34,186 bases of DNA from Acidobacteriota bacterium (GTDB taxonomy: Bacteria > Acidobacteriota > Vicinamibacteria > Vicinamibacterales > SCN-69-37), in the NCBI GenBank assembly GCA_024640135.1, contig JAHEFO010000013.1:1-34186 (forward strand). The letters run 5' to 3'. The translations under genes and the position numbers were made by a program. A model generated the notes under the pieces. That model saw nothing but the letters and a program-made list of their open reading frames with translations. It had not been told where the DNA came from and did no database searches. Shown here in pieces: positions 1-34,186 of the stretch. Within the stretch, counting starts at the first letter, position 1. Every line of letters begins with the position of its first letter.

Positions 1-907
1 GGGCATGGTCCAGACGCTGAATGCCGACATCTCGAAGGACCTCACGCAGGTGTGGAACGTCGGGGTCAGCTACACGCATATCCGCGGATCGGATCTCGAT
101 ATTGTCCGGGCGCCGAATCGGGGCCCGGACGGACTGCTGCTGGCCGACGTGCAGCCGTTCGACTGGCAGAGTTCCGAGGGATCTTCGCGCCTGCACGCGG
201 CGGAACTCAGGCTGACCCGGCGACCCGTGCGCGGTATCGGCGCCGGCCTGACCTACACCCTCGCGCGTTCCAGGGACAACGCATCGTCGATGGGCGGCGG
301 CGGGACGGTTGTGGCGCAGAACGATCAGGATTTGCAGGCCGAGTGGGGATTGTCCAGTTTTGATCGCCGGCACCAGTTCAGTGCGAACCTCAATGTGGAT
401 CTGCCGTTTGGCGTGGGTCGGCGGTTCTTCACCAATGGGGGATTCTGGGGCACGGTCCTGGGCGGCTGGCGGTTTACGACGAACTTCACGATGCAGTCCG
501 GCACCCCCTTGACCGTGCGGGTGACCGGCGCGGCGAGTAGCGTTGCCGGCGGCGCCGGCGGAACCCTGCGGGCGAATTACGACGGGTCCGATCTCCAGAT
601 TTCGAATCCGACAATCGACCAGTTCTTCAACACCTCGGCGTTTTCGATTCCAGCGGCCGGAACGTATGGCAATTCGGCGCGCAACCTGGTGATTGGCCCA
701 GGGAGCCGGCTTCTGAATGCGCAGTTTTCTCGCGACCTCCAGTTGGGAGGCAATCGCGTGATGAGCCTGCAGCTCAACGCGAACAATTTGCTCAATACCG
801 TCAACTACGGCGGCGTCAACACCAGCATCAACTCCCCGTCATTCGGCCAGATTACTTCGGTGCGGCCGATGCGTTCCATGACCTTCAACGTGCGTTTCCG
901 CTTCTGA
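1..907 (+). CDS. TonB-dependent receptor, Oar-like, C-terminal part (5' truncated)
   Basis: This is the end of a large outer-membrane beta-barrel protein; the reading frame is open from base 2, so the gene starts before the window. About 300 residues remain. They show alternating hydrophobic/polar beta strands, long Gly/Asn/Ser-rich loops and a last residue Phe within the terminal MTFNVRFRF, a typical outer-membrane insertion signal. The phrases around 'LNANNLLNTVNYG' and 'QITSVRPMRSM' are typical of the C-terminus of the carboxypeptidase-regulatory-like, Oar-type TonB-dependent receptors that are abundant in Acidobacteriota. The plug domain is outside the window. The VWFA-related gene begins 13 bp after the stop, and a TonB gene follows that, so receptor and energy transducer appear to be cotranscribed. 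The substrate cannot be told from the sequence. Confidence 0.85.
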   Translation, partial: GMVQTLNADISKDLTQVWNVGVSYTHIRGSDLDIVRAPNRGPDGLLLADVQPFDWQSSEGSSRLHAAELRLTRRPVRGIGAGLTYTLARSRDNASSMGGGGTVVAQNDQDLQAEWGLSSFDRRHQFSANLNVDLPFGVGRRFFTNGGFWGTVLGGWRFTTNFTMQSGTPLTVRVTGAASSVAGGAGGTLRANYDGSDLQISNPTIDQFFNTSAFSIPAAGTYGNSARNLVIGPGSRLLNAQFSRDLQLGGNRVMSLQLNANNLLNTVNYGGVNTSINSPSFGQITSVRPMRSMTFNVRFRF

Positions 908-920
908 GCTGGTGAGAGCC

Positions 921-3032
921 ATGACAATGAGACAGGCAAGAACAGCCGCCGTGCTGATGTGTGTCGGTGTGGCGGTGTCGACATACTCCCCCCGCGCGAC
1001 GGCCCAGCAGCAGGACAAGGCCCCCGTCTTTCGTGCCAATCTGTCGATCGTGTCGGTCGATGTCATCGTGCGTGACAAAGACGGCAAGGTCGTTCGCGGA
1101 CTCACGGAAGAGGACTTTGAAGTGCGCGAGGACGGCCGGGCGCAGGAGGTGCGGACTTTCGCATTCGAGGAAATCAGGGAGGCGCTGTCCCGCGCGGTGT
1201 CGGTGGACCTGCTGGCCGGTGTCGAAGAGAAGACGTTGCTGAACACGTCCGGCGTCGCAAGGCCGGCGCCTGCCGAGGCCGAGGTGGCCGCGGCGTCGGT
1301 GCCGATGCGGTCGGAAGACCTGGCCGGCCGCCGCCTGGTGATCCTGCTGTTCGACACCAGCTCGATGCAGCCGGAGGACGTGCAGCGATCGGTTGATTCG
1401 GCCCGGAAGTACGTGGCGGAACAGATGAGCACCTCGGACCTGGTGGCCGTGGCGACGGTCAGCAGTGTGCTCGATGTGCTCACGGACTTTACGGCGGATC
1501 TGACGCAGGTGTCCGCCGCGCTTGATCGACTGTCGTACTCAGACGGGACCGAGACGCCTCCGCCGAGCGCCGAGACCGTGGCGACCGATGAGGAGGCGGT
1601 GGCAGCGGAAGACACCGTTGCCGACGCCGAAGCGGCTGAATTGGAGATGTTCAACAACGACCTGCGGCTGCGCGCCCTTCGCACGCTGGCGGAGTCGCTG
1701 ACGTTCATCGAACAGAAGAAAGCCATCGTGTACTTCAGCGCCGGGATGCAGCGCAGCGGTCAGGACAACCAGGTCGAACTGCGCTCGGCGATCAACGCCG
1801 CGGTTCGCGCGAACGTGTCGATCTACCCGATTGATACACGGGGCCTGCAGGCGGTCGTCCCCGGTGGAGACGCGCGGCAAGCCAGTGGCCGCGGGCGCAA
1901 CATGTTCACTGGGCGTGGGATGTCACGGCAGTTCTCGCGGCTCGCCGCGTCACAGGACACCCTGGTGTCGCTGGCCGCCGACACCGGCGGCAAGGCGTTC
2001 ACCGATACCAACGATTTCGGCGAGGCGTTCACGCGCGTGCAGACCGACATGTCCGCCTACTACCTCCTCGGATACAGCAGCTCCAACAAGAATCAGGACG
2101 GGCGCTTCAGGCGGATTCAGGTGAGCCTGAAGGACAACAAGTCGGGATACCGGATCGAGGCCCGATCCGGGTACTACGCCGATCGCGACTTCGCCCATAC
2201 CTCCAAGACCGATCGGGAGGCTCTGCTGGAAGAGCAGCTCTTCGCAGCGGTCTCGGTGACCGACCTGCCCGTCATTGCCAGCGCGATGTACTTTCGCCTC
2301 GCGGCCGATAAGTACTACGTGCCAGTGGCGGTGTCGGTGCCAGGGTCGGCAGTGCCCGTGACTGAGGGGTTGACTGAAATCACCCTCGACGTGATGGGAC
2401 AGGTGATGGACGAGCGGGGCCTTCCCGTGGGCCGGCTGCGCCAGACCATGAAGCTGCCGGCAGGCACCGAGAAGACGCTGGCCGGCAAGCAGATTCTCTA
2501 CCAGTCAGGGATGACCCTGCCCCCGGGCCGTTTTTCCATCAAGGCCGTTGTGCGCGAGAACGCGACCGGCCTGATGGGGACCTTTGAGGCCGCCATCAAC
2601 GTGCCGGAACTGGAGAGTGAGCCGATGAAGGTCAGCTCGGTGGTTCTGAGCACCCAGGTGCAGCCGAGCACACAGAAGTCGGACAATCCCCTGATCCGTG
2701 ATGGCGTCCAGATGATTCCGAACCTGACGCACGTGGTTTCGCGCGATCAGAAGATGTTCTTCTACTACGAGGTCTACGATGCGGCCCTGACCGCGGCGAA
2801 GCTGCCGGATGTGCGCACGACCATCGCGTTCTACCGGGGCCGGGTCAAAGTGCTGGAGACCCCCGTGGTCGCCAAGACGACCGTGGACGTTGACAAGCGG
2901 AAGGCGACCCTCTTTCAGTTCGAGGTGCCTGCCGAATCCTTTGACCCGGGGTTGTATACTTGTCAGGTCAACATCATCGACGAAGCGGCAGGCCGATTTG
3001 CCTTCCCACGCGTCGTATTCTACGTACGATGA
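921..3032 (+). CDS. VWFA-related domain protein, secreted (acidobacterial family)
   Basis: About 703 residues. The N-terminus has a signal-peptide-like hydrophobic stretch (TAAVLMCVGVAVSTYSPRATA). Next is an Ig-like 'DVIVRDKDGKVVRGL..EDFEV.EDG' segment at roughly residues 40-80, the hallmark of the acidobacterial VWFA-related family. The von Willebrand A domain follows (about 140-370), with a MIDAS-like DTSSM after a hydrophobic strand. The C-terminal 300 residues look like a beta-rich region without recognisable catalytic motifs. The start was set at ATG 921, with GGTGAG 5 bases upstream; GTG 912 and ATG 927 are alternatives. The stop overlaps the TonB start by 4 bp (ATGA), implying translational coupling. 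The role is unknown; a secreted adhesion or scaffold function is a guess from the family. Confidence 0.88.
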   Translation: MTMRQARTAAVLMCVGVAVSTYSPRATAQQQDKAPVFRANLSIVSVDVIVRDKDGKVVRGLTEEDFEVREDGRAQEVRTFAFEEIREALSRAVSVDLLAGVEEKTLLNTSGVARPAPAEAEVAAASVPMRSEDLAGRRLVILLFDTSSMQPEDVQRSVDSARKYVAEQMSTSDLVAVATVSSVLDVLTDFTADLTQVSAALDRLSYSDGTETPPPSAETVATDEEAVAAEDTVADAEAAELEMFNNDLRLRALRTLAESLTFIEQKKAIVYFSAGMQRSGQDNQVELRSAINAAVRANVSIYPIDTRGLQAVVPGGDARQASGRGRNMFTGRGMSRQFSRLAASQDTLVSLAADTGGKAFTDTNDFGEAFTRVQTDMSAYYLLGYSSSNKNQDGRFRRIQVSLKDNKSGYRIEARSGYYADRDFAHTSKTDREALLEEQLFAAVSVTDLPVIASAMYFRLAADKYYVPVAVSVPGSAVPVTEGLTEITLDVMGQVMDERGLPVGRLRQTMKLPAGTEKTLAGKQILYQSGMTLPPGRFSIKAVVRENATGLMGTFEAAINVPELESEPMKVSSVVLSTQVQPSTQKSDNPLIRDGVQMIPNLTHVVSRDQKMFFYYEVYDAALTAAKLPDVRTTIAFYRGRVKVLETPVVAKTTVDVDKRKATLFQFEVPAESFDPGLYTCQVNIIDEAAGRFAFPRVVFYVR

Positions 3033-3856
3033 ACACTGAGGCTACGTCCCCCTCGGCTCGTGACGGAATCGTGTCCAGCGGCTGGCTGGCGGCTGATTCA
3101 CGTTTCACGCATCCGGATGACCGCAAGGTCGGCCGGGCTTTTGCCATCTCGATGGCATTGCATGGGGTCGGTCTGGCCGTGGTTCTGCTGCTGATGTCGC
3201 TGGTGCCGGAGCGCGTGTTCGAGGCGCCGGTTATCGAGAAATTTGACCTCATTTTTGTTCAGGCCCTGGGGCCTGGGGGCGGCGGCGGTGGTGGGAACCA
3301 GATGCCAGATCCGCCTCGCGAACTGGAGATGAAGGCCGAGGTCCCCAAGCCGCCAGTCGTGGAACCTGTTCCGATTGACGTGCCGCCGCCGCCACCGTCC
3401 CTCATCGCTCCCATTCAGACGGCCGCACCCGTGCTGCAGAGCGCCGGCGCCCTGACCGGGCTGGCGGCCGCGCCGTCTCTGGGCACGGGCACCGGGACAG
3501 GCTCGGGACCAGGCGAGGGGCCTGGCATCGGTCCGGGCGAAGGTGGCGGCTTCGGCGGCGGGCCCATGGGCCCCGGGAGCGGCGCCTCCCCGCCCACACT
3601 GCTGCGCGGCCTGGATCCGAAGTACACCACCGGGGCCATGCGCGCGAAGCTCCAGGGCGTCGTCATACTGGAGGCGCTGGTGTCGTCCAGCGGCGCCGTG
3701 GAAGACGTCAAAGTCATCAAGTCGCTGGATGCGGTGCACGGGCTTGACGACGAGGCCATTCGCACGGCGCGACAGTGGCTCTTCAGGCCTGCCAGATTCA
3801 AGGGGCAGCCTGTGGCCTATCTGGTTGAAATCCAGATGACGTTCAATCTCCGGTAG
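3029..3856 (+). CDS. TonB family energy transducer
   Basis: About 275 residues. The start is placed at ATG 3029, which overlaps the TGA of the VWFA gene; the frame is open further upstream but that would run deep into the neighbour. Layout: a cytoplasmic N-terminus of about 40 residues, one membrane anchor (ISMALHGVGLAVVLLLMSLV, about 42-61), a Gly tract, a Pro-rich periplasmic linker (PPPPPS), a Gly/Pro-rich low-complexity segment, and a C-terminal TonB domain in the last 85 residues. That domain carries 'GVVILEALVSSSGAVEDVKVI', a DEAIRTARQW helix and 'FKGQPVAYLVEIQMTFNLR', as in the TonB_C fold. TonB transmits proton-motive force from ExbB/ExbD to outer-membrane receptors. No exbB or exbD is in the window. 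The receptor upstream in the same operon is the likely partner. Confidence 0.9.
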   Translation: MNTEATSPSARDGIVSSGWLAADSRFTHPDDRKVGRAFAISMALHGVGLAVVLLLMSLVPERVFEAPVIEKFDLIFVQALGPGGGGGGGNQMPDPPRELEMKAEVPKPPVVEPVPIDVPPPPPSLIAPIQTAAPVLQSAGALTGLAAAPSLGTGTGTGSGPGEGPGIGPGEGGGFGGGPMGPGSGASPPTLLRGLDPKYTTGAMRAKLQGVVILEALVSSSGAVEDVKVIKSLDAVHGLDDEAIRTARQWLFRPARFKGQPVAYLVEIQMTFNLR

Positions 3857-3864
3857 GGCTCCCA

Positions 3865-3889
3865 AGCGGTTCGGAATCCCGGACCCGCT
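3865..3889. terminator. Imperfect hairpin between convergent genes
   Basis: Arms AGCGGTTCGG and CCGGACCCGCT around the loop AATC pair over 10 bp, with one bulged C and one G-T wobble. The hairpin starts 8 bases after the tonB stop and ends just before the stop of the convergent GH127 gene. There is no T-run, so it would be a GC-rich stem acting on either strand; that function is inferred. Confidence 0.4.
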
Positions 3890-3893
3890 CCGC

Positions 3894-6800
3894 TCAGTTG
3901 AAGATGACGTGCAAGTACACCGAGTGCCGTCCGTAGGTCTCGTAGAACGGTTTGAAGGGCACGCCGCTAATCGAGAATCTGAGCGACGCCGGGTCGCCGG
4001 CGATTGACCGGCTGATGTCGCTGCCGTCGAGCTCGACCTTCCGCCAATCCGTCCGCGGGCCGGACTCTTCGGCCGCCAACAGCACGGGCCCGTAGAACAA
4101 GCTGGCCACATTGGGCTGGTCCACCATGTGGTCCAGGTGGAAGGAGAACGGCATCCGCACCTCAATCGTGTCGTTGTCGCGCCACGTCCGCGCGATGGTC
4201 ATGTAGGTGCCGGGCGTAGCGGTCACGGCTTCGTCTCGCCCGTTGACCTTCACGAAGAAGCCGCGCGTCGCCCACTCCGGCACCCGCACCTTGACGTCGA
4301 ACTGCCCCGCGCCGTTGATGGTGATCTTGGAGGTATCCGCGTATGGAAAGTCGGTTACCTGCTTGACCGTCACCTTGCGGTCGGCCCAGGTCAGGGTCGA
4401 GGGGACGAACAAGTTGACGTAGAGCGCGGACTGGTCGGCACTTCTGAAGTAGATCGTGTCCTGCAGCTTGGTATTGCTCTCGAGGGCCGTGCCGTTGCAG
4501 CACGTGAACCCGCTCATGTCCGCGTTCCCGAAGCGCTTCTGCGCCCCGGGATTGAGTGGCACATGGTAGGTGTTGCCCGGGTTGTCCTCGGCGACCGACG
4601 CGAGGATGTGGTTGTAGAGCGCCTGCTCGTAGTGGTCCATGTACTTCGACGTCTGGTCGTACATGAAGAGCTGCCGGTCGAGCTTCAGCAGGTTGTATGT
4701 CGCGCAGGTCTCGTTCTGGCCGCCCGTGGCCAAGCCGTTTTCCCAGAGCGTGCTCGGCTGAATCGGGAAACACTCGGCGTTGTTCGGATTGCGCGCGCCG
4801 GCGACGCCGCCGATGCTGTACGTGTAGCCCTCGTTGACGATCTCCCAGAAGTTGGAGGCAATCAGGTAGTACGGCACCTCCTTCGTATTCCGGAAGGTTT
4901 CGAGTGCGCCCGTGATCTGCGGAATGTGCTGGTTGGCGTGCTTGCCGCGAACCGTATCGACGCCCTTGGCCAGCCCGTGATCATGGCTGGCATTGCCGAA
5001 GAAGAAGTTGGTGTTGTCGAACAGTTTGGCCGTCTCGATGAACCGGCGTTCGCCGGTGAGCCGGTACAGGCGCGCCATTACCTCGTTCATGCCGCCGTAT
5101 TCGCCGGCGATGTACCGGTTCCACATCGCTGTGCGCGTCTCGGCCGGAAGCGCCGCCAGCCGCGTGTTCACCCACCCTCCCATGCCTTTGGCGATCTCGA
5201 GCGCCTTCGGGTTGCCGGCCACCTCGTACGCGTCGAGCAGCCCCGCGAGGATTTTGTGCAGCGTGTAGTACGGCGCCCAGATCTGGCTGTCCTGCGTGCC
5301 GTACGTGGCGCCGTGCTCGAGCATGATGAACTGATCGGGTGGATACGCGCTGATGAAGCCCGCGCCCCAGTTCCAGTAGTCGGTTCGGATGGCGTCAGCC
5401 CGCAGGTTCGAATCGTAGGACTGGCGGCCTGGGCCCACGGGCACCGCCTGCGGATCAGCCACCGCCGGGCCACCGGGCTGCTGCGGCCGGCCGGATTTCT
5501 GCGACAGGTCGTACAACGTGTCCACCAGGTAATTCATCTTCTGGAGAAACGTGGCGCGCAGCGCAGGGTCGTACGTCGTCCCGGCATACGCCTGCGCCAT
5601 GGCCGACAGGTAGTGGCCGCTCGCGTGCCCTCTCAGCCTCGTCGTCTGGCTGTCCCATCCTTCCAGCGCCGTGGCGCCGGCCGGCTGCGGTTCCCCGAAC
5701 GTGTCACGGAAGTTATAGAGGAAGCTGTCAGGACTGCTCGCCGCGAGGCCCTGCAGGAACTTGTCGCGGTTCCTGATGAACGGCGTGTCTCGCCCCTGTG
5801 CATCGCGATCGAGCGTGACCTGGCTGAGCGGGAAGGGCTCGACCACGCGATCCGGCGGGGTCATCATGCCAACCGGCACTTTCACGATGACCGTCGCCTT
5901 CGGGGCGAAACGCGTGCCAGGGACGCGGCCCGACACGGTGTAGGTCCCGGGCCTCAGGACCTGACTGTTGTCTGTCGGCGAGGGCCAGATGACCCGGATC
6001 TGCCGCGCGACACCACCGGCATAGGTCGCTCCCACGCTGGGTGGCAGCCGAGGCAGCATCCCCACGATTGTCTCCACGGTGACATCGGGAACATCAACCA
6101 GACGCTGGGCGAACGGCGACTCGCTCGGGATGTCCGCGGTCGAGATTTCGGGCGGTGCGCCGCGACCGCGGCCACGCCCACGGTTGCCGGCGGATTGCGT
6201 CGCCGCCAGCGCATTGCGGCGGATGGTCGCCACCGGTTCATCGCCCAGCGCGATGCGATACAAGCGGATATCGCGCAACCTGCCGTGCAACGTAGGCGCC
6301 GCGTCATCCTGTGCACGCCCAAGGAACAGCCGGCTGTCGGTGGACGACTGGGGCAGCAACTCGGCGGCCGTGGCATTCACGTCCGCCGCCTGATTCGCCC
6401 TCATCCCGTCGACGTACGTCGTCAAAACCCGGCTTGCCGGATCCAGGACGACCGCGAAGTGGGTCCACTGGTTTTCGACCACCGGCTTCGGTGTCGTTGC
6501 GCCACGAACCTGGCCATCAACCACCGCTGTCGCGCGAAAGCCCTGGGCATCGACAAACGCGTACAGCCGCGTGGCCGGGTCCTGGCCGAAGTCGAAAACC
6601 GGGCCCGACGCGCGGGTGGGCAGGTACAGCCATCCGGTGACAGCCAGGGCGTCTTCGCCGGCCAGCGCGCCGCCGGGCAGCTGAACGTAGCTGCCATCGC
6701 CCGTCAGCAGAAGCACTTGGCGCTGCGCGGCGTCATTGACGAAGGCGGGACTGTTGCCTCGAAGGATTGCGTGGAGCTGGTTTCTTGACGAGTCTTCGGC

Positions 6801-6968
6801 GTTGCCGTTGAACACGTAGCGGGCAATCAGGGCCGTCTCGCCGACGCCATCCAGGAACTGATCGCCCCCCTGGTTCGAATTCTGGGTGTTCCGGGCGTTC
6901 TGGGCGACCAAGCCGATGGTCGACACCGCCAACAGCAGGGCAAGGAACAGATGTCTCATAATGCCCAT
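3894..6968 (-). CDS. Secreted LamG / Ig-like / GH127 (beta-L-arabinofuranosidase-like) glycosidase
   Basis: About 1024 residues. The start is ATG 6968 (MGIMRH), with MRH at 6959 as an alternative; both give a signal peptide (HLFLALLLAVSTIGLVAQ). Domain order: a concanavalin/LamG-like lectin fold (about 45-240, with GDGSYVQLPGG and YVDGMRANQ), a bacterial Ig-like domain (about 290-390, GTYTVSGRVPGTRF), then a DUF1680/GH127 catalytic domain (about 410-1024). GH127 enzymes hydrolyse beta-L-arabinofuranosides using a Zn-bound Cys nucleophile. The expected residues are present: an ETC motif at E753/C755 and adjacent cysteines C823-C824 in GFTCCNGT. 'HDHGLAKGVDT' and 'HANQHIPQI' are further family signatures. 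The enzyme probably acts outside the cytoplasm on plant or microbial glycans. The family is clear; the exact sugar is not. Confidence 0.9.
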   Translation of the reverse strand: MGIMRHLFLALLLAVSTIGLVAQNARNTQNSNQGGDQFLDGVGETALIARYVFNGNAEDSSRNQLHAILRGNSPAFVNDAAQRQVLLLTGDGSYVQLPGGALAGEDALAVTGWLYLPTRASGPVFDFGQDPATRLYAFVDAQGFRATAVVDGQVRGATTPKPVVENQWTHFAVVLDPASRVLTTYVDGMRANQAADVNATAAELLPQSSTDSRLFLGRAQDDAAPTLHGRLRDIRLYRIALGDEPVATIRRNALAATQSAGNRGRGRGRGAPPEISTADIPSESPFAQRLVDVPDVTVETIVGMLPRLPPSVGATYAGGVARQIRVIWPSPTDNSQVLRPGTYTVSGRVPGTRFAPKATVIVKVPVGMMTPPDRVVEPFPLSQVTLDRDAQGRDTPFIRNRDKFLQGLAASSPDSFLYNFRDTFGEPQPAGATALEGWDSQTTRLRGHASGHYLSAMAQAYAGTTYDPALRATFLQKMNYLVDTLYDLSQKSGRPQQPGGPAVADPQAVPVGPGRQSYDSNLRADAIRTDYWNWGAGFISAYPPDQFIMLEHGATYGTQDSQIWAPYYTLHKILAGLLDAYEVAGNPKALEIAKGMGGWVNTRLAALPAETRTAMWNRYIAGEYGGMNEVMARLYRLTGERRFIETAKLFDNTNFFFGNASHDHGLAKGVDTVRGKHANQHIPQITGALETFRNTKEVPYYLIASNFWEIVNEGYTYSIGGVAGARNPNNAECFPIQPSTLWENGLATGGQNETCATYNLLKLDRQLFMYDQTSKYMDHYEQALYNHILASVAEDNPGNTYHVPLNPGAQKRFGNADMSGFTCCNGTALESNTKLQDTIYFRSADQSALYVNLFVPSTLTWADRKVTVKQVTDFPYADTSKITINGAGQFDVKVRVPEWATRGFFVKVNGRDEAVTATPGTYMTIARTWRDNDTIEVRMPFSFHLDHMVDQPNVASLFYGPVLLAAEESGPRTDWRKVELDGSDISRSIAGDPASLRFSISGVPFKPFYETYGRHSVYLHVIFN

Positions 6969-7115
6969 GATTATGCGCCATTCCGGTCCCCGTGCCGAAG
7001 CCCCTGGAGCCGGTCTGGCCAACGGCGCCAACGAGGACCTGGCCGGAGGATTCGTCAGGCCGCAACAGGCCGGCACGCCTGCCGCGTCGGGTCGAACCGG
7101 CCTGCGTCAGGACTG

Positions 7116-7139
7116 AGTCACCATTCTGGACGCGTGACT
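7116..7139. promoter_or_regulatory. Inverted repeat, possible upstream activator site
   Basis: AGTCAC (7116-7121) and GTGACT (7134-7139) are perfect inverted 6-mers separated by 12 bases. The centre lies about 115 bp upstream of the -24 element at 7242, a normal distance for the enhancer site of a sigma-54 activator. The role is inferred from position only. Confidence 0.35.
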
Positions 7140-7232
7140 GGACAGGGCTCGAAAGTGGCGGAAATATCAACAGGGCTGGCGGACTTTCACCCGCATGAGC
7201 CGGCTTCCTTCCTGCCGTCCAAGTGGCGGGCA

Positions 7233-7249
7233 CCGTGCCGATGGCACGG
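7233..7249. repeat. Short-loop inverted repeat over the -24 element
   Basis: CCGTGCC and GGCACGG are perfect 7-bp arms around GAT. The right arm is part of the TGGCACG element of the sigma-54 promoter. It could be a binding site that occludes the promoter, or simply a coincidence of GC-rich sequence. Confidence 0.5.
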
Positions 7250-7257
7250 CCGTTGCA
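7242..7257 (+). promoter_or_regulatory. Sigma-54 (RpoN) -24/-12 promoter
   Basis: TGGCACG (7242-7248), four bases, then TTGCA (7253-7257): this matches the TGGCACG-N4-TTGCW consensus at every defined position, with the GG and GC pairs 10 bases apart. It points toward the BON gene. Transcription would start near 7268, leaving a leader of about 165 nt. RpoN itself and a sigma-54 activator gene are not in the window. Confidence 0.65.
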
Positions 7258-7313
7258 GCCTCCCTTGGCAGGGCTACGGGCGCATGGACCATCGCGCCAG
7301 CCAGGGATTCGGG

Positions 7314-7327
7314 GCGTCAGCTGACGC
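7314..7327. repeat. Perfect 14-bp palindrome in the BON leader
   Basis: GCGTCAGCTGACGC is fully self-complementary. Its right half, GCTGACG, recurs as a direct repeat at 7336-7342, 16 bases downstream. It lies between the predicted sigma-54 start and the BON gene, so it could be an operator or a structured leader element. Confidence 0.45.
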
Positions 7328-7433
7328 GAGTAGACGCTGACGTCCTGAAGCGATGCTGGCAGCAGGCCGCTGGCTGGCGGGGACGATCCATTGGCGCACT
7401 GCTTACTACTGCATCGAGCTGATGGAGGAAGTC

Positions 7434-8096
7434 ATGAGAACCGATCGGGAACTTCAGGAAGATGTGCTCAAAGCACTCGAGTGGGAACCGGGTGTCGACG
7501 CGGCGGAGATCGGTGTGTCGGTCAAGAACGGCGTTGCGACCCTTCAGGGAACCGTTCAATCGTATTTCCAGAAATCGACCGCCGGGCGTGTGGCGCGGCA
7601 CGTCTATGGCATCCGGGCGATTGCCAACGACGTGCAGGTCACCCTTGACGGCCTCGCTCCACGCGGCGACGGCCAGATTGCCGAGGCCGTAGCCAATGCG
7701 ATCCTCTGGGACAGCGTGTTGCCGCTCGATGCCGTCAAGGCGACCGTCGCCGACGGCTGGGTCACGCTGAACGGCATGGTCGATTGGCAGTATCAGAAGT
7801 CCGCCGCGCAGTTCGATATCGAACGCCTGACGGGCGTCAAAGGCGTGACCAACTCGATTGCGCTCAAGAACCGCCCGCGCGTGAACGCGCTCGAGGTGAA
7901 AGCGAAGATCGAGAGCGCCTTCAGGCGCAGCGCCGAGGTCGACTCGGCCAATGTAAGGGTCGAGGCGCACGACGGGGAAGTGATTCTCCACGGCACGGTG
8001 AAGTCGCTGAGCGAACGCCGGGAGGCCGAACGTGCGGCATGGGCGGCGCCTGGGGTGATGAAGGTCGACGATCGGATCGCCGTCTCGCCGTTCTGA
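7434..8096 (+). CDS. Triple BON-domain protein (OsmY-like)
   Basis: About 220 residues. Start ATG 7434 was chosen because GGAGG lies 5 bases upstream and the first BON domain begins at once. Three consecutive BON domains can be read (about 3-72, 79-146 and 152-220). Each has the pattern of a helix, a 'V.V.NGVATLQGTV'-type strand pair, another helix and a closing strand (GVTLDG / GVTNSIAL / VDDRIAV). BON domains are thought to bind phospholipid or act in osmotic and envelope stress, as in OsmY. Unlike OsmY, this protein has no signal peptide from the chosen start, so it would be cytoplasmic unless exported by another route. The gene is monocistronic, with a sigma-54 promoter candidate upstream and a convergent neighbour downstream. 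Confidence 0.9.
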   Translation: MRTDRELQEDVLKALEWEPGVDAAEIGVSVKNGVATLQGTVQSYFQKSTAGRVARHVYGIRAIANDVQVTLDGLAPRGDGQIAEAVANAILWDSVLPLDAVKATVADGWVTLNGMVDWQYQKSAAQFDIERLTGVKGVTNSIALKNRPRVNALEVKAKIESAFRRSAEVDSANVRVEAHDGEVILHGTVKSLSERREAERAAWAAPGVMKVDDRIAVSPF

Positions 8097-8180
8097 CGGG
8101 CGCGAAGGCCATCAACGCCGCCGGCAGAAGACGCCCTCAGGAATCGTGCCGGCCCATTGCCGGGCGCTCCATGTGGAGGG

Positions 8181-11100
8181 CTACTTCAGCGGAAGCAGCC
8201 CCGCGGCCTGCAACGAACTGTTGACCGCTGTCAGGTCCGTCGTCACGATTGTGCGCCAGCGGGCCATCACCGGTCCGGCCGCCGCTTGCGCGGCGTTGAT
8301 GGCATTCACCTGATTGGCGGTCGCGGGAGCGTCGGCAGCGCCCAGCGAGTTGACCAGTCCGCCCAGCGAGGCCGCCACCGCTGCAAGGGTGTCCGGGGGC
8401 TGAGCCTGGCCGCCTCCGCGCCCACCTCGCCCGCCAAAACCTCGGCCGCCCCTGCCGCCGGCCGTCACGGCTCCGGCAATCGCCTCGATCTTCTTGTCGA
8501 ACGCTTCGAGCGCCGCCCGGGTGGCGCCGGTGGTCTGCGGGAGGCGCTCGGCCACCTGGCTTCGCAGGCCGCCCGCCCGGTCGATCGCTTCGCGCGCGTC
8601 CATCGCGCCGGAATAGACCGCCGATGTCAGCGTGTACACCTGCTGCATATCGGCGGCGGCCGTCTGCACGCGTGGATCCTGCCTGACCTCAATCGGCTGC
8701 GAGTAACGCTGGCCGTCGACGATGAGTGTGACGATGTACGTGCCAGGCGCCACCAACGGTGTGCTCGGCGCCGGCGCGCTGTTGTAGGGAATGGCCCCGA
8801 TCGAAGGACCGCCGCCGCCGGCTCCGTCGGCCGGCTGATATCGGATGTCCCAGTAGAAGCGGTGCATTCCGGCACTGGTTTCAAGGGGATGCGGCGGCCG
8901 GTACCAGTGGATGGGAACCGAGGCGCTCGCCTCGTCCGGGACCGGCGTCAACTCATCCGTGCTCGAGTATCGCCGGATGAGACGTCCGGCAGCCGTCGTC
9001 ACCTCGAGAGTGACGGGACGGCTGGAGGCCTGGCGCAGGTAGTAGTTGATGGCTGTGCCCTCCGGCGGATTCGGCAGGGTCGGTTCGTCCTTCGGCCAGG
9101 GCATGTCGTCGCTCAGGTTCCAGCGAACCCGCCAGGCCAGGGCCGGCTTGAACAGCACCACATCCTTCGACGCCGTCGAGCCGTCCATCTGCCGCAGCGG
9201 TGTCACATCATCGAGCACCCAGAATCCGCGGCCATGCGTGGCCACTGCCACGTCATCGTCCTTGACGATGAGATCGCGGACGGAGGTGGCCGGCAGATTC
9301 AGGCGCAGCGACTGCCAGTGGTCGCCGTCGTCGAACGAGACGTAGACGCCCTTTTCGGTGCTCGCGTAGAGCAGGCCGCGGCGCTGGGGATCCTCGCGCA
9401 CCGCGTTGGCGGCGCCGGCGTCTTCCATGCCGGTGACGATCGGCGTCCAGGTGAGACCGGCGTCGTGGGTCCGATAGATGTACGGACGCTGCTCGTCGAC
9501 GCGGAGCGTATTGGCGGCGACATAGGCCGTGCGGGTGTCGAAGCGTCCGGCGTCGATGGTGAAGATCTTCCAGTAGGGGCCAAGTTGCGGCGGCGAGACA
9601 TCGCTCCACGTCCGTCCGCCGTCGGCGGTCGTTGCCACCACGCTGTCGTCGGTGCCGATCCAGATGCGGTTGGCGTCGATTGGGGAAGGTCCAATCGCAT
9701 AGATGACACGAGCCGAATTGGTGTCGAGTTGGTTCTGCGCCTGATCCGAATAGGCGCCGATGCTCGCTGGAGCCTGATGGCTCTTACGCGTCAGGTCGTC
9801 ACTGATGCGCGTCCAGTTCAGGCCGCCGTCGAGGGTCTTCCACAGGTAGTTGTTGCCGAACAGCAGCATGCGCTTGTCGGCCTCGGAAAAGACCACCGGT
9901 TGCGTGCGGACCTGTCGGAAGCTGAGGTTGTCGGGGTTGGCGCCGCCACCTCGGCCCACGGGACCGACGTTGGCGGTCTGGCCCGATCGGTAGTCGAAAC
10001 GCGTCACGTTGCGGCCGCCGTAGACGAAGTGCGGATTGAGCGGGTCCGGCGCCGCGTAGGCGTACTCGTCGATACCTACCGGAAGCCAGTCGCGAATGGA
10101 AATGGCGCCGTAGTCGCCGCGCGTCGCCACGCAGGCTGACCCGGTCTCCTGCTGGCCGCTGCACAGCCGGTAGGGGAAGTTGGCGTCGGCCGCGACGTGG
10201 TAGAGCTGCGCGGTCGGCTGGTTGAACCAGGTGGTCCACGTGTCACCGCCGTTCAGACTGACGACCGCGCCCTGATCGGCGATGGAGATCATGATGTCGG
10301 GATTGTCCGGGTTGAACCAGTACCCCTGATAGTCTTCGCCGCCGGGCGCGCCCTGGAACGGCGCCCAGGTGCGGCCGCCATCCAGTGATCGAAAGCTGAC
10401 AACGTCAGTGACGTAGACACGGTCGGGGTTGGTCGGATCAACGAACGGGTTCGACTCGGACACGCGCTGATTGCCGGCACGATTGTCCGTGGTCGGCTTC
10501 GTCCACGTCTCGCCGCCATCGTCGGACCGGTAGAAGGCGCCTCCGCCACCGGCGCCTCCGCCACCGCGGCCGCCGCCGCCGGCTGCCACGATGGCGTACA
10601 GACGTTGGGGCTGGCTGGGCGCGATGGCCAGTTCGGCGTGCTGCAACGTATCCGGTAAGCCGTTGGTCAACTGGCGCCAGGTCGCGCCGCCGTCGGTGGA
10701 CTTGAAGAGCCCGTTGGCCGGCCCGCTCCAGGCCGCGTTCTCCCAGGGGCCTTCACGCGCTTCCCAGAGCGACGCATAGACGATGTTGGGATTCGACGGG
10801 TCGAGGTCCACGTCTCGGGCGCCCACGTTCTCGCCTCGTGAGAGGACGTTCGTGAACGTCCGGCCGCCGTCGGTCGAGCGGTACACGCCGCGCTCGGCGC
10901 TGGGCCCGTAGGGGTGGCCGACGACCGCGACGAACAGGCGGTTGGGGTTGCTGGGATCGACCTCGATTGCGGCGATCTGCTGGGCGTCGCGCAGGCCGAG
11001 ATGCGTCCACGTCCGGCCGGCGTCGCTCGAGCGATACATGCCGTCGCCAATCGAGAGATCGGGCCGGTGCAGGCCTTCACCGCTGCCGACATAGATGATG

Positions 11101-11417
11101 TTGGGGTCGGAGGGCGCCACGGCGATGGCGCCAATCGACTGCGTCGGCTGGTCGTCGAAAATCGGCGTCCATGTCGTCCCGGCGTCGGTGGTCTTCCAGA
11201 CGCCGCCGTTACAGACGCCGATGTAGAACGTGTAGGGATGACTGCGGTGTCCGCTCACGGCGCAGGTCCGGCTGCCTCGCAGCGGACCGATATTTCTCCA
11301 GCGCATCGGCGCGAACATCGAGTCTGGGATTCCGGTGGCTTGGCCGGCGGGCAGGGGTGTCGCGAACAGGGTCAGGGCCGCGACCACGGCCGCGGCATGC
11401 CAGTGATGTCGGGGCAT
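8181..11417 (-). CDS. Secreted Asp-box (BNR/sortilin-type) beta-propeller protein
   Basis: About 1078 residues. Start ATG 11417 has GGAGG 6 bases upstream and gives a signal peptide (AAAVVAALTLFATPLPAGQA). From residue 30 to about 760 there are about eleven Asp-box motifs of the S/T-x-D-x-G-x-T-W type, for example TTDAGTTW, SSDAGRTW, STDGGRTF, SDDGGETW, TLDGGLNW and THDAGLTW. This is the pattern of sortilin/VPS10-like and xyloglucanase/sialidase-like propellers often annotated 'glycosyl hydrolase'. Two Gly-rich runs interrupt it. A C-terminal beta-rich module (TYIVTLIVDGQRYSQPIEV) and a helical tail follow, as in a common Acidobacteriota/Bacteroidota family. No catalytic sialidase Arg triad could be assigned, so an enzymatic role is not supported. 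A TATACT lies 17 bases before the start but has no matching -35. Confidence 0.85.
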   Translation of the reverse strand: MPRHHWHAAAVVAALTLFATPLPAGQATGIPDSMFAPMRWRNIGPLRGSRTCAVSGHRSHPYTFYIGVCNGGVWKTTDAGTTWTPIFDDQPTQSIGAIAVAPSDPNIIYVGSGEGLHRPDLSIGDGMYRSSDAGRTWTHLGLRDAQQIAAIEVDPSNPNRLFVAVVGHPYGPSAERGVYRSTDGGRTFTNVLSRGENVGARDVDLDPSNPNIVYASLWEAREGPWENAAWSGPANGLFKSTDGGATWRQLTNGLPDTLQHAELAIAPSQPQRLYAIVAAGGGGRGGGGAGGGGAFYRSDDGGETWTKPTTDNRAGNQRVSESNPFVDPTNPDRVYVTDVVSFRSLDGGRTWAPFQGAPGGEDYQGYWFNPDNPDIMISIADQGAVVSLNGGDTWTTWFNQPTAQLYHVAADANFPYRLCSGQQETGSACVATRGDYGAISIRDWLPVGIDEYAYAAPDPLNPHFVYGGRNVTRFDYRSGQTANVGPVGRGGGANPDNLSFRQVRTQPVVFSEADKRMLLFGNNYLWKTLDGGLNWTRISDDLTRKSHQAPASIGAYSDQAQNQLDTNSARVIYAIGPSPIDANRIWIGTDDSVVATTADGGRTWSDVSPPQLGPYWKIFTIDAGRFDTRTAYVAANTLRVDEQRPYIYRTHDAGLTWTPIVTGMEDAGAANAVREDPQRRGLLYASTEKGVYVSFDDGDHWQSLRLNLPATSVRDLIVKDDDVAVATHGRGFWVLDDVTPLRQMDGSTASKDVVLFKPALAWRVRWNLSDDMPWPKDEPTLPNPPEGTAINYYLRQASSRPVTLEVTTAAGRLIRRYSSTDELTPVPDEASASVPIHWYRPPHPLETSAGMHRFYWDIRYQPADGAGGGGPSIGAIPYNSAPAPSTPLVAPGTYIVTLIVDGQRYSQPIEVRQDPRVQTAAADMQQVYTLTSAVYSGAMDAREAIDRAGGLRSQVAERLPQTTGATRAALEAFDKKIEAIAGAVTAGGRGGRGFGGRGGRGGGQAQPPDTLAAVAASLGGLVNSLGAADAPATANQVNAINAAQAAAGPVMARWRTIVTTDLTAVNSSLQAAGLLPLK

Positions 11418-11630
11418 CGAGGACCTCCGGGTTGAGTATACCTGTGCCCGAACGCGCGCGGCTGGTTGAGGAGGCGAACTGCATCCCGGAGCCCATGCCT
11501 TGGCAGCCCCACGGCACTTCGGCCGGTTCCCGCTGGGGCATCTCCGCCTCGGTCTGCAATTCATCGCCATTGCGATAGGCTTCCGTCTCACTCCGCTCTT
11601 ACAAAACTGACTTTCCCCCTTGGAGATTCT

Positions 11631-12092
11631 GTGTACAAACCCCGTCTCGTTCTATTCGTGTTGATCGCTGCCCATGCGGCCTGCGGTGGCGTCGGGAGTC
11701 CTTCGAGTCCCACACCTGCCCTTACACTCAACGACCTCGTCGGCAGTTGGATCGCGACATCCGTCGTCAACACCAACCAGGCGACTCCATCCCAGACCAT
11801 CGCCATCATCGCCGCAGGCGGGGAGGTGCGATTCACCATGCTGTCCGGTGGGGGCACGCGAAACTGGGTCGAATTCGGCACGTTCTCAGACGAGTGGGAT
11901 GCTGTCGTGACGCTCAATGGGAGCACGGCCACATCCGTGCCAGTCGAGACAAGCCGGCCGACGGCCGTCGCATCGGCCACCCTCGTCAATGGCGTGTTGA
12001 CTCTGACAAACAGGAGCGCGCTATTTGACTTTACGCTGACCGGCGCGACGCCCGTTGCTGCCACTCAGGTGAGCGTGTTCGTCCGGAACTAG
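11631..12092 (+). CDS. Small lipoprotein of unknown function
   Basis: About 153 residues. Start GTG 11631 was chosen because GGAG lies 5 bases upstream and it gives a short basic n-region (YKPR), a hydrophobic core (LVLFVLIAAHAA) and a lipobox-like AHAAC followed by GG. After a Ser/Pro-rich linker, the mature part (about 35-153) is a small beta-rich domain beginning 'LNDLVGSWIATSVVNTN', with alternating strands to the end. This is reminiscent of lipocalin-like acidobacterial lipoproteins that open with 'L.G.W....'. I do not recognise a specific family. It stands alone between a divergent gene and the benzoyl-CoA operon. Confidence 0.75.
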   Translation: MYKPRLVLFVLIAAHAACGGVGSPSSPTPALTLNDLVGSWIATSVVNTNQATPSQTIAIIAAGGEVRFTMLSGGGTRNWVEFGTFSDEWDAVVTLNGSTATSVPVETSRPTAVASATLVNGVLTLTNRSALFDFTLTGATPVAATQVSVFVRN

Positions 12093-12137
12093 TAGACCGG
12101 CTCCAGTTGGTCGAAGGCCTCGAGCCACGCACAGCGT

Positions 12138-12161
12138 GCATGGCCGGGGCCCCGGCCATGC
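12138..12161. repeat. Perfect 24-bp palindrome
   Basis: The half-site GCATGGCCGGGG is followed directly by its exact reverse complement. It lies 45 bp after the small lipoprotein stop. As RNA it would form a very stable stem with almost no loop. It may act as a factor-independent terminator (there is no T-run) insulating the downstream operon. Confidence 0.55.
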
Positions 12162-12167
12162 CTCGGC

Positions 12168-12181
12168 CCACAGCGCTGTGG
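12168..12181. repeat. Perfect 14-bp palindrome
   Basis: CCACAGC followed by GCTGTGG, a complete self-complementary sequence 6 bases after the 24-bp palindrome. The pair suggests a transcription-end or structured region rather than two chance events. Confidence 0.5.
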
Positions 12182-12247
12182 AGCTGTTCCAGAAGCTCAA
12201 CAGCCGGCCCGACACCCGCGAGCAACCGCGCGCGCCAAACGACCTGG

Positions 12248-12276
12248 TTGACCTCCGGCCTGTGCTGGGATATAGG
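12248..12276 (+). promoter_or_regulatory. Sigma-70-like promoter of the benzoyl-CoA operon
   Basis: TTGACC (12248-12253, 5/6 to the -35 consensus), a 17-base spacer, then TATAGG (12271-12276, 4/6 to the -10). Transcription would begin near 12283, about 33 nt before the had start codon. It is the only AT-rich stretch nearby, and it is overlapped by the inverted repeat at 12272-12299. Confidence 0.6.
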
Positions 12277-12299
12277 TAAATAGGAATTTGTTTACCTAT
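12272..12299. promoter_or_regulatory. 28-bp inverted repeat operator over -10 and start site
   Basis: ATAGGTAAA and TTTACCTAT are perfect 9-bp arms with a 10-bp AT-rich centre. The repeat covers nearly all of the -10 element and the predicted transcription start, so a bound protein would block RNA polymerase. Its length and dyad form suit a dimeric winged-helix repressor. The Rrf2 protein encoded at the end of the operon is the obvious candidate, but that pairing is inferred. Confidence 0.55.
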
Positions 12300-12315
12300 T
12301 TAGCCAGGAGGGCAT

Positions 12316-13395
12316 GTGAAGGTCACCTCGTGGGTCGTCGAACAACCCGGCAGTCCAATGGTCTGGCAGCAGCGTGAGGAGACGGTGGCTCCAGGCGAGG
12401 TGCTGATTGAAACTGCCGCCTGCGGCGTTTGCCACACCGATCTCGGCTTCTATTACGACGGTGTTCCCACCAAACATCCGTTTCCCCTGACGCTCGGGCA
12501 CGAAATCAGCGGGCGAGTGGTTGAAACCGGCGAAGGGGCCGAGAGTTGGATGGGGGCGGCGGTGGTAGTGCCCGCCGTCTTGCCCTGTGGCGAGTGTGCG
12601 GCGTGCCGCGCGGGCCGAGGTCAGATCTGTCCGAAGCAGATCTTTCCCGGCAACGACGTGCATGGGGGATTCGGGACCCACGTGCGGGTACCCGCGCGCG
12701 GTTTGTGCCGGGTGCCAGACCTCTCGAATCACGAACTCAATCCGTCTGGACTCGACCTGACGGCCTTGTCGGTGATCGCCGATGCGGTGTCGACGCCGTA
12801 TCAGGCCACGTTGCGCGCCGATGTCCAGTCCGGTGACGTGGCGGTGTGGGTCGGGGTCGGTGGCGTGGGCGGGTTTGGCGTCCAGATCTGTGCGGCGCTC
12901 GGCGCCAGCGTTATCGCCATCGATGTCAACGACGCGCGACTCACCGAGATGTCAAGTCACGGCGCTGCGCTCACCGTGAATTCGTCGGAGACTGAGCCCC
13001 GGGCGATTCGCAAGGCCGTCCGTGCATTCTGTGAGGCGCGCGGCGTTCCATCCTGGCGCCTCCGTATCTTCGAGGCGTCAGGCCATCCGGCAGGCCAGGC
13101 ACTGGCGTTCGGCCTGCTCGGCCACGGCGCCATTCTTTCCGTGGTCGGCTACACGGCCAAGCCGGCCGAAATCCGGCTCTCGAATCTGATGGCATTTGAT
13201 GCGGTCGCGATGGGCAACTGGGGCTGCCTCCCTGAACACTACCCGGCGGTCGTGGACCTGGCGCTCAGCGGCCGCATCGCTCTCGAACCCTTCATCAGAC
13301 GCCGCCCGATGTCCGAGATCAACGACGTCTTCGAACAGTTGCATCACGGCCAGGCGCACGGGCGCATCGTTCTCATTCCGGAGGCTCACGCATGA
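12316..13395 (+). CDS. had: 6-hydroxycyclohex-1-ene-1-carbonyl-CoA dehydrogenase
   Basis: 359 residues, a Zn-dependent medium-chain alcohol dehydrogenase. Start GTG 12316 has AGGAGG 4 bases upstream; the overlapping ATG at 12314 runs straight into a stop. Catalytic zinc ligands are C36 and the H62-E63 pair (GHEISG). The structural zinc site is C91/C94/C97/C105 (CGECAAC..GQIC). The Rossmann motif GVGGVG is at about 180-185, with D203 after the second strand favouring NAD+. The family assignment rests on resemblance to Had of Thauera/Azoarcus and on context with oah, dch and bcr genes. It oxidises the hydroxy-dienoyl-derived CoA ester made by Dch to 6-oxocyclohex-1-ene-1-carbonyl-CoA, reducing NAD+. 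It is the first gene of the operon, directly behind promoter and operator, and its TGA overlaps the oah ATG. Confidence 0.9.
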   Translation: MKVTSWVVEQPGSPMVWQQREETVAPGEVLIETAACGVCHTDLGFYYDGVPTKHPFPLTLGHEISGRVVETGEGAESWMGAAVVVPAVLPCGECAACRAGRGQICPKQIFPGNDVHGGFGTHVRVPARGLCRVPDLSNHELNPSGLDLTALSVIADAVSTPYQATLRADVQSGDVAVWVGVGGVGGFGVQICAALGASVIAIDVNDARLTEMSSHGAALTVNSSETEPRAIRKAVRAFCEARGVPSWRLRIFEASGHPAGQALAFGLLGHGAILSVVGYTAKPAEIRLSNLMAFDAVAMGNWGCLPEHYPAVVDLALSGRIALEPFIRRRPMSEINDVFEQLHHGQAHGRIVLIPEAHA

Positions 13396-14483
13396 CGTTC
13401 AAGGACCACAATCTCGTTCCTGCCTCGGAGACACCCGGTCTTCGCTACGAGGAAACCCCGCTGGCGACACCAGCCGGCGATCCCGTTCCCGGTCTCCATG
13501 TCGTCCGCATCACGCTGGACAATCCGTCTCAGCTCAATTCCTACACCACTGAAATGGTGAAGGGCGTGATTGTCGGCATGCGCCGCGCCTCCAATGACCG
13601 CGGCGCGGTCGCGGTGGTCTTCACGGGTGCGGGCACACGCGCGTTCTGCACGGGCGGCAACACGGCCGAGTACGCCGAGTACTACGCGGGTCGCCCCGGG
13701 GAATACCGCCAGTACATGCGGCTCTTCAACGACATGGTCAGCGCCATTCTCGCATGCGACAAACCGGTCATCTGCCGGGTCAACGGCATGCGGATCGCCG
13801 GGGGCCAGGAGATTGGCATGGCCTGCGACTTCACCGTGGCACAGGACCTTGCGGTCTTCGGTCAGGCGGGACCCCGTCATGGCTCCGCGCCTGACGGAGG
13901 GAGCACGGACTTCCTGCCGTTGTTTGTCGGCGCCGAGGCCGCCATGGAAAGCTGCACCCTCTGCGAGCACTGGAGCGCCTACAAAGCCATGCGCCTGGGC
14001 CTCGTCACCAAAGTGGTGCCCGCGCTGGTCGTCAATGGTGAGTTCGTCCTCAACCCGCTCGTGACGACCGACCGATGGATTGACGACGGGCAGATTGTGT
14101 ACGGCGACATGAAGACCGGAGCGGATCGCGAAGCCGGCAAGCAGGTACTGGCCAGCGGCACCGTCGATCTCTCACGCCTCGACCGCGAGGTCGATCACCT
14201 GATCTTCAAGCTGGCGAACACGATGCCCGGATGCCTCTCGAAGACGGTCGAGAGTGTCAGGAAACACAAGCTCGAACACTGGGATCGCAATCGCGAAAGC
14301 AATCGCGCGTGGCTGGCGCTGAACATGATGACGGAAGGGCGCGCCGGATTCCGCGCCTTCCATGAGGGCAGCAAGCAGTGCCGTGAGGCGGACTTCCTGC
14401 TGCTTCGCCGCAGGCTGGCAGAAGGCGAAACCTGGGGTGACGCGCTGACCGAGGAGATCCTGGCTCAGGCGCATGCCCGATGA
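13392..14483 (+). CDS. oah: 6-oxocyclohex-1-ene-1-carbonyl-CoA hydrolase
   Basis: 363 residues, crotonase superfamily, also called BamA. It adds water to 6-oxocyclohex-1-ene-1-carbonyl-CoA and hydrolytically opens the ring, giving 3-hydroxypimeloyl-CoA. Visible features are the CoA-pocket/oxyanion segment FCTGGN (85-90), IAGGQEIGMACD (135-146), and the GPRHGSAPDGGSTDFLP block (160-176) followed by the SCTLCEHWSAY segment, which together are characteristic of ring-cleaving hydrolases. The length is close to the usual 375 or so. The gene serves as the standard marker for anaerobic aromatic degradation. It overlaps had by 4 bp upstream and the GNAT gene by 4 bp downstream, so translation is probably coupled on both sides. 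Confidence 0.93.
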   Translation: MTFKDHNLVPASETPGLRYEETPLATPAGDPVPGLHVVRITLDNPSQLNSYTTEMVKGVIVGMRRASNDRGAVAVVFTGAGTRAFCTGGNTAEYAEYYAGRPGEYRQYMRLFNDMVSAILACDKPVICRVNGMRIAGGQEIGMACDFTVAQDLAVFGQAGPRHGSAPDGGSTDFLPLFVGAEAAMESCTLCEHWSAYKAMRLGLVTKVVPALVVNGEFVLNPLVTTDRWIDDGQIVYGDMKTGADREAGKQVLASGTVDLSRLDREVDHLIFKLANTMPGCLSKTVESVRKHKLEHWDRNRESNRAWLALNMMTEGRAGFRAFHEGSKQCREADFLLLRRRLAEGETWGDALTEEILAQAHAR

Positions 14484-14941
14484 AAGGCACCCACATCCGG
14501 CCCCTGAGACACCGCGATCTGGCCCAGGTCGTCCGCATCGACGCCATCCACACCGGCGAAGCGCAGCGATCGTACTGGATGCGGCTGTTCAGGGAATTCC
14601 TCGGTGCGTCACCGGAGCGAACGCGGGTGGCCCTGGCCGCCGAGGTCGACGGAACGCTGGCGGGGTTCGTGTTTGCCGACGAGCGGGCGTTCGAGTTCGG
14701 CTCCGAGCCGTGCGGCTGGATCCTCGAGATCGGGATCGAGCCCGCGCACACACGCGTCGGCCTGGCGTCTGCCCTGCTCGGAGAGGCGGTCCGCCGGCTG
14801 CGCGCGGACGGCGTGACGACGGTACGCACGATGGTCCGAAGAAACAATGTGCCGGTCCTGACCTTCTTCCGGACCAATGGGTTTGCCGGAGGGCCGTACG
14901 TGCAACTTGAACTCGTGGACGAGGAATACGCTGATGTCTGA
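14480..14941 (+). CDS. GNAT-family N-acetyltransferase, first copy
   Basis: 153 residues. GNAT fold: an N-terminal 'IRPLRHRDLAQVVRID' strand-helix, the central strand 'ILEIGIEP', the acetyl-CoA-binding motif A 'RVGLASALL' (R92-x-G94-x-A96), and the closing 'FFRTNGF'. It resembles the RimI-like class but is not confidently RimI. Its start overlaps oah by 4 bp and dch starts inside its last codons (8-bp overlap), so it is embedded in the catabolic operon. It is a divergent relative of the second GNAT at 21081-21557, with the same 'EFG...L....V' core and 'FF...GF' end. The substrate is unknown. Plausible targets are enzyme lysines in the pathway or an aromatic amine; both are inference. Confidence 0.85.
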   Translation: MKGTHIRPLRHRDLAQVVRIDAIHTGEAQRSYWMRLFREFLGASPERTRVALAAEVDGTLAGFVFADERAFEFGSEPCGWILEIGIEPAHTRVGLASALLGEAVRRLRADGVTTVRTMVRRNNVPVLTFFRTNGFAGGPYVQLELVDEEYADV

Positions 14942-15704
14942 ATTGGTCAAGGTTGTGCCGCTCGATGACGGCGCCTTCTGGCGCGTGACCTTTGGCGGTA
15001 CCAAGGGCAACATTCTCGACCGGGCCATGATGGCCGCTCTCGGCGGCGTGTTCCGTGACGCCGGGCGCGCCGCCCCTCTGAAGGCCATCTGCCTGGAAGG
15101 CGCAGGCCGCCACTTTTCGTTCGGCGCATCGGTGCAGGAGCATCTTCCGGGGCAGGTGGCCGTGATGCTGGCGGAGATTCGCCAGGTGGTGACGGACCTG
15201 CTCGACAGCGACGTGATCGTGCTGGCGGCCGTCCGCGGTCAGTGTCTGGGGGGCGGACTCGAACTGGCCAGTGTCTGCCATCGCATCTTCGCCAGCCCAG
15301 ACGCGGCGCTGGGCCAGCCCGAAATTGCTCTCGGTGTCTTCGCGCCCATTGCCTCTGTGGTGCTGCCCGCGCGCGTCGGGCGCGCTCACGCCGAAGATCT
15401 CTGCCTCACCGGCCGCACGGTGACGGCAACCGAGGCCCACGAGATGGGTCTGGTGGACGATCTGACGCCCGGCGATCCGGCTGATGCCGCCCTGGCCTGG
15501 GCCCGGACACACCTCTCCGCGCGTTCGGCCAGGAGCCTGCGCCTGGCGGTCAGAGCCGTGCGCACCAATCTGTCCACCCGCATCCGCACGGATCTCCCCG
15601 TGCTCGAAGATCTCTATCTCAACGACTTGATGACGACGAAGGATGCCGTGGAAGGGCTGCAGGCCTTTCTGGACAAGCGGCCGCCGGTCTGGAGAAACTC
15701 ATGA
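14934..15704 (+). CDS. dch: Cyclohexa-1,5-diene-1-carbonyl-CoA hydratase
   Basis: 256 residues, crotonase superfamily. Start ATG 14934 was chosen because it gives the expected N-terminus (MSELVKVVPLDDG) and family length; the frame is open upstream inside the GNAT gene. The oxyanion/CoA segments are FSFGASVQEH (61-70) and RGQCLGGGLELA (101-112), followed by 'ALGQPEIALGVFAP'. Dch hydrates the dienoyl-CoA product of benzoyl-CoA reductase to 6-hydroxycyclohex-1-ene-1-carbonyl-CoA, the substrate of Had. The C-terminal helix carries 'LPVLEDLYLNDLMTTKDAVEGLQAFLDKRPPVW', as in this branch of hydratases. The stop overlaps the bcrC start by 4 bp (ATGA). Assignment rests on family features plus a diagnostic operon context. 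Confidence 0.9.
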   Translation: MSELVKVVPLDDGAFWRVTFGGTKGNILDRAMMAALGGVFRDAGRAAPLKAICLEGAGRHFSFGASVQEHLPGQVAVMLAEIRQVVTDLLDSDVIVLAAVRGQCLGGGLELASVCHRIFASPDAALGQPEIALGVFAPIASVVLPARVGRAHAEDLCLTGRTVTATEAHEMGLVDDLTPGDPADAALAWARTHLSARSARSLRLAVRAVRTNLSTRIRTDLPVLEDLYLNDLMTTKDAVEGLQAFLDKRPPVWRNS

Positions 15705-16876
15705 CCCGTGCGCCTGACCTTCCGGCGCTGTTCGACCGGGCCGACGGACTGTACCGCGACTACAAACTCGGTGCGGTCCGTGCCTGGAAGGCGCGGACAG
15801 GCGGCCTGGCCATCGGCTACATGCCAATCTACATTCCGTGCGAGCTGCTGCATGCGCAGGGCGTCCTCCCCGTCGGCCTGATGGGCGCGCGCGACGACCT
15901 CGAGATCATCAAGGGGGACGCGTACTACCAGTCGTACATCTGCCACATTCCCCGCAGCACGATTGAGCTGGGGCTCAACGGCAACATCGATTGCCTGGAC
16001 GGCCTGATCTTCCCGGCCATTTGCGACGTCATCCGGAATCTCTCGGGGATCTGGCAGACGCTGTTTCCCGACAAGCTCGTGCGGTATCTGGACGTGCCGC
16101 AGAACTTCTCGCCGGACATCGGCGGCCGTTTCTATCGCCACGAACTCGAGACCCTCTGTGCCGAAATGGCCGGGCGTGGGGCACGCCCGTACGACCCCGA
16201 AGCATTGTCCGCGTCGATTGCCCTCTACAACCGGCTCCGGCGCCTGGTGCGCGACCTCTATGCGCTGCGGCAGGAGGCGCCATGGAAAGTGCCGACTTCC
16301 GAGCTCTACATCATGCTGCGTGCCACCCTCGTGCTGCCGGTGGAGGAAGCCATCGACCTGCTCGAGGAGTACCACGCCTGCGTCGAGGCCGCCGACGACC
16401 GTCAGCCGCTGGACCAGGCCCGGGTGCTGCTGACGGGGTCCTTCTGCGAACAGCCGCCGATTGGCCTGATTCGGACCCTCGAGCGTTCCGGGTGTTACAT
16501 CGTCGACGACGACTTCGTGCAGGTGCACCGATGGATCAAGTCCGATATTCCCGTTGAGGGTGATCCGCTGAACAACCTGGTCCAGGCCTTCCTGTCCGAC
16601 GCGATTGCCAGTTCGACCCGGTACATCGACCAGGGGGTCAAGGGCGCGGAGTTGCTCGACCGCGTGCGCATCAGCGGCGCCGAGGGCGTCTTGTTCTGCG
16701 CGCCCAGCTTCTGCGATCCGGCGCTGCTGGACCAACCCATGATGGTGCGGGCTGTCGAGACGACGAAGACGCCGTGGACGGCATTCAAGTACTCCGAGAA
16801 CACCGGCCAGTTCCAGGTCATTCGCGAGCAGGCAGGCACGTTCGCCGACTCAATCAAGCTGTGGAGCGAAGCATGA
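15701..16876 (+). CDS. bcrC: Benzoyl-CoA reductase subunit C (class I, ATP-dependent)
   Basis: 391 residues, of the 2-hydroxyacyl-CoA dehydratase D-component family (HgdA/B-like). With BcrB it forms the catalytic module that binds benzoyl-CoA and a low-potential [4Fe-4S] cluster and carries out the two-electron, Birch-like ring reduction. Candidate cluster cysteines are C47 (YIPCELLHAQG), C81 (QSYICHIPRS) and the later FCEQPP and CAPSFCDP cysteines. 'MPIYIPCELLHA.GVLPVGL' and 'NIDCLDGLIFPAICDVIRNLSG' are strong family blocks. The gene order C-B-A-D matches the Thauera-type bcrCBAD operon, and the size is close to Thauera BcrC. It overlaps dch and bcrB by 4 bp each. The enzyme should be oxygen-sensitive. 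Confidence 0.92.
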   Translation: MTRAPDLPALFDRADGLYRDYKLGAVRAWKARTGGLAIGYMPIYIPCELLHAQGVLPVGLMGARDDLEIIKGDAYYQSYICHIPRSTIELGLNGNIDCLDGLIFPAICDVIRNLSGIWQTLFPDKLVRYLDVPQNFSPDIGGRFYRHELETLCAEMAGRGARPYDPEALSASIALYNRLRRLVRDLYALRQEAPWKVPTSELYIMLRATLVLPVEEAIDLLEEYHACVEAADDRQPLDQARVLLTGSFCEQPPIGLIRTLERSGCYIVDDDFVQVHRWIKSDIPVEGDPLNNLVQAFLSDAIASSTRYIDQGVKGAELLDRVRISGAEGVLFCAPSFCDPALLDQPMMVRAVETTKTPWTAFKYSENTGQFQVIREQAGTFADSIKLWSEA

Positions 16877-18138
16877 GCAAGGACCAGAGCCAAGTCCGCC
16901 AGAAGGACATGATCGCGAGACATTTTGATCGTCTGGCGGCCGCGCCGGACACCGGGGACAAGACGGCCTACACGTTCGTGCCGGGCAACCTGACGGAACT
17001 GCTCTTGAGTTTCGATCTGCTCCCGGTGCTGCCCGAGATCAACTCTCTCCAGTCGGCCATGAGAGGGAAGACGGCCGAGTACATCGCGCTGGCCGAGAAG
17101 TTCGGTCACTCGGAGGATGTCTGCACCTACGTCAAGAGCGACATCGGCATGATGAAGTCCGGCAACATCGGGCCGACCGGCCAGCGGCTGCCCGATCCGG
17201 ACGTGCTGCTGTTGTCCTACACCGGCTGTTTTACCTTCCTCAAGTGGTTCGAGTTGCTCCGCGAGGAATACCACTGTCCCGTCGCGATGCTGCACGTGCC
17301 TTACCAACCGGATGGCCGGGTCACCCCGTCGATGCGCGACTACGTGGTCAAGCAGCTTCGGGATGAGGTGATTCCCACGCTGGAGCGTGTGTCCGGCCGT
17401 GCCTACGATGAGGATCGCCTGAAGGCGCATCTGGCGCTGGCCGCTCAGGCGGAAGATGACCTGGTGTGGGTCCTGCAGTCCGCGAAGCACCGGCCGTCGC
17501 CGATCGATGCGTACTTCGGCGCTGTGTACTACGTCGGCCCGATCTTCAGCGCCTTCCGAGGCACCCAGGCCGCGGTGGAGTACTACCGTGCGTTGCGGTC
17601 GGAAATCGACGAACGCATTCGGGAGGGCAAGGGGCCCGTGACCCCGGACGGGGAGATGGGGCAGGAGCGGTTCCGCGTGGTGGTCGAGGGCCCCCCGAAC
17701 TGGACCAGTTTCCGCCAATTCTGGAAGATGTTCTCCGACGAGGGTGCCGTCGCCGTCGCCTCCACGTACACCAAAGTCGGAGGCATGTACGACCTGGGTT
17801 TCCGTCACGATCCGTCGCGCCCCCTCGAGACCCTTGCGGAGTACTGTCTGGGTTGTTACACCAACCTCGGCCTGCCCACCCGCATCAATCTGCTGGCGCA
17901 GTACATCAAGGAGTACGAAGCGGACGGGTTCCTCATCAACTCGGTCAAGAGCTGCAATTCCTTCAGCGCCGGCCAGTTGCACATCATGCGCGAGGTCGAA
18001 CGAATCTCCGGACGGCCGGGCGGCTTCATCGAGAGTGATCTGGTCGATCCCCGCTATTTCTCGGCAGCCAATATCAAGAACCGGCTCGAATCGTACTTCC
18101 AGATGCTTGAGCAGAAGCGAATGGGAGGGGCGGCATGA
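16873..18138 (+). CDS. bcrB: Benzoyl-CoA reductase subunit B (class I, ATP-dependent)
   Basis: 421 residues from ATG 16873, which overlaps the bcrC stop by 4 bp. It belongs to the same dehydratase/reductase family as BcrC and is its partner in the catalytic heterodimer. Cysteines suited to the cluster are C84 (EDVCTYVKSDIG), C119 (YTGCFTF) and the later EYCLGC and KSCNSF cysteines. Other family blocks are 'VLPEINSLQSAMRGK' and 'CPVAMLHVPYQP'. An N-terminal helix (QVRQKDMIARHFDRL) precedes the core, as usual for BcrB. Its stop overlaps bcrA by 4 bp. Together with the two ATPase subunits downstream it makes a complete four-subunit class I reductase, so ring reduction here would cost ATP rather than use the Bam class II tungsten enzyme. 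Confidence 0.92.
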   Translation: MSKDQSQVRQKDMIARHFDRLAAAPDTGDKTAYTFVPGNLTELLLSFDLLPVLPEINSLQSAMRGKTAEYIALAEKFGHSEDVCTYVKSDIGMMKSGNIGPTGQRLPDPDVLLLSYTGCFTFLKWFELLREEYHCPVAMLHVPYQPDGRVTPSMRDYVVKQLRDEVIPTLERVSGRAYDEDRLKAHLALAAQAEDDLVWVLQSAKHRPSPIDAYFGAVYYVGPIFSAFRGTQAAVEYYRALRSEIDERIREGKGPVTPDGEMGQERFRVVVEGPPNWTSFRQFWKMFSDEGAVAVASTYTKVGGMYDLGFRHDPSRPLETLAEYCLGCYTNLGLPTRINLLAQYIKEYEADGFLINSVKSCNSFSAGQLHIMREVERISGRPGGFIESDLVDPRYFSAANIKNRLESYFQMLEQKRMGGAA

Positions 18139-19448
18139 AGTACACCATCGGAATCGATCTCGGCTCGACGACCACCAAGGCCGTGGTGCTCAACGAGGAC
18201 AGCGTCGTGATGGGGCGCGGGATTACGAACAGCCGCAGCAACTACGAAGTGGCCTGCCAGGTGGCGATGAGCGAGGCGCTCATCAACACCCGCTTTTCGC
18301 TGCTCCGGAACGAGCTCAAGTCTGAGGGGCTGTCGGAAGTCGAGCTGGACCGCTGGGTCAGCGAACTCGAGCGGCGGTTTCGCGCCGAACAGTACCGTTC
18401 GCAGTTGACCGTGCTGACGCGCGAACTCAATCGATTTGCGGGGCGCATGCTGATTGGCGGCGCGGCGCTGCGGGCGGCAGTCGGCCGCATCACGGGACTG
18501 ATGGCGGCCGAGGTCGAGGACCTGTACGCGGAAGGGACCCGGCGCAAGAGCGACTTCTTCCGGGACCTGGCCGGCGGCCGCTACATGAAACTGGCTGAAA
18601 CGGAAAGTCGCGGCCATGGCGTGGGGTACGACCAGGTGGTGGGACTGTTCGACAAGTCGATTCTCGATGTCGAGAACTCGGCCGAGGCTGCCGGAAGATT
18701 CAAAGATCATATGGCGGCTGCGGTGTGCGCCGCCGGGGCGGCCGACGGCGTGCTGGGCCAGGCCGTCTCGCGCGTCGCGTCACGGGAACTCGAGCAAATC
18801 GGCTCGGTCGGCACAGGTTACGGGCGACAGCGGCTGCCGTTTCCGGAGGGGCAAATCAAGTCCGAGATCCTCTGCCATGGTCTTGGCGCTCACGCCATGT
18901 TTCCGCTGACACGCACGGTGCTCGACATCGGAGGGCAGGACACCAAGGCCATTCAGGTCGACGACCAGGGCATCGTCACGTCCTTTCAGATGAACGACCG
19001 GTGTGCCGCCGGCTGCGGGCGTTATCTGGGATACATCGCGGACGAAATGAACCTGGGTCTGCATGAACTCGGCCCCGTGGCGTGCCAGTCGGATTCTCCC
19101 GTGCGGATCAACTCGACGTGCACCGTGTTTGCCGGTGCCGAACTCCGCGAACGACTGTCGCTGGGCGAGAAACAGGAGGACATTCTCGCCGGCCTCCATC
19201 GGGCAATTATTCTGCGCGCGATGTCGTTGATCGCCCGGTCGGGCGGCATCAGCAACCAGTTCACGTTCACGGGCGGCGTGGCGAAGAATCCGGCGGCCGT
19301 GCGGGCACTCCGGGATTTGTTGACGGAACACTACGGCGATCTGGATATCAATATTTCCGACGATTCGATCTACACGGGCGCCCTCGGCGCCGCGTTGTTC
19401 GCGCTCCGGGACCGACGCCGTTCTGCCGGCGCCCCGGCCATTCACTGA
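18135..19448 (+). CDS. bcrA: Benzoyl-CoA reductase ATPase/activator subunit A
   Basis: 437 residues, ASKHA-fold ATPase of the BcrA/BadF family. Phosphate-1 motif IGIDLGSTTTKAV (5-17); phosphate-2 motif D264-IGGQDTK. The cysteines that hold the [4Fe-4S] cluster shared between A and D are C290 (NDRCAAGC) and C329 (NSTCTVFAGAE). It has the long insertion (about 35-190, NSRSNYEVACQVAMSE... RKSDFFRDLAGG) that separates BcrA from the shorter BcrD and from HgdC activators. With BcrD it accepts electrons from ferredoxin and couples ATP hydrolysis to their transfer to BcrBC. It overlaps bcrB by 4 bp. No ferredoxin gene is in the operon. Confidence 0.93.
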   Translation: MKYTIGIDLGSTTTKAVVLNEDSVVMGRGITNSRSNYEVACQVAMSEALINTRFSLLRNELKSEGLSEVELDRWVSELERRFRAEQYRSQLTVLTRELNRFAGRMLIGGAALRAAVGRITGLMAAEVEDLYAEGTRRKSDFFRDLAGGRYMKLAETESRGHGVGYDQVVGLFDKSILDVENSAEAAGRFKDHMAAAVCAAGAADGVLGQAVSRVASRELEQIGSVGTGYGRQRLPFPEGQIKSEILCHGLGAHAMFPLTRTVLDIGGQDTKAIQVDDQGIVTSFQMNDRCAAGCGRYLGYIADEMNLGLHELGPVACQSDSPVRINSTCTVFAGAELRERLSLGEKQEDILAGLHRAIILRAMSLIARSGGISNQFTFTGGVAKNPAAVRALRDLLTEHYGDLDINISDDSIYTGALGAALFALRDRRRSAGAPAIH

Positions 19449-19456
19449 GGTCTCCC

Positions 19457-20320
19457 ATGCCCGATACACCTTCAGATTCGACGATGCTCACTGCCGGCGT
19501 GGATGTGGGATCGGCGGTCATCAAGATGGCCATCGTGGAAACAGACGAAGCCGGCGGCGAGCGTTTGGTCATCTGCCGCGGCGAGCGCATTCGACGCCGT
19601 GACACTCATGCCGTCGCGGAGAGCCTGTTTGCCGATCTCCTGAAGGAGAGTGGTGTCAGTCGCGACGCGCTCGGCTACGTGGCGACCACCGGCGAGGGCG
19701 AGACCATCCCGTTTCGCACCGGGCACTTCTACGGGATGACGACTCATGCGCGCGGCGGCCTGTTCCTGGAGCCGGAGGCCAGGGCCATCATCGACATGGG
19801 GGCGCTGCACACTCGTGCTGTCTCCATGGACGAACGCAGCAAGGTGATGGGATACCGGATGACCAGTCAGTGCGCGTCGGGTTCGGGTCAGTTCCTCGAG
19901 AACATCGCCCGATACCTTGGGGTCTCGCTCGAGGAGGTGGGCACCCTGTCCCTGCAAGCCGACAATCCCGAGGCCTGTTCGTCCATTTGCGCCGTCTTGG
20001 CCGAAACAGACGTGATCAACATGGTGTCTCGAGGCATCACCCTGCCGAATATCCTCAAAGGCATTCACACCTCCATGGCCGGCCGGGCGGTGCGTCTGCT
20101 AGTGTCGCTTGGCAAACCACCAGTGGTGATCGTGACCGGCGGACTGGCGAATGATGCCGGGCTGGTGGCGGCCCTTCGCGAGGCCGCCGCAGGGCAGAAG
20201 CTGGAGATCGATATCAGGCGGCATGAGCACTCCATGATTGCCGGTGCGATCGGTGCCGCGCTGTGGGGGGCATTCCGCGCGCGGAAGCTGCAGCGGCTGA
20301 AGGAGCGGGTGGCGTCGTGA
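19457..20320 (+). CDS. bcrD: Benzoyl-CoA reductase ATPase/activator subunit D
   Basis: About 287 residues from ATG 19457 (GAGG 6 bases upstream; 8 bp after the bcrA stop). It is a short ASKHA ATPase and pairs with BcrA. N-terminal 'TAGVDVGSAVIKMAI' is the phosphate-1 loop; 'AIIDMGALHTRAV' is the phosphate-2 region, with a substituted GG. Cluster cysteines lie in SQCASGSGQFLE and in EACSSICAVLAETD, matching the two-cysteine arrangement of activator proteins. 'FTGGLANDAG'-type adenosine-loop sequence appears as VIVTGGLANDAG near residue 230. The frame is open well upstream, but that part overlaps bcrA and has no family resemblance. The TGA overlaps the GTG of the next gene by 4 bp. Confidence 0.92.
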   Translation: MPDTPSDSTMLTAGVDVGSAVIKMAIVETDEAGGERLVICRGERIRRRDTHAVAESLFADLLKESGVSRDALGYVATTGEGETIPFRTGHFYGMTTHARGGLFLEPEARAIIDMGALHTRAVSMDERSKVMGYRMTSQCASGSGQFLENIARYLGVSLEEVGTLSLQADNPEACSSICAVLAETDVINMVSRGITLPNILKGIHTSMAGRAVRLLVSLGKPPVVIVTGGLANDAGLVAALREAAAGQKLEIDIRRHEHSMIAGAIGAALWGAFRARKLQRLKERVAS

Positions 20321-21048
20321 GCCTGCTGTCGCTGTTGGAGATGCAGGGGCGCGTGGCGGTGGTCGCCGGCGGCGCCGGGGCGATTGGTGCGGCGGTCTGC
20401 GGGCGACTGAGAGAGTGTGGCGCGACCGTCTTCTGCCTGGACCGTCCCGGGCGAATGGCACCAGAAGGCACGACATTTCTGGCGTGTGACGTCGCGGACG
20501 AGGCGGCTGTCGCCGGCGCCGTTGCGGAAGTCGATCGGCTGTCCGGGCGTCTCGACATCGTCGTGCACGCCGCCGGCATCACGCGTGACGCACGACTCTG
20601 GAAGGCCAGTGCCGAGGACTGGAACCAGGTCATGTCCACCAACCTCACGTCGGCGTTCCACCTGCTCCATGCGGCGGTGCCCATCATGCGGCGCACTGGA
20701 GGCGGTGCCGTCGTGCTGATTTCATCCATCAATGGCGAGCGCGGCAAGATCGGTCTGTCGTCGTATTCCGCCAGCAAAGCTGGTCTCAATGCGCTGGCCA
20801 GGACGGCGGCACGGGAGGTCGGTGTGTTCGGGATTCGCGTCAACGCCCTGGCGCCCGGATGGATCACGACGCCCATGACCGCCTCGCTGCCCGACGAGTT
20901 TCACCAGCGGGCGGCCGATGAGTCCGCGCTTGGCCGCGTGGGTGAACCCGATGATGTGGCGCGCGCGGCCGTGTTCCTGGTCTGCGATCTTTCCAGGCAC
21001 GTGACGGGCCAGGTGATCCGCGTCGACGGTGGCCAGCTGATTGGGTAG
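20317..21048 (+). CDS. SDR-family oxidoreductase, possibly acting on a pathway acyl-CoA
   Basis: 243 residues, classical short-chain dehydrogenase. Start GTG 20317 overlaps the bcrD stop (GTGA). Cofactor loop GGAGAIG (18-24), 'HAAGI' in place of NNAG (84-88), catalytic S137 and the Y150-x-x-x-K154 motif (YSASK) are all present. D42 after the second strand suggests NAD(H). It most resembles FabG-like 3-hydroxyacyl dehydrogenases. By position it could oxidise 3-hydroxypimeloyl-CoA, the product of Oah, or another CoA ester of the pathway. R. palustris uses the SDR BadH in its variant pathway, but had and oah here imply the Thauera-type route, so I do not name it BadH. Substrate assignment is inference; SDR family membership is certain. 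Confidence 0.88.
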   Translation: MSLLSLLEMQGRVAVVAGGAGAIGAAVCGRLRECGATVFCLDRPGRMAPEGTTFLACDVADEAAVAGAVAEVDRLSGRLDIVVHAAGITRDARLWKASAEDWNQVMSTNLTSAFHLLHAAVPIMRRTGGGAVVLISSINGERGKIGLSSYSASKAGLNALARTAAREVGVFGIRVNALAPGWITTPMTASLPDEFHQRAADESALGRVGEPDDVARAAVFLVCDLSRHVTGQVIRVDGGQLIG

Positions 21049-21080
21049 TGGCCGTACGGCCGCCTGGAGGAGAAGAAGCG

Positions 21081-21557
21081 ATGGAACTCGACAGTCCCCC
21101 ACGTGATCTGGTGCTTATCAGAAGCCTGCGTTCCGATGACATTGATGCCATTACGGCCATTGATGAGCGCGCGGTCGGACGCCGACGCGACCGGTTTCTG
21201 TCACTCAAGATGAAACAGGCCATGAGCGACACCGGCATTGCCGTGTCGCTGGCCGCGGAACTGGACGGCCATGTCGTGGGTTTCCTGCTGGCCCGGCTCT
21301 ACTACGGCGAGTTTGGCGTGACCGAACCTGCAGCCGTGCTCGACGTCCTCGGTGTGCATGGCGACTATCGCGGCCGGCATGTGGCTGCTGCGCTCCTCGA
21401 TCAACTGCGGACCAATCTGCTGGGTCTCGGCATCGGGACTCTGCAGACGGAGGTCTCGTGGAATCATCCCGACCTGATCACATTCTTCCAGCACGAAGGG
21501 TTCACGATCGCGCCGAGGTTGTGCCTGGATCTTGATCTGGCTCGTACGCGAACCTGA
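21081..21557 (+). CDS. GNAT-family N-acetyltransferase, second copy
   Basis: 158 residues from ATG 21081, chosen over GTG 21048 because of the purine-rich GGAGGAGAAGAAG ribosome binding stretch just before it. Conserved parts: 'LIRSLRSDDIDAITAID' N-terminus, 'VLDVLGVHGDYRGRHVAAALL' with the acetyl-CoA motif RGRHVA (97-102), and 'LITFFQHEGF' near the end. Motif A has V-A where G-x-G/A is usual. It is a divergent paralogue of the first GNAT at 14480-14941, aligning over the whole length ('LAAE.DG...GF', 'EFG', 'FF...GF'). It lies between the SDR and the Rrf2 regulator, 32 bp after the SDR and 5 bp before the regulator. The substrate is unknown. Confidence 0.85.
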   Translation: MELDSPPRDLVLIRSLRSDDIDAITAIDERAVGRRRDRFLSLKMKQAMSDTGIAVSLAAELDGHVVGFLLARLYYGEFGVTEPAAVLDVLGVHGDYRGRHVAAALLDQLRTNLLGLGIGTLQTEVSWNHPDLITFFQHEGFTIAPRLCLDLDLARTRT

Positions 21558-21562
21558 CATCC

Positions 21563-22060
21563 ATGAACCTCACCAAGTCCACACAATACGCGCTGTACGC
21601 GGCTGCTGAGATGGCGATGGCCGGCGAGGCCCCGACGACGGTGTCCGCAGTGGCCGCGCGTTACCGGATTCCAGAAGGGGCGCTGGCGAAGGTCTTCCAG
21701 CAGATGGTGCGGGCGGGCCTGGCGACCGGGACACGCGGGATCGGCGGCGGCTATCGCCTCGCCCGGCCGGCGTCGAAAATCACGGTTCTTGACGTCATGC
21801 ACGTCTTCGAGCGGCGCCGTACGCCTGGCGTGTGCGCCCTGCACCCGCGCCCCGAGGTTCCGTGTCCGACGGCCTCCGCCTGCAGAGTGCAGTGGCTCTT
21901 TCACGAAGTTGACGAACTCGTGCAGGCCACGTACGAGTCGGTGACGCTGCAGACGCTCGTTCGGCGCCGGGCGCCCAGGCGTCAGGCCGATCCGGCGTCC
22001 AACGCCGTCACCGTGCCGGCCTCCATGCTGAAGAAGCGGTCGCCCCAGCGGGTCCGCTGA
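21563..22060 (+). CDS. Rrf2-family transcriptional regulator (BadM/IscR-like)
   Basis: 165 residues. Winged helix-turn-helix at about 1-75: 'STQYALYAAAEMAM', the recognition region 'PEGALAKVFQQMVRAGL', and the wing 'GTRGIGGGYRLARPA', which is diagnostic for Rrf2. Three cysteines, C91, C101 and C107, sit in the Fe-S ligand region of this family, with spacing C-x9-C-x5-C; IscR uses C-x5-C-x5-C. A basic tail (RRRAPRR) follows. Members of this family sense Fe-S status, NO or O2, and BadM of R. palustris represses anaerobic benzoate genes. As last gene of the operon it is well placed to control its own promoter at 12248-12276 through the repeat at 12272-12299. Fe-S binding and target are inferred. 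Confidence 0.9.
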   Translation: MNLTKSTQYALYAAAEMAMAGEAPTTVSAVAARYRIPEGALAKVFQQMVRAGLATGTRGIGGGYRLARPASKITVLDVMHVFERRRTPGVCALHPRPEVPCPTASACRVQWLFHEVDELVQATYESVTLQTLVRRRAPRRQADPASNAVTVPASMLKKRSPQRVR

Positions 22061-22116
22061 CGCACGTGACGATTCGCATCCCGGGCCGATCCGAGTCTCC
22101 TCCTGCGTGACTGACC

Positions 22117-22135
22117 CGTTGCCTCCGCGGCAACG
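22117..22135. terminator. Hairpin between convergent genes
   Basis: CGTTGCC and GGCAACG are perfect 7-bp arms around TCCGC, in the 94-bp gap after the Rrf2 stop and before the stop of the convergent esterase. It has no T-run. Position suggests a bidirectional terminator for the benzoyl-CoA operon and the esterase. Confidence 0.45.
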
Positions 22136-22154
22136 CGCGGCGCTCTCTTCGGTC

Positions 22155-23801
22155 CTACCGCCAGCCCGACGTGGCAGTTCCTGAGGGGGCGTTCTTGGCG
22201 ATGTGGCCGGCCATGATGCGTAGCAACTCGACGTTCGAATACGGGCGCCAGCCGTGTCCGCCGCGCGGTCCGAACGTAAAGGACCCGCCGTAGTAGGGAT
22301 CCGTTGTCTTTTCAAGAAACTCCTGAACGTGGTACGCGCCGACGTTCAGGTAGAAGTTGTCCATGTCGCCGGCAATGACGTGAAGCTTGCCGACGAGCTT
22401 CGGGCCGAGCGTCTTCCAGTTGGTCTCGAGAATGTGGCGCATGTCGTAGTGGTCGCGCCAGTACTCGGCGACGCGTGGGTCAATCTCGCCGTTGCGTTTG
22501 TCGAACAGCGGTGCGAAGTAGCCGTCGTCGCCGACCGGCCCGAAGACGGCGCTCCAGATGTCGAGTTGCTGGCCCGAGCGCCCCTTGGTGCCGTGCACCA
22601 ACTCCATGGTGTTCCGCTGCTGCGAGGTCAGACGTACCTCGCCTGTGGGTTCGAAGCGGGTGTTGGCGGTCGGTACGCGGTACCACTCGTGCTGCTTGTA
22701 GAAGGCGTTCTCGTCCTCGTAGATGTTGATGCCCTCGACGTTGCGGAAATCGAGCGGGTCTGGCGCGAATGACCAGGTGCCGCCGTAGAAGTCGGGATAC
22801 AGGACCTGCAGGGCGAACGACTCCCAACCGCCCGTGGAGCCGCCGGTCAGCACCCTGGCCCAGGATTCCGGGATGGCCCGAAAGGTGCGCTCGAGTTCGG
22901 GAATCAGTTCCTGGTGAATGGCGTCGCCGTAAGGACCGTTGTTGGCTGAGTTCACGGCGTACGAATCATCGAAGTACGGTGTCGGATGTTGGATGGTCAC
23001 GGCCAGCATCCGCGGGAAGTCATTCGAATCCCAGGCCTCGGTGAACTCGTTGCCGCCGCCGTACCCGAACGGATTGCGCAGCGAGAAGTGGCCCTGCTGG
23101 TAGACCGTTGGGTAAGACACGCCGGGGTTGTCGTCGTAGCCCGCCGGCAGCAGGACCGTCGCGCCGATGTACATGGGCACGCCCCAGAACTCGGTCAGGA
23201 TGTCGGACTGCATCTTGATGTGCTTGACCCGCTCGGTGTCCGCCGGCGGCTCGATCGGCGGGATGATCTCGGTGACCTGAATTCGGTGCGTGCCGCCGTT
23301 GGCCGGGTCGAGGTGCAGTTGCTGCACGACGCTGACCACATTGCCGGGCGAGCGTCGCCAGTCCTGTCCCTCCCATTGATCGTTGTGCATCCACACGACG
23401 TGGCCGTCGGACCGTTCGAAACGCGTGTACTTGTTCAGCACCGCCTGCACGTAGTAGTCACCAGGGGGAACATCGGCGAGGGTCTCGATGGGCCAGCCCA
23501 GCGTATCGGCGTCGATCGAAACGGGCGTGCCGGGCCCGAGGTTCTCAACATCGACCCCGTAGAGGGGGACCCCGTATCTGCCGACCTGCAGCCGGGGGTC
23601 GGATTCACCGTCGCGTGCAATGGCCAGGAACATGCGGCCGGTCAGCGGCTCGCTGCTCACCTCAGGCGGAAAGGAGATCTCGAAGCGCAGGTCCGTGCGC
23701 GGCGCGTCCGCGCCAGGCGCGCAGGCGCTGCCGGCGAGGATCAGGGCAAGAACTGCCAGGGATGAGAGGCCCAGGTGGCGGGCGGTCGCGCGTGTTGTCA
23801 T
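22155..23801 (-). CDS. Lipoprotein alpha/beta-hydrolase (putative esterase family)
   Basis: 548 residues. Start ATG 23801 has AGGAG 8 bases upstream and gives a signal peptide with lipobox AGSAC (LSSLAVLALILAGSACAPG), so the protein is probably an anchored lipoprotein. The N-terminal third is beta-rich (PLTGRMFLAIARDG..., DYYVQAVLNKYTRF). The hydrolase domain follows from about 230: 'ATVLLPAGYDDN' and nucleophile S322 in the G-G-S-T-G-G elbow (VLTGGSTGGWES). The likely base is His in GPRGGHGWRPY near the end. This resembles the esterase-D-like family (PF00756). The substrate is unknown, and no tight pairing to the benzoyl-CoA operon is seen, as it is convergent. The kinase gene lies 115 bp upstream on the same strand. 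Confidence 0.85.
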   Translation of the reverse strand: MTTRATARHLGLSSLAVLALILAGSACAPGADAPRTDLRFEISFPPEVSSEPLTGRMFLAIARDGESDPRLQVGRYGVPLYGVDVENLGPGTPVSIDADTLGWPIETLADVPPGDYYVQAVLNKYTRFERSDGHVVWMHNDQWEGQDWRRSPGNVVSVVQQLHLDPANGGTHRIQVTEIIPPIEPPADTERVKHIKMQSDILTEFWGVPMYIGATVLLPAGYDDNPGVSYPTVYQQGHFSLRNPFGYGGGNEFTEAWDSNDFPRMLAVTIQHPTPYFDDSYAVNSANNGPYGDAIHQELIPELERTFRAIPESWARVLTGGSTGGWESFALQVLYPDFYGGTWSFAPDPLDFRNVEGINIYEDENAFYKQHEWYRVPTANTRFEPTGEVRLTSQQRNTMELVHGTKGRSGQQLDIWSAVFGPVGDDGYFAPLFDKRNGEIDPRVAEYWRDHYDMRHILETNWKTLGPKLVGKLHVIAGDMDNFYLNVGAYHVQEFLEKTTDPYYGGSFTFGPRGGHGWRPYSNVELLRIMAGHIAKNAPSGTATSGWR

Positions 23802-23916
23802 GGCTCTACTCCTGTCCGGTGGACTCAAGGTGTGCACCAGAGTCCCAGAGTAACGCAATGACGCCGTCCTGACGGCATTCACCTCGCTGACTGGCGGCGC
23901 GATCTGCGACGGCTTT

Positions 23917-26900
23917 TCAGGGCCGACGGCCGGCCTTCGCGGTGAGCGCGTCTCGCCGCTGGCGGATGTCGTCCCGCCTGGCCACCAGGTCCGGATCGCA
24001 GTCGCGCCAGAGATCGAGGAGACGCCCGTACAGTTCGACTGCCTCGGAGGGACGCTCCTCAGCCTCGGCAATCTGAGCGAGCCGCTCGTACACGATCGGG
24101 CGGTGGTACAGATCCCAGGGGCTCCAGCTCTCGTCGAAGCCCTGGTAGAGCGCCTTGGCCACCGCGCGGTCGCCGTGCGCGAGTTCCAGTTCCGCGCGCA
24201 GGAAGCGCGAGCGAGAGCCATCGACGACGGCGCGATAGGTGGCGCTGTGCGGCGTCTCGTAGGCAATCGTCCGCAGCACTGCCAGGGCCTCGATGGATCG
24301 ACCGTCCTGCTCAAGCAGTTCGGCCTCGAGGCTCAGGACCGCGTCCTCTTGAACGGTGCCGAGCGCCTGCATCTTCGCGCGGGCCTTGAGTGACGTGATG
24401 ATCTGGCGCGCTTCGGCGGCGCGGCCGAGATGCACCAGGAGGAGCGCCACGTTGTAGTCGCGCTCGAACGCGTGGAAGTCGACCGTCAGGTCCTCATACG
24501 CGGGCACCCAGTCGTCGCGCAGAATATTGGCCGGATCGGCACGTCGAAGGCGATCGAGCGCCGCCTCCATGCGCGCGGTCTCGGGCGCCGCCGCGCCTGA
24601 CGTCCAGACGAACGCTTCAAGCAAATCCCACTGCGCCGTGCGCCCACCCGGCGGCTGGTCGAGCAACTGAAGGAACTGCCGGTGTTGTCCGCGCACCTGG
24701 TACAGATTTGCCACCAGCATCAGCAGGAGCGGTTCGTCACCAGAGCGCCCGGCCAGAATCGCCTGCGCGCCGGCCGGGTTGCGGGCGAAGCGCGAGACGC
24801 CGTGGGCCGCGAAGAAGAAGTTGGGCCAGGGCAAGCCCTTGAGTCTCCGTTCGAGATCCTGCTGTGCCGCCAGGTCTCCCGTCGTGTACGCCTGAAGGGC
24901 CTGGACCTCGAAGAGCCGCTCGCTTCCGGCTTCCTCCGGCGCTATGGCGCCGGCGTCCTGTTCGAAGTGCCTGACGGTCTCCGCCAGCGACTCCGTCTGA
25001 CCATTGAGGGCGTACAAACGCGCGAGGTGGATGCGCGCGTCTGCATTGGAGGGCTCGAGCGCCACGGCCTGCTCGAACACCGGAATCGCCTCGTTCATCG
25101 ACCGGCCCTTGCGCGGGTTGTCGTGGAAGAAGAGCTCGCCCAACTGCACGAGGGCCTCGACCTCGTCAGGCCAGGTATGGAGGTGCGCGCGATAGGCCTG
25201 CTCGGCCTCCGTCGTCCGGCCTTGACGACGGAGCAGAAGGGCGCCGAGGAGACTGCGGTCGCGGCGAGAGAGCCGGTCGGCGTGTTCGAGCGCCTGCTCC
25301 GCGGAGGAGCGGACATCGTAGGCGTCAATCCACTCGGCCACCATGCTCTTCCGGTAGTAGGCCAGCGCAAATGTCGGGTCGATCGCGATGGCCCGGTCGT
25401 AGGCGGCTGACGCCTCGGCGTACTTCCCGCCTGCGCGAATCATCCGCTCGCCCTCCAGGTATTCCTTGAGCGCCGGAACCGAAGTGGTCGTCGCTGGACC
25501 CAATCGCTGCAACCGGGCTTCGGACTCAGGCATCGAACCTGCGAGCACGCCCAGGACGAGGCGATCGACAACCTCGAACAAGTCATCGACGCCGCCCTCC
25601 TCTGAGAAGCTGACCGGCGCGACGCCTGTGTCCTCGGATGAATCCAACGATGCAATCAGCTGGATCCGCCCGCCGGCTTCGACCAGGCTGCCGCTCAAGA
25701 CGCGGCCCGCTCCAAGCTCGGACGCCATCTGTCGGACCGACGCCGGATCGGACGTGTTCATCCCCCGCCGGTTGGCCCGCGCGATGACCGCCCGAGGATT
25801 GACGGCGGTGAGGCCGCCGGCGCCATCCAAACGCGCGCTCACCAGGTCAACGACGCCCTCGCCGAGATAGGCGAACTCCTGGGATCCGCGAATGGTGAAC
25901 GGCATCACGGCTACAAGCTGGTCGTTCGTCCGGAGAGCGCTGGTGGAATCAGTTCGGTTGAGGTGTGGGTATACCCAGTACCCGGCAGCGGCGACAATGA
26001 CCAGCGCGGCGGCCGCGAGGCCGTTTCGCGTGGTCCGGGACGACGCCGGCGCGCGGGTGACGGCCGGGGCCTGTCCGCTCTCGCCGCGCCGCAAGCGTTC
26101 CAGGTCGGCGCGCAGGTCGGCCGCGCTCTGGTAGCGCAGCGCGACGTCCTTCTCGAGCGCCTTGAGCACAATCGCTTCGAGCGCGTCCGGCAGGTCCGGA
26201 TTGAGGTCGCCTGGTGATGGCGGCGCACTCCTCAGAATGGCGGCGTACGTCTCCCCCGTGCTGCGCCCCGCGAACGGCAACTGTCCGGTCGCCATTTCGA
26301 AGAGCACGACGCCGAGCGAGAACAGATCGCTGCGCGCGTCGACCTCTTCGCTGCGCGCCTGTTCCGGGGACATGTACGCCACCGTGCCGAGTGTGATGCC
26401 CGCCTCGGTCAGGAACTCCGTCGGCGCCTCCGGGTCCGTCGTTCCGCCCGGCGCCGATGGCCGCATCTTGGCCAGGCCGAAGTCGAGCACTTTGGCCTCG
26501 CCCCGTTCGGTGACGAACAGGTTGGCCGGTTTGAGATCCCGATGCACGATCCCGGCGCGATGCGCGGCGTCGAGCGCATCGGCGATTTGCTCGCCGAGCG
26601 TCAGGATCCGGTCTGTTGGCAGTGCCTTGCCGCCGATCAGGTGCTTGAGCGTGTGCCCCTCCAGTCGTTCCATCACCAGGAACGGCTGGCCGTCATGGGT
26701 CCCGACATCGTAGACCGTGCAGATGTGCGGGTGATTCAAGGCGGAAGCCACACGCGCCTCGCGTCTGAACCGTTCGAGGGCGTCAGCACTGCTCGCCGGT
26801 CCCTGCGGGAGGAATTTCACGGCGACGCGTCGGCCAAGTTCCAGATCCTCCGCCTCGTACACGACTCCCATTCCGCCGCCTCCAAGCCTGGAGGTGATCC

Positions 26901-26928
26901 GGTATCGGGAGACTGTGGTGCCAATCAT
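23917..26928 (-). CDS. PknB-type Ser/Thr protein kinase with TPR repeats
   Basis: 1003 residues. Kinase domain about 9-275: Gly loop LGGGGMGVV (15-23), K38 (VAVKFL), E57, catalytic HRDLKPAN (129-136), DFG (149-151) and the activation-loop end YMSPEQ. One membrane segment near residues 303-322 (LAAAALVIVAAAGYWV) puts the kinase inside and the rest outside. The outer part has a TolB-N-like module (VAVMPFTIRG..FAYLGEGVVDLVSARL, about 335-450), then many TPR-like helix pairs (about 460-1000, e.g. AYDRAIAIDPTFALAYYRKS and NADARIHLARLYALNGQ). This is a common acidobacterial receptor-kinase layout. Its target is unknown. It is divergently transcribed from the S9 peptidase, 169 bp apart, with no clear ribosome binding site at ATG 26928. 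Confidence 0.92.
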   Translation of the reverse strand: MIGTTVSRYRITSRLGGGGMGVVYEAEDLELGRRVAVKFLPQGPASSADALERFRREARVASALNHPHICTVYDVGTHDGQPFLVMERLEGHTLKHLIGGKALPTDRILTLGEQIADALDAAHRAGIVHRDLKPANLFVTERGEAKVLDFGLAKMRPSAPGGTTDPEAPTEFLTEAGITLGTVAYMSPEQARSEEVDARSDLFSLGVVLFEMATGQLPFAGRSTGETYAAILRSAPPSPGDLNPDLPDALEAIVLKALEKDVALRYQSAADLRADLERLRRGESGQAPAVTRAPASSRTTRNGLAAAALVIVAAAGYWVYPHLNRTDSTSALRTNDQLVAVMPFTIRGSQEFAYLGEGVVDLVSARLDGAGGLTAVNPRAVIARANRRGMNTSDPASVRQMASELGAGRVLSGSLVEAGGRIQLIASLDSSEDTGVAPVSFSEEGGVDDLFEVVDRLVLGVLAGSMPESEARLQRLGPATTTSVPALKEYLEGERMIRAGGKYAEASAAYDRAIAIDPTFALAYYRKSMVAEWIDAYDVRSSAEQALEHADRLSRRDRSLLGALLLRRQGRTTEAEQAYRAHLHTWPDEVEALVQLGELFFHDNPRKGRSMNEAIPVFEQAVALEPSNADARIHLARLYALNGQTESLAETVRHFEQDAGAIAPEEAGSERLFEVQALQAYTTGDLAAQQDLERRLKGLPWPNFFFAAHGVSRFARNPAGAQAILAGRSGDEPLLLMLVANLYQVRGQHRQFLQLLDQPPGGRTAQWDLLEAFVWTSGAAAPETARMEAALDRLRRADPANILRDDWVPAYEDLTVDFHAFERDYNVALLLVHLGRAAEARQIITSLKARAKMQALGTVQEDAVLSLEAELLEQDGRSIEALAVLRTIAYETPHSATYRAVVDGSRSRFLRAELELAHGDRAVAKALYQGFDESWSPWDLYHRPIVYERLAQIAEAEERPSEAVELYGRLLDLWRDCDPDLVARRDDIRQRRDALTAKAGRRP

Positions 26929-27097
26929 CGAAGGTGGCCGATTATGGATCCAATTGGCGACCGGTTGCGAGTGCAGGCCGTCACGCCGGAGGTGTCACCG
27001 GGCGAACCGGGCTCACGTCACGTCCGCTCGCCTGCGCCCAGGCTCTTGCGCTCGCCGACTTGGCGCTGCGGACCGGCGGCGGCTATCCTGCAAGCGC

Positions 27098-29173
27098 ATG
27101 GTCTACCACCGCAACGTCTTTGTCGCCGCGTTGTCACTCGGACTCCTGACAGCCGCCTGTAGTCCCCCGGCACAACAACCTGACAGTGCGACGATCACCC
27201 ACCCGAGGATCGCCGGCCCGCTTGAGGGCCGCCCGTCGTTGCAGGACCTCTTCGAGCTCGACACGGTGGACGATGCGGCCATCGACCCGTCCGGGTCGCG
27301 CGTGGCATACGTCAAGCGGATGAACAGCCTTGACGCTCCCAGTCGTGAACTGCGCGTGTGGACACAGGATGCCGATCAGCGCGTCATCGGCTCGGAAGAC
27401 GGGTTTACCGGCGGTGCCCGCTGGATGCCCGATGGCAACCGCTTGGTGTTCCTTACCCGAAGCGCTCAGGGCGCCGTGCTGAAGTTCCTCGATCCGAATT
27501 CGCCCGCGTCTCCTGCCACTGAGCGGCCCGTGGGCCTCGACCGTGTCCTGGGCTACGAAGTGTCCCCCGACGGGCGCATGCTGGCATTGGTGTCCGAGGA
27601 AGCCAGTCCGGACAGGCGCGGACGCGAACAGGAGCTACTCGGACCATTCGAAGAGGAGGACGTCCCGGCGCCTCTGACACATCTGTGGCTGCTCGATTTG
27701 ACCGACGACGCGGCGAAGCCCCGGCAAGTCACTCAGGGCGACTTCTCGGTGCATGGCATCGCGTGGTCGCCCACGAGCCGTGAGATTGCGGTGGTCGTGG
27801 GACCGGCGGACGAGCGCAACAACTGGTGGACACGGGATATTTCGCTTCTTGATGTCCAGAGCGGCACGCTGACGCCGTGGGTCGCTCAGAAGGGAGTGGA
27901 CGACTCGCCCGTCTGGTCGCCTGACGGAAGTCGCCTGGCGTTCTTCACCACCCTCGACCAAGAGTTGACGAACGCCGCAGGCAAATTGGCGGTGGTCGAC
28001 AAGCCCGGCTTCGATGGGTCCGCGCCCCTTCCAGCAGTCGAGGTCGTGACCGGCTCCTTCCAGACTGAGCCGTTCCCAGTCGCGTGGACCGCCGACGGCA
28101 TTGTCTTCAGCTCCACGGTTGGCACCGGGAGTGGACTATTTGTGATCGACGCGGATGGCACCATTCGAGGTCGCGGTCCGTCCGGTCTTGTCCTGATGGG
28201 AGTGGGACGCGCCGCGCCTGGTGCGACGGTGCTCGCCATCATCGCCGCGCCGGCCGATGGGATGGCCGAGGTGTATCGCGTGCCGGTTGCAGGCGGCGAC
28301 GCCACGCGTATCACCCACCTTGGCGAGCAGGTGGCCGACTGGCCGTTGGTCACGACGGAAACGATTCGCTGGAAAGCCGCCGATGGTGTGGAGATCGAAG
28401 GCGTCCTCCATCGTCTCGCCGGGCTGGGACCTGCTGAGCCCAGGCCGCTCGTCGTGGTCGTGCACGGCGGGCCCCGCGCAGCTTCGCAGGAGACGATTGC
28501 CGATCGCCTCGGCCAGTCCGTCTACCCGGTGATGCACTGGCTGTGGAAGGGCGCGCTCGTGCTGGAGCCGAACTACCGCGGCTCCGCTGGGTACGGCACG
28601 GCGTTTCGCCGGTTGCACCGCGCCGGCGTCGGCAGCGGTGATGCCGGCGATGTGCTGGCCGGCATCCACTCTCTCGTCGCGCAGGGGCTGGTGGATCCGA
28701 AGCGCGTCGGTGTGGCGGGTTGGAGCTATGGAGGGTTCATCAGCGCCTGGCTGTCGTCCACAAGCCAGGAGATTGCGGCCGCGTCGGTCGGCGCCGGCAT
28801 TACGGACTGGGGCACGCACTACGGGTGGGAGTCGGCAAACTTCACGACGCGCGATTTCACGTTCGGCGGCCCTCCCTGGGAGCAGCCTGACGCCTACGTC
28901 CGCGCCTCGCCGCTGACCTACATCGCCGCAGCGCGAACGCCGACATTGGTCCAGCACGTCGAGGACGATCCGATCGTCCCGATGGCCGGAGCCCGGCGCT
29001 TCTACCGTGCCCTGCTCGAACAGGGTGTGGCGACTCGAATGTTCGTGTACCCGGGTCGGACGCACGGCATCGGGGAACCACGCCAGCGCCTCGGCGCCGC
29101 CTGGCACAACTGGCAGTGGTTCGCGCGCTACCTGTGGGACGAGACGGCGGAGATTCCCGTCGGCGGACGCTGA
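27098..29173 (+). CDS. S9-family prolyl oligopeptidase-like lipoprotein
   Basis: 691 residues from ATG 27098, which gives a signal peptide with lipobox TAAC (FVAALSLGLLTAACSPP); the frame continues upstream but without signal-peptide or family features. Domain layout: an N-terminal beta-propeller with WD40-like repeats (about 45-420, e.g. GGARWMPDGNRLVFLT, SPVWSPDGSRLAFFT), then the C-terminal alpha/beta-hydrolase. Nucleophile S543 in GWSYGG, acid D623/D624 in VEDDPIV and H656 in RTHGIG form the catalytic triad. 'VLEPNYRGSAGYG' is the usual S9 block. The protein is probably an anchored aminopeptidase/oligopeptidase. A weak TTGGCG-18-TATCCT (27060-27089) lies just upstream, with transcription starting near the ATG; I give it little weight. 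Confidence 0.92.
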   Translation: MVYHRNVFVAALSLGLLTAACSPPAQQPDSATITHPRIAGPLEGRPSLQDLFELDTVDDAAIDPSGSRVAYVKRMNSLDAPSRELRVWTQDADQRVIGSEDGFTGGARWMPDGNRLVFLTRSAQGAVLKFLDPNSPASPATERPVGLDRVLGYEVSPDGRMLALVSEEASPDRRGREQELLGPFEEEDVPAPLTHLWLLDLTDDAAKPRQVTQGDFSVHGIAWSPTSREIAVVVGPADERNNWWTRDISLLDVQSGTLTPWVAQKGVDDSPVWSPDGSRLAFFTTLDQELTNAAGKLAVVDKPGFDGSAPLPAVEVVTGSFQTEPFPVAWTADGIVFSSTVGTGSGLFVIDADGTIRGRGPSGLVLMGVGRAAPGATVLAIIAAPADGMAEVYRVPVAGGDATRITHLGEQVADWPLVTTETIRWKAADGVEIEGVLHRLAGLGPAEPRPLVVVVHGGPRAASQETIADRLGQSVYPVMHWLWKGALVLEPNYRGSAGYGTAFRRLHRAGVGSGDAGDVLAGIHSLVAQGLVDPKRVGVAGWSYGGFISAWLSSTSQEIAAASVGAGITDWGTHYGWESANFTTRDFTFGGPPWEQPDAYVRASPLTYIAAARTPTLVQHVEDDPIVPMAGARRFYRALLEQGVATRMFVYPGRTHGIGEPRQRLGAAWHNWQWFARYLWDETAEIPVGGR

Positions 29174-29194
29174 TTGGGTTGCGCCGGTCGTCCA

Positions 29195-29851
29195 TCAGGA
29201 AGCCGCGGGCTCGAGTTCTACGGAGGCCACCGTGCCGGCCTCGACTCTGAAGACACGATCGAAGCGTGTCTCGATCCGCCGCTGATAGGCGAGCATTGTC
29301 ACCTGGCCCTGAGCCCGTCGCTGCGACAGCGTGAATTCCAGCGCGATCTGTTGCTCCCGGGATCCGGGCGCGATGATCTCGTCGATATACATGACCGCGG
29401 GCCGGAACACCGTGCCAAGCAGCAACAGCTGCAACCGCCACATCTCCGGATAGGTCAGATCCCGCGGGTTCGACTCCAGCGACGGGAGGCTGAAATGACG
29501 AAGCCTCTCGCCGGTTGGCGCCGGGTGTCCGGACTGTTTGGCCGCCAATGCGATTTCCTCGGCCAATGTGGCCCGAAAGAACTGCAGATAACTCACCTGA
29601 GATACATAGACCGTTCGCGTTGGCCGCTCTCGTGAAGCCACGCGGGCCAGTGGCTCATCTCCGATCGTGATGCGGCCGGTCGTCGCTGGCGCGAGTCCGC
29701 CGATCAGGCGGCCGAGTGTGCTCTTGCCGGACCCGTTGTCTCCCAGGACCAGCGCGGACTCGCCTGCCTCCATTGCGAGCGAGACATCGCGGAGCACGGG
29801 CGGCTGAAGTCCGTAGCTGAAACCTATGGCCTCCAGGCGAAGCCGACTCAT
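29195..29851 (-). CDS. ECF-type transporter ATPase with P-loop but degenerate signature
   Basis: 218 residues. ABC ATPase of an energy-coupling-factor module. Walker A GDNGSGKST (37-45) is intact, as are the Q-loop Q85 (VYVSQ), Walker B VMYIDE with D157, and the catalytic E158. However, the signature where LSGGQ should be reads DLTYPEMW (131-138), and the switch His is replaced by Tyr (LAYQ, Y189). It overlaps the other ATPase gene by 4 bp (ATGA) and is the last gene of the ECF operon. It likely forms a heterodimer with the protein encoded at 29848-30411 beneath the T component. Given the changes, it can only supply the nucleotide-binding half of a composite site. The transported substrate is unknown. 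Confidence 0.85.
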   Translation of the reverse strand: MSRLRLEAIGFSYGLQPPVLRDVSLAMEAGESALVLGDNGSGKSTLGRLIGGLAPATTGRITIGDEPLARVASRERPTRTVYVSQVSYLQFFRATLAEEIALAAKQSGHPAPTGERLRHFSLPSLESNPRDLTYPEMWRLQLLLLGTVFRPAVMYIDEIIAPGSREQQIALEFTLSQRRAQGQVTMLAYQRRIETRFDRVFRVEAGTVASVELEPAAS

Positions 29852-30411
29852 GGGGAAGGCACCTCGCTCACGATCGTGCCGTCATCGGCCAGGCGCCGCA
29901 GGGGCGGCCGCGGCCCGGCCGCGTCCGCCTGGAGTCCGAGCAGCAGTTGCGGATCGTATTCACAAAACACGGCGTCGCCGTGTTCCATGGCGCGAACGAG
30001 CAGCGTGCGGATCCGCGAGTCGCTCAGGTGACTGGTGGCGTCCAGCAGCAGTCGCCCGGGCAGACGCCGGTTGAGGAACAGCGCCAGACCCAGGTACTTG
30101 CGCCATCCTCCTGACAGGTCGAGGACGCGCCGGTCCAGGTGGAGGGCCAGATCCCAGGCCTCGACGAACGCGTCGAACTGACGCAACGGGGATTCCCCTT
30201 CCACGTGATTGGCCAGGACCAGGGCGATCTCCTCCCTGACGGTTTCACTGAACCCGCTGTGCTCGACGAACGGGTACGGGCGATACAGGCCGACCGCGGC
30301 GCCAAGCCAGGCCTCCACGCGTGCCTGCAGATTCACATGGCCGAAATCAATCGCGCTGGGATTCGAGGTCAGGACGTAAATCGCCACAACAGGATCAGTC
30401 CTCCCGCACAC
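29848..30411 (-). CDS. ECF-type transporter ATPase lacking the P-loop
   Basis: 187 residues from GTG 30411 (GTG 30387 is an alternative); a stop in the same frame at 30427-30429 rules out an N-terminal extension. It shows the C-terminal two thirds of an ABC ATPase: a Q-loop region 'VGLYRPYPFVEHSGFSETVREEIAL' (40-64, no Gln), a full signature LSGGW (99-103) and Walker B RLLLDAT (120-126), with D124 but Ala125 instead of the catalytic Glu, and Tyr152 instead of the switch His. By alignment of the Q-loop regions it starts about where the sister ATPase's P-loop sits, so Walker A is absent. It overlaps the T gene by 43 bp (19 bp with the alternative start), and its TGA overlaps the sister ATPase start by 4 bp. 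It would provide only the signature half of a composite site. Confidence 0.75.
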   Translation of the reverse strand: MCGRTDPVVAIYVLTSNPSAIDFGHVNLQARVEAWLGAAVGLYRPYPFVEHSGFSETVREEIALVLANHVEGESPLRQFDAFVEAWDLALHLDRRVLDLSGGWRKYLGLALFLNRRLPGRLLLDATSHLSDSRIRTLLVRAMEHGDAVFCEYDPQLLLGLQADAAGPRPPLRRLADDGTIVSEVPSP

Positions 30412-31055
30412 GCAAACAACATGACGTCAACGGCGCTCACCGGTGATCGCGCGGTGACCAGCCTGGGCGGAAATGGCAGACCCAGCATCTGGCAATATGC
30501 CGATCGGTTGGCGGCCTCGGTAATCAACGCGGCCAGGAGAGGGACGGTCCACAGGCCGACCGTCCGTATCCTGGCGACGCCGGAGGCCGAGTCGATTCCG
30601 CGCACGGCCAGGTGTGTGTCGATTTCTCCCAGGCGATTGAACACCGCGAGGCGAATGGAGCCGATCAACTGCAACACGGGACCCGCACCTGGAATCCGCA
30701 ACCGGGCGATGTCGCGGGCCAACTGGTAGGGATCGACCACTGACGTGAAGAAGATCATTGGCACGATCAGGTACAGCAGGACCCGCAGGGAAAACTGCGA
30801 CGTGTCGTTGAGGACGAATCTCAGGGCCTCGGGCCACGGTTCGGGCCGCGGCATGCCCATCACCAGTCCGTACATGCCGAAGATCACCATCAGGGTCACG
30901 AGGTGTGGCCAGACTCGAAACCAGGCGAACACGCCCGCGAACATCGCCACACACGACAGCCAGGCCGGGATGCCGACGGTCGACGCGTTGACGCTGAGGC
31001 CGAGGTACACCGCCAACAGCGCGATCGCGCGGATTCCGCTGATGCCTCCAGCCAC
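30369..31055 (-). CDS. ECF transporter T component (membrane coupling protein)
   Basis: 228 residues from GTG 31055 (TAGGA about 8 bases upstream). Several membrane segments are visible: AIALLAVYLGLSV, IPAWLSCVAMFAGVFAWF, VTLMVIFGMYGLVMG, VLLYLIVPMIFFTSVV, TVPLLAALITEA and a last one, VDVMLFACAGGLILLW. The cytosolic coupling region has 'LAVRGID' and, later, 'NRSAYCQMLGLPF'. These correspond to the two short coupling helices that carry ARG motifs in EcfT; here the first is recognisable and the second is degenerate. EcfT links the two ATPases to the S component. It follows the S gene by 19 bp and overlaps the truncated ATPase. Assignment is from topology, motifs and the S-T-A-A order. Confidence 0.75.
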   Translation of the reverse strand: MAGGISGIRAIALLAVYLGLSVNASTVGIPAWLSCVAMFAGVFAWFRVWPHLVTLMVIFGMYGLVMGMPRPEPWPEALRFVLNDTSQFSLRVLLYLIVPMIFFTSVVDPYQLARDIARLRIPGAGPVLQLIGSIRLAVFNRLGEIDTHLAVRGIDSASGVARIRTVGLWTVPLLAALITEAANRSAYCQMLGLPFPPRLVTARSPVSAVDVMLFACAGGLILLWRFTS

Positions 31056-31074
31056 CCCAGCGTCCTAGCGGGAG

Positions 31075-31635
31075 TCAGTCGGCATGACCGCGGAGTCCGT
31101 GTTGAGTCAGGAACGACCTGGGTAGAGCCCGGATCACGGAGATGGACACCAGCGTCACGATGAGCTTGTCTACGGGCTCGCTGGTCAATTGCGAGAGCAT
31201 GACACTGTCCAGCAGGCTCTGTCCGGTGGCGCGGAAGAAGGCCGTGAGCAAGTCAGATCCGCTGGTCGTGACGCCGCCGAACACAAGAGCGACCACCGGC
31301 GCGGACGCCAGCGCGGCAGCGCAGGCGAGAATCAGGGCGCTGATCACGGTGAGTGCCGGTGATCGATACAGGTTCCGCCGCCGCAGTTGGTCCACGACCA
31401 GCCCAATGACGATGGCCGTGCCGGTAAAGAAGGGCAGATACGGGTTCACGACAAAGAATCCGATGAGGCAGGTCAGGACGCCGCAACTCACACCGGCGCG
31501 CCAGCCGAGCAGCAGGCTGGCGAGGACGATACCCGTGGAGTCGAGGTAGATGGGCAGCCTCAGCCAGGCGACCAGGCCGCCAATCGTCAAGTTCAGCGCG
31601 GTGAAAGCAATAACCAGCGACGTGCGGACGGACAC
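31075..31635 (-). CDS. ECF transporter S component-like membrane protein
   Basis: 186 residues from GTG 31635. About five or six hydrophobic segments: SLVIAFTALNLTIGGLVAWL, IVLASLLLGWRAGVSCGVL, LTCLIGFFVVNPYLPFF, TAIVIGLVV, VISALILACAAALASAPVV and LIVTLVSISVIRAL. The pattern 'LDSTGIVLASLLLGWRAG..CG' near residue 30 resembles the loop typical of vitamin-binding S components (thiamine/riboflavin/queuosine-type ECF S). It is the first gene of the S-T-A-A operon, which supports the role. The substrate cannot be told from the sequence, and no riboswitch or biosynthesis gene nearby gives a hint. A TATACT lies 7 bases before the GTG without a -35, so it is not called as a promoter. Confidence 0.7.
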   Translation of the reverse strand: MSVRTSLVIAFTALNLTIGGLVAWLRLPIYLDSTGIVLASLLLGWRAGVSCGVLTCLIGFFVVNPYLPFFTGTAIVIGLVVDQLRRRNLYRSPALTVISALILACAAALASAPVVALVFGGVTTSGSDLLTAFFRATGQSLLDSVMLSQLTSEPVDKLIVTLVSISVIRALPRSFLTQHGLRGHAD

Positions 31636-31716
31636 GCGCCGCAGTATACCGGGATCGCCACGACGCGCGCGGGAGGGCGCAGGAATGATGCGACACGCAT
31701 CTGGAAACCGTTCGCT

Positions 31717-34186
31717 CTAGCGCGTCGCGCCTGCCGCCCTGAACAACGAATCCGCCGAGGCCAGCAGCACCCAGCGCAGACGTTCGGGATAGTCGGCCGG
31801 CAGGCTGTCCAGGAATGCGCGCACGTCGGCCGCCGTCTCCGGAGACCGATCGCCACCCAGCGCAGCGTCCGCCCAACGCTTCGGGAAGAAGATGTCGCCG
31901 GTGTCGCGAATCTCCAGCACCATCTGCAGGGCGGGGACCACGAGGTGGCGCGACTGCTCCGCCCGCAGCGGATGATACAGGTATCCCATCGCTTCGAGCA
32001 CCCATGCTTCGCGACGCCGGTTCGCGACATCCTTGAACTGTTCGAACAGAGCCTCACGCGTGACGGCACTGGCCGAAACGGCCGGCCGGACGAAGACGAA
32101 CCGCGCCTTACGGTCGGGGTTGGCAATGCGCGCCTCCTGCATGTCGAGCAGGGCCTCGGCCTGGTCGGTTCCGCGCAGGGCGAGAGCAAGCGCGAGACTC
32201 GTCTCGTCATTCTCCGAGAGGGGAAGGCCAGGGATCTTCTCGTCGCGACTCCAGACCGTTCGCAGCCACGCGATGGTTTCGGGCGTTGTCGCCGTTGCCG
32301 TGAGCCCGTTGAACCAGGCACTCTTGATGCTGGTACTGTTCGCGCGGGAGAGGCCCTCGCGCAACAGCGCTTCCACGGCCGGCCCCAGCGCCGACCGCTC
32401 CTCGGCTGAGGAGAACCTCCAGAAGAGGGACTCCAGGTATCCAATCTGCCTGGCGACGTTGAGTTCGTCGGGTTCCACCGGCAAGGCGGTCATGAGCGCC
32501 TCGCGCAGTCGGGACGCCGGGATTCTTCCTTCGAGCATCGATTCCCAGAGAGTCACCAGCGCCGCGCCGCGGGTGAGCGGATCGACGATCACGGGCAAAT
32601 CCGCCGCGAGGGCGTCCAGCATCTGTGCCGGAAGGACGAAGTCGCCGTACGCCAGACCGCCTCCGGTCGGCAGCACCCAGCGGGCAATATTCGCCGCACC
32701 GCCCGAGGGATCGCGAAACGACGGCAGTGGCAACGACGCGCGGCCGGTGTCGTCCAGCATGACGTCCTCACTGACGGCATCCGCGCCGCGGCCGAAGACG
32801 ACGATCAGGGCTTGTGGCCAGACCAGTCCTCGTCCCATCGGATCTTCAACGGCCAGCGCGACGTCGGCAGTTCCCCCGGCGCCGGGCTGCACCTCGACCC
32901 GCACCCGGGGCCGTCCGCGTTCTTCGACCCACGCGCGGCTCCATGCGGCGAGATCCGCTGGCGTGCGCGCGTCCAGCACCTGGATCAAATCCAGCCAGGT
33001 CGCGTTGGCCATCGCATGGGCCTTCAAGTACTCGCGCAGGCCATCCCGGAACGACTCCGCGCCGAGGAGCAGTTCCAACTGGCGCATGGCGATCGGGGCC
33101 TTTTGATAAATTATCGCGCCGTACAGAGAACCGGCCTCGTTGAGGTTGTCGAGCGACTGCCGAATGGGGTTGGCTCCCGACGTGCGATCCACCTCGTAGG
33201 CGGCCGGGTAGTGCGCGTACAGGAACCTCAGGTCGTGATTGACCTCCGGGAACGACGGGTTCACGATCTTCGCGGCCATGAAGTTGGCGAAGACCTCCTT
33301 CATCCACACGTCGTTGAACCACTCCATCGTCACCAAATCGCCGAACCACATGTGTGCCGTTTCATGGGCGATGAGGCTCGCGCGCCCAAGGCGCTGGTTC
33401 TGGGTGGCCGAGTCGTCGAGGAAGATCGATGACGCGTTGTAGAACACCGCGCCCGGGTGTTCCATGCCGCCGAACTGAAACGACGGAATCACCACGAAGT
33501 CGAACTTGCCGAACGCATAGGGCAGGGCGGTGTAGTCCTCCAGCCAGCCGAGCGCGGTGGCGTGCAGGTCGAAGATGGCCTCTCGGTTCCTGGCCACTTT
33601 GTCGGCATCGGTCTCACGATGCAGCATCCGGAACTGGCGACCGTTTCGTTCTCCCGTCTCCACCGAAAAGTGTCCGGCGGCGAAAGCGAAGAGGTAGGTG
33701 GGCAGCGGCTCGGTCTTCGCGAAGATCACCTCCGAGCGGGTGGCCGTACGAATCAGTCCCGCTGTCGGACCGTTGGCAACAGCGGTCCACTCCGCGGGGA
33801 TTGTGAGAGCCAGCACCCAGCGCGCCTTGAGGTTCGGCTGGTCGAACACCGGCATCGCCAGCGACGCCCGCGCAGGCACGAATAATGTGTAAAGGAATTC
33901 GTCCTGTCGATTCAGGGCTTCGTCGCCGGCGACAAAGTTGAGTGTGATCTCGTTCGGGCGTCCCGGGAGCAGCAGGCCTGCCGGCACCACCAGATGTCCG
34001 TCCCTCGACACAACTTCCGAGGTGGTCTGGCCATTGACAATGGCGCCGAGGAAATTCCCGGCTGGCTGCGCAAAATCAAAAGCCAGTGGCGCCTTGACGT
34101 GGTTGAGCGTGAATCTGGCCGTGATCGACCCTGTGATGGGCTCGGTTCGCGCCTCGGGAATGTCGAACGATATCCCGTACTCGAGA
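31717..34186 (-). CDS. M1-family zinc aminopeptidase (N-terminally cut by window end)
   Basis: The frame is open from the stop at 31717 to the window edge, so the N-terminus lies outside; 822 residues are present. The N-terminal beta-domain is seen in part (ITARFTLNHVKAPLAF...). The exopeptidase motif appears as FGGMEHPGA in place of the usual GxMEN, and the zinc motif is HETAHMWFGD followed by the WMKEVFA helix that supplies the third ligand (E). These match gluzincin aminopeptidases of the ERAP/PepN type. The C-terminal half is helical, as in the family's ERAP1-like domain. The protein is probably periplasmic or cytosolic; the signal region is not visible. It is separated from the S component by 81 bp on the same strand and is probably an independent gene. 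Confidence 0.9.
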   Translation of the reverse strand, partial: LEYGISFDIPEARTEPITGSITARFTLNHVKAPLAFDFAQPAGNFLGAIVNGQTTSEVVSRDGHLVVPAGLLLPGRPNEITLNFVAGDEALNRQDEFLYTLFVPARASLAMPVFDQPNLKARWVLALTIPAEWTAVANGPTAGLIRTATRSEVIFAKTEPLPTYLFAFAAGHFSVETGERNGRQFRMLHRETDADKVARNREAIFDLHATALGWLEDYTALPYAFGKFDFVVIPSFQFGGMEHPGAVFYNASSIFLDDSATQNQRLGRASLIAHETAHMWFGDLVTMEWFNDVWMKEVFANFMAAKIVNPSFPEVNHDLRFLYAHYPAAYEVDRTSGANPIRQSLDNLNEAGSLYGAIIYQKAPIAMRQLELLLGAESFRDGLREYLKAHAMANATWLDLIQVLDARTPADLAAWSRAWVEERGRPRVRVEVQPGAGGTADVALAVEDPMGRGLVWPQALIVVFGRGADAVSEDVMLDDTGRASLPLPSFRDPSGGAANIARWVLPTGGGLAYGDFVLPAQMLDALAADLPVIVDPLTRGAALVTLWESMLEGRIPASRLREALMTALPVEPDELNVARQIGYLESLFWRFSSAEERSALGPAVEALLREGLSRANSTSIKSAWFNGLTATATTPETIAWLRTVWSRDEKIPGLPLSENDETSLALALALRGTDQAEALLDMQEARIANPDRKARFVFVRPAVSASAVTREALFEQFKDVANRRREAWVLEAMGYLYHPLRAEQSRHLVVPALQMVLEIRDTGDIFFPKRWADAALGGDRSPETAADVRAFLDSLPADYPERLRWVLLASADSLFRAAGATR

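Follow-up and report, generated by a model that had tools for sequence, protein, structure and literature searches.

A conserved candidate operator for a BadM-type repressor at the promoter of an acidobacterial benzoyl-CoA operon

Introduction

The Rrf2-type regulator BadM of Rhodopseudomonas palustris is described as repressing badDEFGAB, and acetamidobenzoates, the products of the acetyltransferase BadL, as weakening its binding to the badC-badD region (PMC6191541). The regulator and an acetyltransferase of the locus analysed here fall in the same clades as these two proteins, and each system is directed at a class I benzoyl-CoA reductase operon, with the proposed site of our locus lying in the promoter region. 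The organisms belong to different phyla and the genes are arranged differently: here badL is internal to the operon proposed to be repressed, and badM closes that operon. R. palustris-type loci have both genes on the opposite strand, some 2 kb beyond the reductase genes. The candidate operator sequences also differ (GCATT-N10-ATTAC in the R. palustris-type badC-badD region), a difference that need not be defining.

Other Rrf2 regulators bind wide dyads, as would the protein studied here. IscR, NsrR, RirA and CymR share its Rrf2 fold, judged by profile and nearest solved structures, but it scores far below the curated cut-offs for the first three (58.9 of 207.55 bits for IscR, 45.4 of 182 for NsrR and 62.6 of 193 for RirA), and proteins of the BadM group appear able to do without the cysteine triad. 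BzdR, BadR and others are likewise described as pathway-specific repressors acting at a promoter (PMC6678401, PMC9795900), but they belong to other protein families and have other operators, such as CAATnnATTG for BadR (PMC9795900). In the open-licence literature, we found no title or abstract on a BadM operator or on BadL/BadM in Acidobacteria.

Results

The window, a 34,186-nucleotide stretch of an acidobacterial contig, contains the benzoyl-CoA operon, a run of 11 genes (Table 1). Gaps between successive genes range from −65 to 38 bp, the −65 probably reflecting a dch start called too early. The product of the last gene matches PF02082 with 98.2 bits (cut-off 30) and TIGR00738 with 94.4 bits (cut-off 73.3), and it groups with R. 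palustris BadM in a clade of 45 rows, with 17 other Rrf2 proteins outside and the protein of locus L075 inside though that locus lacks badL. This bears out an earlier note on this DNA, which had called the last gene Rrf2-type and pointed to BadM as a member of this family. The gene is also supported as the best candidate for the regulator, as the note implied; the note overlooked the BadL-type acetyltransferase encoded by the third gene, which groups with R. palustris BadL in a clade of 44 rows, apart from the other operon GNATs. In the window, badM is thus linked to both badL and the benzoyl-CoA reductase genes, and the third gene probably encodes, judging from its clade, the enzyme making the BadM inducer.

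The second GNAT gene (gnatL), beside the Rrf2 gene, was considered as badL and rejected: its product lies outside the BadL clade, and gnatL follows bcrD in class I bcr operons of many loci in the range L048–L127, whether or not they have badL/badM, including 23 of the 39 badL-negative loci with enough sequence. Several Rhizobiales loci carry two gnatL copies.

Table 1 Features of the promoter region and operon in the window, and candidate BadM sites in R. palustris-type loci
Feature	Position	Strand	Basis
-35-like hexamer TTGACC	12248..12253	+	Direct reading; unmapped; most relatives also have TTGAC ahead of the operator
Extra half-site GATATAGG	12269..12276	+	Repeats TAAATAGG in direct orientation 8 bp further upstream
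Weak -10-like hexamer TATAGG	12271..12276	+	Overlaps extra upstream half-site; strict scan negative
Dyad A, 28-bp dyad, 9-N10-9	12272..12299	strand-neutral	Direct reading and recomputation
Dyad B, TAAATAGG-N10-CCTATTTA, conserved 26-bp operator candidate	12277..12302	strand-neutral	Comparison with relatives
Ribosome binding site of had, AGGAGGG	12306..12312	+	Direct reading
had, 6-hydroxycyclohex-1-ene-1-carbonyl-CoA dehydrogenase	12316..13395	+	TIGR03201 over cut-off
oah, 6-oxocyclohex-1-ene-1-carbonyl-CoA hydratase	13392..14483	+	TIGR03200 over cut-off
badL-type GNAT acetyltransferase, third gene, probable inducer-making enzyme	14480..14941	+	R. palustris BadL clade, support 100/100
dch, cyclohexa-1,5-dienecarbonyl-CoA hydratase	14877..15704	+	TIGR03189, 283 bits, just below cut-off 292.5
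bcrC	15701..16876	+	TIGR02263 over cut-off
bcrB	16873..18138	+	TIGR02260 over cut-off
bcrA	18135..19448	+	TIGR02259, 559.1 bits, just below cut-off 578
bcrD	19487..20320	+	TIGR02261 over cut-off
Short-chain dehydrogenase (SDR)	20317..21048	+	PF13561; start set by 4-bp overlap
Second GNAT (gnatL), other than BadL type	21048..21557	+	PF00583; outside BadL clade
badM-type Rrf2 regulator, proposed repressor, last gene of run	21563..22060	+	PF02082; R. palustris BadM clade, support 100/98
Candidate BadM site GCATT-N10-ATTAC	L192 1382-1401		Pattern match
Candidate BadM site GCATT-N10-ATTAC	L193 2042-2061		Pattern match
Candidate BadM site GCATT-N10-ATTAC	L194 1817-1836		Pattern match

Upstream of had, the earlier note had read a promoter with hexamers TTGACC and TATAGG, 17 bp apart and about 40 bp before the gene. 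Both hexamers are present, with the 17-bp spacer and 39 bp from the end of TATAGG to the GTG start (12316), and by eye they match the sigma-70 consensus at 9 of 12 positions. The promoter assignment itself is weaker: a strict sigma-70 scan returned 0 promoters over threshold, the last T being missing from TATAGG, and the -10 hexamer can be assigned only provisionally, since the distance from TTGAC to the -10-like hexamer varies among relatives (by eye, about 12 bp in genome G011 and 15–18 bp in others). A strict terminator scan was uninformative.

Recomputation confirmed the perfect 9+9-bp inverted repeat described over this promoter (dyad A, ATAGGTAAA-N10-TTTACCTAT) and its AT-rich character, with 22% GC at 12271–12302 against 65% window-wide. 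It is the sole perfect 9-N10-9 dyad of the window and, among 11 perfect dyads with 9-bp arms and spacers of 0–20 bp, the only one under 45% GC. Allowing up to 3 mismatches, its pattern had a single match in the window (0 in 100 shuffles) and a single match in the organism's own 4.32-Mb genome, so that the suggested search for further copies gave none besides the had site. A second perfect dyad, dyad B, overlaps it, with its symmetry centre 4 bp downstream (12289.5, against 12285.5 for dyad A). Dyad A arises because the left half-site of dyad B is repeated 8 bp upstream (GATATAGG TAAATAGG).

We propose, with a probability of about 0.78, that the last gene of the operon encodes a BadM-type repressor that uses this site as its operator and responds to a BadL-made inducer. 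Our observations comprise the site's sequence and conservation, the fact that it occurs together with badM and badL, and how the proteins group; binding, repression, induction and feedback we infer from these. A BadM dimer would bind dyad B, which covers the -10 and start region, and block RNA polymerase at the promoter; the extra half-site 8 bp upstream could accommodate another BadM subunit or dimer. The operon's BadL homologue would acetylate an aminobenzoate-like compound, and the product, probably an acetylated aminobenzoate or related aromatic, would release BadM. Because badL lies inside the repressed operon, the operon would encode both its repressor and the probable inducer-making enzyme; once started, it would reinforce its own expression while also raising the level of repressor.

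To place the site among bcr loci more widely, species genomes were scanned with a BcrB alignment, giving 80 loci, or 82 with the window and G011; 62 of these had enough sequence before had to be scored and 20 were dropped. Dyad B within 4 mismatches preceded had in 11 of 21 badL-positive loci versus 1 of 41 badL-negative loci (Fisher p = 7e-6, treating related genomes as independent), and a reversed-pattern control matched 0 of 21 and 1 of 41, respectively. The association extends to two Planctomycetota loci, L071 and L076. A Had tree held only 5 independent pairs, with 2–3 concordant and 0–1 discordant, too few to reach significance; the association of operator and badL is strong in counts, its independence from ancestry unproven.

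The badM gene was present in all 17 badL-positive loci having at least 3.5 kb after bcrD, and among the 39 badL-negative loci with that much sequence a BadM-type match was found in L068 alone, whose contig begins inside dch. Shortly before bcrC, within the operon, is where badL lies in 21 of the 24 loci that have it, the other three being from Rhizobiales.

Dyad B within 4 mismatches was missing before had in 10 of the 21 badL-positive loci, and in most of these ten no alternative operator could be defined. At L067 a clear and perfect variant dyad, GAAATCGA-N10-TCGATTTC, has the same 8-N10-8 layout (equalled in 0 of 100 shuffles); variants sought at L060/L062, L073, L079 and L080 gave none that could be settled. 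KVFQQ occupies the presumed recognition helix, whose placement we take from IscR, in 9 of 9 BadM proteins with dyad B within 4 mismatches and in 1 of 10 others (Fisher p = 1e-4, or 9e-4 excluding alphaproteobacteria, ancestry not factored in). The one exception is L080, where KVFQQ occurs but no site could be recognised. At L067, RVMQT takes the place of KVFQQ. A further pattern, GYATT-N10-AWTRC, occurred before had or badD in 9 of 211 loci, Rhizobiales and R. palustris-type, and was written from these same nine matches. From these sequences, the variant dyads of L067, Rhizobiales and R. palustris-type loci may be BadM sites.

In the R. palustris-type badC-badD region, GCATT-N10-ATTAC lies beside TTTGAT-N4-ATCAAA, an FNR/AadR-like box.

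If BadM binds the site, control could still come from an Fe-S cluster of the kind found in IscR, RirA or NsrR, sensing oxygen, redox state or iron, with BadL acting on something else. The window protein has the cysteine motif C-X9-C-X5-C, which we take to be of the Rrf2 Fe-S kind, and a three-cysteine motif occurs in 13 of the 46 BadM-clade sequences listed. Benzoyl-CoA reductase is moreover described as oxygen-labile (PMC6191541). Against this, the triad is missing in 5 of the 9 BadM proteins whose loci have the dyad B operator, 4 of them without any cysteine, and from all Rhizobiales and R. palustris-type BadM proteins listed. A cluster would therefore be unneeded for reading dyad B, and the constant company of badM and badL also speaks against Fe-S control. 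We consider such control unlikely and the regulator probably not an obligate Fe-S sensor.

Which of the two dyads would be read was judged from 11 aligned sites. Complementary pairs made up 86% at the centre of dyad B and 58% at that of dyad A, in an alignment whose register was set on the left arm of dyad B and hence favours B over A. Perfect dyads numbered 5 of 11 for B and 2 of 11 for A, the latter being the window and G011 only. In L057, L065, L071 and L076, dyad A keeps 3 of 9 pairs where B keeps 6–8 of 8; L072 and L078, outside the set of 11, match neither dyad well. That dyad A is itself the operator would agree with its perfect 9+9 arms in the window and G011 and with the AGG of its left half, part of the extra half-site GATATAGG, which is retained by most of the sites aligned from the order. 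Relatives keep symmetry at B instead, so we do not take dyad A for the conserved operator and regard it as a rather improbable operator in the window. Of the original proposal of the 28-bp dyad, an operator-like dyad over the promoter is conserved, but its conserved centre lies 4 bp downstream.

Conservation upstream of orthologous operons, the check suggested earlier, was found within the order. Among 198 relatives searched, 24 genomes had a had match over the profile cut-off, and 7 of these 24 had the site before had (G000, G011, G041, G077, G141, G149 and G155). An equivalent of the window's BadL-type GNAT was present in 6 of 16 longer regions, the same six that carry the site; in three of them the contig stops short of the Rrf2 position. 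Across the 162 genomes searched in the order, dyad B occurred without mismatch 4 times, always before had. At up to 2 mismatches there were 9 sites in 9 genomes, the 4 exact and 5 with 2 mismatches; of the latter, 1 lay before had (G155) and 4 elsewhere (G024, G022, G008 and G134). The reversed dyad gave 3 sites in the same genomes, so the four away from had are explicable by chance.

A palindrome does not by itself name its binding protein, and a regulator encoded elsewhere could bind the site. The Rrf2 gene is, however, the only one found by profile searches to encode a DNA-binding protein in the operon, and in 14 whole genomes searched, a badM orthologue was present in 7 of 7 with the site (55–100% identity, at least 141 bits) versus 0 of 7 had-bearing genomes without it (best match 30%, 56 bits). 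Another regulator is thus very unlikely. The Rrf2 orthologue adjoins the second GNAT in G011, G041, G141 and G077.

The dyad acting as an RNA hairpin in the leader is the most remote alternative: as RNA, 12268–12306 has a predicted fold of −13.5 kcal/mol (z = −3.8), equalled by 0 of 200 shuffles, but a start near 12283 would leave the left arm out of the transcript and a remaining leader with no notable fold (z = 0.69), the hairpin is built on dyad A, whose pairing is not conserved among relatives, and in L065 the dyad lies directly behind TTGACC, further upstream in the promoter.

Three genomes of the order showed other arrangements. G077 has a truncated badM copy beside bcrD and an intact one about 11 kb on, beside gnatL (L039 about 8041-8163 and G077:C18:16585-17013), as if the operon end had been rearranged. 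G005, of the window's genus, has a had fragment (L044 6287-6982; 232 aa, 76% identical) without operator or neighbouring operon genes, perhaps the remnant of a lost operon. G029 has a had-oah-dch-SDR cluster (L032 11932-15636) without bcr genes, badL/badM or operator.

Discussion

BadM/BadL is a known regulatory pair; what is new is a variant arrangement and a candidate operator in an acidobacterium far from the known hosts. The proposed reading, a BadM-type repressor at dyad B, supplies a testable operator sequence for a regulator of this type beyond Proteobacteria. It links acetamidobenzoate, a signal that has received little study, to environmental bacteria not yet in culture, and puts the enzyme that probably makes the inducer under control of the very operator which that inducer would relieve. 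A further caution is that cysteines in an Rrf2 protein need not mean Fe-S sensing.

More tentatively, and with the balance somewhat against it, the benzoyl-CoA operon of Acidobacteria and Planctomycetota may be a self-contained switch, in which one operator controls a transcript carrying both the badM repressor and the inducer-making badL. Were this so, hysteresis or all-or-none induction would be expected, operator and recognition helix would co-vary between lineages, and Fe-S input would be gained or lost in some lineages.

Outside these phyla, a homologue of the window's first GNAT directly precedes the Rrf2 homologue in the Rhizobiales loci L114, L119 and L124, and R. palustris-type genomes have the same GNAT-Rrf2 pair. 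In the Myxococcales loci L081, L083, L086 and L088, which have no badM, GAACGAACGTTCGTTC lies directly behind TTGAC, 65–67 bp before had, and to us resembles a TetR-type operator.

Follow-up and report, generated by a model that had tools for sequence, protein, structure and literature searches.

Introduction

X-Arg-X motifs of EcfT anchor the two coupling helices that dock in the two ATPases of an ECF transporter (PMC10368641). Among ABC exporters, TAP, TM287/288, BmrCD and ABCG5/G8 have one consensus and one degenerate ATP site; in ABCG5/G8, the Walker A Lys of the degenerate site is replaced by Arg (PMC7756269). Human ABCB5-beta contains an extra N-terminal NBD that is N-terminally truncated and has neither an A-loop nor a Walker A motif (PMC11391348), the sole case of an NBD without Walker A that we found in the open-licence literature. 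Two questions are long-standing: whether an ABC transporter needs two ATP per cycle, and what role the degenerate site plays.

Here we analyze an operon in a 34,186-nucleotide stretch of DNA (the window) from an Acidobacteriota bacterium (GenBank assembly GCA_024640135.1, contig JAHEFO010000013.1). We consider it likely that the operon encodes a dedicated ECF importer in which two ATPases, A1 and A2, would form a heterodimer with a single composite ATP site.

The operon and its setting

The minus strand of the window between 31635 and 29195 holds a compact four-gene ECF transporter operon in the order S-T-A2-A1; all coordinates of the operon given below refer to this strand. An S component, an EcfT-type subunit and two ABC superfamily ATPase subunits are all present, as in an ECF-type ABC importer. 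The T and A2 genes overlap by 19 nt, and A2 and A1 by 4 nt, with the start of A1 lying over the stop of A2. An Rfam scan of the window returned no RNA features. On the plus strand, positions 12316–20320 contain a class I benzoyl-CoA pathway cluster (had, oah, dch, bcrC, bcrB, bcrA, bcrD), followed by an SDR gene that extends to 21048. The cluster matches NCBIfam equivalogs strongly throughout, with bcrA and dch slightly below cut-off, and would equip this acidobacterium to degrade aromatics anaerobically.

The S component (186 aa; 31075..31635) belongs, as a remote member, to the CD3073-like S family. It matches NCBIfam NF045596 with an E-value of 8.4e-25, at 87 bits against a curated cut-off of 180 and thus below the equivalog cut-off. 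We rejected assignment to the CD3073 family proper on this ground, and on the ground that the ATPases are unlike the two-LSGG module of Cetobacterium. Searching the phylum with S identified a related operon in another Acidobacteriota family (genome G361), whose S component is 36–37% identical; a tblastn search with the G361 S component then gave relatives in other lineages. In haloarchaea, Enterococcus and Lacticaseibacillus, nucleoside hydrolase genes adjoin the S component or the entire operon of this family (loci L046, L048, L052, L055, L056 and L061). Such a gene lies beside several of the relatives' operons but not beside that of the window; the neighbours in the relatives may point to a nucleoside or base as the substrate of the family.

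The coupling subunit T (EcfT, 228 aa; 30369..31055) is very divergent. It matches no Pfam family, CbiQ included (below threshold), and a PDB search with its sequence gave no match. Its assignment comes from end-to-end alignment with the EcfT of G361, which does match CbiQ (PF02361, 1.6e-9). The first X-Arg-X anchor, V-R-G (30597..30605), is kept, and its Arg is invariant in the alignment. In the second, QMLGL (30477..30491), the Arg is lost; the corresponding sequence is ARGF in relatives and LKGF in G361. Arg in both anchors is typical of EcfT, not strictly defining, and here it is found in the first anchor only. The loss of one anchor Arg suits an arrangement in which one of the two ATPases has been remodelled. 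We looked through the genome for another EcfT matching the CbiQ Pfam family, and there was none; pairing of the ATPases with another ECF module is therefore unsupported.

Of the six other genomes of the genus, two carry the operon, G006 (MAG Baikal-deep-G11) and G004 (MAG bin.564), which brings the form without a P-loop in A2 to three species. Identity within the genus is 87–91% for S, 77–88% for T, 68–76% for A2 and 60–69% for A1. The sequence-only reading of the window had proposed a search for homologues with the same gene overlap; both further species have the same 19-nt overlap and the same GTG start of A2. Their operons have DusA and MsrA-like genes nearby (both names read off translations). 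An M1 peptidase gene adjoins the operon in the window and in G006, and is also found in the four genus members that do not have the operon, which suits loss of the operon from an ancestral position in these four. A search with T for more members returned only the two known genus relatives from genome contigs, and none from viral contigs, plasmids or 396 genomes of the phylum. The S profile gave no further member of the P-loop-less form in the order, in the class or near G361.

Reciprocal losses in the two ATPases

A1 (218 aa; 29195..29851) is recognized by Pfam ABC_tran (E = 9.3e-13), and its profile matches the second ATPases of relatives with an E-value of 6.8e-32. It has a Walker A motif, GDNGSGKST (29717..29743), and a degenerate signature, LTYPE (29444..29458). 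Motif comparison places the Q-loop Gln85 (YVSQ) at 29597..29599 and the Walker B residues Asp157-Glu158 (YIDE) at 29378..29383. At the switch position, where the second ATPases of relatives have His, A1 has Tyr189 (LAYQR; 29285..29287): the His is lost in all three species of the genus and kept by relatives. The D-loop is also unusual (APGS).

A2 (179 aa; 29848..30387) shows the complementary pattern. It has no Walker A, and the Q-loop position reads Y-R-P in place of Gln (30277..30285). The ABC signature, LSGGW (30103..30117), retains LSGG intact and is invariant in the three species. Walker B ends in LLLDA (30037..30042), with the Asp kept and the catalytic Glu replaced. The switch region, C-E-Y-D (29953..29964), is invariant in the three species and contains Tyr, not His. 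These assignments can be set against the sequence-only reading, which had given A1 its Walker A, Q-loop, Walker B with catalytic Glu and LTYPE, and both ATPases a switch Tyr. The A1 motifs are borne out, each invariant in the three species, and so is the Tyr in both subunits. For A2, the LSGG and the absence of Walker A and of the Q-loop Gln hold; the change of the catalytic Glu to Ala applies to two species, the third (G004) having Thr.

The same reading had placed the start of A2 at 30411. That GTG is not conserved; the conserved start is the GTG at 30387, inside the end of ecfT. In G004, the open frame upstream of the A2 start is only about a dozen codons long, so no P-loop can be read there. 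A six-frame scan of the whole operon in the three genus members for G....GK[ST] matched only the P-loop of A1, which disposes of a frameshift hiding a P-loop.

A2 matches no Pfam family, and a PDB search with its sequence gave weak ABC matches only. Its profile, however, scores 63.4 against the first ATPases of related operons, compared with a maximum of 20.1 over 100 column shuffles, and fits these first ATPases (E = 3.3e-9) better than the second ATPases (E = 1.5e-6). By profile alignment against shuffled controls, A2 is a true ABC relative. In a tree of 42 ATPase domains, both window subunits lie on very long, badly placed branches, with A1 apart from the other second ATPases; their orthology therefore rests on operon position and profile scores. 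AlphaFold models from three-row alignments had a pLDDT of 45 for A2 and 34 for A1, a clear NBD that serves as a control for the shallow alignment. Because the obvious NBD scored equally low, we attribute the failure of the A2 model to alignment depth.

A2 is short and divergent and, as noted, without a Pfam match, as expected if it were a decaying pseudogene or if its P-loop were missing through an assembly or frameshift error. We give this next to no credence. The same truncation, start and 19-nt overlap occur in two independently assembled genomes that are 68–76% identical at A2, ruling out an assembly deletion, and the other frames contain no P-loop. In a three-species comparison with near-saturated synonymous change, dN/dS is 0.11–0.17 for A2, 0.13–0.17 for A1 and 0.03–0.15 for S and T. 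The value for A2, together with its orthologues, rules out a pseudogene, and by this comparison all four genes are under purifying selection.

An older asymmetry in a wider family

The S-T-A2-A1 layout is also found in G361, Paracoccus, Salmonella, Enterococcus, Streptomyces and haloarchaea. LSGG is kept in all 12 first ATPases of the family operons. The second ATPases keep Walker A and Walker B, and their signature departs from LSGGQ in 12 of 12: LHPLE, LDAGQ, LHAAQ, LPYSK, FGEPW, LSEAW, LSLGD, MGQPR and LTYPE were seen, the departure being mild in some (for example LDAGQ in Paracoccus). Four further modules, in Lactiplantibacillus, Klebsiella, Halorussus and Rubrobacter, show the same tendency. 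By comparison, two LSGG or ISGG signatures are present in the housekeeping modules of Clostridioides, Enterococcus, Monoglobus and Mycoplasmopsis and in the CD3073 module of Cetobacterium.

The state of the A2 subunit's own site is graded. It is intact in Enterococcus and Streptomyces; the switch His is lost in Paracoccus and Salmonella; Natrinema has Q to E and H to Q; other haloarchaea add to these changes D-E to Q-Q or R-Q, and GKAT. At the extreme, Q, E and H are lost in G361, and the P-loop itself in the window genus. In G361, A2 retains Walker A (GPSKAGKTT) and its signature is LSGGE, but Gln stands at the catalytic Glu and neither Q-loop Gln nor switch His is present; its A1 partner has all motifs except the signature (LHPLE).

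A degenerate A1 signature facing an LSGG-keeping A2 across the relatives indicates that the two-sided loss is an old family trait. On the sequences compared, loss of the P-loop is a late addition to this older, family-wide asymmetry. The asymmetry is not specific to this genome: it belongs to a wider ECF family, seen in at least seven lineages, whereas complete loss of the P-loop is confined to the genus. We found no account, in open-licence papers, of an asymmetry running through a family of ECF ATPases. The P-loop loss had been linked to the overlap of A2 with ecfT. The 19-nt overlap is real and conserved in all three species of the genus, but it is ruled out as the cause: relatives with an intact Walker A overlap as well, by 13 nt in Salmonella and by 4 nt each in G361, Paracoccus and Enterococcus.

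Three of these loci are of separate note. In Salmonella Senftenberg NCTC10384 (L047:3544-6596), an uncharacterised ECF operon of the asymmetric family lies between epd and tkt in a member of the Enterobacteriaceae; a gene for a PPC-domain protein comes first, the A2 site has no switch His and the A1 signature is LHAAQ. Fused ECF ATPases with the reciprocal pattern occur in Halorussus limi (L067:2038-3858) and Rubrobacter radiotolerans (L070:2098-3858), in modules whose gene order differs from S-T-A2-A1. The first half of the fusions has LSGGQ, DT or DS for DE and no His; the second half has LPRGV or MPGGQ.

How the losses could have followed one another is suggested by this gradation. The A1 signature probably degenerated first, in an ancestor of the wider S-T-A2-A1 family. 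The A2 site would thereby have been relieved of selection, so that its H-loop, Q-loop, Walker B and Walker A could decay to a degree that varies by lineage. In the window genus Walker A was lost entirely, and A2 would now contribute the signature and act as a coupling scaffold.

A proposed single composite ATP site

In the proposed heterodimer, A1 would give Walker A, the Q-loop and Walker B, and A2 the LSGG signature that closes on the ATP bound there. The opposite site would be gone on both faces: A2 is without P-loop and catalytic Glu, and A1 without signature. A homodimer of either subunit would be left without a complete site, which should make the heterodimer obligatory. The pair corresponds to a heterodimer of one consensus and one degenerate site, with one site complete and the other altered; the switch Tyr is the exception. 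It does not correspond to a degenerate site that has a Walker A, as no G....GK[ST] is present in A2 of any of the three species. The earlier proposal that exactly one complete composite site remains thus stands as far as the reciprocity is concerned, which is invariant in the three species with both subunits under selection; binding of ATP at that site is what the motifs would predict, and the loss of the switch His in A1 makes its hydrolysis there uncertain.

Could A2 hold a second ATP? Residues 1–27 have no confident alignment, so deletion of the P-loop and its mutation past recognition look alike. A weak, non-catalytic ATP might be held through non-Walker contacts by what is left of the P-loop strand and helix (AIYVLTSNPSAIDF...). 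In favour of this, residues 1–11 of A2 fall on the G361 P-loop strand in a global profile alignment, I-D-F is unchanged across the three species, and other degenerate-site ABC proteins offer a precedent. We nevertheless regard a second ATP as unlikely: confidence in that part of the alignment is near zero, the local alignment begins only at residue 28, all phosphate-binding residues of Walker A are absent and A1 offers that site no signature.

Given the switch Tyr and unusual D-loop of A1, the last remaining site may hydrolyse ATP poorly. Carried further, neither site would be an ATPase, the one ATP would be a structural or regulatory ligand and uptake through S would be slow or uncoupled; the loss of a switch His that relatives keep, the degraded D-loop and the anchor Arg missing from EcfT are consistent with such a module. 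This strikes us as improbable, because erosion of the catalytic motifs would be expected if hydrolysis were not needed, whereas in all three species Walker A, the Q-loop Gln and Asp-Glu of A1 and the LSGG of A2 are unchanged in genes under purifying selection.

For the single composite site, the likely cycle would begin with one ATP bound at A1; closure on A2 would move the coupling helices, and hydrolysis at Glu158 of A1 would reset the transporter. That A1 and A2 pair, bind a single ATP, close as a dimer and drive transport, and that the losses came in the order given, we infer from the sequences. With somewhat better than even confidence, we suggest that this is a natural ABC importer running on one ATP per cycle, its P-loop-less NBD purely a signature donor at the end of an evolutionary series. 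That series, read from living relatives, leads from two sites through a degenerate signature and a decayed second site to a lost P-loop. If this is true, an ECF importer can do with one site, a second being impossible here. With living relatives as intermediate stages, the order and consequences of the losses become testable.

Comparison with known systems

The closest systems are the CD3073-like S-T-A2-A1 operons, exemplified by G361, Salmonella Senftenberg (L047), Paracoccus yeei (L045), Enterococcus raffinosus (L048) and Haladaptatus (L046). They share with the window operon the gene order, the overlapping genes, the S family, the LSGG of A2 and the degenerate signature of A1. They differ on three points: their A2 retains a Walker A, their A1 the switch His and their EcfT both anchors (with one Arg replaced by Lys in G361). 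The Group II (housekeeping) EcfA-EcfA'-EcfT transporters, such as ECF-FolT2 (PMC10368641), are likewise four-part, with an ATPase heterodimer docked on EcfT helices. Unlike the window operon, they have two consensus ATP sites, Walker A in both ATPases and two X-Arg-X anchors, and the window EcfT, unlike theirs, falls below the CbiQ Pfam threshold.

As in TAP, TM287/288, BmrCD and ABCG5/G8, the changes in the window pair are split over both NBDs; those proteins, however, export, and their degenerate site usually has its own Walker A. The loss of the whole P-loop had been considered more extreme than in any known asymmetric ABC ATPase. One precedent exists in ABCB5-beta, whose additional NBD resembles A2 in being N-terminally truncated and lacking the A-loop and Walker A. 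ABCB5-beta is a half-transporter isoform with a full NBD in addition; it is not an importer, and its truncated NBD, in contrast to A2, is not one half of a dedicated heterodimer.
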